Assembly: GCA_024222295.1 (NCBI GenBank)
Contig: JAAEPF010000002.1
Coordinates: forward strand, 310,001-374,000
DNA: 64,000 nt
DNA from: Actinomycetes bacterium
GTDB taxonomy: Bacteria; Actinomycetota; Acidimicrobiia; Acidimicrobiales; Microtrichaceae
Direction of reading: 5' to 3'
A program made the translations under genes and the position numbers. Below are positions 1 through 64,000 of the stretch, in pieces (positions within the stretch are counted from its first letter, which is position 1; the number at the start of each line of letters is the position of its first letter). Under the pieces are notes generated by a model. It was given only the letters and a program-made list of their open reading frames with translations. It searched no databases and was not told where the DNA came from.

Positions 1-627
1 GACGGTGAGCCAGCGGTAGTACCACGGCGCCTGCCAGGTCCGCGGCCCCCACGAGTGGTCGCGCAGGCCCCGCCCGGCGATTGCGTACTCGTCGTCTCCC
101 ACGCTGATCGAGCCCGTCGATGTCGTGAGCTGTTCGTAGTGGCCCTTGGCGAACTCCTCGCCCGGGCGCTCCTTCACGCCGACAGGCTCCCCGCCCCAGG
201 GGTCAGATGCCCCCCTGAAGGTGAGCTCGACCGTGCACGGCTCGTAGGGATTGTTGGTGAAGGCCTTGCGGGGGTCGGCCATCTCGAGAGGCTCGTTGAG
301 GATCACGACCTTGCCGCTGTAGGTGACGCGCAGCTCCTCGAATGGCTCGACGACCTCGAAGCTCGCCCCGCCCGCATCGAATTGCTCGTTGTCCGCGATG
401 TCGGGCCTCGCGAACATGAACGCAACCCGCCCGTCGGGCAGGTAGACGCAGGTGGTCACCTCTGCGTGACCCTCGTTGGGTCGGTTCCCGATGCGCACGA
501 AGGCCCCCACCCCCGCCTCGGGGTCGCAGGTATTGAAGTACATGGACTCGTTGAAGGTGTCCTCGGGGCCGGGATGCATGTACTCATCCTCCGGCCCGAG
601 TCGGATCTCGATCCCGCTTGGCGCCAT
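1..627 (-). CDS. DUF7064/DUF7065-type lipocalin-like protein, 3' end beyond window
   Basis: The minus-strand frame opens with ATG at 627 and runs off the left edge, giving 209 codons. A strong Shine-Dalgarno stretch (GAGGGGG) lies just upstream of the ATG and fixes the start. The visible N-terminal part is rich in acidic and aromatic residues, has no signal peptide, and contains the block RDHSWGPRTW followed by APWYYRW. That block resembles the conserved region of DUF7064/DUF7065 proteins, which I recall as related to hydroxyneurosporene-synthase/CrtC-like lipocalin folds and as common in mycobacteria and Acidimicrobiia. The biochemical role of that family is not established, so no function is assigned. 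The gene follows the methyltransferase-glycosylase gene on the same strand after 115 bases that contain two adjacent hairpins. Confidence 0.7.
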   Translation of the reverse strand, partial: MAPSGIEIRLGPEDEYMHPGPEDTFNESMYFNTCDPEAGVGAFVRIGNRPNEGHAEVTTCVYLPDGRVAFMFARPDIADNEQFDAGGASFEVVEPFEELRVTYSGKVVILNEPLEMADPRKAFTNNPYEPCTVELTFRGASDPWGGEPVGVKERPGEEFAKGHYEQLTTSTGSISVGDDEYAIAGRGLRDHSWGPRTWQAPWYYRWLTV

Positions 628-646
628 GTGCGTCCCCCTCTGATCG

Positions 647-683
647 GCTGCGGATCACCCCGCAGCACACGCCCCCGGCGTGT
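647..683 (-). promoter_or_regulatory. Two adjacent perfect hairpins in the leader of the truncated gene
   Basis: Bases 667-673 (ACACGCC) pair with 677-683 across a 3-base loop, and 647-653 (GCTGCGG) pair with 660-666 across a 6-base loop. The two 7-bp stems touch with no spacer. On the minus strand they follow the methyltransferase-glycosylase stop and end about 20 bases before the next start codon. They could terminate the upstream transcript or form a structured leader. There is no U-tract. Confidence 0.45.
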
Positions 684-742
684 TGTTGCAACCCATGCTG
701 GCACCGTTCGCCGCCGTGCGCCACGGCACATGGAGGGCCGCT

Positions 743-1861
743 TCAGCGTGCCTGATCACCGAGGGCAGCCGCCTCGAGCAGCGACTCAGCCAGATCCTGT
801 GTCGTGACGTGCGCGTTGAGGCCACTGGGGTTTCCCATGACCCACACCGGTCGCCCGCCGATGGTCTTCTCCTGTGCTCCGGCGGAGGCCTTGCGGTCCA
901 CTGCGGCGCGCCATCCGGACAGGCCCACCATGCACACTGCCCCTGGCTGCAACCAGCGGCACAGGCGCTCCAGGCGGCCGAGGCCGTCGCCGTACTCGGA
1001 GTCGTCCAGCTCGGATGCCCGCGCCGTTGAGCGCTTGACGAGATCCGTCATGCCGATGCGGTGGTCGCGCAGTAGTGCGACGGGATCGCGGTCCACGGTT
1101 GCGAGGCCGGACTCGAGCAATGCGGGCCAGCCGCGGTTGGAGGGACCGGAGAACCCGACGCCGCTGTCGGCGGCGTGCAGCGACGGGTTGAGTCCCACCA
1201 GCAGGAGACGCATTCCGGGCCCGACCGTGTCAGCGAGGGTGCGTTCACGCCGGATCGTGACAGCCATGGTCGGCAGCTCGTCGGCGTTGGCAGGCTCTGT
1301 GCGCTCGATCGACTCCAGCGCGAATCCTGCCCCACCGATCACATCGACCAGTAGATCCTCGGGCCAGAGGGAGAACGCCCGGCCCTCGAAGTCGTCGCCC
1401 TCGAGGTGGTGGTGCTCCTGGTTGCCGCCGAACAGCAACAACCTCGCCACGGCGCCCACGGCCATCGACCGGTGAAGGTCCCACATGGCCATCGGCACCG
1501 AGCCGCGCCCCAGGTGCACATAGGAGTTCTGCGCCCACGCCGCCCGCAGCGACCCGCGCCGCAAGGGCAGCGCGCGAAGGTCGGCCTGCACCCTCGCGGC
1601 GTGGGGGGCGTGGTTCGGGACCTGCGCCAGCATCGACGCGGCGCCATCCAGCGCGATGGTGCCCGTGGGGAACGAGGGCAGGTGCCAACCGGGCCCGCAT
1701 CCGAGGTCGACCACCGCTGCGTCCGGCAGGGAGGCATCTTCCGCCAGGCGCTTCGCGAACCGTTCTGCACCGGCCATGGTCGGGCTGCGGCGCCGCACCC
1801 ACTCGCCACCGCGCCGCTCGTACACCTCGAGGGTGGCGCGGTGCGGATCGGGCCCGTTCAT
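743..1861 (-). CDS. Fusion of SAM-dependent methyltransferase and mismatch-specific uracil-DNA glycosylase (MUG/TDG-like)
   Basis: This 372-residue protein has two recognisable halves. Residues about 1-205 form a class I methyltransferase, with the SAM-binding motif VDLGCGPG at 51-58 and an acidic beta-2 end (LD, 71-72). Residues about 215-368 match the MUG/TDG branch of the uracil-DNA glycosylase superfamily. They contain GLNPS at 223-227, where the Asn corresponds to the catalytic Asn of the family GINP motif, then GFSGPSNRGWP and a C-terminal NPSGLNAH (344-351). MUG proteins remove U or T mispaired with G. The methylation substrate is unknown. The start at 1861 lies 8 bases past the stop of the upstream SDR, so the gene is the third of an LLM-SDR-fusion operon. 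The domain assignments are read from motifs; a joint role is inference. Confidence 0.8.
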   Translation of the reverse strand: MNGPDPHRATLEVYERRGGEWVRRRSPTMAGAERFAKRLAEDASLPDAAVVDLGCGPGWHLPSFPTGTIALDGAASMLAQVPNHAPHAARVQADLRALPLRRGSLRAAWAQNSYVHLGRGSVPMAMWDLHRSMAVGAVARLLLFGGNQEHHHLEGDDFEGRAFSLWPEDLLVDVIGGAGFALESIERTEPANADELPTMAVTIRRERTLADTVGPGMRLLLVGLNPSLHAADSGVGFSGPSNRGWPALLESGLATVDRDPVALLRDHRIGMTDLVKRSTARASELDDSEYGDGLGRLERLCRWLQPGAVCMVGLSGWRAAVDRKASAGAQEKTIGGRPVWVMGNPSGLNAHVTTQDLAESLLEAAALGDQAR

Positions 1862-1868
1862 CCCCGGG

Positions 1869-2786
1869 TCACTGGCCTGGGGCGTCCAGCCGCGCCTGGA
1901 GTTTCTGCATGCCGGTGATCCACCGGTCGTGGTCGGCTGCGCGGGCCTGTTCATAGGCGGCCACGTCGGGGTGGGGGAGGGCCAGGAACCGGCCCTCAGT
2001 CAGCGATCGCAGGGCTGCATTCGCAGCGTCGGACGGCTCGATGACTCCCTGGGCGCGCACCACGGCTATGGCCAGCTCCCGGTCGTGGTCGATGTGTGTG
2101 TCCTGGGCCGGGGCGGTACCCGAACGCAGCACCGCGAACTCATCGGCCTCGCCGCCGAACACCATCGGCGTGCGCACGCCTTGGGGGCAGAGACATGTGA
2201 CACCGACCCCGTTTGCCCCGTGGGTGATCGCAACCCACTCGGCGAATGCCACTGCCGCATGCTTGGTGGTCGAGTAGGCGGCGTCTCCCAGGTTGGAGAG
2301 CAGCCCGGCAGCGGACGCGGTCACGAGAAGGTGTCCGCTTCCACGCTCGGTCCAGCGCGGCACCATCACCGCTGCTGCGTGCACGTGGGCCATCACGTTG
2401 ACATCCCAGACACGCTGCCAGGTGTCGGGGTCGGCATCGAGTCCCTGCGCTGTGCCGATGCCGGCGTTGGCGCAGAACAACCCGACGTGGCCGTGCTCTG
2501 CCTCCACCTGCTCGACCAGGGTCGTGGTCGCGGCGCGATCCGACACGTCGAGGCCCGCCGGGGCGATCGTGGTGTTGGCGAACTCGGCGTCGAGCACTTC
2601 AGCGACTGCGGCCATGTGCTCCCCGTCGAGGTCGACGCCCACGATTAGCCGCGCCCCGGCGCCGGCCAGCGCACGTACGAGGGCTGAGCCGATTCCGCCG
2701 GCGGCGCCGGTCACGATGGCAACCGAGTTCTCTGGCTCGAACGGGCGGCTTGCCCCGCGTCCGGCGCTGCGGTCCTCGTTCGTCAT
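1869..2786 (-). CDS. Short-chain dehydrogenase/reductase (SDR)
   Basis: A 305-residue classical SDR. The cofactor motif TGAAGGIG is at 26-33, CANAG takes the place of the usual NNAG, and the catalytic Tyr-Lys pair is in YSTTK. An Asp after beta-2 (GVDLD) suggests NAD(H) preference. The substrate cannot be read from sequence, but a long variable C-terminal part after the PxGVxTPM region is typical of steroid or fatty-acyl SDRs of actinobacteria. The ATG at 2786 overlaps the stop of the upstream LLM gene in an ATGA arrangement, which fixes the start and implies translational coupling. An upstream in-frame extension exists but would lie inside the LLM gene. Confidence 0.85.
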   Translation of the reverse strand: MTNEDRSAGRGASRPFEPENSVAIVTGAAGGIGSALVRALAGAGARLIVGVDLDGEHMAAVAEVLDAEFANTTIAPAGLDVSDRAATTTLVEQVEAEHGHVGLFCANAGIGTAQGLDADPDTWQRVWDVNVMAHVHAAAVMVPRWTERGSGHLLVTASAAGLLSNLGDAAYSTTKHAAVAFAEWVAITHGANGVGVTCLCPQGVRTPMVFGGEADEFAVLRSGTAPAQDTHIDHDRELAIAVVRAQGVIEPSDAANAALRSLTEGRFLALPHPDVAAYEQARAADHDRWITGMQKLQARLDAPGQ

Positions 2787-3802
2787 GGCACGATCCGGTC
2801 CGGTCGGCAGGCGTCCACCGTTGCTTCGATGACAGCCGCGCGGTCGGGGCCCCATGGCAGTGGCATGAGCACCGGGTGGTCCACCCCGGCGTCGCGGTAG
2901 GCCTGCACCGCGGCCGCCACATGGGCTGCGTCGCCGCAGATGTCGATCTCGGCGACCATGCGCTCGGATATGGCGGCTAGCGCGGCTTCGCGGTCGCGCC
3001 GGCCGTGCGCAGCGAGCACCTCTTCGACCTCCTCGCCGTAGCCGGCGCGTTCGAACGCCCGCGCGTAGGCGGGCACGACCGCGTAGGAGAAGAGGTCCTT
3101 TCGTGCCGGTTCCAGCGCCGGGCCCGGATCACAGACGCCCACGTGCACGTAGGCGTACACCGTGCAGCTACCCCGCGGTCTGCCGGCGGCATGCTCCCCG
3201 GCGCGCACCTGCTCGACGCACCAGGGCACCGCGGACGCCGGGAGGTAGTTGAGAAGGACACCGTCGCAGAGCTCGCCGGCCATGCGCAGCATCCTCTCGT
3301 TGAGCGCACCGAGCACGAGCTTGGGTCGCTGCTCCGCGAGCCGAACCCCCAGGCGGAAGCGGTTGGCGGAGTAGTGCTCGCCGTCGTGGCTGACCGCCTC
3401 GCCGCTGAGGCACTGCCGGGTCAACTCCAGGTACTCGCGCATCTGTGACAGCGGCGTGTCGCCGTAGGTGCGCCCGTGCCACTTGCCGACCACCACGGGC
3501 GAGGAGATGCCGACACCCAGCAGAACGTCGCGGTCTCCCACGATCGACTGCAGCGTCGCGGCTCCCATTGCCGCCAGCATGGGTGTGCGTAGCTGGATCG
3601 CCAACACGCCGGTGCCGAGCTCGAGCCCGGGGTTCTCGGTGCCGATGGCGGAGAGCGTGGCGAACGCCTCCTGCGCGACGGTCTCCGCGGTCCAGTACGA
3701 GCGGTAGCCCGTGTCGGCGGCCAGGCGGGCGATGGCCCGGCCGGTGTCGAGGCCGAGGCCTCCGAAGCTGGCGAACGTGACGCCGGTGGGGGAATTGCTC
3801 AT
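2783..3802 (-). CDS. LLM-class (luciferase-like) F420-dependent oxidoreductase
   Basis: A 339-residue TIM-barrel protein of the bacterial luciferase-like superfamily. The typical order is present: an N-terminal strand ending FGGLGLDTGRA, the LGTGVLAI strand, LGVGIS, and a YxxxTRxxLxG-like helix (YLELTRQCLSG). In actinobacteria such enzymes usually bind coenzyme F420 rather than FMN; that is family knowledge and not visible directly. The substrate is unknown. It is the first gene of a three-gene unit with the SDR and the methyltransferase-glycosylase. A TAGGTT hexamer lies 8 bases before the ATG, suggesting a leaderless message. Confidence 0.85.
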   Translation of the reverse strand: MSNSPTGVTFASFGGLGLDTGRAIARLAADTGYRSYWTAETVAQEAFATLSAIGTENPGLELGTGVLAIQLRTPMLAAMGAATLQSIVGDRDVLLGVGISSPVVVGKWHGRTYGDTPLSQMREYLELTRQCLSGEAVSHDGEHYSANRFRLGVRLAEQRPKLVLGALNERMLRMAGELCDGVLLNYLPASAVPWCVEQVRAGEHAAGRPRGSCTVYAYVHVGVCDPGPALEPARKDLFSYAVVPAYARAFERAGYGEEVEEVLAAHGRRDREAALAAISERMVAEIDICGDAAHVAAAVQAYRDAGVDHPVLMPLPWGPDRAAVIEATVDACRPDRIVP

Positions 3803-3810
3803 GGGGGTGC

Positions 3811-3816
3811 AACCTA
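3811..3816 (-). promoter_or_regulatory. Candidate -10 (TAGGTT) for the LLM-SDR-fusion operon
   Basis: TAGGTT on the minus strand ends 8 bases before the ATG at 3802. No clear -35 is visible. It belongs to the leaderless pattern seen across the window. Confidence 0.5.
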
Positions 3817-4033
3817 GAGCCTCCGCGCGTGCGGGGTGTCGGCTCCGGCGCTACCGAGGTCACGGTGCGTGGTGTCTGCAGCAGTGTGGGTGAATGGGCT
3901 GTCACGCAGTGTGGCGTTTCGGCTCATGGGGCAATTACCGACAGGGAGATGTCGCTGCCGCGGGGTACGATCTAGTCATCGACCGGTCCCGGCCCCTCGG
4001 GAACCACCGGCTCGGTGAAGCCAGGGAGACCAG

Positions 4034-4219
4034 ATGACCGAAGTTCGGGAAATCGACATCGAGATCGACGAATCAATCCGCGAGGCGATGCAGATCATCG
4101 ACCGCGGCCTCGGAGACATCTCCGAGCGTCAGCTCGTGTCGACATCCGAAGTGGCGGATCTGCTGCTCGACGTCCGTTCGATGCTGGCTCGCCTCGACCC
4201 CGAGGTCTCCCCGAACTGA
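4034..4219 (+). CDS. Small acidic conserved-looking hypothetical protein
   Basis: A 61-residue protein, acidic and predicted almost fully helical, with no Cys, no signal peptide and no membrane segment. The start is supported by an AGGGAGA Shine-Dalgarno sequence 6 bases upstream of the ATG. A TACGAT hexamer at 3966-3971 could be its -10. Many Ile/Leu residues at heptad-like spacing (IDIEIDESI, then VADLLLDVRSMLARL) suggest a helical bundle or coiled coil. It stands alone between a divergent LLM operon and a convergent WS/DGAT gene. I do not recognise the family. Codon use (third-position C/G) and the ribosome-binding site support a real gene. Confidence 0.65.
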   Translation: MTEVREIDIEIDESIREAMQIIDRGLGDISERQLVSTSEVADLLLDVRSMLARLDPEVSPN

Positions 4220-4274
4220 CCCCGGGGCCCATCGGCCCACGTGATCAACTGACCCCGGTCGCGTTCGTGCAATG

Positions 4275-5729
4275 TCAGGCGCGCCTGCGCGCAGCCTCGA
4301 ACAGGTCCTGGTAGGCAGCCTCGATCCCGTCGAGCAAGACCTGGGGCTCCGTGATCGCCCCCGAGTCGACGTGCAGCCCGATGAACAGGTAGCCGCGGTA
4401 CGACATGGTGGTGAGATTGAACGCGGTGCCTGCCAGCGGACCGACCGGGTAGTTGGCCTCCATGAGCGCACCCGCGATGTAGAGATCGAACGGTGCCGCG
4501 CGCACGTTGGAGCAGACGAAGTCGATGCCCGCTGTGGCGCGCTCACCGGTGGCCAGCAACGCGGCGGTCGGCAGCAGGTTCACCACGGCAGCGGCGCCAT
4601 CGAGGGCCCCGACCACCCGCTCGGACCGGGTTGCGAGCAGCCGGTCGTGCAGCTGGGAGAATCGCTCGGCCGCGTCGAGCTCCCCGGTGGGCACCAGGGT
4701 CTGGGTCGGGGAGAAGGCGTTGCCTCCAGCCATCGGGTCCGAGCGGTCCTCCTTCGGGACGTCGCTTCGGATCGACACCGGCATCGACAGACGCAACTCC
4801 TTCACCGGGTGCCCAGCGCGTCGGTGGTACTCGCCGGCTGCCGCAGTCGCACCGGTGACGAAGAAGTCGTTGACGCTCCCACCGAGCAGATGTGCGGCCT
4901 GCTTCACCTCGGCCAACTCCAGCGTGGTCGTGCCGTACCAGCGAGACAGCGACCGTTCGGTCCAGATCGGCGAGCACTTCGATATCACTTGGACCTGCCG
5001 CCCGGCGGAGCGGGCCAGCTCCGCCGCATCTCCGGGGCGCAGCACCATCGATGCCGCCGAGCCGATCGCATCGATCACCTGGCCGCCGCGCGTTCGCACG
5101 GAGTCGGCAAGAGCACGTGCCGTGTCGAGCACGGCGGTGCCGGCCAGTGCGTCGGCCTCCTCCCCGTGGGCGCTGCTGTGCGTGTCCTGCGTGGGCTGCC
5201 CGGTATCGGGCTCACCGGCGAGAGTGTCGCCTTCGGGGGACCGTTCGAGGTCGATGAATGCGGCGGACAGCCGGATACCACCTTCGCCGTCGGTGATCGT
5301 GTGGTGCATCCGCTGCACCATCGCGGCCCGGTTCGATGACAAACCCTCCACGAGCGTGAAGTCCCACAGGGGACGCTCCCGGTCGAACGGCTGGGTGGCG
5401 AGGGTGGTCACGAAGTCGTAGAGCTCGCGGTCAGAGGCATCGCCGCCGAGGTTGGCCCAACGAATGTGGTGGTCGATATCGAACTCGGGATCGTCGACCC
5501 ACTCGGGATTGGCCAGCCTGCCGGCGGGGGCAACCGGCCTCTGGTGCAGCTTCGGCACCTTCGCGATGGCGGCACTCATCTTGGCGACCAGCGTCTCTCG
5601 CAGCGGGGGTAGGTCGAGGATGGTCACGTTGGCGAACGTGTTCGACAGCGCAGGGCTCTTCTCGAGCTGCCACATGAGCGCTTCGAAGTCGCTCATGCGT
5701 TCCACATCGGAACCGTGTGCGTCAGCCAT
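4275..5729 (-). CDS. Wax ester synthase/diacylglycerol acyltransferase (WS/DGAT), paralog 1
   Basis: A 484-residue member of the WS/DGAT (Tgs) family, which esterifies acyl-CoA to a long-chain alcohol or diacylglycerol. The catalytic motif HHxxxDG is present as HHTITDG (142-148), preceded by the conserved PLWDF block (120-124). The C-terminal half carries the family SNVRAAP-like segment and ends with a conserved VDSGAITEPQ-type strand. Length matches the usual 450-500 residues. A second, divergent member is at 32,946-34,409. A TAGCCT hexamer 6 bases before the ATG suggests leaderless transcription. Triacylglycerol or wax storage is the likely role; which product is made cannot be read from sequence. 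Confidence 0.9.
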   Translation of the reverse strand: MADAHGSDVERMSDFEALMWQLEKSPALSNTFANVTILDLPPLRETLVAKMSAAIAKVPKLHQRPVAPAGRLANPEWVDDPEFDIDHHIRWANLGGDASDRELYDFVTTLATQPFDRERPLWDFTLVEGLSSNRAAMVQRMHHTITDGEGGIRLSAAFIDLERSPEGDTLAGEPDTGQPTQDTHSSAHGEEADALAGTAVLDTARALADSVRTRGGQVIDAIGSAASMVLRPGDAAELARSAGRQVQVISKCSPIWTERSLSRWYGTTTLELAEVKQAAHLLGGSVNDFFVTGATAAAGEYHRRAGHPVKELRLSMPVSIRSDVPKEDRSDPMAGGNAFSPTQTLVPTGELDAAERFSQLHDRLLATRSERVVGALDGAAAVVNLLPTAALLATGERATAGIDFVCSNVRAAPFDLYIAGALMEANYPVGPLAGTAFNLTTMSYRGYLFIGLHVDSGAITEPQVLLDGIEAAYQDLFEAARRRA

Positions 5730-5735
5730 CAGCGC

Positions 5736-5741
5736 AGGCTA
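5736..5741 (-). promoter_or_regulatory. Candidate -10 (TAGCCT) for WS/DGAT paralog 1
   Basis: TAGCCT on the minus strand sits 6 bases before the ATG at 5729, the spacing expected for a leaderless transcript. Confidence 0.5.
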
Positions 5742-5756
5742 CCGGCCGGTTTGTTG

Positions 5757-6338
5757 TCAGCCAGCGGGTTGGCGCCAGAGCGAATCGATGGCGCTCGCGA
5801 GCCCCACTCCGATCAGCGCTCCACCGATGACGTCGCTTGGGTGGTGCACTCCGACGTGCACGCGACTCCAGCCGATCAGACCCGCCAGAGAGAACCAGGC
5901 GGCGTGGTGGCCCAGATCGCGGCTGAGCAGCGTGGCAGCACATGCTCCGGCGCTGGCGTGGCCACTCGGGAAGCTGGAGGTGCGCGGCGAGCGGAGGTCG
6001 TGGGGGTGGTCATCCAGCGGCTCGGGCCGTTCGCGGCGAAACAGCATCTTTGTGGGCCCGTTGACCACGGCCTGTTCGACTCCCTGGATGATGCTGCGGC
6101 GCAATGCCTTGCGGCGGCGTGACGGGTCACCCGAGATCGCAGGGCCGAACACAGCATCCACAGCGTTGATCGAGTGCCAGATGATGGAGTGGTTGCCGAC
6201 CTCCGACAGGGCATAGGCGAGCCGGTCGGCGGCGTGGTTGCGGCGTAGCTGCGCAGCCCACCGCTCGGTGGTGCGGTCAAAGCGCCTCACCACCCCGGGC
6301 ACCGGTGTGGGGGCCGGCTGGTCGAACCCGGAGCTCAC
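5757..6338 (-). CDS. PAP2-family membrane phosphatase
   Basis: A 193-residue protein with the complete PAP2 signature. K97-x6-R104-P105 is the first motif, PSGH at 124-127 the second, and S158-R159 ... G163-x-H165-x3-D169 the third. His127 and His165 are the expected phosphoryl-transfer residues. Hydrophobic segments follow the second and third motifs. Family members dephosphorylate lipid phosphates such as phosphatidate or undecaprenyl diphosphate. The GTG at 6338 overlaps the TGA of the upstream nuclease gene (GTGA), which fixes the start; a longer in-frame reading would be antisense-like Arg/Pro-rich sequence inside the nuclease gene. Confidence 0.88.
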   Translation of the reverse strand: MSSGFDQPAPTPVPGVVRRFDRTTERWAAQLRRNHAADRLAYALSEVGNHSIIWHSINAVDAVFGPAISGDPSRRRKALRRSIIQGVEQAVVNGPTKMLFRRERPEPLDDHPHDLRSPRTSSFPSGHASAGACAATLLSRDLGHHAAWFSLAGLIGWSRVHVGVHHPSDVIGGALIGVGLASAIDSLWRQPAG

Positions 6339-7198
6339 CCGTCGACCCGGCCCTCGAGGGTGACCGGAACCGAATCGGCTCCGGCGGCGGCCAGGGCCAC
6401 TGCGCGGGCTTCGTCGGGGTCTCCGCCGAAGGCTGGGCAGTACTGCTGGAACGAGCACCAATTGCACAGGGCGGAGGTCTTGGGCCGGAAGTCGTCGTGC
6501 TGACAGGCGCGCTCGACGGCGGCCCAGATGGCTCCCACCTTGCGCTCGAGACCCCTCACCGACTGCTCGGTGGGTGTGGCCGAGATGATCTGTGGCTCAC
6601 TGCCCAGGTACATGAGCTGGATCCGGGAGGGGATCTCGCCGAAATGGGCCTTGCACAGGAAGGCATAGAAGTGCACTCCGCCCAGCCTGGACTGCTCCTG
6701 CGACGGCATGGGTGTGCGCCCGGTCTTGTAGTCGGTCACCACCAGCGCACCATCGGCATCGCGCTCCAGGCGGTCGATGATGCCGCGGACCGTGACGCCG
6801 CCGATCTCGGCTTCGAGCATCAACTCGAGGCCGACGGGTTGCACCCTTCGGGGATCCTCGATGCCGAAGTAGCGCCCGAGCATCACCTCGGCATCCGCTG
6901 CGAACCTCACCGACGCGGCCTCATCGAGGCCCAGCTCGGCCCACTCCTGCTCGTAGCGGATCTCCTCGAGGGCCTCGGCCAGGCATTCGGCACCCCTCTC
7001 GGGTGTGCGGGTTGCGGGCTCGCCGGCCAGGAGCAGCTCAAGCGCGCGGTGCACCGTGGTGCCCTTGATCGCGGGCTCCGACGGTGCCTCCGGGAGCTTG
7101 TCGATCGCAGAGAACCGGAAGGCCAGGGCGCAGTCCTTGAACGACGCGACCTTGGAGGGTGACAACGAGCTCGGCAGCGGAAGGGCCATGTCTTGCAT
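6335..7198 (-). CDS. RecB-like PD-(D/E)XK nuclease with probable Fe-S cluster
   Basis: A 287-residue protein of the RecB/Cas4-like nuclease family. An N-terminal LSPSKVASFKDC segment supplies Cys23, and the C-terminus has CNWCSFQQYC. Together these four cysteines match the 4Fe-4S arrangement of AddB/Cas4-type nucleases. The catalytic core is seen as a GIIDRLE strand (metal-binding Asp) followed by VTDYKTGR (DxK). A long helical insertion lies between the first Cys and the core. The ATG at 7198 has GGTGG 7 bases upstream and is preferred over a GTG at 7219. It is translationally coupled to the PAP2 gene. There is no cas gene nearby, so a general repair role is more likely. Confidence 0.82.
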   Translation of the reverse strand: MQDMALPLPSSLSPSKVASFKDCALAFRFSAIDKLPEAPSEPAIKGTTVHRALELLLAGEPATRTPERGAECLAEALEEIRYEQEWAELGLDEAASVRFAADAEVMLGRYFGIEDPRRVQPVGLELMLEAEIGGVTVRGIIDRLERDADGALVVTDYKTGRTPMPSQEQSRLGGVHFYAFLCKAHFGEIPSRIQLMYLGSEPQIISATPTEQSVRGLERKVGAIWAAVERACQHDDFRPKTSALCNWCSFQQYCPAFGGDPDEARAVALAAAGADSVPVTLEGRVDG

Positions 7199-7255
7199 GG
7201 TAGGTCCACCCTGCGACACCGGGAGGCGACTGCGGCCTTGTTGGCGGGTTGGGGC

Positions 7256-8110
7256 TCAGATGGACGCTGCGAACCGCCGGATGCTCTCTGCCACGCCCGC
7301 CGGCTGCGCGAGCGGGCCGAAATGGCCGAGCTCGGGGTGTTCCTCGAGGCGGCCGTGGGGGAGACGTTCCGCAACCTGGGGTGCAATCGATGCCGGGCCC
7401 GGCTCGATCTCCGCGCCGCGCGCGATCAGCACCTCGCAGTTGACCTCGCCGAGGTGCGCCCACGCCGAGTGACGGATGCCCATCCGGTACACGTCGGCCT
7501 CGGTCTCGGGACGACAGCGCAGCGTGACCGAGTCGCCGTCACCGGTCGGAGCGAACCCGTGGGTGACGTATGCAGAGAGGCATTCGTCGCTCAGCTCGGA
7601 CAGCGGAGGCTTGGATGCGTAGTTTGCAAACGCTGCGCCGGCGCTGTCGAAGGTGGGGCGCCGCCTGAGTGCGCCGGCGGCGAGTGGATTCTCGGTCGGT
7701 TCCGCCTCGTGGGGCGGGAAGACGATCGGTTCGAACAGCCACAGTGCGGCAAAGCTGCCGGGTCGGGCCTGCTCGGCGAGCAGGAGGGCGGCTCCGCCCA
7801 TCGAGTGACCCACTCCGATCGGTGCGTCGAGCGCGTATTCGTCGAGTACGGCGAGCACGTCGTCGGCGTGGCCCTCCCAGGCCATGTCCCGGTCGGGCAC
7901 GGTGGACCGCCCGTGGCCGCGGGCATCGAACGCGACGCAGCGCCACGGACGCAGTTCGCGTGCCAGCGGGGCGAACACGCCAGCACAGAAGCCGTTCGCG
8001 TGTACGGCGAGCACGTCCCGGCCGTCACCACCGAGGTCGTAGGCGGCCACCTGAACCGTGTCGGTCGACGCGACGGTCGACGCTGTCGGCATCGGCGGTG
8101 CTGGGGGCAT
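7256..8110 (-). CDS. Alpha/beta hydrolase
   Basis: A 284-residue alpha/beta hydrolase. The oxyanion-side strand reads VLAVHANGFCAGVF, the second strand FDARGHGRS, and the nucleophile elbow is GHSMGG. A late HPELGHFGP segment supplies the catalytic His. Asp or Glu in the strand before it (RGAEIEPG) would complete the triad. It is related to epoxide-hydrolase or menaquinone-ester-type hydrolases, but no substrate can be assigned. I take the ATG at 8110; a TTG at 8149 is possible but has no better ribosome-binding site. It lies 57 bases before the nuclease gene on the same strand. Confidence 0.8.
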   Translation of the reverse strand: MPPAPPMPTASTVASTDTVQVAAYDLGGDGRDVLAVHANGFCAGVFAPLARELRPWRCVAFDARGHGRSTVPDRDMAWEGHADDVLAVLDEYALDAPIGVGHSMGGAALLLAEQARPGSFAALWLFEPIVFPPHEAEPTENPLAAGALRRRPTFDSAGAAFANYASKPPLSELSDECLSAYVTHGFAPTGDGDSVTLRCRPETEADVYRMGIRHSAWAHLGEVNCEVLIARGAEIEPGPASIAPQVAERLPHGRLEEHPELGHFGPLAQPAGVAESIRRFAASI

Positions 8111-8195
8111 GGTGGAGGGCACGCCTCCGAGCCTGCCATGTGGGGCCAAGTATCCGTTAGGCGCGACGGGCCGGCGCGGCCACCCTCGTCGATGG

Positions 8196-8666
8196 TTACT
8201 CGAGGCCGCCGTCGAGCTCGATGGAGGTCATGACCACAGGCAGGTGGTGGCGCAGGAGCTGCAACTCACCTTCGGGGATGACTTGGGGGCCGTTGCACAG
8301 GAATGACTCGAGCAGGTCGAGTTCGACCATAGCGCAGGCCTGCCCGCTTTCTGGCTCGCTCGAGACCACCACCGGGTCGACGAATGGAACGATGTCGATC
8401 ACCTCGGCCAGGCGGTTGCGCAGATGGTGCGCTGCCATGGCGGTCTGCTCCGCAGCCAGTGCGGGGTGGCCCTCGGCCTTGCCGACGAGAAATAGCCCGG
8501 TGGGTCCCACAACGGCCCACAGCTGTTCGGTTCTTCGCACCAGGAAGTCCTCCGGCAGGGTCATGACCCTGGCGTGCACCTCCGGCGCGGACGGAGTGGA
8601 TCTGAGCACGTCCTTGATATCGGCTCGCAGTCCGCGCACTTGAGAAACCCGCGCAAGGATCGACAA
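8196..8666 (-). CDS. Hypothetical protein, possibly NERD-like
   Basis: A 156-residue soluble protein with no signal peptide or membrane segment. A central block reads as two strands around WAVVGPTGLFLVGKAEG and then a strand DIVPFVDPVVVSS. This is loosely like the core of nuclease-related NERD domains (a 'GPTGvfvi' strand followed later by a 'pvvv' strand), but the catalytic residues are not clear. The start is a TTG at 8666, 37 bases past the rmuC stop; an ATG at 8564 would give a 122-residue protein. Position right after rmuC suggests cotranscription. Function unknown. Confidence 0.55.
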   Translation of the reverse strand: MSILARVSQVRGLRADIKDVLRSTPSAPEVHARVMTLPEDFLVRRTEQLWAVVGPTGLFLVGKAEGHPALAAEQTAMAAHHLRNRLAEVIDIVPFVDPVVVSSEPESGQACAMVELDLLESFLCNGPQVIPEGELQLLRHHLPVVMTSIELDGGLE

Positions 8667-8703
8667 AGGTCACGCCGCCCTCGGCCGGTACGGGCCGGGC
8701 GCG

Positions 8704-9927
8704 TCAGGCCACCTGGTGTGGTCCGCGGAGCTCCTCGGCCGACGGGACGTGTGCCAGGGACTCGATCTGCTCGGGGGCGGGCAGGGCCTTGTTGGACTCG
8801 GCCCCGAACGACTCGAAGCGACGGGCAGTGACGAGCAGGCGACTCTCCATCGATGCGAGCGCTGTGTTGTAGGCGCCGACAGAACGCTCGAGGTGGTCGC
8901 CCACGCTCGTGAAGTGCGAGGCGAACACCGCCACACGCTCATGCAGCTCGCGGCCCAGCTTCGCCACCTGCTCGGCGCGTTCGGTGATCTGCCGCTCGCG
9001 CCAGCCGAGGGCGATGCCGCGCAGCAGGCCGATGAGACTGGTGGGCGTGACGAGGAGGACCCGCTCGGACCACGCGGCCTCGAACAGCTCGGGCGCGCCC
9101 TCGATGGCGGCGGACAGGTAGGCGTCACCGGGGATGAACAAGACCACGAAGTCGACCGAGCCCGGCACGTACTCGTCGTAGTTGCGCTTCGACAGGGCGC
9201 TCACGTGGCGCGAGACCGCCTTGCCATGCTCCGCCAGCTGTTGCTGGCGTTGCTCGTCGGTGGTGGCCTCCGAAGAGCGCAGGAAGGCGTCGAGCGGAGC
9301 CTTGGAATCGATGACCACGGAGCGATCATTCGGCAGGTGCACGACCACGTCGGGCCGCAGGGTGCCCGAGTCGCCCTGCACCGTGCTCTGTGTTGCGAAA
9401 TCGGCATGCGCGAGCATCCCCGCGGCTTCGAGTGCACGCTGCAACTGCACCTCTCCCCACAGTCCGCGACGCGAGTTGTCGCGCAATGCCGAAGCGAGGT
9501 TGCCGGCTTCGGCCTGCACCGCAGTGGTGTGCTCGCGCAGGGCGTCGACGGCGCCACGCAGGTGGCCCGAGTCGTCGCGGCGCTCCTTCTCGAGGGCGTC
9601 GAGGTGCCTGGAGTAGGCCTCGAGACGGCCGAGCACGGTCTGGCTCTGTGCGGTCCAGCGTGCCTCGGCGGAACGCTCGAGGCCCTCGTACTTGTCGTTG
9701 GCCAGCTCGAGCAGCTTCGTGGACTGTTCGGCAAGTGCCTCTCCGGCAAGGGCCCTGAACGCATCCAGTGTCTGCTCTTCGGATCGAGCCTCGACCCGCG
9801 ACTCCATCAGCTCGCGCCTCAACCCGGCCTGGCGGCGCCTCGTGAGCACGAGTGCGACGGCCATGGGCAGGACGACGAGCAAGGCGATCGCGGCTATGAG
9901 TGCGAGAAGGGAAGCGGGGGTGTCCAT
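8704..9927 (-). CDS. rmuC: DNA recombination protein RmuC
   Basis: A 407-residue protein with the RmuC layout. There is one N-terminal membrane helix (about residues 5-28), then a long coiled-coil region (about 35-170), then the RmuC domain. Family hallmarks are LWGEVQLQRALEAAGM, the strand VVIDSKAPLDAF and FIPGDAYLSAA, followed by the LLRGIALGWRE helix. RmuC is related to restriction-endonuclease-like nucleases and in E. coli lowers recombination at inverted repeats. The ATG at 9927 is preceded by GGAGA at good spacing. The hypothetical gene at 8196-8666 follows on the same strand. Confidence 0.92.
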   Translation of the reverse strand: MDTPASLLALIAAIALLVVLPMAVALVLTRRRQAGLRRELMESRVEARSEEQTLDAFRALAGEALAEQSTKLLELANDKYEGLERSAEARWTAQSQTVLGRLEAYSRHLDALEKERRDDSGHLRGAVDALREHTTAVQAEAGNLASALRDNSRRGLWGEVQLQRALEAAGMLAHADFATQSTVQGDSGTLRPDVVVHLPNDRSVVIDSKAPLDAFLRSSEATTDEQRQQQLAEHGKAVSRHVSALSKRNYDEYVPGSVDFVVLFIPGDAYLSAAIEGAPELFEAAWSERVLLVTPTSLIGLLRGIALGWRERQITERAEQVAKLGRELHERVAVFASHFTSVGDHLERSVGAYNTALASMESRLLVTARRFESFGAESNKALPAPEQIESLAHVPSAEELRGPHQVA

Positions 9928-10029
9928 CTGGTCTCCGGGCGTGGTTATGGGTCGCCATCAACATCGCAGGGGGGTGTGACAACCCGGCCCGGGCACCCGT
10001 CGGGGGCGTTGGGCTAGCTTGCGGACCTG

Positions 10030-10551
10030 ATGGCCCCAGGTGAACGGCGAAGAGCGCTCTGCGGGCCCGAGGCCCCGGCGCGAATTGTCAGCGGCGGCCA
10101 GAGCGGCGCTGACCGCGGCGCCCTTCTCGTCGCCCGGTCACTAGGCATCCCACTCGGAGGTTGGTGCCCGGCCGGTGGCTGGGCCGAAGACCTGCCGGAT
10201 CCCCCTGGCGTGCGCGTGGAGTTTCCGGAGCTCACCGAGGCACCGACTGCAGATCCGGCGCAGCGAACCGAGCTCAACGTACGTGACAGCGACGCGACCC
10301 TGATACTCGCCGTGGCCGCGGACCTGACCCCCTCGCCGGGAACCGGGCTGACACGGGCGCTCGCCCGGGAACTCGGCCGACCCGTGGCCGTGGTCGACCC
10401 ACAGTCGCCCGCCGCCGCAGACCGTGTGCGCGCTCTGCTGACCGACCTCGCAGGTGGGGTGCTCAACGTGGCAGGCCCCCGGGAATCCGAATCACCCGGC
10501 CTGCAGGCAGCCACCCAGCGCCTGCTGCTCGACGTGCTTTCGCCGTTCTGA
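10030..10551 (+). CDS. YpsA/MoCo-carrier-like Rossmann-fold protein (putative molybdenum carrier family)
   Basis: A 173-residue protein of the family annotated as 'putative molybdenum carrier', part of the SLOG/TIGR00725-like Rossmann superfamily. It shows IVSGGQSGADRGAL (18-31), where the family has SGGQTGVDRAAL, then GGWCPAGGWAED, and later RTELNVRDSDATLI. These are the ligand-binding glycine loops and the conserved Arg/Asn/Asp block. Ligand is uncertain; SLOG proteins bind nucleotides or their derivatives. A TAGCTT hexamer at 10,015-10,020, 9 bases before the ATG, is a possible -10. The gene stands alone between the divergent rmuC and the convergent lipoprotein gene. Confidence 0.82.
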   Translation: MAPGERRRALCGPEAPARIVSGGQSGADRGALLVARSLGIPLGGWCPAGGWAEDLPDPPGVRVEFPELTEAPTADPAQRTELNVRDSDATLILAVAADLTPSPGTGLTRALARELGRPVAVVDPQSPAAADRVRALLTDLAGGVLNVAGPRESESPGLQAATQRLLLDVLSPF

Positions 10552-10660
10552 GCTGACGCGATGAGACGAAGTTCGCGGCTTACGAGTTGGCGTGCACGGC
10601 GGGCGTGTCCCACTCGCTGGTCGACCGGCTGCGCTGAATCCTGCTGTGGGTGCTCCCCGG

Positions 10661-12655
10661 TCAGCCCGGCGATGAGCAGGGCGCGCCGCCGCACGGATCG
10701 ATCAGCAGTCCGTTTGGCTGTGTGAACGCCACCACCATTGCCAGCGCCTCGGGGACGCCGCTGAGCTTGCCGTGTGGGTCGTCGCCCTCGCGCGGTGGCG
10801 TGTTGGAGGCCGGAGGAGGGGGCGTGCCGAAGTCCCACATGACCAGCGCCGAACCGCTCCACGGTGTCTCCGGGACCGGGTCGATGCCCCACAGGGGGTC
10901 GGTGTCGGTGGATCGGCCCTGGGCGAGCGTCGGGGCCAGCCGGCTGGCGCTGAGCGTCCGCGCGAGCTTTTCTGTGGACGCGTTGGCCACCTGGTGGTCG
11001 CCGAAGGCCTCCAGCACCAGGGCCGTGGTTGCACCCCCCGAGCCGGGGAGCGGCTCCGCGGTGATGTGTTGTGCCCATCCCGCGTTTTCTCCCCGATCCC
11101 AGAGGTTCTGCATCAGCTCTATGGCGAACGCGGCCTCGAGCTCGTCGGGATAGCTGGCCGCCAGCGCCGGCAGGAACCGGTCGAAGTCGATCGAGCGGCG
11201 CAGCAGCAGGTTGTAGCCCATGCCCCCCACTGCGAACACGGCCCGGTCCATGTCGGGGCTGAGTGCCGTGATCGGGCCGCCGAGGATGCCTCCCTGGCTC
11301 GCTCCGAGGTACGAGATCCCTGCGGGCAGGACCACCGATTCCCCGAGTTCGTCCTGGAACGCCGCGTGGGTGGCGAAGCCGTCTCCGCTGGCGAGCAGGC
11401 GGGCCAGCAGCAGGAAGCCGAGGTGCCCTTGCTGGAGCCGGTCGGGCTGGGTGCGGAACAGTGACAGGTCGGCCAGCTCCTCGAGCACGGTCGGGATGTC
11501 GGCTGCGCTCATTCCGATGAAGTCGAGCGCGCAGAATCCGACACCTGCGGCGGCGCCGACCACGCCGATGTCGGTCACCTCGGCGCGGCTGCCGAGCAGG
11601 CCGTGGCCGTAGACCACGAACGGTTTCGGTGGCCCGGGTCCGATCGGAACCACGCATGTGAACGGAGCCTGCATGGTGCCTGTGGCGGTGGGGATCCCGT
11701 CGGGGTCGGCGTCGTTGTTGAGGGTGGAGCCCGGTCCGCCGTCGGCTGTCAGGTACTGCGGCATCTCGAAGCTGCCCTGCACCAGTCGCACCGGTCCGTT
11801 GTCGTAGGTCGACTCGATGGTGAACGGGGGTGCGCCACCCGCGCCCACGCCTGCTTGGACATCCACGCCCAGCTCAGCCGCGGTCTCGGCCCACATGTGT
11901 GAAAGGCGCCCGGTGAGCGACTCGGTGGATGCGACCGTGAACGACCACGCTGATACGAGGTCCGCATCGGGGCCCTCATCGATGAGGGCCCTCAGCCACT
12001 GCTCCCGGTCGCCGTCGGACGTTTCCTTGAGTTCCGCGAAGTGCCGGCTCGGCGGGATCGGGGTGCCATTGGTGTCGCGCAGGTCGAACAGGCCGATGGC
12101 ATGGCGATGGCCATCGACGAGCGCCGTGGCCGGCACGATCCGTAGAAGCGTGCGCCGGGGGTCGGTGACGTGTGGGTCGACCTCTGCCCAGGCAGGCACC
12201 CGGTCGCCGGTGTCCAGGTCCAGCACGACGAGGTTGGAGCCGGCCTCGAGTGACGCGCCGATGTCCGTCTGGGCGGGCAGCCCTGACAGCACGGGATCCA
12301 GCCCCGCAACCACCACCTGTGGGATGGACGCCGGGGAGAAGCCGTCGTTGCGGTTCCATTCTGTGGGGTCGATGGCCTTTCCCTGCGCGTTGGTCGGCAG
12401 GGCCTCTGGTGGCAGGTCCAGTCGCAGGCCCGTGGCCGTGGTCTCATCGGCTCGCGTGTAGGCATCGTTGGGCCATGGCAGCAGGCACATGGAAGGGTCG
12501 GTGTCGTCGCAGGCCCCCGATTCGCGGGCCGGCATCGTCGTGGCCCCCTGTACCTCGGCTCCGGCTGCGCTGTCGGCCTCGTCGGAGCCCGTGCACGCAG
12601 CTGCCACGAGCGCGACCGTGACCAGGGGCGCCAGCAGTGGCAGCACTGCCCGCAT
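10661..12655 (-). CDS. Large secreted lipoprotein, alpha/beta-hydrolase (lipase-like)
   Basis: A 664-residue exported protein. From the ATG at 12,655 the N-terminus is a hydrophobic signal peptide ending in the lipobox LVAAAC, so the mature protein is probably lipid-anchored. The first third carries the phrase LPWPNDAYTR and later DPTEWNRNDGFSP, as in the N-terminal domain of extracellular bacterial lipase-like proteins. The C-terminal half is an alpha/beta hydrolase, with VVYGHGLLGS as the oxyanion strand and GASQGG as the nucleophile elbow (Ser). The probable His follows an EAFGDHQVA segment. The natural substrate is unknown; an ester or polyester is plausible. An in-frame upstream ATG at 12,730 would precede the signal peptide with 25 basic residues and is less likely. 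Confidence 0.78.
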   Translation of the reverse strand: MRAVLPLLAPLVTVALVAAACTGSDEADSAAGAEVQGATTMPARESGACDDTDPSMCLLPWPNDAYTRADETTATGLRLDLPPEALPTNAQGKAIDPTEWNRNDGFSPASIPQVVVAGLDPVLSGLPAQTDIGASLEAGSNLVVLDLDTGDRVPAWAEVDPHVTDPRRTLLRIVPATALVDGHRHAIGLFDLRDTNGTPIPPSRHFAELKETSDGDREQWLRALIDEGPDADLVSAWSFTVASTESLTGRLSHMWAETAAELGVDVQAGVGAGGAPPFTIESTYDNGPVRLVQGSFEMPQYLTADGGPGSTLNNDADPDGIPTATGTMQAPFTCVVPIGPGPPKPFVVYGHGLLGSRAEVTDIGVVGAAAGVGFCALDFIGMSAADIPTVLEELADLSLFRTQPDRLQQGHLGFLLLARLLASGDGFATHAAFQDELGESVVLPAGISYLGASQGGILGGPITALSPDMDRAVFAVGGMGYNLLLRRSIDFDRFLPALAASYPDELEAAFAIELMQNLWDRGENAGWAQHITAEPLPGSGGATTALVLEAFGDHQVANASTEKLARTLSASRLAPTLAQGRSTDTDPLWGIDPVPETPWSGSALVMWDFGTPPPPASNTPPREGDDPHGKLSGVPEALAMVVAFTQPNGLLIDPCGGAPCSSPG

Positions 12656-12778
12656 TTCGTGAGCGCCACGACGAGCCCTCACAGTCCCTCCCGTAGTTGC
12701 CGTGAGCCCAATTCTAGTTGCGATCCGCATGCCTCGGCCCGGCTTCGACCCGAATCAGCCGCCCTTGACGGGGCCCGG

Positions 12779-12934
12779 TCAACTGGCCGGGGCGTCCTCG
12801 TGGCGGGCCACGAGCACCGAGCCGACGAGTCCGACCGTTATCAACATCGCCACTGCAAACCCGGACCGGTAGGCGTCACCGGCCGTGGTGAGCGCCTCCC
12901 GGCCGATGGCGGGCCGGCGCTGTCGCTGCTGCAT
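12779..12934 (-). pseudogene. Possible C-terminal remnant of an MFS (DHA2-like) transporter
   Basis: The minus strand encodes 51 residues from an ATG at 12,934 to a TGA at 12,779. The segment AGDAYRSGFAVAMLITVG is followed by more hydrophobic residues and a short polar tail. This looks like the last transmembrane helix of EmrB/DHA2 drug transporters, which often have a '(D)AF/YxSGxxxA' entry into that helix. The rest of the transporter is absent, and the frame upstream is soon closed by a stop at 13,037-13,039. A decayed gene is the best reading; a genuine single-helix small protein cannot be ruled out. Confidence 0.35.
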
Positions 12935-13071
12935 GACATGGCGACAAGCGCTGCTGTGAGCGACGCGATGGCGAGTCGGGAGCGGGTTCGCATCGGCACG
13001 CAGCGGACGCGGCTGCCGACAGGTGAGAGCGCGGCCTCACCGCACCCGGTAGAGGCGACGCAGACCGGCGG

Positions 13072-13077
13072 TAGGGT
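13072..13077 (+). promoter_or_regulatory. Candidate -10 (TAGGGT) for the sulfatase
   Basis: TAGGGT lies 6 bases before the ATG at 13,084, the leaderless spacing found throughout this window. Confidence 0.5.
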
Positions 13078-13083
13078 CTGCGG

Positions 13084-14532
13084 ATGGACACTGGGGAAAG
13101 CACGAGCAGCGGGGCGCCCCGCCGGCCGCCCAACGTGGTGCTCATCAACTGCGACGACCTCGGCTACGGCGACCTGGGGTGCTACGGCTCGGAGCTGAAC
13201 CGGACACCGACGCTCGATCGGTTGGCCGATGAGGGGGTGCGGCTCACCGACTTCTATGCGGCTTCGCCGCTGTGCTCGCCATCGCGGGCGGCCCTGCTCA
13301 CCGGCTGCTACCCGCCGCGCGTCGGAATGGGGGACTTCGACGGAGCACCCGTGTTGTTCCCGGGCCACCCGATGGGACTCAACCCCGATGAGGTCACCAT
13401 CGCTGGACTGCTGCGCGACGCCGGTTACGCAACCTCGTTGGTCGGCAAGTGGCACTGCGGCGACCAACCCGAGTTCCTACCCACCGAGCACGGGTTCGAC
13501 GAGTACTTCGGCATCCCGTACTCCAACGACATGGGCCGCCAGCGCTGGTTCGACGACCTGCCGCCCTATGGGGAGTTCCTGGCATCGCTCGGACTGCAGC
13601 TTCCCTTGGACGAGATGCCACCGTTGCCACTCCTCGACGACGACGAGGTGCTCGAGGCACAGCCCGATCAGGCCGGCCTCACCGAGCGTTACCTGGCCGA
13701 GTGTGTTCGTTTCATGCGACGCAACGCCGACCAGCCGTTCTTTCTCTACCTGGCCCACATGTACGTGCACTTGCCGATCTACGTGCAGGAGCGCTTCGCC
13801 CGACAATCAGGCAACGGCCGGTACGGCGCGGCCGTCGAGTCCATCGACTGGGCGACCGAGGTGATCCTGCGCGAGCTCGACACCCTCGGGCTGGCCGAGG
13901 ACACGATCGTGGTCTTCACCTCCGACAATGGCTCGCGCGCCCAGGGCGAGGGCGGATCGAATGAACCGCTGCGTGGGCACAAGGCCACGACGTTCGAGGG
14001 CGGGCAACGGGTGCCTTGCATCGTGCGGTATCCAGGTGTGGTGCCGGCGGGAACAACGACGGCCGCAGTGGCGTCGCAGATGGACCTGTACCCGACACTG
14101 GTCCACTGGTGTGGGGCTGAGCTACCAGCGGACAGGGTGATAGACGGGCGCGACGCTGCAGCAATGCTCGAACTGGGTGAGCGGTCACCCCATGAGTGCT
14201 TCCTCTTCTACAACCAGGACGCACTCGAGGCCGTGCGTTCGGGGCGCTGGAAGCTGTTCGTGAGCCGGGCCGGCCGCCCCGTCGATGAGCTGTACGACCT
14301 CGAGGCAGACATCGCCGAGGCTGACAACGTGTTCGACTCGAACCCGGGCGTAGTCGCGGACTTGATGGTCCACGTGCAGGCCGCCCGGTCCTCGATCGGT
14401 GACTCGGCCACCGGCTCGGCGGGAACCCAGAGGCGGCCGGTGGGTCGTGTGGAGGCCGCCTCGACGCTGACCGAGTTCGACCCGCTGCACCCGTATGCGG
14501 TCGCCGAGTACGATCTCGTCGACCGGGGCTGA
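13084..14532 (+). CDS. Type I sulfatase (arylsulfatase-like)
   Basis: A 482-residue sulfatase. The N-terminal metal site is NCDDLGYGDLGCYG (Asp24/Asp25). The sulfatase signature C64-S-P-S-R68 follows SPL; Cys64 would be converted to formylglycine. LLTGCYPPRVG and later GKWHCG give the expected Lys/His active-site residues, and FTSDNGS supplies the second Asp-Asn metal pair. No signal peptide is present, so it is predicted cytosolic, or exported by another route. Cys-type sulfatases need a formylglycine-generating enzyme, which is not in this window. The next gene, a secreted phosphoesterase, starts 18 bases after its stop and is probably cotranscribed. Confidence 0.9.
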   Translation: MDTGESTSSGAPRRPPNVVLINCDDLGYGDLGCYGSELNRTPTLDRLADEGVRLTDFYAASPLCSPSRAALLTGCYPPRVGMGDFDGAPVLFPGHPMGLNPDEVTIAGLLRDAGYATSLVGKWHCGDQPEFLPTEHGFDEYFGIPYSNDMGRQRWFDDLPPYGEFLASLGLQLPLDEMPPLPLLDDDEVLEAQPDQAGLTERYLAECVRFMRRNADQPFFLYLAHMYVHLPIYVQERFARQSGNGRYGAAVESIDWATEVILRELDTLGLAEDTIVVFTSDNGSRAQGEGGSNEPLRGHKATTFEGGQRVPCIVRYPGVVPAGTTTAAVASQMDLYPTLVHWCGAELPADRVIDGRDAAAMLELGERSPHECFLFYNQDALEAVRSGRWKLFVSRAGRPVDELYDLEADIAEADNVFDSNPGVVADLMVHVQAARSSIGDSATGSAGTQRRPVGRVEAASTLTEFDPLHPYAVAEYDLVDRG

Positions 14533-14550
14533 CCCCCCGGAGGGGGACTC

Positions 14551-15639
14551 ATGTTGCGGCGGCTTCTCGCGGTCATAGGTGTGTCGACGATCGTGGCTGC
14601 TGCCTGTGCGGTGCCATCGTCACCGGGCTCGGGCGGCCCTCCGGTGACACTGCCCGACAACGGCGAGCCGTTCACGATCGTGTTCATCGGCGACTCCGAA
14701 CCTCGGATGCGTGGCAACACCAACGCCGAGCTCTCGGCCTATGTGCAGAACCTGCTGTCGTACAAGACGACAACCGAGCGGTACTTCGACGCCGATGGGG
14801 GCATCCACCGGATCGATCCGGAGCTGGTGATCCTCGGCGGGGACATCTCCGAGGATCGGGGCACGTCGATCGCCAACGACCTCCCGATCTGGCAACCGCT
14901 CTACAACGCCGGGGTTCCGTTCATCGCCGGATTCGGCAATCATGACTGGGACCCCGACAGCTGGGGAGACGGACCGGGGTACTCGCTGGCGGGGCATCTC
15001 TCCAACGAGAACACCCGGGCGCTCGTGGCAGAGACACAGCGACGCTCTGCGGCCACGACTCCACAGTTCACGTACCAGCAGTTCGGGCCGACCAGCGCCC
15101 ACGGGCCCGACACGTACCTGTCTGCCTACAGGGGTGTGGGCATCGCGTCGTTCAACACGTACCTGTACCACCCGAGCTACTTCTACCCGGAAGGTTGGCC
15201 GGCGAGCTGCAACCCGCTGCTGGGCGGGGCAGGTTGCCAGCGCTATGTGAGCGCGGAGTCCCAGATCCAGGCGCTGGAGGATGCCCTCGACCCGGATCCC
15301 TCGCGCCCGATGCTGTTCGTGCAGCACTACCCCCTCACAACGGGCAGCGGCTGGTGGAACGATTACGGAGTGAGCGGCGCGACCGTTTCGCAGCAGAAGG
15401 ACCGCCTGCTCGGCCTGATGGACCGCTTCGACGAGGTGGCCCTGCTTGCGGGCCACAACCACTCGTCTGGCCACTACACCCACAACGTCGGTGGCCGGGA
15501 ACTCAACGAGTACGTGGCGCCCTACTTCGGCGGCGGAAACGGCGAGGACCTCACGCGGGGCGGCGGGTTCGTGGCGCTGCTGGTTTCCTCCACCCGGGGA
15601 ATCATCGAGGTGAAGACGATTCCCGGCGGCATCGCCTGA
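14551..15639 (+). CDS. Secreted calcineurin-like metallophosphoesterase (lipoprotein)
   Basis: A 362-residue protein with a signal peptide ending in the lipobox IVAAAC (Cys19). The metallophosphoesterase motifs follow in order: GDSE (replacing GDxH), LGGDISED, GFGNHDWD (GNHD), a mid-domain QHYPL His, and AGHNHSSGH. These provide the two-metal site of the calcineurin-like fold. The first motif has Glu where His is usual (GDSE), which may weaken one metal ligand. A GGAGGGGG ribosome-binding site precedes the ATG. The substrate is unknown; with the sulfatase it may release sulfate and phosphate from external polymers or esters. Confidence 0.85.
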   Translation: MLRRLLAVIGVSTIVAAACAVPSSPGSGGPPVTLPDNGEPFTIVFIGDSEPRMRGNTNAELSAYVQNLLSYKTTTERYFDADGGIHRIDPELVILGGDISEDRGTSIANDLPIWQPLYNAGVPFIAGFGNHDWDPDSWGDGPGYSLAGHLSNENTRALVAETQRRSAATTPQFTYQQFGPTSAHGPDTYLSAYRGVGIASFNTYLYHPSYFYPEGWPASCNPLLGGAGCQRYVSAESQIQALEDALDPDPSRPMLFVQHYPLTTGSGWWNDYGVSGATVSQQKDRLLGLMDRFDEVALLAGHNHSSGHYTHNVGGRELNEYVAPYFGGGNGEDLTRGGGFVALLVSSTRGIIEVKTIPGGIA

Positions 15640-15666
15640 GGCCACGCCAGGGCCGATTCGTCTGTT

Positions 15667-16761
15667 TCAGAGCGTGATGGCGAGGCTGCCCACGTGTTGC
15701 TTGGTGCCGAACGCATCCTGGGCGGCGTGGATCTGCTCGAGCGGCCAGGTGCCCCCGAGCACGGGACGCACGTCGCCGGCCTCGATGTGGGCGAGCAGGT
15801 CTGCGAACACACCCTCGGGCACGACGGTTGCGCCGATCATCTCGATGTCGCGCAGGTAGAGGGTGCGCAGGTCGACTTCGACGACCGGTCCAGCTATCGC
15901 GCCGGAGGTCACGAACCTGCCGCCCGGGTGGATCGCCCCGAGCCACCGACCCACGTCGTCGCCGCCCACCACGTCGGCCACGGCATCGATCCGTCCCGCT
16001 GTGGCGTCCACGGCCCGCGCGACGGTGTCGTCGCCTCTCGGAACCACCGCGCCGGCTCCCAAGGCAGAGACCTGCTCCGCCTTCGACGCCGAGGCCACGG
16101 CGACGACCTCGGCACCGCGGATCGCTGCCAGCTGTACGAGGGCGGAACCGACTCCGCCCGACGCTCCCGTGACCACGATCCGCTGGCCTCTGGCCAGATC
16201 GATGCGCTGAAGCATGTGCTCGGCGGTCGACCACGAACACGCGAACGTGGCGAGTTCGGTATCGGTGAGCGGCGAGTTCACCGGGTGAACGTTGCGTGCC
16301 GGCACCACGCAGTACTCGGCGAACCCGCCATCGATCTCGCTGCCCAGGTAGCGGGCGAGCGACCGGTCGGCCGGATCCTCGGGGTCGCGGACCCAGGGGT
16401 CGACCAGCACGCGCCGACCGACGAGTGATGCGCCCGCTTGCGACCCTGCGGCGACGACCTCCCCGCAGACGTCAGCGCCCTGGATGCGGGGGAAGTCGAT
16501 TCCACCCCTGCCCCAGGTGGCGTTGTCGGGATTCGACTCATCGAAGCGGTCGCCGGAGGTTCCGTCGGTGACGGAGGTGGAGTACCAGCCCACCCGGGTG
16601 TTGATGTCGGTGTTGTTGATCCCGCAGGCCGCCACCCTGATGAGCACGTCATCGGAGCCGGGAACCGGAGCGGGCACATCTGGGCGGACCTGGAGAACCT
16701 CGGGCCCGCCGTAGCCGGTGAGCAGGGCTGCACGCATGGTGTCGGGCACGAGGGAGGCCAT
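15667..16761 (-). CDS. Zinc-independent MDR-family oxidoreductase (quinone-reductase-like)
   Basis: A 364-residue medium-chain dehydrogenase/reductase. The N-terminal GroES-like part begins MRAALLTGYGGPEVLQ (from residue 9) and contains an ACGINNTD loop. The nucleotide-binding Rossmann part has TGASGGVGSA, typical of NADPH-binding quinone/enoyl reductases. The structural-zinc cysteine cluster of alcohol dehydrogenases is missing. A 45-residue insertion around 60-105 is larger than in the E. coli quinone reductase. TAGGGT 6 bases before the ATG at 16,761 supports this start over the ATG at residue 9. Substrate unknown. Confidence 0.85.
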   Translation of the reverse strand: MASLVPDTMRAALLTGYGGPEVLQVRPDVPAPVPGSDDVLIRVAACGINNTDINTRVGWYSTSVTDGTSGDRFDESNPDNATWGRGGIDFPRIQGADVCGEVVAAGSQAGASLVGRRVLVDPWVRDPEDPADRSLARYLGSEIDGGFAEYCVVPARNVHPVNSPLTDTELATFACSWSTAEHMLQRIDLARGQRIVVTGASGGVGSALVQLAAIRGAEVVAVASASKAEQVSALGAGAVVPRGDDTVARAVDATAGRIDAVADVVGGDDVGRWLGAIHPGGRFVTSGAIAGPVVEVDLRTLYLRDIEMIGATVVPEGVFADLLAHIEAGDVRPVLGGTWPLEQIHAAQDAFGTKQHVGSLAITL

Positions 16762-16767
16762 TGGCCG

Positions 16768-16773
16768 ACCCTA
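16768..16773 (-). promoter_or_regulatory. Candidate -10 (TAGGGT) for the MDR oxidoreductase
   Basis: TAGGGT on the minus strand is 6 bases before the ATG at 16,761. Confidence 0.5.
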
Positions 16774-16801
16774 CGCGGGCCGGGTGGGCATCGGGCGCCG
16801 G

Positions 16802-18007
16802 TCAGGAGAAGGCAGAAAGCCCGGTGATCGCCTGGCCGAGGATCAGCGTGTGCACCTCGTTGGTGCCCTCGTAGGTGTAGACCGACTCGAGGTTGTTCAT
16901 GTGGCGGATCACCGGGTACTCGGTGGTGATGCCGTTGGCGCCAAGCACGGAGCGGGCCTCGCGGGCGACTTCGAGCGCCATGCGCACGTTGTCCATCTTG
17001 GCGAAGCTGATCTGGGGGCTGGCCAGGGTCCCCGCATCCTTCATGCGGCCCACGTGAAGGGCGACGAGCGTGCCGCGCTGCACCATCACCATCATCTCCA
17101 CGAGCTTGCGCTGGGTGAGCTGGAAGCCGGCGATCGGCTGGTCGAACTGGATCCGCTCGCCCGCATAGTCGAGGGCGGCTTCGTAGCAGGCCCTGGCCGC
17201 GCCGGCTGCGCCGAAGGAGATGCCGAAGCGGGCCTCGTTGAGGCAGCTGAGCGGCCCGCGCATGCCGACCACTTCGGGCAGGACTGCCTCAGCGGGGAGA
17301 CGCACCGAGTCCATGACCAACTCCGAGGTGACCGATGCGCGCAGGCTCACCTTGCGGTGGATCTCCGGGGCCGAGAAGCCGGGCGTGTCTGTCGGAACCA
17401 CGAAGCCGCGGACCTTGCCGCCATCGGGCCCGTCCGGATCGGTGCGGGCCCACACGACCGCCACGTCCGCGATCGACCCATTGGTGATCCACATCTTGGC
17501 GCCATCGAGGATCCAGTCGCCCGAGGGATCCTGGATCGCGGTGGTGCGCATCGAGCTCGGGTCGGACCCCGAGTCGGGCTCGGTGAGTCCGAAGCAGCCG
17601 ATCAGCTCGCCGGCCGCCATGCCCGGCAGCCACTGCTGCTTCTGTTCCTCGGAGCCGAACGCCCAGATGGGGAACATGGCGAGAGAACCCTGCACCGACA
17701 CGAAACTGCGCGCACCCGAGTCGCCCGCCTCGAGCTCCAGGCAGGCCAGCCCGTACTGGGTGGCCGACACCCCAGCGCACCCGTAGCCCTCGAGGTGCAT
17801 GCCGAGCACGCCGAGGGCGCCGAACTCCTTGGCCATCTCCAGGGGGAACCGGCCCTCGTCGAACCATTCGCCCACATCGGGCAGCACCTTGTCGGCCACG
17901 AAGCGCCGGACCGTGTCGCGGCCGAGTATCTCGTCCTCGTCGAGCAGGGCGTCGATCGCGAGTACATCGCGGGGATCGACGCCGCCGGGGATTCGATCGT
18001 GGCTCAT
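16802..18007 (-). CDS. Acyl-CoA dehydrogenase, glutaryl-CoA dehydrogenase-like
   Basis: A 401-residue acyl-CoA dehydrogenase closest in pattern to glutaryl-CoA dehydrogenase (GcdH). Matching segments are SFVSVQGSLAMFPI, CFGLTEPDSGSDP (FAD/substrate loop) and MWITNGSIADVAVVWA. Near the C-terminus YTYEGTNEVHTLILG contains the catalytic Glu of the family. GcdH oxidises and decarboxylates glutaryl-CoA to crotonyl-CoA in Lys/Trp breakdown. The Arg that binds the distal carboxylate in GcdH cannot be verified by eye, so a related acyl-CoA substrate remains possible. The gene sits between oppositely oriented neighbours; TACGCT 7 bases before the ATG is a candidate leaderless promoter. Confidence 0.85.
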   Translation of the reverse strand: MSHDRIPGGVDPRDVLAIDALLDEDEILGRDTVRRFVADKVLPDVGEWFDEGRFPLEMAKEFGALGVLGMHLEGYGCAGVSATQYGLACLELEAGDSGARSFVSVQGSLAMFPIWAFGSEEQKQQWLPGMAAGELIGCFGLTEPDSGSDPSSMRTTAIQDPSGDWILDGAKMWITNGSIADVAVVWARTDPDGPDGGKVRGFVVPTDTPGFSAPEIHRKVSLRASVTSELVMDSVRLPAEAVLPEVVGMRGPLSCLNEARFGISFGAAGAARACYEAALDYAGERIQFDQPIAGFQLTQRKLVEMMVMVQRGTLVALHVGRMKDAGTLASPQISFAKMDNVRMALEVAREARSVLGANGITTEYPVIRHMNNLESVYTYEGTNEVHTLILGQAITGLSAFS

Positions 18008-18014
18008 GATGGCG

Positions 18015-18020
18015 AGCGTA
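18015..18020 (-). promoter_or_regulatory. Candidate -10 (TACGCT) for the GcdH-like gene
   Basis: TACGCT on the minus strand lies 7 bases before the ATG at 18,007. It is divergent from the TAGCTT of the next gene, and the two hexamers are only about 18 bases apart. Confidence 0.45.
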
Positions 18021-18037
18021 GCTGCGCACCCCGCCAG

Positions 18038-18043
18038 TAGCTT
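18038..18043 (+). promoter_or_regulatory. Candidate -10 (TAGCTT) for the PNPOx-like gene
   Basis: TAGCTT lies 6 bases before the ATG at 18,050. Confidence 0.5.
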
Positions 18044-18049
18044 CGTGCC

Positions 18050-18553
18050 ATGGCCGACGACTTCGAGGACGTCTCACAGTTCGGGCTCACCGAAGAGCGC
18101 GAGCAGGTCCTCTACGACAAGCAGACCGAGTGCACCTTCATGTGGACCAACTCCGCCGGCGAGCCGGTGGGGGTGATCATGAACTACCTGCTGCACGAGG
18201 GGTCGTTCTGGCTCACCGCTACCCGCCAGCGGGCAAGGGTGCCCGCGATCGAGCGCGATCCCCGGGTGGCGATCGCCATCTCGAGCCGCGGGACCGACAT
18301 CGGGGTCACACAGAGCCTCACCCACAAGGGCACCGCCACCGTGCACGAGGACCAGGTCACCAAGGACTGGTTCTACCCGGCGCTGGCAGCGCGGGTGCGG
18401 CCCGACTCCGAGACCCAACAAGCAGCGTTCGTGGATCATCTTGACTCGCCCGGCCGCGTGGTGATCGAAGTGGTTCCCACCAAGCGGATCAGCTTCGACA
18501 GCGAGCTGATGCTGAAGGACTCACCCGCCGGGATGTCGCGCAGCCAGCTCTGA
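18050..18553 (+). CDS. PNPOx-like flavin/F420-binding split-barrel protein
   Basis: A 167-residue split-barrel protein of the pyridoxamine-5'-phosphate-oxidase-like superfamily. The order of strands (PVGVIMNYLLHEGSFWLTA, then RVPAIERDPRVAIAIS, then a KGTATVHED strand) is the standard fold. In actinobacteria many such proteins (FDORs) use F420 or FMN. Which cofactor is used here cannot be read. A C-terminal VVPTKRISFDSE segment is typical of the FDOR-B-like group. It is transcribed away from the GcdH-like gene and ends 7 bases before the convergent sugar-isomerase-like gene. Confidence 0.8.
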   Translation: MADDFEDVSQFGLTEEREQVLYDKQTECTFMWTNSAGEPVGVIMNYLLHEGSFWLTATRQRARVPAIERDPRVAIAISSRGTDIGVTQSLTHKGTATVHEDQVTKDWFYPALAARVRPDSETQQAAFVDHLDSPGRVVIEVVPTKRISFDSELMLKDSPAGMSRSQL

Positions 18554-18560
18554 GGTCGGC

Positions 18561-19427
18561 TCAGCCCTCCTCGGCCACGAGCAGTTGCCGCAGTCCGTGC
18601 GCGCAGCGCTGCACGAAAGCGGTGGCGTCCGGTGCGTCCGATCCCTCCCAGTCCGTGTCGGTGCACACCTCGATGGCCCACGGGGCGCTGGTTCCGGTTG
18701 AGCGGATCGCGGCCACGAACCCGGCCAGGTCGAACCCGCCATCACCCGGTGGCAGCCGGTTGGAGCGGGTGTCCTCGCCGTAGTCGGCAACAGTGGGCTT
18801 GGCCGGCCCATCGCTCACCTGTACGTCCACGATCCGTTCGCCGGGCAGCGCCCGGATCATGTCGATGTCGTCGGCGCCGCGGAAATGGTGCCACGCATCG
18901 ATGCAGATCCCACCGTTGTCGCGGTCGGCCGCTTCCACCACGGCTAGGGCGTCGGCAGCGGACTCGACCGCTGTCGTCGGCATGAACTCGAGGCCGACCA
19001 TGAGCCCGTGATCCTTGGCGCGGTCACACAAGGCTCCGAACGAGTCGGCAACCTCTGCGACTCCACCAACGGCGGGGCCGATCACGTGCAGGCTGCGGCA
19101 GCCATGCCGGTCGGCCAGCCGGAACGCCGCGTGCTCCGCCGCAACCTCATCTGCGCTCGGCGGGGTCCGACCGTCGGCCGGCAGCCTGAGTGTGTCGATC
19201 TCGGCCACGCAGAGTCCGCGTGACTCGAGCATCGCCTCAAGCGCGTCTGCCGTCCCGTCAGCCTCCATGAGTTCGTGCTGGCCGAACCACAGTCCGATGC
19301 CGGAGCAGCCCGCTGCGGCGGCCGCGTCGAGGCGGCGGTCGATGTCGTGGTGACGGCCGAGCGTGAAGTGCGACAGGACCAGACCAGGGTCGTCGAACGG
19401 GTCACTCGGCCTCGTGGTGGGCGGCAT
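18561..19427 (-). CDS. Sugar phosphate isomerase/epimerase-like TIM barrel (xylose isomerase-like)
   Basis: A 288-residue TIM-barrel protein of the AP-endonuclease-2/xylose-isomerase-like superfamily. Metal-ligand candidates are the Glu in GLEFMPT, the Asp-His pair in CIDAWHHF, His/Asp residues around VQVSDG, and the Glu in AIEVCTD near the C-terminus. This is the family pattern for inositol or sugar epimerases/dehydratases. No specific substrate can be given. The ATG at 19,427 is 39 bases from the start of the divergent SDR gene, so the two may share a regulatory region. Confidence 0.78.
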   Translation of the reverse strand: MPPTTRPSDPFDDPGLVLSHFTLGRHHDIDRRLDAAAAAGCSGIGLWFGQHELMEADGTADALEAMLESRGLCVAEIDTLRLPADGRTPPSADEVAAEHAAFRLADRHGCRSLHVIGPAVGGVAEVADSFGALCDRAKDHGLMVGLEFMPTTAVESAADALAVVEAADRDNGGICIDAWHHFRGADDIDMIRALPGERIVDVQVSDGPAKPTVADYGEDTRSNRLPPGDGGFDLAGFVAAIRSTGTSAPWAIEVCTDTDWEGSDAPDATAFVQRCAHGLRQLLVAEEG

Positions 19428-19466
19428 CTGCGATCATTGTCCCCCAACGCGACCAGGAGCGCAGAG

Positions 19467-20294
19467 ATGGGACGACTCGATGGCAGGATTGCCGTGGTCA
19501 CAGGAGGTGCCAGCGGCATCGGCGAAGCGATCGTCGATCGCTTCGTCGCAGAGGGTGCCTCGGTGGTGGTCGCGGACCTCGACCAGGAGGCCGCCGCAGC
19601 GTTGCTCGACCGCCACGGCGACTCGGTCCGGTTCCAGCGCACCGACGTGACCAGCGAGCACGACGTGGCGGCCGCGGTCGGCGTTGCAGTCTCGGAGTTC
19701 GGGAGAATCGACGTCATGGTCAACAACGCCGGCATCGTTGGTGCGGTCGGCCCGATCGCCCAGACCTCCGTGGAGTCCTACGACGAGACGGTGTCGGTGC
19801 TGCTCAAGGGGGTGTTCCTCGGCACCAAGCACGCAGCGGCCGCCATGCAGCCGCAGGGTTCCGGCGTGATCATCTCCACCGCCAGCACAGCCGCTGTGGT
19901 CGGTGGCCTCGGCCCCCACCTCTACACGGCCGCAAAGCACGGGGTGCTCGGCCTCACGCGCTCTGTTGCCAACGAACTGGGCCCCCACGGCATCAGGGTC
20001 AACGCAGTGGCACCGGGGTCCACTGTCACGCCGATGACGACCAACCTGCGAGGAGTCACCGAGGCCGACGAAGCCGTGGCGGCGAGGCTCGCCGAGCGCT
20101 CCCTGCTCGGGGTCGCTGCGTTGGCCGATGACGTGGCGGCAGGAGTGGCGTACCTGGCCAGTGACGATGCGGGCCAAGTGACCGGCCAATGCCTCGTGAT
20201 CGACGGTGGCCAGACCGCCAGCGGAACGGAGGTGCACCGCTTCCACGCCGGTAGCTCCGGTGTGCTCCGAGGCGCACCTGGCGACGAGCACTAG
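19467..20294 (+). CDS. SDR-family oxidoreductase
   Basis: A 275-residue classical SDR. TGGASGIG (12-19) is the dinucleotide motif, VADLDQ at the end of beta-2 has an Asp that favours NAD(H), NNAG is intact, and the catalytic pair is YTAAK. The C-terminal half has GIRVNAVAPGSTVTPM and a VTGQCLVIDGGQT segment, as in 3-oxoacyl-ACP-reductase/gluconate-dehydrogenase-like SDRs. The start at 19,467 has AGGAG 8 bases upstream; longer in-frame readings run through the divergent gene. It heads a short cluster with a monooxygenase-type and a SnoaL-type protein, 12 bases and then 11 bases apart. Confidence 0.86.
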   Translation: MGRLDGRIAVVTGGASGIGEAIVDRFVAEGASVVVADLDQEAAAALLDRHGDSVRFQRTDVTSEHDVAAAVGVAVSEFGRIDVMVNNAGIVGAVGPIAQTSVESYDETVSVLLKGVFLGTKHAAAAMQPQGSGVIISTASTAAVVGGLGPHLYTAAKHGVLGLTRSVANELGPHGIRVNAVAPGSTVTPMTTNLRGVTEADEAVAARLAERSLLGVAALADDVAAGVAYLASDDAGQVTGQCLVIDGGQTASGTEVHRFHAGSSGVLRGAPGDEH

Positions 20295-20306
20295 CGTGGC
20301 GAGTTC

Positions 20307-20654
20307 ATGATCATCGTCGCCGGCCATCTCGACTACGCCGACTCCGCGGCGCGCGGTTCCGTCCTCGAGGCGGGCAAGGCGCTTCAGCAGGCCACTCGCA
20401 ACGAAGAGCCCGGTTGCATCGCCTACGCATTCTCGGCGGACCCTACCCATGACGGGCGGATCCGCGTGTTCGAACTGTGGGCCGACACCGAGTCGCTCGC
20501 GGCCCACTTCGAGCACGCCAACTACCACGACATGCGAGAGGTGTTCCACATGCACCCCCGCAGCGGGGGAGAGGTGCGCAAGTACCGCTGTGACCTCTCC
20601 GAGCCGATGTACGACGAGGCCGGCAACATCCGCGCCGACTTCATCACCGCCTGA
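20307..20654 (+). CDS. Antibiotic-biosynthesis-monooxygenase (ABM) domain protein
   Basis: A 115-residue single-domain ABM/YgiN-like protein with a dimeric ferredoxin-like fold. The family core is seen as EEPGCIAYAFSADP, then RIRVFELWADTESLAAHFEHANY, where the W-x-D/E-x-x-x-L-x-x-H pattern is characteristic. Members include quinol monooxygenases and heme-degrading enzymes; no cofactor residue allows a choice here. It starts 12 bases after the SDR stop and is followed 11 bases later by a SnoaL-like gene, so the three probably form one transcript. Confidence 0.85.
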   Translation: MIIVAGHLDYADSAARGSVLEAGKALQQATRNEEPGCIAYAFSADPTHDGRIRVFELWADTESLAAHFEHANYHDMREVFHMHPRSGGEVRKYRCDLSEPMYDEAGNIRADFITA

Positions 20655-20665
20655 GGTCGCCTGGC

Positions 20666-21088
20666 ATGGCAGGGCCCGAACCGGACGAGCAGGCGATCCG
20701 TGCTCTCGTGGTCGAGTACGCCCGCTGCGTCGACGCGGGGGACTTCGACGGGCTGCAGGCGGTGTTCACACCGGATGCGACCGCTGAGCTGGGTGGCAAC
20801 GGCCAGAGCAGCTTCGAGGAGCTCAGGGCCCGGATGGGGGAGGCCCTCGGCCGATTCGCCAGCTGGGAGCACATCGTCGGCGACACGGAGGTCCGCCTCG
20901 ATGGCGACACGGCCACGGCAAGCACGCCGATTCTGGCCCACCACTACCGGGAGCCCGGCCAGGAACCGCCTGTCTACACACTCACCGGCACCTACGAGGA
21001 CCGCCTGGTGCGCGATGGGTCGGGCTGGCGGATCGAACACCGGTCACTGGTGGTGAGCGGTCGCCGAGGTCGGCAACGGACTGCCTGA
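20666..21088 (+). CDS. SnoaL-like/NTF2-fold protein
   Basis: A 140-residue SnoaL-like protein of the NTF2 cone fold. The N-terminal helix is DEQAIRALVVEYARCVDAGD, followed by FTPDATAELGG and the later GTYEDRLVRDGSGWRIEHR block that closes the sheet. This is the arrangement found in steroid isomerases, polyketide cyclases and ring-hydroxylating-dioxygenase small subunits. Catalytic residues of those enzymes are not obvious, so the reaction is unknown. It is the last gene of the SDR-ABM-SnoaL cluster, a combination typical of aromatic or steroid metabolism in actinobacteria. Confidence 0.82.
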   Translation: MAGPEPDEQAIRALVVEYARCVDAGDFDGLQAVFTPDATAELGGNGQSSFEELRARMGEALGRFASWEHIVGDTEVRLDGDTATASTPILAHHYREPGQEPPVYTLTGTYEDRLVRDGSGWRIEHRSLVVSGRRGRQRTA

Positions 21089-21151
21089 GCCGAACGGATG
21101 CCGGCCTCGTCGGTCGGGTGTATATACCCACCCGAATGAACGTCGTTCTTG

Positions 21152-21180
21152 TTGTGTGACCTCCTGCACCCTCGTAATCT
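21152..21180 (+). promoter_or_regulatory. Candidate promoter TTGTGT-N17-TAATCT for the acyltransferase pair
   Basis: TTGTGT at 21,152-21,157 and TAATCT at 21,175-21,180 are separated by 17 bases, and the -10 ends 7 bases before the ATG at 21,188. It is one of few places where a -35-like element accompanies the leaderless -10. Confidence 0.5.
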
Positions 21181-21187
21181 CGAGTCC

Positions 21188-22666
21188 ATGGCGAGTGTGG
21201 GGGCGAAGGCGCCGGGACCGTTCGTGTCCCAAGCGCCGAAGCTCGGCTTCATAGGCGGTTTCGACGGGGTTCGCGGCATCGGCATCCTGATGGTGCTGTC
21301 ACAGCACGCGTACAGCAACCTGTATCCCTCGGCTGCGGGCATCGTTGACATGTTCTTCGTGATGTCGGCCTTCCTGATCGTGTCGCTGCTCATGCAGGAG
21401 CACCGCGACACCTACGGAATCAACTTCCGCAAGTTCTACGCCCGCCGCGGTGTGAGGCTGCTGCCCACCGCCTACCTGTGCATCGCCGCGTGGTTCGCCG
21501 CGGCGCTGTTGTTCGACCGTGACCGGCTCTCGACACTGTGGGAAGAGGCCCTGGCGGCGTTCTTCTATGTATACGAGCTGGTGTTCCCCGTGGGCCTCGC
21601 GGCCGTCGACCCCGAGAAAGCAGAGCAGCTCTCGATCAGTCAGTACTGGTCGCTGGCGGTGGAGGAGCAGTTCTACCTCCTCATCGGCGTCACGGTTCTG
21701 GTCGCCATCCGCAAGAACTGGATGAAGCAGCTGGCAGTGCTGATGGTCGCCGGTGCGGTCTTCATTGGCGTGCAGCGGTGGATGGGCATTACCGGCCCCT
21801 GGCCGGGCGGCCCCACCAACGACGGCGTGCTTCCCCGTGGGCTCTCGCTGCTGTGGCTGAGCAGACCCGACGCCCTCATGTGGGGTGTCGCTCTGGCGGT
21901 GCTCAACGCGTACCTACCGGAGCTGACACCGCGCTGGAAGCGCTGGCTCCCCAAGCTCGCGGCCGTCAGCTTCGCGGTCTTCTTCTTCACGATGCTGATG
22001 GCGTCGGGCTTCCTCAATGACCTGTTCGGCCAGGCCGGCCTGCCGTTCCCGTACACGCCGATGCAGCCCGACATCGTCAACGGTGAGCTCCAGATGGACG
22101 GCGGACTGTACTGGATCCAGTACGGCCACACGGTATGTGCCGTGTCGTTCGCCATCCCGTTGCTCGCCATGGCCCGGATGAAGGACTGGTGGGCCAACCG
22201 CTGGCTCTCCTGGCAGCCACTGCGGTGGCTCGGCCGCCAGTCCTACACCTTGTACGTCTGGCACACGCTGTTCTTCTGGCTGCTGCTCGAGGTGCTCGGC
22301 CTGGACTCCGTGCTCGGCGAGAAGACCAGGGTGCTGGTGCTCGTGCCACTCGGCATCCTGATGGGGATTCCGATCTACTACGGCGTCGAGCAGAAGATGA
22401 TGAAGGTGAAGCTCCGCTACTCCTCTGAAAAGGAGGTCGTCGACCTGCACACGGGCAAGATGGTGGACGTGACCGGCAAGCCGGTCGAGGACAACGATCC
22501 GCCGCTGAGCCCTGAGGCCAATCGAAACGGCGACACGCCTGGCGCCGACACCGGCGACTCCGGCAAGGCGAATGACTCAGGGGGCACGCCGGGCCACGGA
22601 GACCACGTCGGGGTGGCCCAGGACGATGCCGAACTGTCGGCCAGTGACGAGGGCGCAACGCGATGA
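21188..22666 (+). CDS. Membrane acyltransferase-3 family protein (OafA/YrhL-like), copy 1
   Basis: A 492-residue integral membrane protein with about ten hydrophobic segments. The acyltransferase-3 hallmarks are present: an N-terminal DGVRGIGILMVLSQHA, where the His is the family catalytic residue; RRGVRLLP after the second helix pair (R/K-x10-H-type region); and WSLAVEEQFYLL in the middle. These enzymes transfer acyl groups to carbohydrates of cell-surface glycans or antibiotics. The C-terminal 80 residues form an acidic, Gly/Asp-rich cytosolic tail. The second copy starts inside its stop (ATGA), so the two are translationally coupled. Confidence 0.88.
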   Translation: MASVGAKAPGPFVSQAPKLGFIGGFDGVRGIGILMVLSQHAYSNLYPSAAGIVDMFFVMSAFLIVSLLMQEHRDTYGINFRKFYARRGVRLLPTAYLCIAAWFAAALLFDRDRLSTLWEEALAAFFYVYELVFPVGLAAVDPEKAEQLSISQYWSLAVEEQFYLLIGVTVLVAIRKNWMKQLAVLMVAGAVFIGVQRWMGITGPWPGGPTNDGVLPRGLSLLWLSRPDALMWGVALAVLNAYLPELTPRWKRWLPKLAAVSFAVFFFTMLMASGFLNDLFGQAGLPFPYTPMQPDIVNGELQMDGGLYWIQYGHTVCAVSFAIPLLAMARMKDWWANRWLSWQPLRWLGRQSYTLYVWHTLFFWLLLEVLGLDSVLGEKTRVLVLVPLGILMGIPIYYGVEQKMMKVKLRYSSEKEVVDLHTGKMVDVTGKPVEDNDPPLSPEANRNGDTPGADTGDSGKANDSGGTPGHGDHVGVAQDDAELSASDEGATR

Positions 22667-24111
22667 GCACAGCCAAGGCACCGTTCGTATCACAGGCCCC
22701 GAAGCTCGGGCTCGTGACGTCGATGGACGGCATCCGTGGCATCGGCGTCACCATGCTGATAGTCGGCCACGCACTGTTCGCCTACGTGGAATCGTGGGTG
22801 ACCGTCATCGACGGCTTCTTCGTGCTCTCCGGCTTCCTGATCACCACGCTGTTGATACAGGAGCATCGCAGCACCGGCACCATCGGCCTGCGGGCGTTCT
22901 ACTGGCGCCGCGGCCTGCGCCTGTTCCCATCCGTATGGCTGTTCGTCGCCGTCTGGCTGGTGATCGGCATCGGCATCTCGGTCGCCCGCGCAGTGGGGGC
23001 GCCGATCCCCGACGAGATCCCAGGTCTGACCGACATCCTCGCCGACGGCGCCGCGGCGGTCGGCTACGTCTACCACCTGTTCTTCCCCAACGGGCTCTAT
23101 GTGATCGACCCCACGGCCCAGAACGACCGCACGATGTGGCACCTGTGGACCCTCGGCATGGAGGAGTGGTTCTACCTCGGCATCGCAGGCACAGTGCTCG
23201 TCTGCGTCAAGAAGGACTGGATGAAGCAGCTCGGCGTCGTGCTCGGGGTTGTGTTCGTCGGCATCGCCATCGCCCGCTGGTTCGCCTACACCGGGTTCTT
23301 CCAGGATGACGAGAACATGATCGCCGGTGTGCGGATGTTCTTCCTGCAGCGGCCGGACTCACTCATGCTCGGTGTGCTCGTGGCGATCATCAACGCCTAC
23401 GTCCCGGAGCGAACCACCGACCGGCATGCGCGATGGCTCATGTGGATGGGCACATTCGGCCTGGCGCTCTGGATCCTTATGCTCAACACGTCGAGTGGTG
23501 CGGTCCAGAAGCTGGGTGGCCCGTACTTCGAGTACCTGCCTGCCGGTCCGGAGGAGTTCAACCGTCCCGACATGCTCGCGACCACCTACTGGTTCCGCTT
23601 CGGGCACACCCTGGGTGCACTCGGATTCGCGCTGTGTCTGTTCTGTCTGGCCCGCTACCGCCACTGGTGGGTGTCCAAGGCGTGGTCGATGAACTGGATG
23701 CAGTGGATGGGCCAGCGCTCCTACACGATCTACATCTGGCACGCCCTGCCGTTCCTGGTGATCATGGGCCTCACCGGAGGTGAGGACGCGCCGCTGAGTA
23801 TGCAGTTGCTGCGACTGCCGTTCATGGCCGCGGCCACGATCCTCATCAGCGTTCTCGTGTACAACAAGGTCGAGATGAGGGTGATGAAGTCGAAACTCCG
23901 CTTCACCGGCGACAAGCTCTCCAAGACGGCGGTGCTGGCCGCCCAGGCCGACCTTAGGAAGGCCGAGCCGCAGGACTTCAGCGACGACGCCGGCGATGGC
24001 ACGTCCGATCCCGAGGTAGGCCAGTCCTCGAAAGCCGATGAAGTGGTCGATATCCGTCCCGACGACGGGGAAACGGTGGACGCGTCCTCCGGGGACAACC
24101 CGCAGGGTTGA
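22663..24111 (+). CDS. Membrane acyltransferase-3 family protein (OafA/YrhL-like), copy 2
   Basis: A 482-residue paralog of the gene before it. Both begin with a KAPxxxFVSQAPKLG-like segment, then DGIRGIGVTMLIVGHA (catalytic His), RRGLRLFPS and, in the middle, LGMEEWFYLGI replacing copy 1's LAVEEQFYLL. About ten membrane helices are predicted. The tail (about 70 residues) is again acidic and rich in Asp/Ser. The ATGA overlap with copy 1 implies coupled synthesis and possibly a heteromeric complex. A strong hairpin 46 bases after its stop probably ends the transcript. The acceptor is unknown. Confidence 0.88.
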   Translation: MSTAKAPFVSQAPKLGLVTSMDGIRGIGVTMLIVGHALFAYVESWVTVIDGFFVLSGFLITTLLIQEHRSTGTIGLRAFYWRRGLRLFPSVWLFVAVWLVIGIGISVARAVGAPIPDEIPGLTDILADGAAAVGYVYHLFFPNGLYVIDPTAQNDRTMWHLWTLGMEEWFYLGIAGTVLVCVKKDWMKQLGVVLGVVFVGIAIARWFAYTGFFQDDENMIAGVRMFFLQRPDSLMLGVLVAIINAYVPERTTDRHARWLMWMGTFGLALWILMLNTSSGAVQKLGGPYFEYLPAGPEEFNRPDMLATTYWFRFGHTLGALGFALCLFCLARYRHWWVSKAWSMNWMQWMGQRSYTIYIWHALPFLVIMGLTGGEDAPLSMQLLRLPFMAAATILISVLVYNKVEMRVMKSKLRFTGDKLSKTAVLAAQADLRKAEPQDFSDDAGDGTSDPEVGQSSKADEVVDIRPDDGETVDASSGDNPQG

Positions 24112-24156
24112 GCGGCTGCGGGCTCAGTCGCAGCGGACCTCGCGCCGAGAACGGCA

Positions 24157-24184
24157 CCGGCTCCACCCCGAAAGGTGGAGCCGG
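24157..24184. terminator. Perfect 11-bp hairpin between convergent genes
   Basis: CCGGCTCCACC (24,157-24,167) pairs perfectly with 24,174-24,184 across a 6-base loop (CCGAAA). It lies between the acyltransferase stop (24,111, plus strand) and the SDR stop (24,208, minus strand), so it can serve both. Neither side has a U-tract. Confidence 0.7.
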
Positions 24185-24207
24185 TCAGACAGAGGCGCGG
24201 CTCTGGG

Positions 24208-25101
24208 TCAGCTCAGGGTCTCGAGAAGCTTCTTGAGCTCGCCCGAGGGATCCTCGGGCACGATGTAGCCGGTCTCGTCGCGAATCTGTTCGAAGTTGTC
24301 GCGCACGTCCTCGACACTGTGGCCCTCGGAGTACCAACCAGGGGTGAGTCCGATGAAGTACCGGGCGACGACGCCGCCGGCCACGGAGTAGACCTCGCCG
24401 TTGACCGGGCAGTCCTCGTGGGCGAGGTACACGACGGTCGGCGTGACCTCGGAGGGCTCGAGCTTGTCGCCGAGCGGGCCCAGCAGGTCCTCGGTCATGC
24501 GGGTCTTGGCGACCGGAGCGATGGCGTTGACCCTGATGCCCTTGGCCTTGCCCTCGTTGGCGAGCACGCGGGTGAAGCCCACGAGACCGAGCTTGGCAGC
24601 GCCGTAGTTGGCCTGGCCAAAGTTGCCGAGTAGGCCGGAGTTGGAGCTGGTGTTGACGACGCGGCCGTAGCCCTTGTCGCGCATGATTCCCCAGGCCGGC
24701 TGGGTGACGTAGAAAGCTCCGAGCAGATGCACGGCGATTACCGGCTCGAGCAGTTCCGGGGTCATGTTGTGGAAGGTCTTGTCGCGCAGGATGCCTGCGT
24801 TGTTGATCACGATGTCGATCGTGTCGTAGGCGTCGAGTGCGGTCTGCACGACGGCTTTGCCGCCCTCCGGTGTGGCCACCGAGTTGTGGTCTGCCACGGC
24901 CTCGCCGCCAGCAGCCTCGATCTCGTCCACGACCTTCTGGGCCGCCGAGTCGCTCCCGCCGGAGCCGTCGACTGCGCCGCCCAGGTCGTTCACGACCACC
25001 CGTGCTCCGCGGCGTGCCAGCTCCAGCGCGTGGGACTTGCCGAGGCCGCCACCTGCGCCGGTCACGATTGCCACCTGGCCCTCGAATCCGAGATCAGACA
25101 T
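24208..25101 (-). CDS. SDR, MFE-2/17-beta-HSD4-like hydroxyacyl-CoA dehydrogenase type
   Basis: A 297-residue SDR resembling the dehydrogenase domain of peroxisomal multifunctional enzyme type 2. Characteristic features are TGAGGGLGKSHAL (14-26), VVVNDLGG with an insert rich in Gly/Ser (DGSGGSDSAA), VINNAGILRDKTFHNM, and the catalytic YGAAK. The 'ILRDKTF' phrase is diagnostic of (3R)-hydroxyacyl-CoA dehydrogenases. The C-terminal extension of about 50 residues after the usual SDR end is also family-like. It would act in beta-oxidation of fatty acids or sterol side chains. GGAGGAG precedes the ATG. The acyl-CoA synthetase upstream on the same strand fits the role. Confidence 0.87.
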   Translation of the reverse strand: MSDLGFEGQVAIVTGAGGGLGKSHALELARRGARVVVNDLGGAVDGSGGSDSAAQKVVDEIEAAGGEAVADHNSVATPEGGKAVVQTALDAYDTIDIVINNAGILRDKTFHNMTPELLEPVIAVHLLGAFYVTQPAWGIMRDKGYGRVVNTSSNSGLLGNFGQANYGAAKLGLVGFTRVLANEGKAKGIRVNAIAPVAKTRMTEDLLGPLGDKLEPSEVTPTVVYLAHEDCPVNGEVYSVAGGVVARYFIGLTPGWYSEGHSVEDVRDNFEQIRDETGYIVPEDPSGELKKLLETLS

Positions 25102-25206
25102 CAGTTCTCCTCCATGGGGGAGTTGTGCCGGCCCCCGTCGACCGGTCGTTGACCCGCCACGCTACGGCTGCCGCCCTTGCCGGGGCCAACCGGTGCCGGT
25201 GGCGGC

Positions 25207-26832
25207 TCAGTCGGCGTCGATGCCGAGGGAGTCGAGGGCATAGGCCTTCATGCGCTTGTAGTCGACCTTGGCGTTGGGGGCGCGTCCGATCGTGTCGATC
25301 GTGAGAACCGTCTTGGGCGCCTTGTAGTGGGCGAGGTGGTCCTTGACGTGGCTGATCAGGGCGCCGGGATCGATGTCGCCGTCAGCCGGCTCCACCACGG
25401 CTGTGATCGCCTCGCCGAACTTCTCGTCGGGCACGCCCACCACCACGGCGTCGGCAACCGACTCGTGGACCTTCAGGGCCTCCTCGACCTCCTCGGGGAA
25501 CACCTTCTCGCCGCCGGTGTTGATGCACACCGAGCCGCGCCCGAGCAACGTGATGGAGCCGTCGGCCTCGACGGTGGCGTAGTCGCCGGGCATCGAGTAG
25601 CGCACACCGTCGTGTTCGATGAAGGTGGCGGCGGACTTATCGGGGTCCTTGTAGTAGCCGATCGGGACATGGCCGGGTACCGCCACCCTCCCCTTGACGC
25701 CGGAACCCGCTTCGACCGGGTTGCCGTCTTCGTCGAACACCGCAGCGTTGGAACCGAGGGCGAAGTGTGCGGTCTTCTCCTCGGCGCCGGCCGCGGAGAT
25801 GGATTGGCCCATGCCGAGCGCCTCCGATGACGAGAACGAGTCGATCAGCAGCATTGTCGGGTGGTGTTCCAGCAGGCCCTTCTTCGCCCCTTCGCTCCAC
25901 ATCACTCCCGACGAGGTGATCAGTACGAGGCTGGACAGGTCCCAACGGCCGGGGCTGGCGTCGAGTGCCCGGATGATCGGCTTGGCGAAGGCATCACCGA
26001 CGATCGTGAGGCCCCCCACGCCCTCGCGTTCGACCGTGTCCAGCAATTCGACCGCATCGAGATGGCGGTCCTGCAGGCACACCACCGAGCCTGCCTGGGT
26101 CAGGTAGATGTTGGCGGTGAACCAGCCGGTGCCGTGCATCAGCGGGCATGCGGGCAGGCCGGGAACCCCTGGCCCGGTGAGTGTGTCGATCGCCGCTGTC
26201 ACGCCACCGACCGAGTCGGGGTCCTCCGCGAGCAGGGCGTTGCCGGTGGCGCAAGTGGCGCGGATCAGGTCGTCCTGGCGCCACATCACGCCCTTCGGCA
26301 TGCCGGTCGTGCCGCCCGTGTAGATCATGAGGATGTCGTCACCCGAACGCCCCCACGGTGCTTCGGCGCGCTCGGCCGTGGGCGTGGTCGCCCCCTCGTA
26401 GGGGGTGGCCCAGTCGGGGCAGTCGCCGTACCCGTCATCGACCCACAACCAGTCGCGCACGCCGGGCACCCGGGAACGGACCGCCTCGACGCGTTCGGTG
26501 AATGCCGAGTGGAACACGACCGCCACTGCGTCCGCGTTGTCCCATAGGTAGGCCAACTCGTCGTCCAGGTAGCGGTAGTTGGTGTTGACCGGCACGAGGC
26601 CGGCCTTGTAACAGGCGAACGATGCTTCGACGTATTCGGGGCAGTTGTAGAGGTAGAGCGCGACCTTGTCCTGATGCTGGACTCCGCGGTCGAGCAGCCA
26701 CGACGCGAGGCCGTTGGCCCGTGCATCCATCTCTGACCAGGTGATGTGGCGCTCACCCTGCACCAGCGCATCGGAATCGCCGAAGCGCGAGGCGATCTCC
26801 TCCCACAACTCAGCGAAGTTCCATCCCGGCAT
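25207..26832 (-). CDS. Acyl-CoA synthetase (ANL superfamily, FadD-like)
   Basis: A 541-residue AMP-forming acyl-CoA synthetase. The phosphate loop is YTGGTTGMPKGVMW, the A5-type region reads SSSEALGM, and the C-terminal hinge and catalytic Lys lie in GRAPNAKVDYK. Also visible are PVNTNYRY near the N-terminus and GRGSVCINTGGEKVFPEEVE, a conserved signature. The enzyme activates a carboxylic acid as acyl-AMP and then acyl-CoA. Chain length or sterol preference cannot be read. It is followed on the same strand, after 105 bases, by the hydroxyacyl-CoA-dehydrogenase-like SDR. A GGGGGACC ribosome-binding site precedes the ATG. Confidence 0.9.
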   Translation of the reverse strand: MPGWNFAELWEEIASRFGDSDALVQGERHITWSEMDARANGLASWLLDRGVQHQDKVALYLYNCPEYVEASFACYKAGLVPVNTNYRYLDDELAYLWDNADAVAVVFHSAFTERVEAVRSRVPGVRDWLWVDDGYGDCPDWATPYEGATTPTAERAEAPWGRSGDDILMIYTGGTTGMPKGVMWRQDDLIRATCATGNALLAEDPDSVGGVTAAIDTLTGPGVPGLPACPLMHGTGWFTANIYLTQAGSVVCLQDRHLDAVELLDTVEREGVGGLTIVGDAFAKPIIRALDASPGRWDLSSLVLITSSGVMWSEGAKKGLLEHHPTMLLIDSFSSSEALGMGQSISAAGAEEKTAHFALGSNAAVFDEDGNPVEAGSGVKGRVAVPGHVPIGYYKDPDKSAATFIEHDGVRYSMPGDYATVEADGSITLLGRGSVCINTGGEKVFPEEVEEALKVHESVADAVVVGVPDEKFGEAITAVVEPADGDIDPGALISHVKDHLAHYKAPKTVLTIDTIGRAPNAKVDYKRMKAYALDSLGIDAD

Positions 26833-26949
26833 CGGTCCCCCTGGGTCCTACGGTCCGGCGAGCATAGGCAAACCCCGCCGTGGAGGTGGCCGTGATCGGT
26901 GTCGGGTACGTCACAGCACTGCACGGGTCGCGGCAATCCCGGCGCGCAG

Positions 26950-26955
26950 TAGGTT
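26950..26955 (+). promoter_or_regulatory. Candidate -10 (TAGGTT) for the acyl-CoA dehydrogenase
   Basis: TAGGTT is 6 bases before the ATG at 26,962. Confidence 0.5.
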
Positions 26956-26961
26956 GCGCCG

Positions 26962-28137
26962 ATGGATTTCGAACTACCACCCGATGGCGACCCGAGGCGA
27001 GTGGCGGTGCGCGAGTGGCTGGCCGAGCATCCTGACCCCTCCGACGCACAGGTGGCTGCGGCCGGCTACGTGGCACCCCACTGGCCCGAGCCCTATGGCC
27101 TCGACGCAGACCCGATAACACAGATCATCATCGACGAGGAGCTCAAGGCGGCGGGCGTGAAGCGTCCGTCGAACATCATCGGCATCGGCTGGGCGGGCCC
27201 CACGCTGCTCGAGGCGGGCACACCACAGCAACAGGAGCAGTACATCCCGCGGATCCTGAGCGCGCAGGACGTCTGGTGCCAGTTGTTCTCGGAGCCGGGC
27301 GCCGGCAGTGACCTGGCGGGACTGTCCACCAGCGCGGTGCGCGACGGCGACGAGTGGGTCGTCAACGGCCAGAAGATCTGGACGTCACTCGGCCACTTCG
27401 CCCGCTACGGCATCCTGATCGCCCGCACCGACCGCGACGTGGCGAAACACAGGGGCATCACCTACTTCGTGTGCCCGATGGACGCCGAGGGCATCGAGAT
27501 CCGCCCGATCGTGGAGATGACGGGCGGACACACGTTCAATGAGGTGTTCTTCACCGATGTTCGGATCCCTCATGAGAATGTGGTCGGCGAGGTCAACGAC
27601 GGCTGGCGGCTCGCGAAGGTGACCTTGGCCAACGAACGGGTGTCGCTCAGCGGTGGGGGAGCTCTCTGGGGCAACGGCCCAGCTGCATCGGACCTGCTCG
27701 AGCTGGTGCGCCAACAAGGCGGAGTCCTCGATCCGGTTATGCGCCAACGGCTCGCCGGGTTGCACATCGAGTCGGAGATCCTGCGTCTGATCCGGCTGCG
27801 CACGGTCACATCCGCCATAAAGGGAGAGCAGCCCGGGCCGGAGGCCTCGATCCGCAAGATCCTGGCCGACGAGCACGGCATGCGGATAATGGAGACCGCC
27901 AAGGACCTGGCCGGCGCATCCGGGCTTCTGACGGACGGCCGGCCACTGGGAGCAGATCCGGGGATCTGGCACTTCGGCTGGCTGTTCAGCCAGGCACTGA
28001 CGGTCGGCGGGGGCACCGGTGATGTGCAGCGCAACATCGTGTCGGAGCGTGTGCTCGGGTTGCCGCACGATGTCGACGTGGAGGCCAACAAGACCTGGGC
28101 GGAGAGCCGGCGGGCGGCATCCGCAACAGCCTCCTGA
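26962..28137 (+). CDS. Acyl-CoA dehydrogenase
   Basis: A 391-residue flavin-dependent acyl-CoA dehydrogenase. The FAD/substrate motif is CQLFSEPGAGSDLAGL, followed by VVNGQKIWTSLGHFARYGIL, and the C-terminal flavin-binding block is GGGTGDVQRNIVSERVLGLP. The usual catalytic Glu position of straight-chain enzymes is not obvious, because the C-terminal region has GGTGD where 'YEGT' is found in others. This is common in FadE-type subunits that work as heteromers on sterol intermediates, so the partner and substrate are open. It is divergent from the acyl-CoA synthetase-SDR unit, which suggests a shared lipid-degradation role. Confidence 0.87.
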   Translation: MDFELPPDGDPRRVAVREWLAEHPDPSDAQVAAAGYVAPHWPEPYGLDADPITQIIIDEELKAAGVKRPSNIIGIGWAGPTLLEAGTPQQQEQYIPRILSAQDVWCQLFSEPGAGSDLAGLSTSAVRDGDEWVVNGQKIWTSLGHFARYGILIARTDRDVAKHRGITYFVCPMDAEGIEIRPIVEMTGGHTFNEVFFTDVRIPHENVVGEVNDGWRLAKVTLANERVSLSGGGALWGNGPAASDLLELVRQQGGVLDPVMRQRLAGLHIESEILRLIRLRTVTSAIKGEQPGPEASIRKILADEHGMRIMETAKDLAGASGLLTDGRPLGADPGIWHFGWLFSQALTVGGGTGDVQRNIVSERVLGLPHDVDVEANKTWAESRRAASATAS

Positions 28138-28232
28138 ACGGCCGACACCGTGCCCCTGGGGCCTTGGGCACACCCTCAGGACACCGCGGGTGCGGCCGTG
28201 GCTCCGAGTTCCTACCGTCGGACCCCCTCGGG

Positions 28233-28238
28233 TAGGTT
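28233..28238 (+). promoter_or_regulatory. Candidate -10 (TAGGTT) for the 71-residue protein
   Basis: TAGGTT ends 8 bases before the ATG at 28,247. Confidence 0.45.
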
Positions 28239-28246
28239 TGTGCGCA

Positions 28247-28462
28247 ATGGCTTCTGCATCCGACGCATCGTTCACGGCCCACGAGAAGGTCGTGGTCACC
28301 GAGGATCTGCCGGGCGTGCCCGCAGGCACCAGCGGCAAGGTCATGCTCCGCACCGGGCTCAGCTGGATCCGTTACCGGGTGCACTTCGACAACGGAGTCG
28401 AAGTGCCCTGGCTCGAGGCCGCCCAGCTCTGCCGGCTCAAGGAGTATGAACCGAGCGCCTGA
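28247..28462 (+). CDS. Small hypothetical protein, probable SH3/KOW-like barrel
   Basis: A 71-residue soluble protein. The pattern EKVVVTEDLPGVPAGTSG, then KVMLRTG, then WIRYRVHFDNGVEVPWL is that of a small beta-barrel, with a KOW/SH3-like rhythm of strand, Pro/Gly turn, strand and 'VxFDNG' turn. No Cys cluster beyond a single Cys, no signal peptide. I do not assign a function. Candidate -10 TAGGTT upstream and its own start support a separate gene; a longer in-frame reading would overlap the acyl-CoA dehydrogenase end. The LLM gene follows on the same strand after 94 bases. Confidence 0.6.
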   Translation: MASASDASFTAHEKVVVTEDLPGVPAGTSGKVMLRTGLSWIRYRVHFDNGVEVPWLEAAQLCRLKEYEPSA

Positions 28463-28556
28463 GGGCGCAGAAGCACTGCCATCGCACCAGATCCGCGAAC
28501 CCGGCTGATGGGGTCGCGCCGCCGGCTCGGCCGGCCACAGACCCAGGGGGCACCAC

Positions 28557-29606
28557 GTGAAGCTCAGCATGCAGGTCGGCTATGCCGGAGGGTTCGCCGA
28601 GTCAGTCGAGAAGGTCAAGGCCCTCGAAGCCGCGGGCATGGACATCGTCTATGTGGCCGAGGCCTACGGCTACGACGCTCCCACCTTGATGGGCTATCTG
28701 GCGGCGGAAACCGAGACGATCCAGATCGCGTCCGGCATCCTGCCCGTCTACACCCGCACCCCCACCCTCATGGCGATGACTGCCGCAGGCCTGGATGACA
28801 TCTCCGGTGGCCGGGCGATCCTCGGGCTCGGGGCATCGGGTCCGCAGGTCATCGAGGGCTTCCACGGCATTCCGTACAAGGCCCCCATCGGCCACACTCG
28901 CGAGGTCATCGACATCTGCCGTCGGGTGTGGGCCCGAGAAGAGCCCCTCGACTTCGACGGCAAGTACTACACGATGCCGTTGCCTTCGGATCAGGGAACG
29001 GGCCTCGGCAAGCCGCTGAAGATCATCACCCACCCGGTCAGGCCTCGGATCCCGATCCATGTGGCATCGCTCGGGCCGAAGAACGTGCAGATGACCGCGG
29101 AACTGGCCGATGGCTGGCTGCCGATCCTGTACCACCCCGGCAAGGCGCATGACGTCTGGGGCGACGACCTCGAGATCGGACTCGCCAAGCGGTCCGGCGA
29201 CCTCGGCGAGATGGACGTGATCGCCGGTGGCCTGCTCGCGGTCGGCGCCGAAGAGGAGGTCGCCCCGATCCGGCAGTTCTCCGCCGGCATGATCGCCCTC
29301 TACGTGGGCGGCATGGGCGCCCGCGAGAAGAACTTCTACAACCAGTTGTTCCAGCGCTACGGCTACGGTGCCGAGGCCAAGGAGATCCAGGACCTCTACC
29401 TGGACGGCAAGAAGAAGGAGGCGGCACAGGCTGTGCCGCAGTCATTCCTCGAGGAGACGTCGCTGTGTGGCGACGAGGCCTATCTGGCAGACCGCATCGC
29501 CCAGTACCGCGAAGCGGGCGTGACGGTGCTCAACGTCGAGGTGATCTCCCGTGACCTGCCATCGGCACAGAAGATGGTGTCCACGGTCAAGGAACTGATG
29601 GGCTGA
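28557..29606 (+). CDS. LLM-class F420-dependent oxidoreductase (Rv3520c-like)
   Basis: A 349-residue luciferase-like TIM barrel. It has MQVGYAGGF at the N-terminus, LAAETETIQIASGILPVYTRTP, GLGASGPQVIEGFHG, then TREVIDICRRVW. These match the LLM group typified by mycobacterial Rv3520c, as I recall it, which is predicted to use F420. The C-terminal part ends with an alternating helix set (ADRIAQYREAGVTVLNVEV). The GTG start at 28,557 has AGGGGG 6 bases upstream. The reaction is unknown. It is followed by a long perfect hairpin, the end of this transcription unit. Confidence 0.86.
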   Translation: MKLSMQVGYAGGFAESVEKVKALEAAGMDIVYVAEAYGYDAPTLMGYLAAETETIQIASGILPVYTRTPTLMAMTAAGLDDISGGRAILGLGASGPQVIEGFHGIPYKAPIGHTREVIDICRRVWAREEPLDFDGKYYTMPLPSDQGTGLGKPLKIITHPVRPRIPIHVASLGPKNVQMTAELADGWLPILYHPGKAHDVWGDDLEIGLAKRSGDLGEMDVIAGGLLAVGAEEEVAPIRQFSAGMIALYVGGMGAREKNFYNQLFQRYGYGAEAKEIQDLYLDGKKKEAAQAVPQSFLEETSLCGDEAYLADRIAQYREAGVTVLNVEVISRDLPSAQKMVSTVKELMG

Positions 29607-29677
29607 GCGGCTGGCCGGCCGACGCGCTGGCCGCACAGCCAACCTCACAGCGACGCACTGCGCCAGGACGTCCGCAC

Positions 29678-29713
29678 GCGAACGGGCCCCCGCCTCGACG
29701 GGGGCCCGTTCGC
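29678..29713. terminator. Perfect 15-bp hairpin between convergent genes
   Basis: Bases 29,678-29,692 (GCGAACGGGCCCCCG) pair perfectly with 29,699-29,713 across the loop CCTCGA. It stands between the LLM stop (29,606, plus) and the Thr-rich gene stop (29,734, minus) and is the longest perfect stem of the window together with that at 48,869-48,907. There is no U-tract. Confidence 0.75.
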
Positions 29714-29733
29714 TGATGCGTTTCCTGTTGCCG

Positions 29734-30462
29734 CTACGGGGCCGTGGTGGTCGTTGTCGGAGTCGTGGTCGTGGTGGTGGTGGTCGGTGCCGTCGTGGTG
29801 GTTGTGGGCGCCGTGGTGGTCGTTGTCGGAGCCGTCGTCGTGGTGGTGGGGGGTGCGGTGGTGGTTGTGGAACCACCTTCGACGATGGGCTCGAGAATCG
29901 GCATCGCACGGCTGACCGAGCAGTCCGAGTTGAGGTCGTCGTGGCTCAGCGAGACCATGCCGCCGCCGCTCGGGGCAACTGCGATGCCGCCGTAGGTGGC
30001 GCTGGAAGGTCCGACGGTCCCGAACGGCGCCGGGGATCCCTCGACCACACCGAGGGTGACGAAGTCATCCTGGATCGGATTGGTGTTCATCGAGTCGGTG
30101 ATGCTGATCACGCCGAAGTGCAGCGGGATGACCATCGGGCTCACAGAAGCGTGCTTGATGGAGATGTTGTTGGTGCCGGTGCCCTCGAAGTAGAGCTCGG
30201 ACCCGAGACCGTTGGCGTTCTTGCAGAAGGCGAACGAGCCGTCGATGATCGCCCCGGTGGTGAGGGGCTGACCCTTGCGGTCCAGCCCGGCCAGGGTGAA
30301 GTTGGAGTCTTCGGGAATCGTGGTGGTCGGCGCAGTGGTGGTGGTCGGGCTTCCCGCCCCTGAGGGCGCGGACAGAGCCACGAGTGCAATCGGAACCACG
30401 GCGAGCGCCGTGAGCGCCCTGCGTACGAGTCGGTTTCGATGGGTTGAACGGTTTCCCGCCAT
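29734..30462 (-). CDS. Secreted protein with Thr/Pro-rich flanking linkers
   Basis: A 242-residue exported protein. After a basic start (MAGNRSTHRNRLVRR) there is a hydrophobic signal segment (ALTALAVVPIALVAL) ending at SAPSGAGS, then a short Thr linker (TTTTAPTTTIP). The middle (about residues 45-195) is a beta-rich domain with two Cys that could form a disulfide. The last 45 residues consist of repeats of TTTTTAP. The protein ends in the repeat, with no LPxTG, no membrane anchor and no lipobox. Thr/Ala/Pro repeats are likely O-mannosylated in actinobacteria. The middle domain is not one I recognise. Start chosen at the ATG after GGGGGC. Confidence 0.75.
   Translation of the reverse strand: MAGNRSTHRNRLVRRALTALAVVPIALVALSAPSGAGSPTTTTAPTTTIPEDSNFTLAGLDRKGQPLTTGAIIDGSFAFCKNANGLGSELYFEGTGTNNISIKHASVSPMVIPLHFGVISITDSMNTNPIQDDFVTLGVVEGSPAPFGTVGPSSATYGGIAVAPSGGGMVSLSHDDLNSDCSVSRAMPILEPIVEGGSTTTTAPPTTTTTAPTTTTTAPTTTTTAPTTTTTTTTPTTTTTAP
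29737..29871 (-). repeat. DNA repeat encoding TTTTTAP units
   Basis: The 3' end of the secreted-protein gene is built of imperfect 21-base units rich in GGT/GTC/GTG on the plus strand, each coding for TTTTTAP, with one expanded Thr run (TTTTTTTTP). Copy number is likely to vary between strains. Confidence 0.75.
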
Positions 30463-30479
30463 CACGCCCCCAGGTTGGT

Positions 30480-30516
30480 GGCCAATTGGCCCTCTCACAG
30501 CTCTTGCTACGGTAGC
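30480..30516. promoter_or_regulatory. Two palindromes upstream of the secreted-protein gene
   Basis: GGCCAATTGGCC (30,480-30,491) is a perfect 12-bp palindrome 17 bases before the ATG at 30,462. GCTAC-G-GTAGC (30,506-30,516) is an 11-base interrupted palindrome. On the minus strand the second contains TACCGT, a possible -10. They could be operator sites or promoter parts; nothing identifies the binder. Confidence 0.35.
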
Positions 30517-30643
30517 AGAACGGGTCGTGAACACACCAGAGCCCGGGCCCCCACGGGAGTTATTGCCCAAGGGGCCACAGGGTTCTGCCCGAGCGGGGCC
30601 CGGGCTGGACCAGCGGCGCATCACGCCTTGGGCGCACCCGGGG

Positions 30644-30658
30644 CTGAACCCGGTTCAG
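30644..30658 (-). terminator. Short hairpin after the nitronate monooxygenase gene
   Basis: CTGAAC (30,644-30,649) pairs with GTTCAG (30,653-30,658) over a 3-base loop, 9 bases past the stop codon at 30,667. Weak terminator candidate; no U-tract. Confidence 0.35.
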
Positions 30659-30666
30659 GGTGGCGC

Positions 30667-31623
30667 TCAGCGAATGGCGGCCAAGGCCTCCTCGGCCTCG
30701 GCCACCACCGACTCCACAACGTCTCCTGCGGGAGTGAGCGAGTCGATCGCACCGACGGCCTGGCCTGCCGGCATGAACTCCCTCTCCGGGTCCACCCCCA
30801 CCGTGTCGGCATCGCCGCCAAGGTGGTTGACGCCCTCGTTCATCGCCTTGATGAACTGGGCGGGGAACGGCTCCGGCTTTGCGCCGGACCGCTCGAAGTC
30901 GTCTGCGTAACCGGTGGTGAGCACGCGGCAGGTCTTGCCCGTGTACGCCCTGGTCACGATCGTGGCGGTCTCGTCGGCCTCGACGATGCGCTCCTTGAAG
31001 CCGTTGACGGTCCGTGCTTCCGGCGTGGCGATGAACCGGGTGCCCATCCAGACGCCGGCAGCTCCGAGCATCAGCGATGCGGCGAGCCCCCGGCCGTCGA
31101 AGATCCCTCCGGCGGCGACGACGGGCACCTCTGTGCCAACCGCATCCACCACCAGGGGAACGAGCGGCATCGTGGCGATCCGCCCCGTATGGCCGCCGGC
31201 CTCGGTGCCCTGGGCCACCACGATGTCGCAACCTGCCTCCACCGCGTCGACGGCGTGGTGCACCTTGCCGCACATGTTCACCACCAGCACGTTCTGCTCG
31301 TGGCACTGGTCGACGACCTCCCTTGGCACGCCGAGCCCGGCCACGAACACCGAGGCGCCGCCATCGACGATGGCCTGCACGTTGGCCGGCATGTCCTGTG
31401 GCGCCGCAGTCAGCAGGTCCACGCCGAAGGGCTTGTCCGTCAGTTCGCGTACGGCCTCGATCTCGCGGACCATGACGTCGTAGGACATTGTCGATGCCCC
31501 GAGGCAGCCGAACCCCCCTGCTTCGGAAACGGCGGCGGTCACGGCGTGGTACGAAACCCCGCCCATGCCGGCGAGCATCACGGGGTGTTCGACACCCAGC
31601 ATCTCGGTCAGTGCAGTCTGCAT
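30667..31623 (-). CDS. Nitronate monooxygenase / 2-nitropropane-dioxygenase-like flavoprotein
   Basis: A 318-residue TIM-barrel flavoprotein. MLGVEHPVMLAGMGGVSY opens the barrel, GFGCLGAST follows, and the FMN phosphate site is seen in AQGTEAGGHTGR and VVAAGGIFDGRGLAASL, both diagnostic of the nitronate monooxygenase family. The catalytic His of the class (HTG in EAGGHTG) is present. Members oxidise alkyl nitronates, but many actinobacterial homologs have unknown substrates or act as enoyl-type reductases. TATTCT 6 bases before the ATG suggests leaderless transcription. Confidence 0.86.
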   Translation of the reverse strand: MQTALTEMLGVEHPVMLAGMGGVSYHAVTAAVSEAGGFGCLGASTMSYDVMVREIEAVRELTDKPFGVDLLTAAPQDMPANVQAIVDGGASVFVAGLGVPREVVDQCHEQNVLVVNMCGKVHHAVDAVEAGCDIVVAQGTEAGGHTGRIATMPLVPLVVDAVGTEVPVVAAGGIFDGRGLAASLMLGAAGVWMGTRFIATPEARTVNGFKERIVEADETATIVTRAYTGKTCRVLTTGYADDFERSGAKPEPFPAQFIKAMNEGVNHLGGDADTVGVDPEREFMPAGQAVGAIDSLTPAGDVVESVVAEAEEALAAIR

Positions 31624-31629
31624 CCGGGG

Positions 31630-31635
31630 AGAATA
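31630..31635 (-). promoter_or_regulatory. Candidate -10 (TATTCT) for the nitronate monooxygenase
   Basis: TATTCT on the minus strand lies 6 bases before the ATG at 31,623. Confidence 0.5.
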
Positions 31636-31677
31636 CAGCCGGGAGACCCGGCCGGAAGGGGCCGGTCTCGAGGCTGG

Positions 31678-32898
31678 TCAGCTTCGGCCGGCGGTGTCCC
31701 TGTACGCGCCCGGCCCGGTGAAGCTGTGCGATCCCCAGCGGCGCGGGGTCGCCAGGATTGCGCGTGGGTAGTCCTCGAACAGCCAGCGGGCGAAGTTGCG
31801 TCGCGTCCACGCCGTGGCGCCGGCCACCCTTACTGCCGCTCGGGCACCCTTGCGGTGGCGGAGCGCACGCACCAGCAGCGCAGACATCCGGTGATCGGCG
31901 ACAAGCTCGCTGCGGATCGTCGCTGCGTAGTCGGCCGCGGCGCTTCCGCCTTGGCCACAGTCGATCACCGACTCGGCGGCGCGGACGCCGCTCAACAGTG
32001 CCTGGCCGATTCCCTCGCCGGTCATCACGTCGCATGCGCCGACCGCGTCGCCCACGAACATGGTGCGGCGCGTGGCGGGCACGGCAGCGTCGATTCGTGC
32101 CGGAATTGGCCAGGCCCGGTGCGTTCCCTCCATCTCGAAGCCTTCGCCCAGCACCTCGCGCACGTGGGGCCGCTCCAGGAGGTCGGCCCAGAGCCGCTTC
32201 ATCTCCTGCACTTGCACCTTGCCGCCGCGCTGGATGCCGAATCCCACGTTGGCCCGCTCGCCAGGCAGCGGGAAGGACCAGAAGTAGCCCGGCAGCAGGT
32301 CGGCCTCGAACGACACGAACAGCTCCTCTGCTCCCCGGCCGCCGACCCCGGACGCGTACTGGCGGAACGCATGCCACTCACCCAGGTAGCCCGGCTGGGC
32401 GACGCCGAGGTGCTTGCGCATCGGCGACCACATGCCGTCGGCCGCGATCACCCATGACGCGGCCACTGGTGTGTCCTTGCCGATGGTGAGCTCAACGCCG
32501 TCGGACCGCTCGACGGCGCCGGTCACGGCGTGTCCCTCGATCACCTCGGCTCCGGCCTTGCGGGCCACATCGACCAGTTCGGCGTCCAGCTGTGCGCGCG
32601 GCACCACAGCCGCGAAGTGGCCCTGGTCACGCGGCAACGCGAACAACTCCGAGTGCCCGCTGGGGGACCGCACCTGGCAGTCCGAGGCCCACATCCAGTC
32701 GGACATCGTGGTGGGGTCGACACCCAGGTCCTCGAGCAGTCCAAGGGCCAGCGACGTGAGCCCGTCGCCGCAGATCTTGTCGCGTGGGAACTCGGCCTTG
32801 TCGATGAGGACGACATCGAGGCCTGAGCGGGCGAGGGTTATGGCTGCTGCGGCCCCTGCCGGGCCGGCGCCGACGATCGCGGCGTCGTGGATGCGCAC
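31678..32898 (-). CDS. Geranylgeranyl-reductase-family FAD-dependent oxidoreductase
   Basis: A 406-residue flavoprotein. The N-terminal Rossmann motif is IVGAGPAGAAAAITLARSG, then a strand ending LIDKAEFPRDKICGDGLT, where PRDKxCGDGL is the signature of the geranylgeranyl-reductase family. VIAADGMWSPMRK and MFVGDAVGACDVMTGEGI are the second and third FAD-binding blocks. Family members saturate isoprenoid chains (menaquinone, chlorophyll or archaeal lipid) or modify polyketides; the substrate here is likely a polyprenyl lipid such as menaquinone, by inference only. A GTG start at 32,898 is set by TAGCCT 6 bases upstream. Confidence 0.88.
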   Translation of the reverse strand: MRIHDAAIVGAGPAGAAAAITLARSGLDVVLIDKAEFPRDKICGDGLTSLALGLLEDLGVDPTTMSDWMWASDCQVRSPSGHSELFALPRDQGHFAAVVPRAQLDAELVDVARKAGAEVIEGHAVTGAVERSDGVELTIGKDTPVAASWVIAADGMWSPMRKHLGVAQPGYLGEWHAFRQYASGVGGRGAEELFVSFEADLLPGYFWSFPLPGERANVGFGIQRGGKVQVQEMKRLWADLLERPHVREVLGEGFEMEGTHRAWPIPARIDAAVPATRRTMFVGDAVGACDVMTGEGIGQALLSGVRAAESVIDCGQGGSAAADYAATIRSELVADHRMSALLVRALRHRKGARAAVRVAGATAWTRRNFARWLFEDYPRAILATPRRWGSHSFTGPGAYRDTAGRS

Positions 32899-32904
32899 GA
32901 CGCG

Positions 32905-32910
32905 AGGCTA
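32905..32910 (-). promoter_or_regulatory. Candidate -10 (TAGCCT) for the geranylgeranyl-reductase-like gene
   Basis: TAGCCT on the minus strand lies 6 bases before the GTG at 32,898. The same hexamer and spacing occur before WS/DGAT paralog 1. Confidence 0.5.
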
Positions 32911-32945
32911 GGACGCCCCATGCGGGCGGTCACACTCGCGCTGGC

Positions 32946-34409
32946 TCAGTCGTCGCCCACAGCCATCACGTCGTCGTAGCCGGCGGCGAGGCAGCGGCTG
33001 AACAGCTCGGGGTCGGTTATGGCTGCCGGGTCGACGTTGATTCCGATGTTGAGGTCGTGCTGGTAGCTGAGCAGCGTGACATTGGCGCCGGCCCCGGCCA
33101 TCGGCCCGAAGGGCACGACCGACTCGACCTCGTGGCCACGCAGGTATAGCGGGAGGGGGGAGCCGGGCACATTCGACGCCTGGAAGTCGAGCCCTCGCAT
33201 CATCGAGCCGAAGAACTGGGTGGTAACCGTCGCCGGCAACCGGTTGAGGATGTTGGAGAGCGGATCGACCAGCGCGTACGCGGGTTCGTGGACCACCTCC
33301 GCGAGCCGTCGATGGGTCTCCTCGAGAGTTGCCAGGGGGTCGTCGCTATCTGCTGGTATCTGGAAGCGGGCGGGGACGAACGAGTTGCCCGCTGTGTTCT
33401 CGGTGTCCTCGCCTCGAATGCTGATGGGCATCGCCATGCGCAGCGCGTCGAGGTCGGAACCGAGTTCGTGGTGGTACCTGCGCATCCCGAGCAGGATGCC
33501 GGCCACGAACGCGTCGTTGAGCTTGCCGCCGCAGCTGTGCCCGGCCGCCTTCATCGGGCCGAGCGGCAGACGCAGGATGTCGAAGTGGCACGAGAGCGAC
33601 CGGCCCTGCAGGAGCGGGCCCATCGGATGGTTGGCCGGAGCGAGCAACCGTCCGACCGACTCGGTCAGTTCCGTCGCCGACTCCGCAGCGCCGCGCGGAT
33701 CCGCGACCGCCCCGAGGGCCTTGTCGGCGGCACCCCGGGCGAACTTCGCCGCCATCGCGCCCGACACGCGCGCCTGGTGCGTGGCGGCGTCGAGGAACCG
33801 CTCGGACTGGTTGAGGACTCTGACCTCGGGTGCGTCGGGCTGTGTGCGGGCGCTGGGGTCGCGCTCGAGGTCGAACAGCTCCAGCATCAGCTGCACGCCG
33901 CCCACCCCATCGGTGACCGAGTGGTGGATCTTCATCAGCAGGGCGCTCGTGTCGCCGTCCCCGCCGGTCACGTAGGTGCACTCCCAGATCGGGCGTGCCC
34001 GGTCGAAGCCCTGCATGGCGATCGGCTCTGCGAGGCGGAGGATGTCCTCGACCGTGCCCTTGCCCGGCGCCTTCACGAACCGCAGGTGGTAGTCGAGGTC
34101 GAAGTTGGGATCGACCTCCCAGCGGGGTGGGGCGATCGAATAGGGGTTGCCGCGGACGCGCTGGCGGAGCCGGGGAACGGCGCGGCTCAGGCGGTCGATC
34201 GCGCTGCGCAGCACGTCGCGATCCACTTCGCCCTTGATGATCACCATCGAGGTGATGGTCGAGCGGAGCATCGGGTCCTTCTCGATGTTCCACATGAGCG
34301 CGTCGGCGTCGCTCATGCGCGACTCGTAGTGCATCTCGACCTGCTCGATGCTCTCGTCCGCGGTGGGCTGTGATTCCGAGGCGTCCTGTGTGCCAGCTTC
34401 GTCGGTCAT
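32946..34409 (-). CDS. Wax ester synthase/diacylglycerol acyltransferase (WS/DGAT), paralog 2
   Basis: A 487-residue WS/DGAT enzyme. The catalytic HHxxxDG occurs as HHSVTDG (162-168), with RPIWECTYV before it and a C-terminal block containing NVPGSPLPLYL. Compared with paralog 1 it has a 30-residue acidic N-terminal extension and little identity outside the motifs, so the two are an old duplication or separate subfamilies. A ribosome-binding site (GGAA) precedes the ATG. A TAGTTT hexamer at 34,443-34,448 could be the -10 with a short leader. Likely role: triacylglycerol or wax ester formation. Confidence 0.9.
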   Translation of the reverse strand: MTDEAGTQDASESQPTADESIEQVEMHYESRMSDADALMWNIEKDPMLRSTITSMVIIKGEVDRDVLRSAIDRLSRAVPRLRQRVRGNPYSIAPPRWEVDPNFDLDYHLRFVKAPGKGTVEDILRLAEPIAMQGFDRARPIWECTYVTGGDGDTSALLMKIHHSVTDGVGGVQLMLELFDLERDPSARTQPDAPEVRVLNQSERFLDAATHQARVSGAMAAKFARGAADKALGAVADPRGAAESATELTESVGRLLAPANHPMGPLLQGRSLSCHFDILRLPLGPMKAAGHSCGGKLNDAFVAGILLGMRRYHHELGSDLDALRMAMPISIRGEDTENTAGNSFVPARFQIPADSDDPLATLEETHRRLAEVVHEPAYALVDPLSNILNRLPATVTTQFFGSMMRGLDFQASNVPGSPLPLYLRGHEVESVVPFGPMAGAGANVTLLSYQHDLNIGINVDPAAITDPELFSRCLAAGYDDVMAVGDD

Positions 34410-34460
34410 CTGGGGTTCCTTCGCGTCGTCGCCGGACCCACCAAACTACGGGGTGCGGCG

Positions 34461-34480
34461 CGGTTTCGCCCCGCGAACCG
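34461..34480 (-). terminator. Hairpin after the VanW gene
   Basis: CGGTTTCGC and GCGAACCG pair (8 bp, one bulged T) over the loop CCC, 19 bases past the VanW stop at 34,499. A GC-rich terminator candidate without a U-tract. Confidence 0.4.
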
Positions 34481-34498
34481 GCCCGACCGCGGCTCCGC

Positions 34499-36310
34499 TC
34501 AGGTGCAGCGGTAGTTGGCGCGGAACTTGTCCTGGTCCTGCGCGCCGTCGGGGAAGGTGATCGTGCGGGTGGTGGTCACCGTGCCGCATCCGCCTGACTT
34601 GCTCTTCGCGGTTTCCTCACCCCGTGCGTAAGGGGTGGACCACAGCTGCACCGTGATCGACGTATCGGTGTACGTGGGCCAGATCACGACTCCGTGAGGG
34701 GTGTTGTTGGTGATCGCGAGGTCGACGCTCGGGTAGAACAGCGTCGCCTCGCGGGCGTATGGGTACCGCGAGATGTACTCCGAGTGCATCTTGTACTCCG
34801 GCATGGGCAGCCCCGCGAAGAAAGCGGCGTTGAACAGTGTCGTTGCGAACTGGCTGACCCCGCCGCCGACGTCCTGCACGTACTCGCCGTCGACGATCGC
34901 GGGGGCGGCCACATACCCCTTGTCCCTGTTGCGCCGCCCGGTCGTGTCGTTGACCGAGAAGGTCTCGCCGGGGGCGATGAGGATGCCGCGCAGTTGCTCC
35001 GCGATGTTGTGGATGTTGCCAACCCGTCCCTGGCAGCACGGATGGTTCGTGGTGAACTCGCCGACCACCTGGTTCACGCCGAGCGTGGAGGCCCACTCGA
35101 CGCCCTCGGCCGCGGTCATGGTGCGGGTGGGTACGGTCACCTCGGTCTGCCCGGCGAGAAGGGCGTCAACGATGGCGCGGGTGGCGCCGTCACCGCAGCA
35201 GACCTCCACGTCGCGGCCCGGCTGGGGGACCAGACCGGATCCACCGAGGGTGAACCTGACACCGGTGGCGTTGGCGAGGATGCCCTTGTTGGCAGCGATC
35301 TGCTGGCCGATGACCTCCTCGGAGATCGTGAGCACAGGGTCGTCGCCCGACATGTCCACCGCGACACCGTCGACCAGGGACTGGCCCTCGAGCTCGAACA
35401 CCTGCTCGCCCGAGGTGACGGTGATCGCCCGCTCGCGCATGGCGTTGGCCTGGTCTACCAGCGGCTGTACCGCCGAGTCCTGCATCTGGGTTGGTACGAC
35501 GGTGCGCTCGGTGTTGATCGTGATCCGCTCGGTCACGTTGCCAAGAGACGTCGGCACGGCTCCGGCAACGTCAGCGACGGTGAGCTCGATGCCATCCACG
35601 GCGGGTGACAGTTCGGCTGCGCCCTCGTTGATCACCAGGGTGGGCTCGACCGGGGCAAGCCGGTCCTCGCCCTCGAGCTCCGCCAGGGCGTCACCCATCT
35701 GCGCGTCGTCGACCGACACGGCAACATCCGCGGCGCGAGGGGTGAAGAACGAGCCGGCCCACTCGAAAGGGCGCTTCCACATCGGCACTGCTGTGGCGGT
35801 GGCCAGCGCGGCCTCGGTGGTGGCCACCTCGTCGATGCCCAGGCCGAGCTCGCCCGCGGTGGTCGTGAGCGTGAGGTCGCCGGTCTCGATGACCACCTCG
35901 GTCTCGGGAAGCTCATTGGCGAGCTCGTCGACGGCACCGGACAACTCGGCGCGGTCCATCCCGCCGACGGGCTTGCCGGCCAGTTCGGTGTTGCGCGCCA
36001 CGTCGTCGCCCGTCATCGCGGTGTCGACTCCCCACGCGGCCAGGAATGCGAGGAACAGCACCACCGGAATCGCTGCGATCCACAGGAGCTTGCCCTTGCC
36101 GTGGGGACTGCGTTGGCGGTTGACCTCAGCTGCGCCCGTGGCAACCGAATCGGTGTTGGGGCTGCCAACCACGCTCGCCATCTGCGCAGTGGCGTCGGAC
36201 GGTGGCGTGGTGGACGTGGTCTGCTCTGTCGGGTCTTCGGGCGCGCTCACCGGTGAGGCTTTCCCGGGGTCGCCGGGCGACTCCGTATCCTCGTGATCGG
36301 TGGTGTCCAC
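34499..36310 (-). CDS. VanW-family membrane-anchored cell-wall protein
   Basis: A 603-residue protein. A low-complexity cytosolic N-terminus (Thr/Pro/Asp-rich, about 1-72) is followed by one membrane helix (about 75-92, IPVVLFLAFLAAW). Two repeated peptidoglycan-binding-4-like domains follow (about 100-330, each with a 'LT/LTxTaGELGLGID'-like segment), and then a VanW domain. The VanW block reads NIHNIAEQLRGILIAPGETFS and VQDVGGGVSQFATTLFNAAF. The widespread family motif GGGVCQ has Ser here. Two Cys-Cys pairs (VCCGDG, HPCCQGR) and a C-terminal CGTV...YRCT suggest disulfides outside the cell. Role probably in wall stress or vancomycin-type response; function not proven for the family. GATACT is 5 bases before the GTG start at 36,310. 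Confidence 0.82.
   Translation of the reverse strand: MDTTDHEDTESPGDPGKASPVSAPEDPTEQTTSTTPPSDATAQMASVVGSPNTDSVATGAAEVNRQRSPHGKGKLLWIAAIPVVLFLAFLAAWGVDTAMTGDDVARNTELAGKPVGGMDRAELSGAVDELANELPETEVVIETGDLTLTTTAGELGLGIDEVATTEAALATATAVPMWKRPFEWAGSFFTPRAADVAVSVDDAQMGDALAELEGEDRLAPVEPTLVINEGAAELSPAVDGIELTVADVAGAVPTSLGNVTERITINTERTVVPTQMQDSAVQPLVDQANAMRERAITVTSGEQVFELEGQSLVDGVAVDMSGDDPVLTISEEVIGQQIAANKGILANATGVRFTLGGSGLVPQPGRDVEVCCGDGATRAIVDALLAGQTEVTVPTRTMTAAEGVEWASTLGVNQVVGEFTTNHPCCQGRVGNIHNIAEQLRGILIAPGETFSVNDTTGRRNRDKGYVAAPAIVDGEYVQDVGGGVSQFATTLFNAAFFAGLPMPEYKMHSEYISRYPYAREATLFYPSVDLAITNNTPHGVVIWPTYTDTSITVQLWSTPYARGEETAKSKSGGCGTVTTTRTITFPDGAQDQDKFRANYRCT
36286..36291 (+). promoter_or_regulatory. 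Candidate -10 (TATCCT) for the DUF3445 gene, inside the VanW coding start
   Basis: TATCCT is 8 bases before the GTG at 36,300 and lies inside codons of the opposite-strand VanW gene. Confidence 0.45.
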
Positions 36311-37208
36311 GCCTCAGTATCTTCCGTTTGTCGAGGGACCGTTCGTCGCGCGCATGGGAGTGCGCCCCCTCGATTCTGGACGATGGGTCGAACCGAGCCA
36401 CATGCTCGCTGAGCGTGTTCTCCGCAAGCGTGAACTCATCGCCACGCGCCGTGACCAAGTGACGCAGGTGATCCATGACCCGGATGGGACCGTGGAGGAT
36501 GCTTCGGCGGAACTGCGGGACCTGCTCACGGAACACCTCCTCGGCCACTCACCCGACCTCTTCCGGGAAATCGCAACGGTACCGGTCCGCCGTGTCGAGG
36601 TGGTGGAGGCTCACGTGGTCGATTTCGGTGACGGGTCACACCCGATCGAGCAGGCCGGCCTGCTGTGCGAGACCGACTGGTGCCTGTTGCTGCCCGACGG
36701 GTCGGGAGCGCTCGTGCTCGCCGCGGCGTCGGTCTGCTTCCCGACCCGCTGGGTGCTGGCGGACAAGCTGGGCAAGTCGGTGGCAGCGGTGCATGACCCT
36801 GTTTCGGCGTATGGCTCCCGGCTGGCCGGCCCGGTGGACCGGTTCATGGATCGGCTCGGCGTCGGACGACCGGCCTGGAGGCTCAACTGGAACCTGGTCG
36901 ACCATCCGGATCTGTTCCAGCCCACTGCAGGAGATCCGCCCGAGCCACCGGTCACGGGAGCCGATGCCGGCGAGCGGGGCTGGCTACGCGTCGAGAGGCA
37001 GACGTTCGTGCGCCTGCCCCGCAGCCGGGCGGTGGTTTTTGGCATAGAGGTCCACATCGACCCGCTCGAGTCGATTCTCGGCGTGCCGGGTGCCGCGGCG
37101 CGGCTCCAGAGCGCACTGGCCAACCTGCCGGAGCGGACCGTCGCCGAGAAGGGGCTGGGCCGGATCATGGACCCGGTGGGCGCCTGGTTGTCTGCCCGGG
37201 AGGCCTGA
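36300..37208 (+). CDS. DUF3445 / heme-dependent oxidative N-demethylase-like protein
   Basis: A 302-residue protein of the DUF3445 family, whose studied members include the heme-dependent oxidative N-demethylase alpha subunit. The family opening, YLPFVEGPFVARMGVRPLD, is present from residue 7, which requires a start near 36,300. Later conserved parts are CFPTRWVLADKLGKSV, where family members place heme- or substrate-contacting Trp/Lys residues, then HDPVSAYGSRLAGPVDRFMD and RVERQTFVRLPRSRAVVFGI. The GTG at 36,300 (or 36,303) overlaps the divergent VanW start by about 11 bases. It converges with nucS. Partner subunits of the demethylase are not encoded nearby. Confidence 0.82.
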   Translation: MVSTPQYLPFVEGPFVARMGVRPLDSGRWVEPSHMLAERVLRKRELIATRRDQVTQVIHDPDGTVEDASAELRDLLTEHLLGHSPDLFREIATVPVRRVEVVEAHVVDFGDGSHPIEQAGLLCETDWCLLLPDGSGALVLAAASVCFPTRWVLADKLGKSVAAVHDPVSAYGSRLAGPVDRFMDRLGVGRPAWRLNWNLVDHPDLFQPTAGDPPEPPVTGADAGERGWLRVERQTFVRLPRSRAVVFGIEVHIDPLESILGVPGAAARLQSALANLPERTVAEKGLGRIMDPVGAWLSAREA

Positions 37209-37214
37209 GCCCCG

Positions 37215-37874
37215 TCAGAAGAGCTTCATCTGGGGGCGTTCTATGCCGCGAAGCGCGTCGTAGTCGACTTCCACCCACCGGATGCCTCGTGATTCCGCCA
37301 GCACCCGGGCCTGTGGCTTGACGACCTGGGCGGCGAACACGCCCTTGATGCCGCGGAGCATGGGGTCGCGCTCCAGGCGTTCGAGGTAGCGCGTCAACTG
37401 CTCCACGCCATCGATCTCGCCGCGTCGCTTGACCTCGACCGCGACCGCCGAACCCTCGGAGTCGCGGCACATCAGGTCAACCGGGCCGATGTCGGTCGGG
37501 TATTCACGCTTCACCAGTTCGAGTTCATCGCCGAGCGCGGTGGGGTCGGCGGCCAGGAGCTCCTGGAGGTGGGCTTCCACACCGTCCTTCACGAGTCCGG
37601 GATCGATGCCCACGTCGTGGCTCGTGTCGGAGAGGACCTCGTGCAATGTGATGGTGAGCGACTCCGACGCCGGGTTGGTCACGATCCAGCTGTCGCCGTC
37701 GTCAACCAGGGTGTTGGGCGCATTCATCCAGTTGAGCGGCTTGTACGCGCCACCGTCCGCGTGGATGGCGACGCAGCCATCGGCCTTGACCATGATCAGG
37801 CGCACAGCTTCGGGCAGGTGGGCTGCCAGGCGGCCGTCGTAGTCGACGGTGCATCGGGCGATCACGAGACGCAT
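37215..37874 (-). CDS. nucS: Mismatch-specific endonuclease NucS (EndoMS)
   Basis: A 219-residue NucS protein, the core of the MutS/MutL-independent mismatch repair of actinobacteria and archaea. The N-terminal half is the dimerisation/DNA-binding domain ([10 protein letters not shown] at 46-55). The C-terminal half is the RecB-like nuclease, with Asp133 in GPVDLM, Glu147 and Lys149 in VAVEVKRRG, and Gln159 in [11 protein letters not shown]. The protein ends QMKLF, which matches the kind of C-terminal tail that docks on the DNA sliding clamp. Length agrees with the mycobacterial protein. The enzyme cuts both strands near mismatches such as G:T. TACTGT is 8 bases before the ATG. Confidence 0.95.
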
Positions 37875-37882
37875 CGCCGATG

Positions 37883-37888
37883 ACAGTA
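37883..37888 (-). promoter_or_regulatory. Candidate -10 (TACTGT) for nucS
   Basis: TACTGT on the minus strand is 8 bases before the ATG at 37,874. It overlaps the leader of the divergent AlaX-like gene. Confidence 0.45.
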
Positions 37889-37903
37889 GGCCAGAATCGG
37901 GCG

Positions 37904-38644
37904 ATGACCGATCAGCTGTACCTGCACGATGCCGAGGCGACCTCCTGCACGGCTGAGGTGGCCGCCGTCGAGGTGGATGGTGAGGGTCGCCCGCGCGTCG
38001 CGCTGGACCGAACCGTGATGTATGCGACCGGCGGCGGCCAGCCGCACGATGAAGGCACGATTTCGGGTCGGCGGGTCATCGACGTGGTGCATGATCCCGC
38101 GGATCACGATCTGATCTGGCACACGCTCGCAGAGGGGGAACGGGCACCGGCGGTGGGGGACGAGGTCGAGGTCGTGCTCGACACGCACCGTCGGCACTGC
38201 CTCATGCGCACGCACACCGCCATGCACATCCTGTGTGGGGTGATGTGGCGCGACCACGGTGTGGTCGTGACCGGCGGCAACATGGAGCCGCTCGCCGGGC
38301 GACTCGACTTCGAGTTCCCGGAGCCGCCCGACGGCTTCCGCGAGGACCTGGAGGCAGCACTCAACGACGAGGTCGCGGCGTGCCGCCCGATCAGCGTGTC
38401 GTTCCTGCCGAGGGGGGAGGCCCTTGCGGACGACAGCCTGATCCGGACCAAGGTCAACCTGGTCCCCGAGTCGGTCGCCGAGATCCGCGTGGTCGACATC
38501 GAGGGCCTCGACCGCCAGGCGGACGGCGGCACCCATGTGGGTGACACCTCGCAGGTGGGCGGGCTCAAGGTGGCCAAGGTGCAATCGAAGGGCAAGGGCT
38601 ACCGACGCGTGCGCCTCGAGGTGCTGGACGGCCCGCCCGGCTGA
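37904..38644 (+). CDS. AlaX-like alanyl-tRNA editing (threonyl/alanyl second additional domain) protein
   Basis: A 246-residue stand-alone AlaRS-type editing domain. GGGQPHDEG (43-51) is the glycine motif, HTAMH (104-108) the zinc-binding HxxxH, and GGTH (208-211) the second zinc site. In most AlaX proteins the residue just before GGTH is Cys; here it is Asp207, so the metal site would use His104, His108, Asp207 and His211. Such enzymes hydrolyse mischarged Ser-tRNA(Ala). I take the ATG at 37,904; an in-frame ATG at 37,880 is possible. The gene is divergent from nucS and convergent with the DUF4395 gene. Confidence 0.85.
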
Positions 38645-38671
38645 GCGCGGCCAGCGCCGCCGCCCGGGTCC

Positions 38672-39193
38672 TCAGTCGACCTTGGCGCCGACCCTGGCGG
38701 TGGCCAGGGCGGGTATGCGCAACGAGAGGTCGTTGCACTCCTCGCACACGTGGTCGGGCACGAGACCGGCCTTCATCAGAAGCGCGAAGATCCGGCAGCC
38801 GAGGCAGAAACCGAACGCGGCTTCGAGGAAGGCGGCACCTGCAAGTGCCAGAACCACGACACGTGCGGCACCGGGGAAGCCGGTGAGCCAGAGAACCGAG
38901 GCCGACACGCTGAACACGACGCCAATGCCCTGGGCGAAGCGCTTCGGTGGCCCTGGAGTGTGCTTCGGCTCACCCAGCTGCGGTGCGGCCACCCGCGTGG
39001 CGAAGCGCCCCAATGGGCTGAGCGTGGGGCCGGTGAGGACGCGGGCGATGAAACCGTAGGTGAGCGGGATCAGCACCCAGCCCCATCCGAGCACGCCGAC
39101 TGCCAGCGCCATGATCGTGGCGCCGGCGGCCACCACGCGGGCAGCTTTCTCGTTGACGGGACTCGGGAAGTCGAACAGTGAGCCTGCGGCCAT
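38672..39193 (-). CDS. DUF4395 integral membrane protein
   Basis: A 173-residue membrane protein with four predicted helices. The DUF4395 pattern is clear: FPSPVNEKAARVVA at the N-terminus, ARVLTGPTLSPLGRFATR, GPPKRFAQGIG, then AAFGFCLGCRIFALLM with a CxxC and a final CEEC motif. The two Cys pairs could bind metal or form redox disulfides. Related genes often sit beside thioredoxin or sulfurtransferase genes elsewhere, as I recall. Function unproven. TAGGTT 7 bases before the ATG at 39,193 fixes this start over a longer one. Confidence 0.86.
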   Translation of the reverse strand: MAAGSLFDFPSPVNEKAARVVAAGATIMALAVGVLGWGWVLIPLTYGFIARVLTGPTLSPLGRFATRVAAPQLGEPKHTPGPPKRFAQGIGVVFSVSASVLWLTGFPGAARVVVLALAGAAFLEAAFGFCLGCRIFALLMKAGLVPDHVCEECNDLSLRIPALATARVGAKVD

Positions 39194-39200
39194 GGGAACC

Positions 39201-39206
39201 AACCTA
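39201..39206 (-). promoter_or_regulatory. Candidate -10 (TAGGTT) for the DUF4395 gene
   Basis: TAGGTT on the minus strand is 7 bases before the ATG at 39,193. Confidence 0.5.
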
Positions 39207-39300
39207 TGTTGCTATTCCTGACCTATCAACTCGGGTTTATCGGGATTCATTCCCCGTGCCGAGCGGGAACCGCCCCAGTGGTCTGTCTCGGGTCGCCTTC

Positions 39301-39348
39301 AGCGCTCAGTATCGGGCCGCTTTCGGCACTCAGTCCCGGGCCGCTTTC
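39301..39348. repeat. Two 24-base tandem units at the 3' end of typA
   Basis: AGCGCTCAGTATCGGGCCGC plus TTTC (39,301-39,324) is repeated with few changes at 39,325-39,348, and a shorter similar stretch precedes it. The second unit includes the typA stop codon, so the last codons (KAARD, stop) have a decayed copy beyond the stop. It is probably a small tandem duplication. Confidence 0.5.
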
Positions 39349-41249
39349 AGCGCCTTCAGCGCCCGGGCCCGGGCCCCCGCATCCAGTTCCACCTTGCGCA
39401 GGCGGATCGACTCGGGCGTGACCTCCACGCACTCGTCGGAGGCCAGGAATTCGAGCGCCCGCTCCAGGGAGAACCGTGTTGCAGGGGTCAGCTTCTGGGT
39501 GTTGTCGGAACCCGCGGCACGCATGTTGGTGAGCTGCTTCTCGCGGGTGATGTTGACGTCCATGTCCTCCGAGCGGGAGTTCTCGCCCACGACCATGCCC
39601 TCGTACACGTCCTCGGTCGGCCCGACGAACAGCGTTGCGCGCTCCTGCACGGCCACCACGGAGTAGGGAGTCACCTTGCCCGCACGGTCGGCCACCACCG
39701 AGCCGCGGTCGCGTGAGCGGATCTCTCCGAACCACGGCGCCCAACCGTCGAACACCGAGTGCAGCATGCCCGTGCCCCGGGTCTCGGTCAGGAAGTCGGT
39801 GCGGAAACCGAGCAGGCCCCGGGCAGGCACCCGCTGGTCCACCCGTACCCAGCCGGTGCCGTGGTTGACCATGTTGGTCAGCTGGCCGCGCCTGGTCGCC
39901 AGCAGCTGACTCACGGCGCCCAGGTACTCCTCGGGCACGTCGATCGAAACCGCTTCCACCGGCTCGTGCAGCTTGCCGTCGATCTCGCGGGTCACCACCT
40001 GCGGCTTGCCGACGGTCAGCTCGAAGCCTTCGCGGCGCATCGTCTCCACGAGCACGGCGAGCTGCAACTCGCCGCGGGCGTGCACCTCCCAGGCATCGGG
40101 TCGCTCGGTGGGCAACACACGCAGGCTCACGTTGCCCACGAGCTCGTTGTCGAGTCGTCCCTTGATCAGCCGTGCCGTGAGCAACTTGCCGTCCTGGCCG
40201 GCCAACGGCGAGGTGTTGACGCCGATGGTCATTGCGAGGCTGGGCTCGTCGACCGACAGCACGGGCATAGGGCGTGGGTCGGCCATGTCGGCCAGCGTGT
40301 CGCCGATGCCGACCTCGTCGAGGCCGGCCACGGCGATGATTTCGCCCGGGCCCGCACTCTCGGCCTCCACACGCTCGTGGTTCTCCGTGACGTACAGCAC
40401 CGCCACCTTGGCGGGTTGCTGGCGACCATCGGAGCGGCACCACATGACCTGGGCGCCGGAGCGCACTTCGCCATGCAGGACCCTGCAGAGGGCGAGTCGG
40501 CCGACGAAGTCGTTCGCGTCGAGGTTCGTGACCCATGCCTGCGTGGGGTGGTCGGGATCGTGGCGAGGTGCCGGGAGGTGCTCCACGAGCACCTCCAACA
40601 GCGGCGAGAGGTCGTCGTCGAGGTCTTCGAGGGACCTCGGTTCCTCGAGCGATGCGCGTCCGTCGCGTGCGCAGGCGTAGACGATCGGGAAGTCGATCTG
40701 GTCGATGTCGGCGTCGAGGTCGAGGAACAGCTCCTCCACCTCCGAGACAACCTCTGCGATCCGTGCGTCGGGCCGGTCGACCTTGTTGACCACCAGCACC
40801 ACGGGCAGGCCCAGCTCGAGGCTCTTTCGCAGCACGAAGCGTGTCTGGGGCAGCGGACCCTCCGATGCGTCGACCAGGAGGAGCACGCCGTCGACCATGG
40901 TCAGTGCCCGCTCCACCTCGCCGCCGAAGTCGGCGTGCCCGGGCGTGTCGACGATGTTGACCTTCACCTGCTCGCCGCCGGCGCGGTCCCAGCGCACCGC
41001 GGTGTTCTTCGCGAGGATCGTGATGCCCTTTTCCCGCTCCAGGTCGAGGCTGTCCATCACCCGGTCGGTGTCGGTGCGACGACCCATCGCGCCCGACTGG
41101 TCGAGCATGGCGTCCACGAGCGTGGTCTTGCCATGGTCCACGTGGGCGATGATCGCCACGTTTCGGATGCCGTCGACAACGGTGCTGCCGGAGCCGATCG
41201 CGGGCGCCGGGCGCGTTGGTTCTGTGGAATCGTGAAGCTGTTCGGGCAC
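39330..41249 (-). CDS. typA: Ribosome-associated GTPase TypA/BipA
   Basis: A translational GTPase of about 639 residues. From the GTG at 41,249 the sequence reaches [21 protein letters not shown] (G1), then EREKGITI (G2), [11 protein letters not shown] (G3) and VVNKVDR (G4). Domain II, an EF-G-like domain V and the TypA-specific C-terminal domain follow; [10 protein letters not shown] near the end is a TypA hallmark. TypA binds ribosomes under stress and helps assembly of the large subunit. The start is uncertain: the GTG at 41,249 lies 50 bases past the upstream kinase stop but has no clear ribosome-binding site, and an in-frame ATG at 41,384 would overlap the kinase gene. Confidence 0.9.
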
Positions 41250-41298
41250 GGCAGAAGAGGGGGGGTCGGGGGAGGGGCGGTGTGGTGAGCCGGCTGGC

Positions 41299-42882
41299 TC
41301 AGCCCCGGTGGCCGAGACGCTTGCGTATGAGTTCGCGCCTTGCCTGTAGATCACGGTACGTGACCGGGTCGTCCGACTCTTCATCCACGATCCCGAAGCC
41401 TGCTCGGATCGCGGCCGGATCGGCCTCGAACGCGGTCACCTCGACCCCCATCTCCGATGCGAGCTTCTCGCCGTGCGTGGTCGCCATGTAGGTCGACAGC
41501 CGCGCCATCTCGGCGACCAGGTCGAGGTCGGGCGCGAGCAACGAGATCGCTCCGTCGAGGAACACGAGGTTCTTCACGTAGAGCATCAGGATCTTCGGCA
41601 GCCTGGCGCCCATGGCCAGCAGTGCCTTGATGATCCGCTGGATCTCCGCCAGCAGCTCCTCCTGGCTCAGCGACGTGGGATCCACCGGGGCCTTGTCGAG
41701 GCCGAGCTCGCGCATCACGTCGTCGATGTCGGTATCGGCCGGTAGCGCACCGAGGTCGCGGAACGCCGCGATCTGCCCCGGAATGTCTCCCATCGCACCG
41801 GTGAGCATCAGGCGCATGAACGCGTTGCGCTCGAGGGGCGTCATGCGCGCCGTGATGCCGAAGTCCATGAGGGCGATGCGGCTGTCCGGAGTGACGAACA
41901 GGTTCCCCGCGTGCAGGTCGCCGTGGAAGATGCCGTGCACCATGCAGCCCTCGGTGAAGCCCATCACTCCGATGCGGATCACCTCGTGGGTGTCGACCCC
42001 CGCGGACTTCATCGACTCCAGATCCTCGAAGGCGAACCCGTGCAGCCGCTCCATCACGAGCACCCTGCGTGTCACGAGCTCGGGGTGCGGGCGGGCGACG
42101 ATGTAGCCGCGCTGCCCCAACGCCGCGAACGTGGCAGCCACGTCGAGCATGTTCTCCGCCTCCAGCCGGAAGTCGAGCTCCTCGCTGATCGTCTCGGCGA
42201 ACAGCTCCACGAGTGCGGGTGGGTTGGCCAGGGCGGAGATGGGGATGCGGCCCACAAGGAATGGCGCCAGCCACGACATCACCTTCAGGTCGCGGTGCAC
42301 CTGTGTGCGGATGGTGGGCCTCTGCACCTTCACCACCACGTCCTCGCCAGTGTGCAGCTGTGCAGCGTGCACCTGGGCGATCGAGGCGGAGGCGAGCGGG
42401 AGGGTGTCGAACTCGGAGAACACCGCTTCGAGCGGCTGGCCGAGGTCAGCCTCGACGACCCTGCGCACCGTGTCGAAGTCCTCCGCCCGTACCTGGTCAC
42501 GGCATTTGCGGAACTCCTCCACGAGCTCCGAAGGGAACAGGCCTTCGCCGCTGGAGATGATCTGGGCCAGCTTGATGTAGGTGGGGCCGAGGTGCTCGGC
42601 GGCGACCCGCAGCCGCCTGGAGAGCCCGGCGCGCGATCGCCCGGGGTCGCCACGTCGGTCGAGGGCGGCCCATGAGGCCAGCGCTGTGCCGAGGCGTGCC
42701 GACACCACGGCGAGTCGCCCGAGGTCAGGCAGCCTGCGCCGTCCGGTCAACAGGGGTACCTGGCGTCGCGTCGTGGCACGCAGTACGTCGATTCCCGACA
42801 GCCAGCGCAGGTTCTCTCGCTGCACGACCCAGGGTCCCTGCTCGGTGAACGCGAAGTGTTCGAGGTCGGGGCTGTCAGCCAT
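41299..42882 (-). CDS. ABC1/UbiB-family atypical protein kinase
   Basis: A 527-residue UbiB/ABC1 kinase-like protein. It has the family order: the N-terminal motif IKLAQIIS (usually KxGQ), an Ala-rich loop ASASIAQVH in place of the Gly-rich loop, KVQRPTI for the ATP-binding Lys, the FHGDLHAGNLF catalytic loop, and MDFGITARM for the metal-binding Asp. A hydrophobic C-terminal segment around LPKILMLYVKNLVFLDGA may be a membrane helix. Family members support quinone synthesis or lipid homeostasis as ATPases. The KxGQ Gly is replaced by Ala. The gene precedes typA on the same strand; CysQ is on the same side before it. Confidence 0.87.
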   Translation of the reverse strand: MADSPDLEHFAFTEQGPWVVQRENLRWLSGIDVLRATTRRQVPLLTGRRRLPDLGRLAVVSARLGTALASWAALDRRGDPGRSRAGLSRRLRVAAEHLGPTYIKLAQIISSGEGLFPSELVEEFRKCRDQVRAEDFDTVRRVVEADLGQPLEAVFSEFDTLPLASASIAQVHAAQLHTGEDVVVKVQRPTIRTQVHRDLKVMSWLAPFLVGRIPISALANPPALVELFAETISEELDFRLEAENMLDVAATFAALGQRGYIVARPHPELVTRRVLVMERLHGFAFEDLESMKSAGVDTHEVIRIGVMGFTEGCMVHGIFHGDLHAGNLFVTPDSRIALMDFGITARMTPLERNAFMRLMLTGAMGDIPGQIAAFRDLGALPADTDIDDVMRELGLDKAPVDPTSLSQEELLAEIQRIIKALLAMGARLPKILMLYVKNLVFLDGAISLLAPDLDLVAEMARLSTYMATTHGEKLASEMGVEVTAFEADPAAIRAGFGIVDEESDDPVTYRDLQARRELIRKRLGHRG

Positions 42883-42891
42883 GTGCTGTGC

Positions 42892-43656
42892 TCATCCTGG
42901 TTCCGCAGCTGCGTCGATCACGGCCTGGGCATGCTCGGGTCGGCACACGAGCAGGTCGGGCAGTCGCGTGTCGGCCTGGTTGTAGCGAAGCGGGCTGCCG
43001 TCGAGGCGCGAGCAGTGCAGGCCGGCTGCGCGTGCAACCGCCACCGGCGCTGCCGAGTCCCACTCGTACTGTCCGCCGGAATGCGGGTAGATGTCGGATT
43101 CCCCGCGCAGCACCGACATTGTCTTGGCACCGGCGGATCCCATCTCGACCAGTTCGGCGCCGAGGGCTTCTGCGATGGCCAGTGCTTCGGCGGGAGGGCG
43201 CGTGCGGCTGACCACGACCCGGAGCGGATCCGGCGCGTCGGGCACGCTGACCGGGTCCCCGGTGCCGAGGGTGAGGCCGAGCCCCGGGAGGGCCACCGCT
43301 CCGATGGTCGGATCCCCGTCGATCGCGAGTGCCACGTGCACGGCCCAGTCCGAGCGGCCCTCGCCGTACTCGCGGGTTCCGTCCACCGGGTCGATGATCC
43401 ACACGCGCTTCGCGCCGAGTCGCCCGGAACTGCGCTCCTCGTCCTCGGTGGACTCTTCGGAGAGCACTGCGTCGTCGGGTCGCGCCGCTGCGAGCTGCTC
43501 GGTGAGCCACACATGGCTGCGGCGGTCACCCTCGTCCTTGATGGTCCCGCCGTCTGCCCCCTGGGCCACCAGTTCCTCGCGTACGTTCACCAACAGCTCG
43601 CCGGCCCGGGTGGCGAGGGTGGCCGCGAGCTCGTTGTCGTCGGTGGGGTAGTGCAC
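42892..43656 (-). CDS. cysQ: 3'(2'),5'-bisphosphate nucleotidase CysQ
   Basis: A 254-residue member of the Mg-dependent, Li-sensitive inositol-monophosphatase/FBPase superfamily. The metal-binding signatures are LSEES (65-69), DPVDGT (89-94, with Asp89 and Asp92 as metal ligands) and the C-terminal EWDSAAP. It would convert PAP to AMP, and PAPS to APS in mycobacterial CysQ, removing an inhibitory by-product of sulfate assimilation. Its divergent position to cysDNC, 161 bases apart, supports that role. TATGGT lies 6 bases before the GTG at 43,656 and fixes this start; an in-frame extension to 43,836 would overlap cysD and is rejected. Confidence 0.92.
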   Translation of the reverse strand: MHYPTDDNELAATLATRAGELLVNVREELVAQGADGGTIKDEGDRRSHVWLTEQLAAARPDDAVLSEESTEDEERSSGRLGAKRVWIIDPVDGTREYGEGRSDWAVHVALAIDGDPTIGAVALPGLGLTLGTGDPVSVPDAPDPLRVVVSRTRPPAEALAIAEALGAELVEMGSAGAKTMSVLRGESDIYPHSGGQYEWDSAAPVAVARAAGLHCSRLDGSPLRYNQADTRLPDLLVCRPEHAQAVIDAAAEPG

Positions 43657-43662
43657 CTGTTG

Positions 43663-43668
43663 ACCATA
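43663..43668 (-). promoter_or_regulatory. Candidate -10 (TATGGT) for cysQ
   Basis: TATGGT on the minus strand is 6 bases before the GTG at 43,656. Confidence 0.5.
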
Positions 43669-43719
43669 CGCTGAACCGACCGCGACCGAGACGCAGCAAA
43701 TCCCGACTGGCTCGATCAG

Positions 43720-43746
43720 GAATTGGCTAGCTACCCTGTCCAATTC
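43720..43746 (+). promoter_or_regulatory. Dyad operator candidate over the cysD promoter
   Basis: GAATTGG (43,720-43,726) and CCAATTC (43,740-43,746) are perfect inverted copies with 13 bases between them. The spacer holds TACCCT (43,732-43,737), a possible -10 for cysDNC. A dimeric repressor bound here would cover the promoter. The binder is unknown. Confidence 0.4.
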
Positions 43747-43800
43747 GCCTGTTCGGGCGGCAAGCGGAGTCGAGCGGACTTCCCACCAAGAGGGGCTCCG

Positions 43801-43821
43801 ATGGAGCATGGGCACCGATGA
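43801..43821 (+). CDS. Six-codon leader ORF coupled to cysD
   Basis: ATG at 43,801 opens a reading frame MEHGHR that stops with TGA at 43,819-43,821, overlapping the cysD ATG at 43,818 (ATGA). An AAGAGGGG Shine-Dalgarno sequence (43,788-43,795) is 5 bases before this ATG but 22 bases before the cysD ATG, too far to serve cysD directly. This geometry suggests that ribosomes start on the leader ORF and re-initiate at cysD. There is no Cys codon, so it is not a poly-Cys attenuator of the mycobacterial type. Alternatively the ribosome-binding site is simply distant. Confidence 0.4.
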   Translation: MEHGHR

Positions 43822-44723
43822 ACTACGAGCTATCACACCTCGAGACCCTCGAGGCTGAATCGATGCACGTCATCCGGGAGGTGGCGGCCGAGTTCGAGCG
43901 TCCCGTCATGCTGTTCAGCGGCGGCAAGGACTCGATCGTGATGATGCACCTGGCGATGAAGGCCTTCTGGCCGGCCAGGATGCCCTTTCCCCTGATGCAC
44001 ATCGACACCGGCCACAATTTCGACGAGGTCTACGAATACCGCGACCGGCGCGTCGAGGAGACCGGCGCCCGCCTCGTGGTGGCCTCCGTGCAGGAGTCCA
44101 TCGACAGGGGCCGCGTGGTCGAGGAGACCGGGCCCAGGGCCAGCCGCAACCAGCTCCAGACCACGACGCTGCTGGACGCGATCGAAGAGAACGGTTTCGA
44201 TGCTGCATTCGGAGGGGCGCGACGCGACGAGGAGCGAGCAAGAGCCAAGGAGCGCTTCTACTCCTTCCGCGACGAGTTCGGGCAGTGGGACCCCAAGAAC
44301 CAGCGCCCCGAGTTATGGAGCCTCTACAACGGCCGCCACAACCGCGGCGAGCACATCCGGGTGTTCCCGCTGAGCAACTGGACCGAACTCGACATCTGGC
44401 AGTACATCGAGAACGAGAACATCGAGGTCCCGTCGATCTACTTCGCCCACGAGCGTGACGTGTTCCAGCGCGACGGCATGTGGTTGGCGGTCACGCAGTA
44501 CGTCACGGTCGCCGACAACGAGTCCGTCGAGAGTCGCACGGTGCGGTTCCGCACAGTGGGCGACGCGAGCTGCACGGGAGCCGTCGAGTCCCCGGCTGCC
44601 GACGTGGCCGCCGTGATCGAGGAGGTCTCCGCCACCCGCATCACCGAGCGCGGTGCCACGAGGGCGGACGACCGGGCCTCTGAGGCGGCCATGGAAGACC
44701 GCAAGCGCGAGGGGTACTTCTGA
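43818..44723 (+). CDS. cysD: Sulfate adenylyltransferase subunit 2 CysD
   Basis: A 301-residue ATP sulfurylase small subunit. The PP-loop SGGKDS (34-39) binds ATP, followed by PLMHIDTGHNFDE. GGARRDEERARAKER is the sulfate/ATP-contacting Arg-rich region, and WTELDIWQYIENENI the C-terminal PAPS-reductase-like block. With CysN it makes APS from sulfate and ATP. It overlaps cysN by TGATG, so the two are coupled. A leader ORF and a dyad over the promoter lie upstream. Start chosen by alignment of MNYELSHLETLEAES to the family N-terminus. Confidence 0.96.
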   Translation: MNYELSHLETLEAESMHVIREVAAEFERPVMLFSGGKDSIVMMHLAMKAFWPARMPFPLMHIDTGHNFDEVYEYRDRRVEETGARLVVASVQESIDRGRVVEETGPRASRNQLQTTTLLDAIEENGFDAAFGGARRDEERARAKERFYSFRDEFGQWDPKNQRPELWSLYNGRHNRGEHIRVFPLSNWTELDIWQYIENENIEVPSIYFAHERDVFQRDGMWLAVTQYVTVADNESVESRTVRFRTVGDASCTGAVESPAADVAAVIEEVSATRITERGATRADDRASEAAMEDRKREGYF

Positions 44724-45979
44724 TGGAGCTGTTGCGATTCGCGACTGCGGGATCGGTCGACGACGGCAAGTCGACGCTCATCGGTCGGTTGCTCTACGAC
44801 TCGAAGTCGATATTCGAGGACCAACTCGACGCGGTCGAGGATGTCAGCGAGCGCATGGGGCTCGGAGAGACCAACCTGGCCCTGCTCACCGACGGCCTGC
44901 GCGCGGAGCGCGAGCAAGGCATCACCATCGACGTTGCCTACCGTTACTTCGCCACGCCGAAACGCAAGTTCATCATCGCCGACACCCCGGGCCACATTCA
45001 GTACACCCGCAACATGGTCACCGGTGCGTCCACCGCCGACCTCGCGATCGTGCTGGTGGATGCCCGCAAGGGTGTGATCGAGCAGTCCCGCAGGCACGCC
45101 TTCATCGCCTCGCTGTTGCGCATCCCGCACCTGGTGCTGGCGGTCAACAAGATGGACCTCGTCGACTACAGCGAGGAGCGCTTCAGCGAGATCTGCGAGG
45201 AGTTCCGCCACTTTGCCTCGAAGCTCGACATCGCGGACCTCACCTACATCCCACTCTCGGCCCTGCGCGGCGACAACGTGGTGAACCGCTCGGTGAACAC
45301 TCCCTGGTACGAGGGCACCTCTCTGCTGCACCATCTCGAGTCGGTGCACATCGCGTCCGACCGCAACCTCATCGATGCCCGACTGCCGGTGCAGTACGTG
45401 TTGCGGCCCCACACCGACGAGTTCCACGACTACCGCGGCTATGCGGGCACCATCGCCGGTGGCGTTCTGAAGCCCGGCGACGACGTAGTGGTGCTCCCGT
45501 CGGGGTTCACATCGAAGATCGCGCGTATCGACACCATGGACGGCCCGCTCGAGGAGGCGTTCTCTCCCATGTCGGTGTCAGTGCTGCTCGAAGACGACAT
45601 CGACATCAGCCGCGGCGACATGATCTGCCGGCCGCACAACCAGCCCGTCGCGTCCCAGGACATCGCGGCGATGGTCTGCTGGCTGTCGGACTCCACCAAG
45701 CTCAATCCGGGCGCCAAGCTCGGGCTGAAGCACACCAGCCGCTCCGTGCGCGCAATGGTGAAGGACATGCAGTACCGGCTCGATGTCAACACCCTGCACC
45801 GTGACGACAGCGCCCCGGGGCTGGAGCTCAACGAGATCGGCAGGGTCACCCTGCGCACCACACAGCCGTTGTTCTTCGACGAGTACCGACGCAACCGCGA
45901 GACCGGGTCGTTCATCCTCATCGACGAAGCCACCAACGCAACCGTCGGTGCCGGGATGATCCTCGGCGAGCCGCAGTGA
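44723..45979 (+). CDS. cysN: Sulfate adenylyltransferase subunit 1 CysN (GTPase)
   Basis: A 418-residue EF-Tu-like GTPase subunit of ATP sulfurylase. G1 is GSVDDGKST (10-18), G2 [10 protein letters not shown]3 [12 protein letters not shown], and G4 NKMDL. Two beta-barrel domains follow. GTP hydrolysis drives APS formation with CysD. In mycobacteria CysN is fused to CysC; here they are separate proteins, CysC following with a GTGA overlap. The ATG overlaps the cysD stop. Confidence 0.96.
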
Positions 45980-46599
45980 CCCAGTCCGCCAGGGGTGACG
46001 CCGCGGGGACTTCCCCGGACGTGGTGTGGCACGCAGGCAGTGTTGACTCAGCGGACCGAGCCGCACTGACCGGTGGGCCGGGTGCGGTGCTCTGGCTCAC
46101 CGGGCTCTCGGGTTCGGGCAAGTCGACCGTGGCTGTCGAGGTCGAGGCACGTCTGATCGCCCGTGGGCGCGCTGCCTACCTGCTCGATGGCGACAACGTC
46201 CGACACGGTCTCAACGGCGACCTCGGATTCAGTGAGGATGACCGCAACGAGAACATCCGGCGCGTGGCGGAGGTCGCAGCACTCTTTGCGGATGCGGGGC
46301 TCGTGGCGGTCGTGCCGCTCATCTCGCCCTACAGGTCAGCACGCGCGGCCGCACGCGCCACCGCGACGAGAGTCGGGGTGCGCTTCGTGGAGGTGTTCGT
46401 CGACACTCCGCTCGAGTTGTGCGAGCAGCGCGACCCGAAGGGCCTCTATGCCCGGGCCCGCTCGGGGGAGATCACAGGAATGACGGGCATCGACGATCCC
46501 TACGAACCGCCTGAATCAGCGGAGCTGGTGCTCACCCCCGACGACGGTGCGCCGGGCGAACAAGCTGAACTGGTGCTCACCGCCCTCGAAGGCGACTGA
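45976..46599 (+). CDS. cysC: Adenylylsulfate kinase CysC
   Basis: A 207-residue APS kinase. The P-loop is GLSGSGKST (43-51), followed by [19 protein letters not shown], which binds APS, and [24 protein letters not shown] and the DP(K)[11 protein letters not shown] lid are also typical. It phosphorylates APS to PAPS, so the operon yields PAPS for sulfation or reduction. The GTG start at 45,976 overlaps the cysN stop (GTGA). The operon ends 10 bases before the convergent Zn-ribbon gene; no sulfite- or PAPS-reductase gene is in the window. Confidence 0.95.
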
Positions 46600-46609
46600 G
46601 TCGGTCGGG

Positions 46610-46921
46610 TCAGGAAGCCTTGGCGGCGGCAGTGGCTGCGGCCTGCTGGCGGAGCTTCACGGGAGGTGTGGTGTCGACCTCGCCGAACGGCTTGTCCGCG
46701 AGGTCGTAGCACTCCGAATGGAAGTGCTCGACACGGTCCCAGCGGCCACCCACGTACACATTGCAGATGACCTGCTTGTGGCGCATCTTGGCCTGGAACT
46801 TCACGCGCTCACCACAGTGGGCGCACTCAACCGTGCTGCCGGGTTCCACATCTCGCAGCACCGCGCGGCTCTTGAACTTCTTCGTCTTGGCAGGGGTCTT
46901 CTTCTTGGTGCTGGTTGCCAT
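46610..46921 (-). CDS. Small basic Zn-ribbon-like protein
   Basis: A 103-residue protein with a Lys/Thr-rich N-terminus (STKKKTPAKTKKFKS) and a core VECAHCGERVKFQAK followed by VICNVYV and then HFHSECYDLA. The CxxC pair and the later C or HxxC could form a zinc ribbon or knuckle. The C-terminus is Ala-rich. Similar small proteins are, as I recall, widely conserved in Acidimicrobiia without known function. RNA or DNA binding is plausible. The ATG at 46,921 is preceded by GATGGTG, and a 10-bp palindrome GAGAATTCTC lies at 46,954-46,963 in the leader. Confidence 0.7.
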   Translation of the reverse strand: MATSTKKKTPAKTKKFKSRAVLRDVEPGSTVECAHCGERVKFQAKMRHKQVICNVYVGGRWDRVEHFHSECYDLADKPFGEVDTTPPVKLRQQAAATAAAKAS

Positions 46922-46953
46922 AGTTTCACCATCGGCATCTAGGGGGCGTGCCT

Positions 46954-46963
46954 GAGAATTCTC
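46954..46963. promoter_or_regulatory. 10-bp palindrome upstream of the Zn-ribbon gene
   Basis: GAGAATTCTC is a perfect palindrome 32 bases before the ATG at 46,921, in otherwise G+C-rich sequence. It may be an operator. Nothing else supports this. Confidence 0.25.
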
Positions 46964-47066
46964 CCCCGACGGCCGCGCCCGGGTACATAGGGCAACATCC
47001 CAGTCTGAGCACGCGCTCATGGCCGCCGAGTCAGGCGGGAATACTCCCGGGGCCGCTACGCGGTTC

Positions 47067-48770
<1,704 letters not shown>

Positions 48771-48778
48771 GGCGCCCG

Positions 48779-48784
48779 ATCATA
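48779..48784 (-). promoter_or_regulatory. Candidate -10 (TATGAT) for ettA
   Basis: TATGAT on the minus strand is 8 bases before the ATG at 48,770. Confidence 0.5.
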
Positions 48785-48868
48785 TGAGGCCTTCGCCCAC
48801 CGGGGAACACAGGGTCCGCCACAGCACCCACGCGGCCACGGGGTCGCCTGGCAGCGGGCCCGGACGCG

Positions 48869-48907
48869 CAGGAGGTCGGTCGCCCCGAGGGTGCGACCGA
48901 CCTCCTG
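48869..48907 (-). terminator. Perfect 15-bp hairpin after the NYN-RNase gene
   Basis: CAGGAGGTCGGTCGC (48,869-48,883) pairs perfectly with 48,893-48,907 over a 9-base loop. On the minus strand it begins 17 bases after the stop at 48,925 and ends before the ettA promoter. No U-tract follows. Confidence 0.7.
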
Positions 48908-48924
48908 TGTGACCAGTTGGCTGC

Positions 48925-50250
48925 TCAGCGGCGCTTCGCTGCCTTCTTCTTGGCGGGCGCCTTCTTCTTGGCGGGCGCCTTCTTCTTGCGCGCGGGTGCC
49001 TTCTTCTTGGCGGGCGCCTTCTTCTTGCGCGCGGGTGCCTTCTTCTTCTTTGCGGGCGCCTTCTTCTTGCGCGCGGGTGCCTTCTTCTTTGCTGGCGCCT
49101 TCTTCTTGCGCGCGGGCGCCTGCTTCTTCGCGGGCGCCTTCTTCGTTGCGGGCGCCTTCTTCTTGCGCGCAGGTGCCTTCTTCTTTGCGGGCGCCTTGCG
49201 CTTGGCGGGTGCTTTCTTCTTTGCTGCCACTGATGCCTCCTCGGCGGGCTTCATGGTTGTTTTGGTTCCCGGTTCCTGGTCACCGTCATCCCCAGTGGAC
49301 GGAGGACCATCACGGTATCGGGAATCAGCGTCACTGGCTCCCGATAGTGCAAGAACGATGCCTCGGCGAGGCGGGTCGTACTCCTGCACGATGAAGGGGC
49401 GAACCTCTCCGAGCGCGAGCACGTCGCGCGCGCTTCGCGGGGGAGGGTCACCCATCGACTTGAGTGGCACGTAGCAACGAACGTCATCGACGTTGGCGTA
49501 CGCGCCGTGCGATGTGAACTCGACCACCTCGGCGACGACCTGCGCGCCTGGTTGGTGGTCGGTGATGAACGCGAGGAATTCCTTCGGATCGTTGATCGGA
49601 TCGAGGGAGCCGCCGCCGCGCCGCCTGCGCTTGCGTTGGTTCTTCGGCTCGCCGGCCGAACGCCTGGCCGGGGCATTGGCCTTCTTCGCGGGTGTCTTGG
49701 CCTTGGGCTTGGTGGCCGACTTCCCGGCCGACTTCGGGGCCTTCTTCTTCGCAGTCTTGGCCGAGCCCGCCTTCTTCGCCGGGGCCTTGGCCTTGCGCTT
49801 GGCTTCGGCGGTGGACCGACGGCTCTTGGCACCCTTGACCGGGTTGCGGTCCACGAAGACCCAGCCCACACCGGGCACCGGCTTTCCGCCCTGCAGGCGC
49901 CCGCCTTCGAACAACCACGGATGCTCGCCATGGAACTCCTGGAAGGAGTCATTGGACAACACCGTGGCGCCGCTGCGCTCCGCGATCATCAGCACGAAGG
50001 CATCGCCCCGCCCGACTGTTCCCGCGGGCGGTGTGATGATCTCACCGGCCTCGATCGCCGCTTCGAACTCGGGTCGCTCGGACTGGTCGATCCTGTTGGG
50101 GAACGTCGCGTCGACCACGACTACGACGTTGTCGAAGGGGTGTTCTCCGAGGAAGGCCTTCACCGCGTCGTCCAACTGCGCGAGCGACGGATCGCTGCGG
50201 CCCTCGGTCGCGATATTTGACCCGTCGATCACCAGATGCGATTCGGCCAT
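48925..50250 (-). CDS. NYN (Zc3h12a-like) ribonuclease with S1-like domain and Lys/Ala/Pro-rich tail
   Basis: A 441-residue protein with a composite layout. Residues 1-137 form an NYN/PIN-like RNase resembling the Zc3h12a family: DGSN (9-12), VVVVDATFPNRID, GRGDAFVLMIAE (Asp83) and VLSNDSFQEF (Asp101). A Lys/Arg-rich linker (about 140-215) follows, and then a beta-barrel of S1 type (about 220-305; AEVVEFTSHGAYANVDDVRCY, VPLKS). The last 100 residues (341-441) are repeats of KKAPAKKKAPARK, like the tail of histone H1 or bacterial H1-like proteins. It probably cuts or binds RNA; the tail could bind DNA or rRNA. The ATG at 50,250 starts right before the NYN strand. Substrate unknown. Confidence 0.78.
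   Translation of the reverse strand: MAESHLVIDGSNIATEGRSDPSLAQLDDAVKAFLGEHPFDNVVVVVDATFPNRIDQSERPEFEAAIEAGEIITPPAGTVGRGDAFVLMIAERSGATVLSNDSFQEFHGEHPWLFEGGRLQGGKPVPGVGWVFVDRNPVKGAKSRRSTAEAKRKAKAPAKKAGSAKTAKKKAPKSAGKSATKPKAKTPAKKANAPARRSAGEPKNQRKRRRRGGGSLDPINDPKEFLAFITDHQPGAQVVAEVVEFTSHGAYANVDDVRCYVPLKSMGDPPPRSARDVLALGEVRPFIVQEYDPPRRGIVLALSGASDADSRYRDGPPSTGDDGDQEPGTKTTMKPAEEASVAAKKKAPAKRKAPAKKKAPARKKKAPATKKAPAKKQAPARKKKAPAKKKAPARKKKAPAKKKKAPARKKKAPAKKKAPARKKKAPAKKKAPAKKKAAKRR
48928..49230 (-). repeat. Tandem DNA repeats encoding the KKAPAKKKAPARK tail
   Basis: About 100 codons are built of imperfect units that read GCCTTCTTCTT or similar followed by GGCGGGCGC/GCGCGCGGGT on the plus strand. The unit coding for KKAPAKKKAPAR is repeated several times, making the segment prone to length change. 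Confidence 0.75.
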
Positions 50251-50305
50251 GACGTGATCAAGTGAAGCAGCAAACGCGCACACTTTCGCGGACATTGGTG
50301 CCACC

Positions 50306-50311
50306 TAGGAT
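50306..50311 (+). promoter_or_regulatory. Candidate -10 (TAGGAT) for the HAD hydrolase
   Basis: TAGGAT is 6 bases before the ATG at 50,318. Confidence 0.5.
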
Positions 50312-50317
50312 GCGCGG

Positions 50318-50944
50318 ATGATCCGCGCGGTGCTGTTCGACTTCGGTGGAGTGATCCTCACGAGCCCCTTCGACGCGTTCGCGTCCTATGAGAAGCGAGC
50401 CGGATTGCCCGACGACACGATCCGATCGATCAACGCAACCAACCCCGATGCCAACGCGTGGGCGCGGCTCGAACGCTCCGAGGTCGACCTCGATGAGTTC
50501 GTCACGGAGTTCGAACGTGAGGCCGCCGAGCTCGGCCACGTGGTGTCGGGAGCGGAGGTGCTCGAATGCCTCAGGGGGGAGCTACGGCCCGAGATGGTCG
50601 AGGCGATCCGCAGGCTGCGTGACAGATTCGCCATCGGGCTGCTCACCAACAACTTCATCACCGGTTCGCCCGACTGGTCGGCGGGTGGCAGCTTCGCTCC
50701 GCTCGTCGACCTGTTCGACGCCGTGGTGGAGTCATCGAGGGTCGGCTGCCGCAAGCCCGAGCGGCGCTTCTACGAACTGGCCCTCGAAGAGCTCGACATT
50801 GCCGCCGAGGAAGCCGTCTTTCTCGATGACCTCGGCATCAACCTGAAGCCTGCACGCGAGATGGGCATGACCACCATCAAGGTCGTCGACCCAGCCCTGG
50901 CCCTCGACGAGCTCGAATCCGTGGTCGGCATCCCCCTGCGCTGA
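50318..50944 (+). CDS. HAD-superfamily hydrolase (subfamily IA, epoxide-hydrolase-N-terminal-like)
   Basis: A 208-residue HAD hydrolase. Motif I is FDFGGVI at the N-terminus; the second catalytic Asp position is Gly, as in the soluble-epoxide-hydrolase N-terminal group (DFGGV). Motif II is LLTNN, motif III lies in GCRKPERRFYELAL, and motif IV is VFLDDLGINLKPA with two Asp. A helical cap lies between residues 15 and 85. Phosphatase or haloacid-type activity is expected; the substrate is unknown. Start by TAGGAT-N6-ATG. It is divergent from the NYN gene and convergent with kgd. Confidence 0.85.
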   Translation: MIRAVLFDFGGVILTSPFDAFASYEKRAGLPDDTIRSINATNPDANAWARLERSEVDLDEFVTEFEREAAELGHVVSGAEVLECLRGELRPEMVEAIRRLRDRFAIGLLTNNFITGSPDWSAGGSFAPLVDLFDAVVESSRVGCRKPERRFYELALEELDIAAEEAVFLDDLGINLKPAREMGMTTIKVVDPALALDELESVVGIPLR

Positions 50945-50957
50945 CCAGCGCGCCGGC

Positions 50958-53900
50958 TCAGCCCAGTGGGCCGAAGGCTGCGCGCAGAAGCTGCTGCTGC
51001 TCCTGCACGTGGATGGCGTGGCTGCCCGTCGCCGGTGAGCCCTCCTCCGAGCGGCTCACGCGGTGTATGGAGCGGCCATGGGCGAGTTCCTCGTAGAGGT
51101 GGCCCTTGATCGAGTTCCACGGGCCCATGTTCTCCGGCTCCTCCTGGAGCCACACGATCTCGCGCAGGTTGGGGTAGCGACCCACCTCGGCCGCGAGCGC
51201 ATCGCTCGGCCACGGGTAGAGCTGCTCGACACGGATGACCGGAACCGGCACCTTGAGCTCATCGCGCATCGTGGCCGCTTCCACCACGACCTTGCCCGAG
51301 CCGAGCACCGCACGGGTGACCATCTCGGGGTTCGAGATCGAGCCGTCGGAGAGGACCTCTTCGAACGATCCGCTCGTGAATCGCTCAACCGGGGAGCGCC
51401 AGCGCTTGTCGCGCAGGCCCGACTTGGGCGTGGCAACGATCAGTGGCTTGCGTACGGAGCGGCGCACCTGGCGGCGAATCAGATGGAAGAACTGCGCCGG
51501 GGTGGTCGGCTGGCAGACCTGGATGTTGTCTTCGGCGCACAGCGTGAGAAAGCGCTCGAGGCGCGCCGAGGAGTGCTCGGGCCCCTGTCCTTCGTAGCCG
51601 TGGGGGAGCAGCATCACGAGCCCGGATGTCTGGTCCCACTTGTCCTCGGCGGCCACGACGAACTGGTCGATCGTGATCTGTGCGCCGTTGGCGAAGTCGC
51701 CGAACTGTGCCTCCCACACCACCAGCGCCTCGTCGTTGACCAGTGTGTAGCCGTACTCGAAGCCGAGTGCCGCGTACTCGGACAGCAGCGAGTCGTAGAT
51801 CCAGAGCTTGGCCCCGTGCTCATCGGCGAGCCGACCGAGGGGTACGTGCTCGGCGCCGCTGACGTAGTCGAACAACGTCGAGTGGCGGTGTGAGAACGTG
51901 CCCCGCCGCGAATCCTGGCCGGCCACGCGCACGGACGTGCCTTCGGAGAGAAGCGTGCCCATCGCCAGGCCCTCGGCCAGCGCCCAATCGATCTGGCCGC
52001 TTTCGACCATGGCCGTGCGGTTCTCGAACTGCCTGGCCAGCTTCGGGTGCAGCGTGAACTCGTCCGGCAGACGGTCGAGCGCCTCGTGCACGGTGGTGAG
52101 CAGTTCCGGGCTCACGCCGGTTTCGACGTGGGGAAGCACGCCGCGGCTGGGCGGGTGCGGTGCGGCCACGATGCCCTGGTCGGGAGCGTCGCTGCGGGTC
52201 TGGTCCAGTGCGGTCTGCAGCTGGTTCTGGAAGTCGGCGAGCGCGGACTCTGCCTCGTCGAGGGTGATGTCGCCCCGCCGAACGAGGTTCTCCACGTAGA
52301 GCTTTCGCACGCTGCGCAGGTCCTCGATCGTGCGGTACATCTTCGGCTGGGTGTAGCTCGGATCGTCGCCCTCGTTGTGGCCCTGCTTGCGGTAGCAGAC
52401 CATGTCGATCACGACGTCCTTGTGGAACCGCTGGCGGTACTCGAAGGCCAGCCGTGCGACCCGTACGCACGCCTCGGGGTCGTTGCCGTTGACATGGAAG
52501 ATCGGGGCCTGCACCGACTTGGCGATGTCGGTGCAGTACTCCGAGGACCGTGCCGACTCAGGGGGAGTGGTGAAACCGAGCTGGTTGTTGACGATCACAT
52601 GGACGGTGCCGCCGACGCGGTAGCCCTTGATCTGGCTCATGGCGAGGGTCTCCGCAACCACGCCCTGGCCCGCGAAGGCGGCGTCGCCGTGCATCAGCAA
52701 TGGCAGTACCGGGTAGGCACGGTTGTCGTCGATGGGGATCTGGTCCATGCGGGCGCGGGCCATGCCCTCGACGACGGGGTTCACGGCTTCGAGGTGCGAT
52801 GGGTTGGCGGCGAGCTTGATGGGCAACTCGTTGCCCTCGCGTGAGCGGAACGTGCCTTCCTGGCCCAGGTGGTACTTCACGTCACCCGAACCCTGGATCG
52901 AGTCGGGGTCGACGTAGTCCTCGAACTCCTTGAACAGTGCGCGGTATGCCTTGCCGATCACGTTGACCAGGACGTTGAGTCGCCCGCGGTGGGGCATGCC
53001 GACGATTGCACTGTCGAGCCCCGAGTCGGCGGCACTCTCGAGCAGGGCGTCGAGCAACGGCACGAGCGACTCCGCGCCCTCGAGGCCGAAGCGCTTCTGG
53101 CCCAGGTACTTCGTTCCGAGGAACTTCTCGAGCGCCTCAGTGCCGTTGAGCTTCGACAGGATGTGGCGCTGCTCCTCGTTTCCGAGCTTGACCGATGTTC
53201 CCTCGACGTGCTCCTGGATCCACCGTTTCTCCTCGGGGTCCTGTATGTGCATGTACTCGATGCCCACGGTGCGGCAGTACGCGTCTCGCAGCACGTGCAG
53301 GATGTCGCCGAGGGCCATGCGGTCCGTGCCGCCAACACGGGCGTAGATGCCCTGCTCGCCGCCGGTGAGGAACCGCCGGTCGAGGTCCCAGATGGTCAGT
53401 CCGTAGGTGGCCGGGTCGAGCTCGGAGTGCATCTCCGGGGGCTCGGCGGCAAGCGGATCGAGGTCGGCGATGAGGTGCCCGCGCACCCGGTACATGTTGA
53501 TGAGCGTGGACACCTGCATCTGCTTGGCGACCTGGGTGTCCTCGCTGTCTGCGGAGTGGACGTCCTGGCGCCACTGCACTGCCTCGTAGGGCACGCCGAG
53601 GTCGCTGAAGATGCCGTCGTAGAAGCCGTCGTCCCCGAGGAGGAGTTCGTCGACCTTCTTGAGCAGCATTCCCGACTCGGCACCCTGGATGATGCGGTGG
53701 TCATAGGTCGAGGAGATCGTGATGACCTTCGACACGCCCAGGTCGGCGAGCGTCTCGGGGTCGGAGCCGGCGAAGCCAGTCGGGAAGGTGAGGCTGCCCA
53801 CGCCCACGATCGCACCTTGGCCCGGCATCAGGCGTGGCACCGAGCGCTCGGTGCCAATCGTGCCGGGATTGGTGAGCGTGATCGTGACGCCCGCGAAGTC

Positions 53901-54626
53901 GTCGACCGACAGCTTGTTGGTCTTGGCCTTGCGGATCATCTCGTCGTAGGCGGCGGCGAACTCGGCGAAGTCCATCGTGTCGGCTGCCTTGATGCACGGC
54001 ACGATGAGCGACCGGGAGCCATCTGACTTCTCCATGTCGATGGCAAGGCCGAGGCCGACGTGTTCGTTGCGAATGATCCGCGGTTCACCATCCGGGCCCT
54101 CGGTGAAGGAGTTGTTGAGAGCCGGCACGTTGTGGGCGATCGCCTTGACCAACGCGTAGCCGATCAGGTGGGTGAAGCTCACCTTGCCGCCGCGTGTGCG
54201 GCCCAGGTAGCCGTTGATGACCCGCCGGTTGATCTCGAGCAGCTTGGCGGGCACCTCGCGGTAGCTGGTCGCAGTGGGCACCTCGAGGCTCGCCTGCATG
54301 TTGGCGACGATGCGCGCCCCGACGCCGCGGATCTGTTCGCCCGGCGGCTCGGGGGGCGCTTCCTCGGCCTCGGGTTCGGGTGCAGGCTGGGCGGTCGGCG
54401 CCGTGGTCGCTCCACCGTTGGTGGAGGGAACTTCGGCGCGAGGCCGCCCCGGCGGGTGGTAGCCGGCGAAGAATTCGCGCCAGGCCTCGCTCACCGAGTT
54501 GGGGTCGGCCGAGTACTGCTCGAACATCTCCTCCACGAGCCAGGCGTTGGGGCCGAGCTGGCCGGCGGCCGTCTGGCCGGACTGCCCGGATGCCGTGGGG
54601 GAACTGGTGCCGGCGGTGTCTGTCAC
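50958..54626 (-). CDS. kgd: Multifunctional 2-oxoglutarate decarboxylase/dehydrogenase Kgd (E2-E1 fusion)
   Basis: A 1222-residue protein with the actinobacterial Kgd layout. The N-terminal segment (about 25-55, NAWLVEEMFEQYSADP) is as in E1o proteins and is followed by a Pro/Ala-rich linker. The E2-like acyltransferase domain (about 100-330) has TYDHRIIQGA with the catalytic His. The thiamine-diphosphate E1 domain has GMPHRGRLNVLVNVIGKAY, HGDAAFAGQG and NNQLGFTT. The C-terminal transketolase-like domain includes GYEGQGPEHSSARLERFL. No lipoyl domain is present, so it must work with a separate E3/lipoyl partner. The enzyme links 2-oxoglutarate to succinyl-CoA or succinic semialdehyde. TAGGAT is 6 bases before the GTG at 54,626. 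Confidence 0.95.
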   Translation of the reverse strand: MTDTAGTSSPTASGQSGQTAAGQLGPNAWLVEEMFEQYSADPNSVSEAWREFFAGYHPPGRPRAEVPSTNGGATTAPTAQPAPEPEAEEAPPEPPGEQIRGVGARIVANMQASLEVPTATSYREVPAKLLEINRRVINGYLGRTRGGKVSFTHLIGYALVKAIAHNVPALNNSFTEGPDGEPRIIRNEHVGLGLAIDMEKSDGSRSLIVPCIKAADTMDFAEFAAAYDEMIRKAKTNKLSVDDFAGVTITLTNPGTIGTERSVPRLMPGQGAIVGVGSLTFPTGFAGSDPETLADLGVSKVITISSTYDHRIIQGAESGMLLKKVDELLLGDDGFYDGIFSDLGVPYEAVQWRQDVHSADSEDTQVAKQMQVSTLINMYRVRGHLIADLDPLAAEPPEMHSELDPATYGLTIWDLDRRFLTGGEQGIYARVGGTDRMALGDILHVLRDAYCRTVGIEYMHIQDPEEKRWIQEHVEGTSVKLGNEEQRHILSKLNGTEALEKFLGTKYLGQKRFGLEGAESLVPLLDALLESAADSGLDSAIVGMPHRGRLNVLVNVIGKAYRALFKEFEDYVDPDSIQGSGDVKYHLGQEGTFRSREGNELPIKLAANPSHLEAVNPVVEGMARARMDQIPIDDNRAYPVLPLLMHGDAAFAGQGVVAETLAMSQIKGYRVGGTVHVIVNNQLGFTTPPESARSSEYCTDIAKSVQAPIFHVNGNDPEACVRVARLAFEYRQRFHKDVVIDMVCYRKQGHNEGDDPSYTQPKMYRTIEDLRSVRKLYVENLVRRGDITLDEAESALADFQNQLQTALDQTRSDAPDQGIVAAPHPPSRGVLPHVETGVSPELLTTVHEALDRLPDEFTLHPKLARQFENRTAMVESGQIDWALAEGLAMGTLLSEGTSVRVAGQDSRRGTFSHRHSTLFDYVSGAEHVPLGRLADEHGAKLWIYDSLLSEYAALGFEYGYTLVNDEALVVWEAQFGDFANGAQITIDQFVVAAEDKWDQTSGLVMLLPHGYEGQGPEHSSARLERFLTLCAEDNIQVCQPTTPAQFFHLIRRQVRRSVRKPLIVATPKSGLRDKRWRSPVERFTSGSFEEVLSDGSISNPEMVTRAVLGSGKVVVEAATMRDELKVPVPVIRVEQLYPWPSDALAAEVGRYPNLREIVWLQEEPENMGPWNSIKGHLYEELAHGRSIHRVSRSEEGSPATGSHAIHVQEQQQLLRAAFGPLG

Positions 54627-54632
54627 GCCTCG

Positions 54633-54638
54633 ATCCTA
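54633..54638 (-). promoter_or_regulatory. Candidate -10 (TAGGAT) for kgd
   Basis: TAGGAT on the minus strand is 6 bases before the GTG at 54,626. The same hexamer and spacing precede the HAD gene. Confidence 0.5.
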
Positions 54639-54700
54639 CCGGCGCGGACACCTGGGGGGCACCGGCCGGTGATGCGGGAATCACCAGCTGCGACTGCCGC

Positions 54701-54706
54701 TATTGT
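54701..54706 (+). promoter_or_regulatory. Candidate -10 (TATTGT) for xthA
   Basis: TATTGT is 7 bases before the GTG at 54,714. Confidence 0.5.
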
Positions 54707-54713
54707 CCGCGCG

Positions 54714-55487
54714 GTGCTGATTGCCACCTGGAACGTCAACTCGCTCAACGCACGGATGCCGCGGGTTACCGAATGGCTGGAGGCGGTCGAACCCGATGTG
54801 CTGTGCCTGCAGGAGACCAAGCTGGCCGATGACAAGTTCCCCGCGATCGACTTCGCGGCTCTGGGCTACGAGTCGGTGCACAACGGCGAGGGACGGTGGA
54901 ACGGCGTGGCAGTGCTGTCGAAGGTGGGCATCGAGGATGTGGTCGCGGGCTTTGATGATGACCGCGAACCGGATCCCGATGCGCGGGCGCTCTGGGCGAC
55001 GTGCGGGGGCGTTCGTGTGTGCTCGGTGTACGTGCCCAACGGTCGAGAGCTCGATCACGACCACTACCGCTACAAGCTCGACTGGTTGGGCCGACTGCGC
55101 GACCACCTCGACCGCCACCATTCGCCCGACGAGCGTCTCGTGGTGCTCGGCGACTGGAACATCGCCCCGGCCGACGACGACGTGTGGAGCATTGATGCCT
55201 TCGAGGGCCACACCCACGTGAGTGCGCCAGAGCGTGATGCGTTGGCGAATGTGAAGCAGTGGGGACTGGTGGACACACTCCGGGACCGGTTCGCGGAGCC
55301 CGGCATCTTCAGCTATTGGGACTACCGCAACGGCGACTTCCACAAGAAGCGCGGAATGCGCATCGACTACCTGCTCTGCAGTGAGGCCCTCGCATCCACG
55401 AGCCGGGCCGACCTGATCGACCGCAATGCCCGAAAGGGCCAGAAGCCATCGGATCACGCACCGGTGATGGGCCTGTTCGAGACCTGA
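54714..55487 (+). CDS. xthA: Exodeoxyribonuclease III (AP endonuclease)
   Basis: A 257-residue exonuclease III-type AP endonuclease. The metal and catalytic motifs are IATWNVNSLNAR, LQETKLADDKFP (catalytic Glu), VYVPNGR, VLGDWNIAPAD (Asp and Asn), and the C-terminal KPSDHAPV (Asp-His). It cuts DNA at abasic sites, for example those left by the glycosylase in this window. A GTG at 54,714 with TATTGT 7 bases before it fixes the start; upstream in-frame readings lie in the kgd gene. The thioesterase gene follows 11 bases after its stop. Confidence 0.94.
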   Translation: MLIATWNVNSLNARMPRVTEWLEAVEPDVLCLQETKLADDKFPAIDFAALGYESVHNGEGRWNGVAVLSKVGIEDVVAGFDDDREPDPDARALWATCGGVRVCSVYVPNGRELDHDHYRYKLDWLGRLRDHLDRHHSPDERLVVLGDWNIAPADDDVWSIDAFEGHTHVSAPERDALANVKQWGLVDTLRDRFAEPGIFSYWDYRNGDFHKKRGMRIDYLLCSEALASTSRADLIDRNARKGQKPSDHAPVMGLFET

Positions 55488-55497
55488 GGTGAGCGCC

Positions 55498-56235
55498 ATG
55501 CAAGACCACGAAGAGAACCCCCGCAGCGTCCGCGTCGACGGAATCGCCGGGCTGGCAGCGACCCCCGAACGCGTCGAGTTGCGCCGGCTGGCCGCCGCCA
55601 TGCGCGCGATCACGACCAGACTCGTCTCCACCACGGCCGAGCCTGACGAACTCGCCGACGCGGCCACCCAGCTGGAGGCGATCGCCGAGTCGCTTTCGCA
55701 ATTGCCGGTCGGGCATACCTACGAGGGCTTCAGCGAGGCTGCCAACGCAGGTGCCGCGATGCGGGCCATGGCGCAGATGCGCGACGAAGACGACCCCGAG
55801 CGGTTCGGCTTCTTTGACCACAGTCCGCTCATCGGGCTGTCCAACCCGCTGTCTCCGCCCATGATCATGGACCACGATCCGGCCGACTCGACCATGCTGC
55901 GCGCGTCGGTCAACTTCGGCCCGGCCTACGAAGGGCCGCCAGGTTGTGTGCACGGCGGCTACGTGGCAGCGATCTTCGACGAGTTGCTGGGTGCCACCCA
56001 GTCGTTGTCGGGCATCCAGGGCATGACGGCCCACCTCGAGATCGACTACCGCAGCCCCACCCCACTGGGTGAGGACCTCAGACTGCGCGGTTGGCTGGAC
56101 GGTACCGAAGGGCGCAAGATCTGGGCGCGGGCCACACTGCACGCCGGCGACCGGCTGTGTGCGGAGGCAATGGCGCTGTTTCTCGCGTTCAGGCCCGGCA
56201 CGTTCGAAGAGATGCTGCAAGCCCGCGACGGCTGA
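55498..56235 (+). CDS. Hotdog-fold thioesterase (PaaI-like) with N-terminal helical extension
   Basis: A 245-residue protein. Residues about 1-105 are helical with no known motif. Residues about 115-240 form a hotdog thioesterase: GPPGCVHGGYVAAIFDELLG is the family core helix, with HGG as the 'HGGxxAxxxD/E' motif, followed by GMTAHLEIDYRSPTPLGEDL. Family members hydrolyse acyl-CoA. A GAGGTGA ribosome-binding site makes the ATG at 55,498 better than the GTG at 55,489. The gene is coupled to xthA by proximity only. Confidence 0.85.
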   Translation: MQDHEENPRSVRVDGIAGLAATPERVELRRLAAAMRAITTRLVSTTAEPDELADAATQLEAIAESLSQLPVGHTYEGFSEAANAGAAMRAMAQMRDEDDPERFGFFDHSPLIGLSNPLSPPMIMDHDPADSTMLRASVNFGPAYEGPPGCVHGGYVAAIFDELLGATQSLSGIQGMTAHLEIDYRSPTPLGEDLRLRGWLDGTEGRKIWARATLHAGDRLCAEAMALFLAFRPGTFEEMLQARDG

Positions 56236-56249
56236 GCCGGCGGGCGAGG

Positions 56250-58304
56250 TCAGCCGGCCCCCGCGGTCTGCGACTCCGCGACGAGGCGCAACAGGTCGGG
56301 GCCGAACCGCTCGACCTTGACCGCCCCTATGCCCGGCAGATCGAGCAACTCCGCGTTGCTGGAGGGCCGTTTGGCCGCCACGGCACGAAGGGTCTCATCG
56401 TTGAATACGACGAACGCAGGCACCCCGGCGGCGCTGGCCTGAGACTTGCGCCAGGCGCGCAGGGACTCGAACAGTGGCCTGTCCTCGTCGCGCGGAACGG
56501 CGCGCTCGCGAAGGGCCGCCTTGGTGGCCTTGTTGCGGCGCGACGGTCGGCCCGGTTCCCTCCGGGGAGCTTCGCCGAGCCCGCGCCGCATGTCGTCGAG
56601 CCAGGGCGAGGGCGAGCGCCGCAGTGAGCGGCTGCCGAACGCCCGGCGTGCCGCGTGGTTGCACAGCAGCTCGTCGCGCGCCCGTGTGAGTGCCACGTAG
56701 AGCAGCCGGCGCTCCTCTTCGACGCTCTCCGGGTCGTCTTCGGCATGGTGGATCGGCACGTAACCCTTCTCGAGCCCGGCAATGTGCACGATCGGCCATT
56801 CGAGCCCCTTGGCCGCGTGGAAGGTGACTATCTCGACCGCGTCGGACGAGATGTCGGTGTCGCGCAAGGTGCTGCGCAACCAGGCGGTGAACCCGGCCGG
56901 TGTGCCGGTTGGCTCGAGGGCGAGGAACTCCCGGCCGAGGCGTACCAGCTCGGCCAGGTTGGCCAGTCGTTCCTCGGTGAGGTTGGTGCCGTCGTCATCC
57001 GCGCCGGTGGCCACGGTCCGCTCGAGGTCGGCCACGAAGTCGTCGACCGAAGGCGCGGAGCGCAGCGTGTTCATCGCTTCTTTGACCTCGGGCTGGTCGA
57101 GCAAGGCGCCGGCGCCACGTACCCGGTGGGGAATCCCGGCGGCGCCGAACGTCTCGGCGAGCACCGCAGCCTGCGCGTTGGTGCGGACCAGAACGGCCTG
57201 GTGGCGCCAAGGATCACCCGGCCGGTGCTTGTCGCGGCAGGCGCGGACGATTCCGCGCGCCTCGGCGGTCTCGTCGTCCCACGACCGGATCGTGGGACGC
57301 GGGCCCTCTGCCCGGTTCGGGCGGAGCCGCATCAACCGCGATGGGCCGGCGGCCAGCACACCGTTGGCGGCGGCGAGGATCTCCGGAGTGGAGCGGTAGT
57401 TGTCTGCCAGGGCGACGGTCTCGGACCCCGGATGGAACCGCTCGAAGTCGACCAGGTAGGACGCATCGGCACCGTTCCACGCGTAGATCGCCTGGTTTGG
57501 GTCGCCCACGACGCAAAGAGATGATTCCGGGCCGAGCCATGAGTCGAGCAAGCGGTGCTGCAGCGGGTTAACGTCCTGGAACTCATCGACGTAGATGTGC
57601 CGGAAGCGCCACCGCCGCGCCGCGGCATGAACCGGATCGGCCTCGAGGTCGCGCGCTGCCAGACGGAGCAGGTCGTCGAAGTCGACCATGCGCTTCTTCT
57701 TCTTGGCGTCGACGTAGCTCTGGTAGATCCCGGCGACCGCGTCGAGGTCGATCGGAGGGCGCCGGTGGGCGCGCGCCGCAGCCGTGGGGTAGGCCTCCGG
57801 GTCGACGAGCCTGGCGGAGGCCCATTCGATCTCCGACACCATGTCGAGGGGGAGCGTGCGGTCGCGCCCGGGGCAGAGCCTGGCCACGAATCCGACCTTG
57901 CGGTCGAGCAGGTCGGGCGGTCGCACGCCGCGCTCCTCCCAACGCTGGCGCAGCTGCGCCCATGCCACGGCGTGGAACGTGCCGGCCTGCACGCCCTCGC
58001 GCAGGCCCAGCCGGGCGAGCCGATCGCGCAGCTCGGAGGCGGCCTTGCGGGTGAAGGTGACAGCGAGCACCCGTGCCGGGTCGGCATCGCCGGTGATGGC
58101 GCGGTGCGCTATGCGGTGGGTGAGCACCCGGGTCTTGCCCGACCCTGCTCCCGCGAGGATCCGCAGGGTCGTGGCATCGCTGGTGACCGCGCTGCGTTGA
58201 GCCTCGTTGAGACTCTTCAGCAGCGAGGCGGTCTGCTGCGCTTCACGCTCATCCAGTGCATCGGGCACGTCGTCGGATGCGCGCCAGTTGTCGGTACTGC
58301 TCAC
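56250..58304 (-). CDS. UvrD2-like superfamily I helicase with HRDC domain
   Basis: A 684-residue SF1 helicase resembling mycobacterial UvrD2. Walker A is ILAGAGSGKTRVLT, motif Ia AVTFTRKAASEL, motif II IYVDEFQDVNP, motif III GDPNQAIYAWNGA, motif IV DNYRST, motif V TFHAAKGLEW and motif VI ALTRARDEL. The C-terminus has an HRDC domain (PLFESLRAWR, AYVVF-like AFVVFNDETL, LLDLPGIGAVKVERFG). The tetracysteine motif that UvrD2 of M. tuberculosis carries before HRDC is absent; an Arg/Lys-rich segment replaces it. TAGCTT 7 bases before the GTG at 58,304 sets the start. Confidence 0.9.
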   Translation of the reverse strand: MSSTDNWRASDDVPDALDEREAQQTASLLKSLNEAQRSAVTSDATTLRILAGAGSGKTRVLTHRIAHRAITGDADPARVLAVTFTRKAASELRDRLARLGLREGVQAGTFHAVAWAQLRQRWEERGVRPPDLLDRKVGFVARLCPGRDRTLPLDMVSEIEWASARLVDPEAYPTAAARAHRRPPIDLDAVAGIYQSYVDAKKKKRMVDFDDLLRLAARDLEADPVHAAARRWRFRHIYVDEFQDVNPLQHRLLDSWLGPESSLCVVGDPNQAIYAWNGADASYLVDFERFHPGSETVALADNYRSTPEILAAANGVLAAGPSRLMRLRPNRAEGPRPTIRSWDDETAEARGIVRACRDKHRPGDPWRHQAVLVRTNAQAAVLAETFGAAGIPHRVRGAGALLDQPEVKEAMNTLRSAPSVDDFVADLERTVATGADDDGTNLTEERLANLAELVRLGREFLALEPTGTPAGFTAWLRSTLRDTDISSDAVEIVTFHAAKGLEWPIVHIAGLEKGYVPIHHAEDDPESVEEERRLLYVALTRARDELLCNHAARRAFGSRSLRRSPSPWLDDMRRGLGEAPRREPGRPSRRNKATKAALRERAVPRDEDRPLFESLRAWRKSQASAAGVPAFVVFNDETLRAVAAKRPSSNAELLDLPGIGAVKVERFGPDLLRLVAESQTAGAG

Positions 58305-58311
58305 GATCAGC

Positions 58312-58317
58312 AAGCTA
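58312..58317 (-). promoter_or_regulatory. Candidate -10 (TAGCTT) for the UvrD2-like helicase
   Basis: TAGCTT on the minus strand is 7 bases before the GTG at 58,304. Confidence 0.5.
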
Positions 58318-58379
58318 CCAGTGCGGTGCGACACGTCCCGGTGGCGGGCCGGCCTGACCGAGTCCGCCATGGCCGGCCC

Positions 58380-58385
58380 TATCGT
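58380..58385 (+). promoter_or_regulatory. Candidate -10 (TATCGT) for the zincin gene
   Basis: TATCGT is 7 bases before the in-frame GTG at 58,393, which favours that start over ATG codons at 58,369 and 58,408. Confidence 0.45.
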
Positions 58386-58392
58386 GGGCCCG

Positions 58393-58737
58393 GTGCAGCA
58401 CGTGCCGATGGACCGTTTCGAGCAACTCGTGATCTCGGCGCTGGATGAACTGCCGGACTCTCTGGCTGCCCGGATCGACAACGTGGCCGTGGTCATCGAC
58501 GAGCATCACCCGACCGAGGACCTGCTCGGGTTGTACGAGGGGGTGCCCCTGACCGAGCGGGACGACTACGGAATGATGGAGCTGCCCGACACGATCACGC
58601 TCTACCGCGATCCGATCTCGCAGATCTCCGCCGACGAGGCCGAGGTGGTGGAGCAGGTGCGGATCACGGTCGTGCACGAGGTTGCACACCATTTCGGCAT
58701 CGACGACGACGCCCTCGACGAGCTCGGCTGGGCGTAG
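58393..58737 (+). CDS. Zincin-like metallopeptidase (PF06262 type)
   Basis: A 114-residue small metallopeptidase-like protein. The helix VVHEVAHHFGIDDDALDELGW carries the HExxH-type site (HEVAH) plus the downstream Asp/Glu of this family. Just upstream a strand with ITLYRDPI is also conserved. The N-terminal RFEQLVISALDELPDSL matches the family start, so the protein begins close to it. Such proteins are common in actinobacteria, and their peptidase activity is not well tested. The promoter-linked GTG at 58,393 is preferred. It is transcribed away from the helicase gene. Confidence 0.83.
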   Translation: MQHVPMDRFEQLVISALDELPDSLAARIDNVAVVIDEHHPTEDLLGLYEGVPLTERDDYGMMELPDTITLYRDPISQISADEAEVVEQVRITVVHEVAHHFGIDDDALDELGWA

Positions 58738-58758
58738 GCCGGCCGCGGCGGCTCTCTG

Positions 58759-58792
58759 TTGACAGCGGGTTGCACAGGCACCCGGATACGCT
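58759..58792 (+). promoter_or_regulatory. Candidate promoter (TTGACA ... TACGCT) for the bPH/SHOCT gene
   Basis: TACGCT (58,787-58,792) is 6 bases before the GTG at 58,799. A perfect TTGACA (58,759-58,764) lies upstream, but 22 bases away, longer than the usual 16-19. Either the -35 is fortuitous or the -10 is a nearby alternative such as GGATAC. Confidence 0.4.
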
Positions 58793-58798
58793 GCGCAG

Positions 58799-59434
58799 GT
58801 GGGAATCAACGAGAGCCATCTGCACCGCGACGAGAAGATCGTCCTCGACCTGCACCCGCACTTCATCATGCTGGCCAAGGCCGTCCTGGCGGTCGTCGTG
58901 TCAACCGTGTTGGGCATCTTCCTGCTGACGCGCAACGTCGACAACGACGCACTCAGCACCGTACTGAAGATCGCGGGCGGCCTGTTGATCCTCGCCAGCC
59001 TCGGCTACTTCGCCCAGCGTTGGATCGCCTGGTACTCGACCAACTTCGTAGTCACCACCGACCGCTGCATCTACCGCTCGGGTATCATCGCCAAGCGGGG
59101 TATCGAGATCCCCCTGGAACGCATCAACACGATCTTCTTCGAACAGGGCTTCCTCGACCGACTCGTCTCGGCCGGCAGCCTTGTAATCGAGTCCGCCGGC
59201 GAGATGGGCCGCCAGACCTTCGAGGACGTCCGCGATCCCGTGTACGTGCAGAACGTCCTCTACCAGGAGATGGAGGACAACGAGAATCGCAAGTTCGACC
59301 GGATCAACACCACAGCCCCGGCCTCGACTGCGGACGAGCTGTCCAAGCTCGTGTCGCTGCACGAGCAAGGCCACCTGACCGATTCGGAGTTCGAGGCCCA
59401 GAAGGCCCGGCTGCTGGGCGGCGAGCAGGCCTGA
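58799..59434 (+). CDS. bPH-domain membrane protein with SHOCT tail
   Basis: A 211-residue protein. After a cytosolic N-terminus there are two membrane helices (about 22-45 and 55-75). A bacterial pleckstrin-like domain (YdbS/YdbT type; FVVTTDRCIYRSGIIAKRG) follows, with the family phrase IPLERINTIFFEQ and then GSLVIESAG. The C-terminus is a SHOCT motif (ADELSKLVSLHEQGHLTDSEF ending in KARLL). These proteins sit at the membrane and probably bind partners by the SHOCT helix; the bPH ligand is unknown. The GTG start at 58,799 is placed by TACGCT. Confidence 0.85.
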   Translation: MGINESHLHRDEKIVLDLHPHFIMLAKAVLAVVVSTVLGIFLLTRNVDNDALSTVLKIAGGLLILASLGYFAQRWIAWYSTNFVVTTDRCIYRSGIIAKRGIEIPLERINTIFFEQGFLDRLVSAGSLVIESAGEMGRQTFEDVRDPVYVQNVLYQEMEDNENRKFDRINTTAPASTADELSKLVSLHEQGHLTDSEFEAQKARLLGGEQA

Positions 59435-59438
59435 GCGA

Positions 59439-59451
59439 CGCCCGGCGGGCG
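59439..59451. terminator. Weak hairpin between convergent genes
   Basis: CGCCC (59,439-59,443) pairs with GGGCG (59,447-59,451) over a 3-base loop between the bPH gene stop and the galK stop. GTTCTC follows on the plus strand. Weak terminator candidate. Confidence 0.3.
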
Positions 59452-59455
59452 GTTC

Positions 59456-60559
59456 TCAGCCAGGATGCGTTCCCGCCTCACCGACAACGGTGACCTCGGT
59501 TCCGTCGCTGGGTCTGACGCTCCAGCCCTCCAGGCGCACGTCGCGGTCCGCGAGGGCGACCACGCATCCTCCGAACCCGGCACCCGTCAAGCGGGCCCCG
59601 TGCACTCCGGGGGTCGCCACGAGTTGTCCGACGAGGGCGTCGAGCTGCGCGGTGGACACCTCGTAGTCGTCCCGAAGTGACTCATGGCTGGCGATCATCT
59701 CGACGCCGGCGCGTGCGAGGTCGCCCGCAGCCAACGCATCAGCGAAGCGCCGCACCCGGTCGCACTCTGTTCGAACGTGGCGCGCCCGGCGCTTCCCCAC
59801 CGGGTCATCGAGGCGTTCGATGGACTGGATGTCGGCCACGGGGAGTGGGCCGACGACGGCGGTCGCCGCTTCGGCATCGGCGCGGCGTTGCGCGTAGCCG
59901 CTCGTCTCCAACTGACGGCTCTGACCCGAGTGCAGCACCCAGATGGAGGCTTCCTCGGGCACCGCAACGTGGTTCAGCTCGAGGGTGGCGCAGTCGATGA
60001 GCGTCGCGAAGCCGGCTCGACCCGCACAGATCGAGAGCTGGTCCATGATTCCGCTCGGAAGGCCGACGGCGCGGTGCTCGGCGCGCTGGCAGAGCAGTGC
60101 CAGCTCGACCGGGTCGGAAAAGGGTGAAGGCAGTCCGGATCGGAGCGTCTCGGCGGCCATCAACGCGAGCGCCGTTGCCACCTCCAGCGCTGCGCTGGAG
60201 GACAAGCCGGCGCCATAGGGCACCGTGGAGTCCACGGTGCCCGTCAGCCCCACGGTTGCTCCCAGCTCGGCTGCCACGGCGGCGGGGTAGCGGCCCCATC
60301 CGCTCGGGGTGGCAACTTCTGTGACGGGCAGGGCGATGTCGGCCCGGTCGTCCTCCGCTGTGGAATCGAGGATCAGCCTGTCACCCCCGACGGTGGCCTC
60401 GACGGTGGTCGCCAGGTCGATGGCCATGGGCAGTACGAGGCCGCCCATGTAGTCGGTGTGGTCGCCGATCAGGTTGACGCGCCCCGACGCCCGGGCACGA
60501 ACACGCGCCGGTCCATCGCCTGAACCGTCGGCGGCCTGGCTTTGTTGGTGCTGGATCAC
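59456..60559 (-). CDS. galK: Galactokinase GalK
   Basis: A 367-residue GHMP kinase. The galactose-binding GRVNLIGDHTDYMGG is at about 27-41, the GHMP ATP loop is VPYGAGLSSSAALEV, and the third GHMP motif is GARLTGAGFGGCVVAL. GIMDQLSI contains the catalytic Asp. It phosphorylates galactose to galactose-1-phosphate, the substrate of GalT. The GTG start overlaps the galT stop (GTGA) and lies in the 3' arm of a perfect 15-bp hairpin, so its translation is likely to depend on galT translation. Confidence 0.93.
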   Translation of the reverse strand: MIQHQQSQAADGSGDGPARVRARASGRVNLIGDHTDYMGGLVLPMAIDLATTVEATVGGDRLILDSTAEDDRADIALPVTEVATPSGWGRYPAAVAAELGATVGLTGTVDSTVPYGAGLSSSAALEVATALALMAAETLRSGLPSPFSDPVELALLCQRAEHRAVGLPSGIMDQLSICAGRAGFATLIDCATLELNHVAVPEEASIWVLHSGQSRQLETSGYAQRRADAEAATAVVGPLPVADIQSIERLDDPVGKRRARHVRTECDRVRRFADALAAGDLARAGVEMIASHESLRDDYEVSTAQLDALVGQLVATPGVHGARLTGAGFGGCVVALADRDVRLEGWSVRPSDGTEVTVVGEAGTHPG

Positions 60560-60581
60560 GGCTCAGGTGATCCAGCACCAA
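60545..60581 (-). promoter_or_regulatory. Perfect 15-bp hairpin holding the galK start codon
   Basis: TTGGTGCTGGATCAC (60,545-60,559) and its exact inverted copy at 60,567-60,581 flank a 7-base loop. On the mRNA (minus strand) the 5' arm is in the last galT codons, and the 3' arm begins with the galK GTG start and next codons. A folded hairpin would hide the start; ribosomes finishing galT would open it. No U-tract follows, so a terminator is less likely. Confidence 0.65.
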
Positions 60582-61494
60582 TGGAACCGGTCGGGCCGGG
60601 GTCCGGCGGTTGTGGTGGGCCCGGCTGTGATCGCAACCGGGCGGCCGCGTCGATCGGGTCGACCGGGTTGAAGTAGACCCTGCCGCCGAGCTCGGCCGCT
60701 GCCATGAACCGGGGGGTACCCGGTGCACGCAGGTGCGGCGCGATGTGGATGTGCGCCGGCTGCTCGGCGAACGGCTCATCGGTCGTGGGTCGCTGGTGGA
60801 TCCACATCATGTAGGGCATCTCGCCGTCGACGAGCTGGTCGAGGCGCGACAGCACGTCGATCAGCAGCCCGGCCAGGCCGTCGCGGTCCATGCCGTCATC
60901 GGGCAGGGCGCCGTGGCCCCCCGACGTGGCGAGCAGCAGCTCGAACGGCCACATGGCGGCCTCGGGCACCCACGCCACCCAGTCGCCATGGCAGGCGACG
61001 GAGCGCTCGTGGTCGCCGGGGGGTACTTCGAGCACTCCCTCGACCAGCTCGCCGAGCGGTTGTGGGGGCACCGCGGGGTAGGCGTAGATCTGTCCGTGGG
61101 GATGGTCGATCGTGGCGCCAACCTCGCGCCCGCGGTTCTCGAAGACCAGTACGTAGTCAACGTCGTCACGCGCTCCGAGCACCGCCGTGCGCTCGGCCCA
61201 GAGGTCGACCACCTTGCGGGCGCCGTCATGGCCCATCTGCCAGAACGCGAGGTCGTGCTCAGGGGTGTAGAGCACCATCTCACAGCGCTCGTCGGGCATC
61301 GCCGGCCAGCGGTTGGCAAACCACTTCACGTCGTAGTGGCCCTCGGGGGCCTCCAGGCCACCCGGACAGAACGGGCATCCCTGCGACGGCAGGTTGGGCC
61401 GACTCTGCCGCGAAGGCACGATCACGGCCTCGGCACCACTCAGGGGGTCGGTCCGTTGGTCGATCATGCGGCGCCCGGAAGCATCGTCGCCCAT
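60556..61494 (-). CDS. galT: Galactose-1-phosphate uridylyltransferase GalT
   Basis: A 312-residue GalT. The zinc-type CPFCPG motif is near the N-terminus and the nucleophile motif is TIDHPHGQIYAYP, where the second His of HPHGQ would be uridylylated. A later HIHIAPHLR-type block is as in HIT-superfamily GalT. It transfers UMP from UDP-glucose to galactose-1-phosphate. It is shorter than the E. coli enzyme (348 residues), and a Pro/Gly-rich tail ends the protein. The start is 4 bases past the stop of the LLM gene; its end overlaps galK. No galE is in the window. Confidence 0.9.
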   Translation of the reverse strand: MGDDASGRRMIDQRTDPLSGAEAVIVPSRQSRPNLPSQGCPFCPGGLEAPEGHYDVKWFANRWPAMPDERCEMVLYTPEHDLAFWQMGHDGARKVVDLWAERTAVLGARDDVDYVLVFENRGREVGATIDHPHGQIYAYPAVPPQPLGELVEGVLEVPPGDHERSVACHGDWVAWVPEAAMWPFELLLATSGGHGALPDDGMDRDGLAGLLIDVLSRLDQLVDGEMPYMMWIHQRPTTDEPFAEQPAHIHIAPHLRAPGTPRFMAAAELGGRVYFNPVDPIDAAARLRSQPGPPQPPDPGPTGSIGAGSPEP

Positions 61495-61498
61495 TGCC

Positions 61499-62398
61499 TC
61501 AGCCGACCTGCTCGATGGCCTCGGCTATCGACTCGAGCGCCGCGACCTCATAGGGGGCGCGCAACGCCACGTTGATCTGCTGGGCGCCTGCGTCGACGAA
61601 CCTGCCGATGCCCTCGACCATCTCCGCAGTGGAGCCCATGAGCACACCGGGCGACACGAAGTCGGCGATTTCGCCGAACTGTCGCTCCAGCGACTCGCGG
61701 TCAGGTGCCACGCCCACGTTGACCGAGCGCCGCACCGACGACGGGTCGCGCCCCAGGTCCGCGCAGTGTGTGTCGAGCACCTCGTTCTTGTGGGCGTACT
61801 GCTCGGGGGAAATGAACGGCACGTTCCAGCCGTCGGCGTGCGCCGCGACGATCCGCAGTGTGCGCTTCTCGCCGCCGCCACCGATCCACAGGGGCAACGG
61901 CGACTGCACCGGGGGAGGGTCACAGATCGCTGAGTCCAGGTGGAACCAGCGGCCCCCGAAATCGACCGGTCGTCCGCCGAGCAGCAGCTTGAGCACCCGG
62001 GCGTACTCGTCGAGGTGGTCGAGCCGCTCGCCCGCGCTGCGAAATTGGATCCCGTTGGCGGCGAACTCCGGCTCGTCCCATCCTGCGCCGAGCCCGACCT
62101 CGCACCTGCCGCCGGAGAACTGGTCGATGGCCGCCACGGCGTTGGCCAGGATCGAGGGGTGCCGGAAGGCGGCGCAGTACACGAGTGAGCCGCAGCGCAC
62201 GCGCGTGGTTCGCATGGCCAGGGCCATGTGTACCGCCACCGCTTCGAAGCAGCTGGTGCTGCGACCGTCGGCCGCATGGAAGTGGTCCCAGATCGAAATC
62301 CACTCGAAGGGCAGTTCCTCGATGCGGGCCCACAGGGACTCGAGTTCGGCGACCGATGTGCTGGCGGGCCCCGTGTGAACTCCGAATGCGACGGCCAT
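61499..62398 (-). CDS. LLM-class F420-dependent oxidoreductase in the gal operon
   Basis: A 299-residue luciferase-like TIM barrel. It begins MAVAFGVHTGPAST and contains WISIWDHFHAADG, RCGSLVYCAAFRHP and GRCEVGLGAGWDEPEF, the family 'LGxGxGWxxxEF' block. WIGGGGEKRTLRIVAAHADGWN is another common LLM signature, seen in F420-linked enzymes. Reaction unknown. It precedes galT by 4 bases, an unusual neighbour for a Leloir module. Start chosen at the ATG at 62,398; a longer frame to 62,491 crosses the Gfo/Idh start. Confidence 0.84.
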   Translation of the reverse strand: MAVAFGVHTGPASTSVAELESLWARIEELPFEWISIWDHFHAADGRSTSCFEAVAVHMALAMRTTRVRCGSLVYCAAFRHPSILANAVAAIDQFSGGRCEVGLGAGWDEPEFAANGIQFRSAGERLDHLDEYARVLKLLLGGRPVDFGGRWFHLDSAICDPPPVQSPLPLWIGGGGEKRTLRIVAAHADGWNVPFISPEQYAHKNEVLDTHCADLGRDPSSVRRSVNVGVAPDRESLERQFGEIADFVSPGVLMGSTAEMVEGIGRFVDAGAQQINVALRAPYEVAALESIAEAIEQVG

Positions 62399-62463
62399 GG
62401 ATGGAGTCTGGCAGAAGGGCGCAGCCGCGATCGGCGCCAGGCACAACGAAGGCGGGTGCTCTG

Positions 62464-62469
62464 TAGCTT
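62464..62469 (+). promoter_or_regulatory. Candidate -10 (TAGCTT) for the Gfo/Idh/MocA gene
   Basis: TAGCTT is 6 bases before the ATG at 62,476. Confidence 0.5.
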
Positions 62470-62475
62470 GTGGCC

Positions 62476-63570
62476 ATGACCGAGCGTCCAACCGCCCTGG
62501 GATTCCTGGGTTGTGGGTTCATCGCCCGATACCACGCGATGCAGTTGGCCGTGGCAGGGCATGACTGCTCGGCGGTCGCCTGCCACGACCCCGATGGTGA
62601 ACGGGCGGCCCGGTTCGCACGCGAGGTCGCCTCGCAGATGCCCGCGCTTGGTTCCCCGGAGGTCTGCGGTTCGGTCGAAGAGGTGCTCGATGCCAGCGAT
62701 GCCGTGTTCGTCTGCACCTGGACCGCCGCACACCGCGAGCTGGTCGTTGCCGCGGCCGATCGCGGGCTGCCTGTGTTCTGCGAGAAGCCTCTCGGCACTT
62801 CGCTGGCAGATGCTGAGGCGGTTGCCTTGGCGCTGGAATCGACTCCGGCTCATGCCGTTGGACTCGTCCTGCGAAGCAGCCCCGCGATGCTCGCAGTGCA
62901 GGAGTTGGTGCGCGATCCGGCCGCAGGTGCGGTGATGAACGTGGTGTTCCGCGATGACCAGTACCTGCCGGTGGACGGGCTCTACGAGTCGAGGTGGCGC
63001 GTCGACGCGACTCTCGCAGGGTCGGGGGCACTGCTCGAGCACTCGATCCACGACGCCGACCTGCTCGAGTTCCTGGTCGGGCCGATCGACGCGGTCGGTG
63101 CGCATGTCGGTCATTTCCACGGGATCGACGGGATCGAGGACAACGTCACAGCCATGGGGCGCTACCAGAGCGGCGCCACCTTCTCGCTCGCTTCGGTCTG
63201 GCACGACATCGACGCCCGTTCGAGCCTGCGCCGCATCGAAGTGTTCTGCGCGAACCGCCTGGTGACCCTCGAAGGCGACGTGTTCGGTCCCGTGCTGATG
63301 CAGTCCGACGATGAGACGCTGCACCTCGAGGGCGACGAAATCGTCGACTGGCTGGATCACCGCGATGTCCCGACCGAGTCGACCGAAACGGCATTTCTGC
63401 ACGCGGTTGGCCAACACCTGGAGGGGCGGAAACCCGCCCGCTTGCGGCCCGACGCGGCGGATGCCCTGAGGGCGCATCAGGTGGTCGATGCCATGTACCG
63501 CTCGGCCGCGGCCGGTGGTGCGCCGGTGGATGTGCCGGCGGGTGGCACGGCGACGGGAGAGGGAGGTTGA
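62476..63570 (+). CDS. Gfo/Idh/MocA-family sugar oxidoreductase
   Basis: A 364-residue NAD(P)-dependent dehydrogenase. The Rossmann loop is LGCGFIARYHAM (11-22), and CEKPLGTSLADAE is the family EKP motif whose Lys is catalytic. LEHSIHDADLLEFLVG provides the His and Asp of the substrate site (H-x3-D). It probably oxidises or epimerises a sugar or cyclitol. The nagA start overlaps its stop (TTGA), suggesting an amino-sugar or related pathway. It is divergent from the LLM-galT-galK operon with 77 bases between the starts. Confidence 0.87.
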   Translation: MTERPTALGFLGCGFIARYHAMQLAVAGHDCSAVACHDPDGERAARFAREVASQMPALGSPEVCGSVEEVLDASDAVFVCTWTAAHRELVVAAADRGLPVFCEKPLGTSLADAEAVALALESTPAHAVGLVLRSSPAMLAVQELVRDPAAGAVMNVVFRDDQYLPVDGLYESRWRVDATLAGSGALLEHSIHDADLLEFLVGPIDAVGAHVGHFHGIDGIEDNVTAMGRYQSGATFSLASVWHDIDARSSLRRIEVFCANRLVTLEGDVFGPVLMQSDDETLHLEGDEIVDWLDHRDVPTESTETAFLHAVGQHLEGRKPARLRPDAADALRAHQVVDAMYRSAAAGGAPVDVPAGGTATGEGG

Positions 63571-64000
63571 GCAGATCACAGCGCCTCGGTGTGGCCGCGG
63601 CACTCGTGGACGGCGCGATGGTCCCCGGTGACGTTTCGATCGCCGACGGCGTGGTCGAGCAGGTCGGTCACCCGCCAGGAGACGGCGCGCGTGGAGTGGC
63701 GGTCCCCGGATTCGTGGACTGGCAGGTCAATGGCTTCGGCGGTGTCCATTTCACCGGTGCCGACGCAGGCGCCATGGGCGAGGCGGCATCCGCTCTGGCG
63801 CGCGCAGGGATCGTGTTCGCAGCACCCACGTTCCTGTCCACCGATCTGGCCGGGTACCGCCGGTCCCTCGCCGAGCTGGGGGGCATTCTGGCCGCGGACC
63901 CGACGTGTGGGCTCACGGCCGCCCACCTCGAGGGGCCGTTCCTGTCCAGGGCGTTTGCCGGAGCGCACGATCCCTCGACCTTCGTCGCTGCGGACCCGGG
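63567..64000 (+). CDS. nagA: N-acetylglucosamine-6-phosphate deacetylase NagA, 5' part
   Basis: The frame starts with TTG at 63,567, overlapping the Gfo/Idh stop, and runs off the right edge (144 codons seen). GAGAGGGAGG precedes the start. VPGFVDWQVNGFGGVHF matches the NagA motif where most amidohydrolases have HxH and NagA has Q-x-N. AAHLEGPFLS gives the metal-binding Glu, followed by GAHD. NagA removes acetate from GlcNAc-6-phosphate. The C-terminal half lies outside the window. Confidence 0.88.
   Translation, partial: MSRSQRLGVAAALVDGAMVPGDVSIADGVVEQVGHPPGDGARGVAVPGFVDWQVNGFGGVHFTGADAGAMGEAASALARAGIVFAAPTFLSTDLAGYRRSLAELGGILAADPTCGLTAAHLEGPFLSRAFAGAHDPSTFVAADP

Follow-up and report, generated by a model that had tools for sequence, protein, structure and literature searches.

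On the minus strand of the window, by which we mean the whole 64,000-nucleotide stretch of DNA that was analysed, the gene at 743..1861 encodes a protein of 372 residues plus a stop codon, with zero internal stops. ORF translation, Pfam and full-length homologues identify it as a fusion in which a class I SAM methyltransferase (residues 1-205, 1247..1861, minus strand) runs without a linker into a Mug/TDG-type glycosylase of uracil-DNA glycosylase (UDG) family 2 (residues 206-372, 746..1246, minus strand). Pfam recognizes both parts above its curated cut-offs, as UDG (2e-10, residues 214-353) and Methyltransf_25 (1.2e-06, residues 50-133), and a phmmer search matched E. coli Mug, the best relative in the PDB, at 2.7e-21. 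An earlier note on this DNA had proposed these two domains, and the domain search bears it out; the length that it gave and its three motifs, VDLGCGPG, GLNPS and NPSGLNAH, are exact on the translation. An ATG at 1954 would provide a longer start, and homologues start near 1861. Bacterial Mug/TDG enzymes are usually bare glycosylases. The protein described here is a family 2 uracil-DNA glycosylase carrying a methyltransferase domain, a variant added to a known enzyme family, and the open literature holds no paper describing the fusion, subscription journals being outside the reach of that search.

The fusion is real: because the full-length frame recurs in many independent genomes, chance and a sequencing artefact can both be set aside. 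Homologues of full length were found at 43-63% identity in a search of 61 relatives, and the independent assemblies include the single-contig genomes G004, G034 and G543, as well as Aquihabitans sp. G128. The concern, already raised in the earlier note, that a sequencing error had falsely joined two genes can therefore be dismissed.

Upstream of the fusion, on the same strand, lie an SDR oxidoreductase (1869..2786; Pfam adh_short, 2.9e-39) and an F420-type LLM oxidoreductase (2783..3802; TIGR03841, above cut-off). The three genes are arranged head to tail, with an overlap of 4 nt between LLM and SDR and a gap of 7 nt between SDR and fusion. The operon that had been read from the sequence thus holds at the window as a head-to-tail arrangement, but not as a conserved context: among 70 loci, the gene immediately upstream of the fusion is an SDR in 14, a PAP2 gene in 13, an LLM gene in four and another gene in 39, and we rejected an LLM/SDR operon as a general functional rule. 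Other neighbours are mixed and include a response regulator, an L,D-transpeptidase and a DUF7064/7065 protein. The same minus-strand gene run contains, at 6335-7219, a candidate Cas4/RecB-like nuclease, named by its look, whose orthologues (54-66% identity) are close to the fusion in 12/80 loci.

The two halves of the protein

Both fold and sequence place the glycosylase half in UDG family 2, with a profile match at 3.1e-32 in addition to the match to Mug. Motif A, which holds the catalytic Asn, reads GLNPS (residues 223-227, 1181..1195, minus strand) where Mug has GINPG, with I-to-L and G-to-S substitutions. N225, P226 and S227 are found in 81/81 full-length forms, and position 237 is F or Y in all 81; a serine at the end of motif A also occurs in 7 of 29 ordinary Mugs. 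Motif B, the DNA-wedge loop, for which the family has NPSGL or MPSSSAR, was located by alignments and reads NPSGLNAH in the window protein (residues 344-351, 809..832, minus strand) and MPSTSGLNA in most members. The alignment to E. coli Mug is gap-free and pairs N225 with the catalytic Asn18, which is Asn140 in TDG, and F237 with the uracil-stacking Phe30 (PMC12001322). A230 occupies the position of Ser23 in Mug, which has been proposed to reduce thymine excision (PMC3488261), and of Ala145 in TDG, and the glycosylase pocket is therefore TDG-like at that point. D273 stands where Mug has Lys68 and TDG has Asn191, and G236 where TDG has His151, a residue that contacts 5caC (PMC3488261).

These residues set the family apart from ordinary Mugs. 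Its signature is GLNPS, D273 and mostly G or A at position 236, whereas ordinary Mugs carry GINPG or GINPS, N273 and H236, and the two groups split on the tree with an SH-aLRT of 100. One divergent row that was first labelled ordinary (L196) groups within the GLNPS subfamily. The NCBIfam search gave a G/U mismatch glycosylase at 5.5e-24, below the equivalog cut-off of that model, and with a score of 84.7 bits for the Mug equivalog PRK10201, whose curated cut-off is 144 bits, the fusion is a relative and not an equivalog. A role as the sole uracil glycosylase was discarded, as the window's genome has three UDG-superfamily genes. Most relatives also have three, and genomes with the fusion or with the shortened form described below have, as a rule, two such genes besides it.

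The N-terminal half has a Rossmann-like fold, a glycine-rich motif I and an acidic residue in motif II, as expected of a class I SAM methyltransferase. In motif I, VDLGCGPG (residues 51-58, 1688..1711, minus strand), D52, G54, G56 and G58 are conserved in 80/81 full-length forms, as is the motif II acid D72, and beyond the SAM motifs H116 is conserved in 80, R161 in 81 and W166 in 81 of them. Between pairs of full-length forms, pN/pS is 0.15-0.47 for the methyltransferase vs 0.12-0.28 for the glycosylase, values that indicate purifying selection on the methyltransferase. Because the SAM residues are near-invariant and pN/pS is low, the full-length form is probably a working SAM enzyme. The methyltransferase matches general Pfam methyltransferase families (Methyltransf_25/11), and no named NCBIfam family was matched above cut-off; with only matches below cut-off, we gave up assigning it to a named family.

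Modified DNA bases had been suggested in the earlier note as a possible target of the methyltransferase, an idea for which we found nothing in favour. The domain belongs to the Methyltransf_11/25 type, no DNA methyltransferase Pfam family matches the fusion, and neither the PCQ motif of C5 enzymes nor a DPPY-type motif ([DNS]PP[YF]) of N4/N6 enzymes is present in the sequence or the alignment, the segment after beta4 reading AQNSYVHL. A tie between the fusion and cytosine DNA methylation was likewise set aside, as C5-DNA-methyltransferase genes (PF00145) occur in 14/30 genomes with full-length forms and 8/30 with half forms, a difference that is not significant (Fisher p=0.18, kinship ignored). 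These results bear on the possibility that the methyltransferase acts at the lesion, where its methyl acceptor would be DNA, the abasic site, the base released by the glycosylase or else a repair protein. Its rigid fusion with a DNA-lesion enzyme fits this idea, and the conservation of H116, R161 and W166 suggests a defined acceptor site. However, we consider it improbable given the missing DNA methyltransferase motifs, the lack of a significant association with C5-DNA-methyltransferases and the frequent loss of the methyltransferase while the glycosylase persists.

An AlphaFold2 model of the fusion, built from a 20-row alignment, has a pLDDT of 94.5 and a pTM of 0.92, with no weak linker, and the methyltransferase domain modelled alone has a pLDDT of 96.7. 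When the whole model was compared with VIA-align, residues 208-370 superposed on E. coli Mug (1mug) with a Z of 24.2, at 1.9 A across 161 residues and 32% identity, and residues 4-207 on the SAM-bound structure 3e23 with a Z of 24.2 (24.4 for the methyltransferase alone). The high pTM and the absence of a weak linker suggest that the two domains are packed in a fixed arrangement, and from the pTM the C-terminal lobe of the methyltransferase would touch the glycosylase. With this packing and a conserved SAM motif, binding of SAM or SAH could regulate the glycosylase without any methyl transfer, the half forms being constitutive versions. Such a switch seems very improbable to us, however, as in full-length forms the putative acceptor residues H116, R161 and W166 match the SAM motif in their degree of conservation, which suggests catalysis and not just the sensing of a ligand.

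Distribution and repeated loss of the SAM-binding half

When named genome contigs were scanned, 80 loci came back, almost all from Acidimicrobiia MAGs; Candidatus Microthrix parvicella RN1 is among them, as is Aquihabitans sp. G128, whose genome is complete. Two of the records (L103 and L104), titled Acidobacteriota and Bifidobacterium breve, hold fusions of the Acidimicrobiia type and are probably mislabelled MAGs. Among 246 genomes of the class Acidimicrobiia, the fusion occurs in families outside the order too. In 396 genomes sampled across the phylum it was not found outside the class, where matches were to the Mug half or to a generic methyltransferase half. On plasmids and phages no match covered 80% of the query, and only Mug halves were among the best matches listed.

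Within the order, a census of 298 genomes at least 90% complete found the GLNPS subfamily in 120: 70 with the full fusion, a count that includes a few split between contigs or frameshifted, about 45 in which the C-terminal lobe is all that remains of the methyltransferase, and five without a detectable remnant, four of which belong to one family. The roughly 45 half forms have the same glycosylase, and of the methyltransferase ahead of it they keep just the last ~70 residues. No frame upstream of or near them yielded a SAM-binding half, with the exception of one frameshifted locus, which was counted as full. At that locus (L193, G598:C52:10400-14200), the SAM-binding half is out of frame with the remaining fusion, through a frameshift or an assembly error. 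In L195, an N-terminal VYE segment is joined straight to the C-terminal lobe, the mark left by an internal deletion. On the glycosylase tree, half forms lie scattered among full ones, with 22 parsimony changes, at least three of which are forced by well-supported (starred) branches, and two half forms (L021 and L026) share one starred clade with the window protein. The family has dropped its SAM-binding half on several occasions, a feature beyond the reach of the earlier note, and this indicates that methyl transfer is dispensable or optional in the fusion family.

What is kept is the lobe that corresponds to residues 119-205 (1247..1507, minus strand), as delimited by remnant alignments. Its helix segment (1472..1495, minus strand) retains P123 in 41/45, L126 in 41/45 and H130 in 42/45 half forms, and its GAGF segment G177 in 43, A178 in 38, G179 in 44 and F180 in 44 of the 45, so that these positions are 84-98% conserved, in counts that are biased towards matching because the remnants were added onto the full-form alignment. 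H116 is retained in just 9/45, and most half forms lack the lid region and R161. The remnants change fast overall (pN/pS 0.19-1.07), which points to constraint on the core of the lobe only, and several of their profile scores barely exceed the highest shuffled score, 8.5 bits, while a few fall short of it. The lobe seems to have a structural part in the glycosylase; given the fast evolution of the remnants, part of it may simply be decaying, and the five genomes without a detectable remnant mean that it is not strictly required. In three half forms (L162, L171 and L178), repetitive charged linkers with DRDRP-, DPGA- or VTERA-type repeats lie between remnant and glycosylase.

Two genomes of other families, G484 and G448, encode a stand-alone methyltransferase of the fused-domain family and a separate ordinary Mug. 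The stand-alone proteins (L216:3211-3774 and L217) share TVxxYE, GCGSGRYLPEL and FPGRxFSCW with the fused domain, and could be a candidate ancestral form from which it was derived. Separate domains, which in close relatives would have counted against the fusion, occur only distantly, in these two genomes.

The stand-alone relative also bears on whether the two halves are independent enzymes that share a chain for co-expression only, the methyltransferase modifying a small molecule or a protein. We regard this as unlikely, if the most serious of the alternatives. Relatives of the Methyltransf_11/25 type modify many small molecules and proteins, and selection on the methyltransferase of full-length forms is purifying. 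On the other hand, each time that the SAM-binding half alone was lost the C-terminal lobe stayed on the glycosylase, the protein has no linker and a model with a high pTM, no partner gene is conserved, and outside G484 and G448 the strong matches to the methyltransferase half sit within long, fusion-sized frames.

A proposed role and comparison with known systems

The explanation that we favour, with modest confidence, is a glycosylase with a rigidly packed N-terminal methyltransferase, of which the retained lobe became a structural or DNA-contact part. The constant activity would be that of a Mug/TDG-family glycosylase of the distinct GLNPS subfamily, which probably flips uracil, perhaps also thymine, opposite guanine out of the DNA and would cleave the base with N225, so that base excision repair begins. 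In full-length members the methyltransferase would still bind SAM and, kept by selection, act on some acceptor. Since several lineages did lose the SAM-binding half, the core job of the family would not require methyl transfer; in those lineages the C-terminal lobe, with its P..L...H helix and GAGF segment, stays beside the glycosylase, most likely as a structural or DNA-contact part. A bolder combination, to which we give little credence, is that methyl transfer is coupled to the lesion and acts on a repair intermediate, and that the lobe left over in the loss lineages serves as a DNA clamp of the glycosylase.

A class-wide fusion with several losses of its catalytic half provides a natural series of full, half and absent methyltransferases, with which one can ask what an appended enzyme contributes to a DNA-repair protein. 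It is also a clear example of an enzyme fragment apparently converted to a structural part, and one that could be tested with a few purified proteins.

Of the enzymes already described, human TDG and E. coli Mug (1mug) share with the fusion the fold, the catalytic Asn, the uracil-stacking Phe and the NPSGL of motif B, and differ from it in having GINPG in place of GLNPS, in the residues at D273, G236 and A230 (the last as in TDG) and in lacking the added N-terminal methyltransferase. The Mug of D. radiodurans (DR_0715, 2c2p/2c2q) has the same fold (Z 19.9), also without a methyltransferase, and uses Asp93 as a catalytic residue (PMC5128194). The GLNPS subfamily, too, has an Asp, the conserved D273, a likeness of presence and not of an established alignment position. 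RPA2492 (3e23) and cg3271 (3h2b), class I methyltransferases without an assigned function, share the fold (Z 24.4 and 21.2) and the SAM motif of the N-terminal domain, but are stand-alone proteins with 17-20% identity to it. E. coli KsgA, which to our knowledge has no UDG domain and is not related to the UDG fold, resembles the fusion in having methyltransferase and glycosylase activities, in the fusion predicted ones, on one chain. It is an rRNA dimethyltransferase with reported DNA glycosylase activity, and its C-terminal part is required for DNA binding (PMC10091538).
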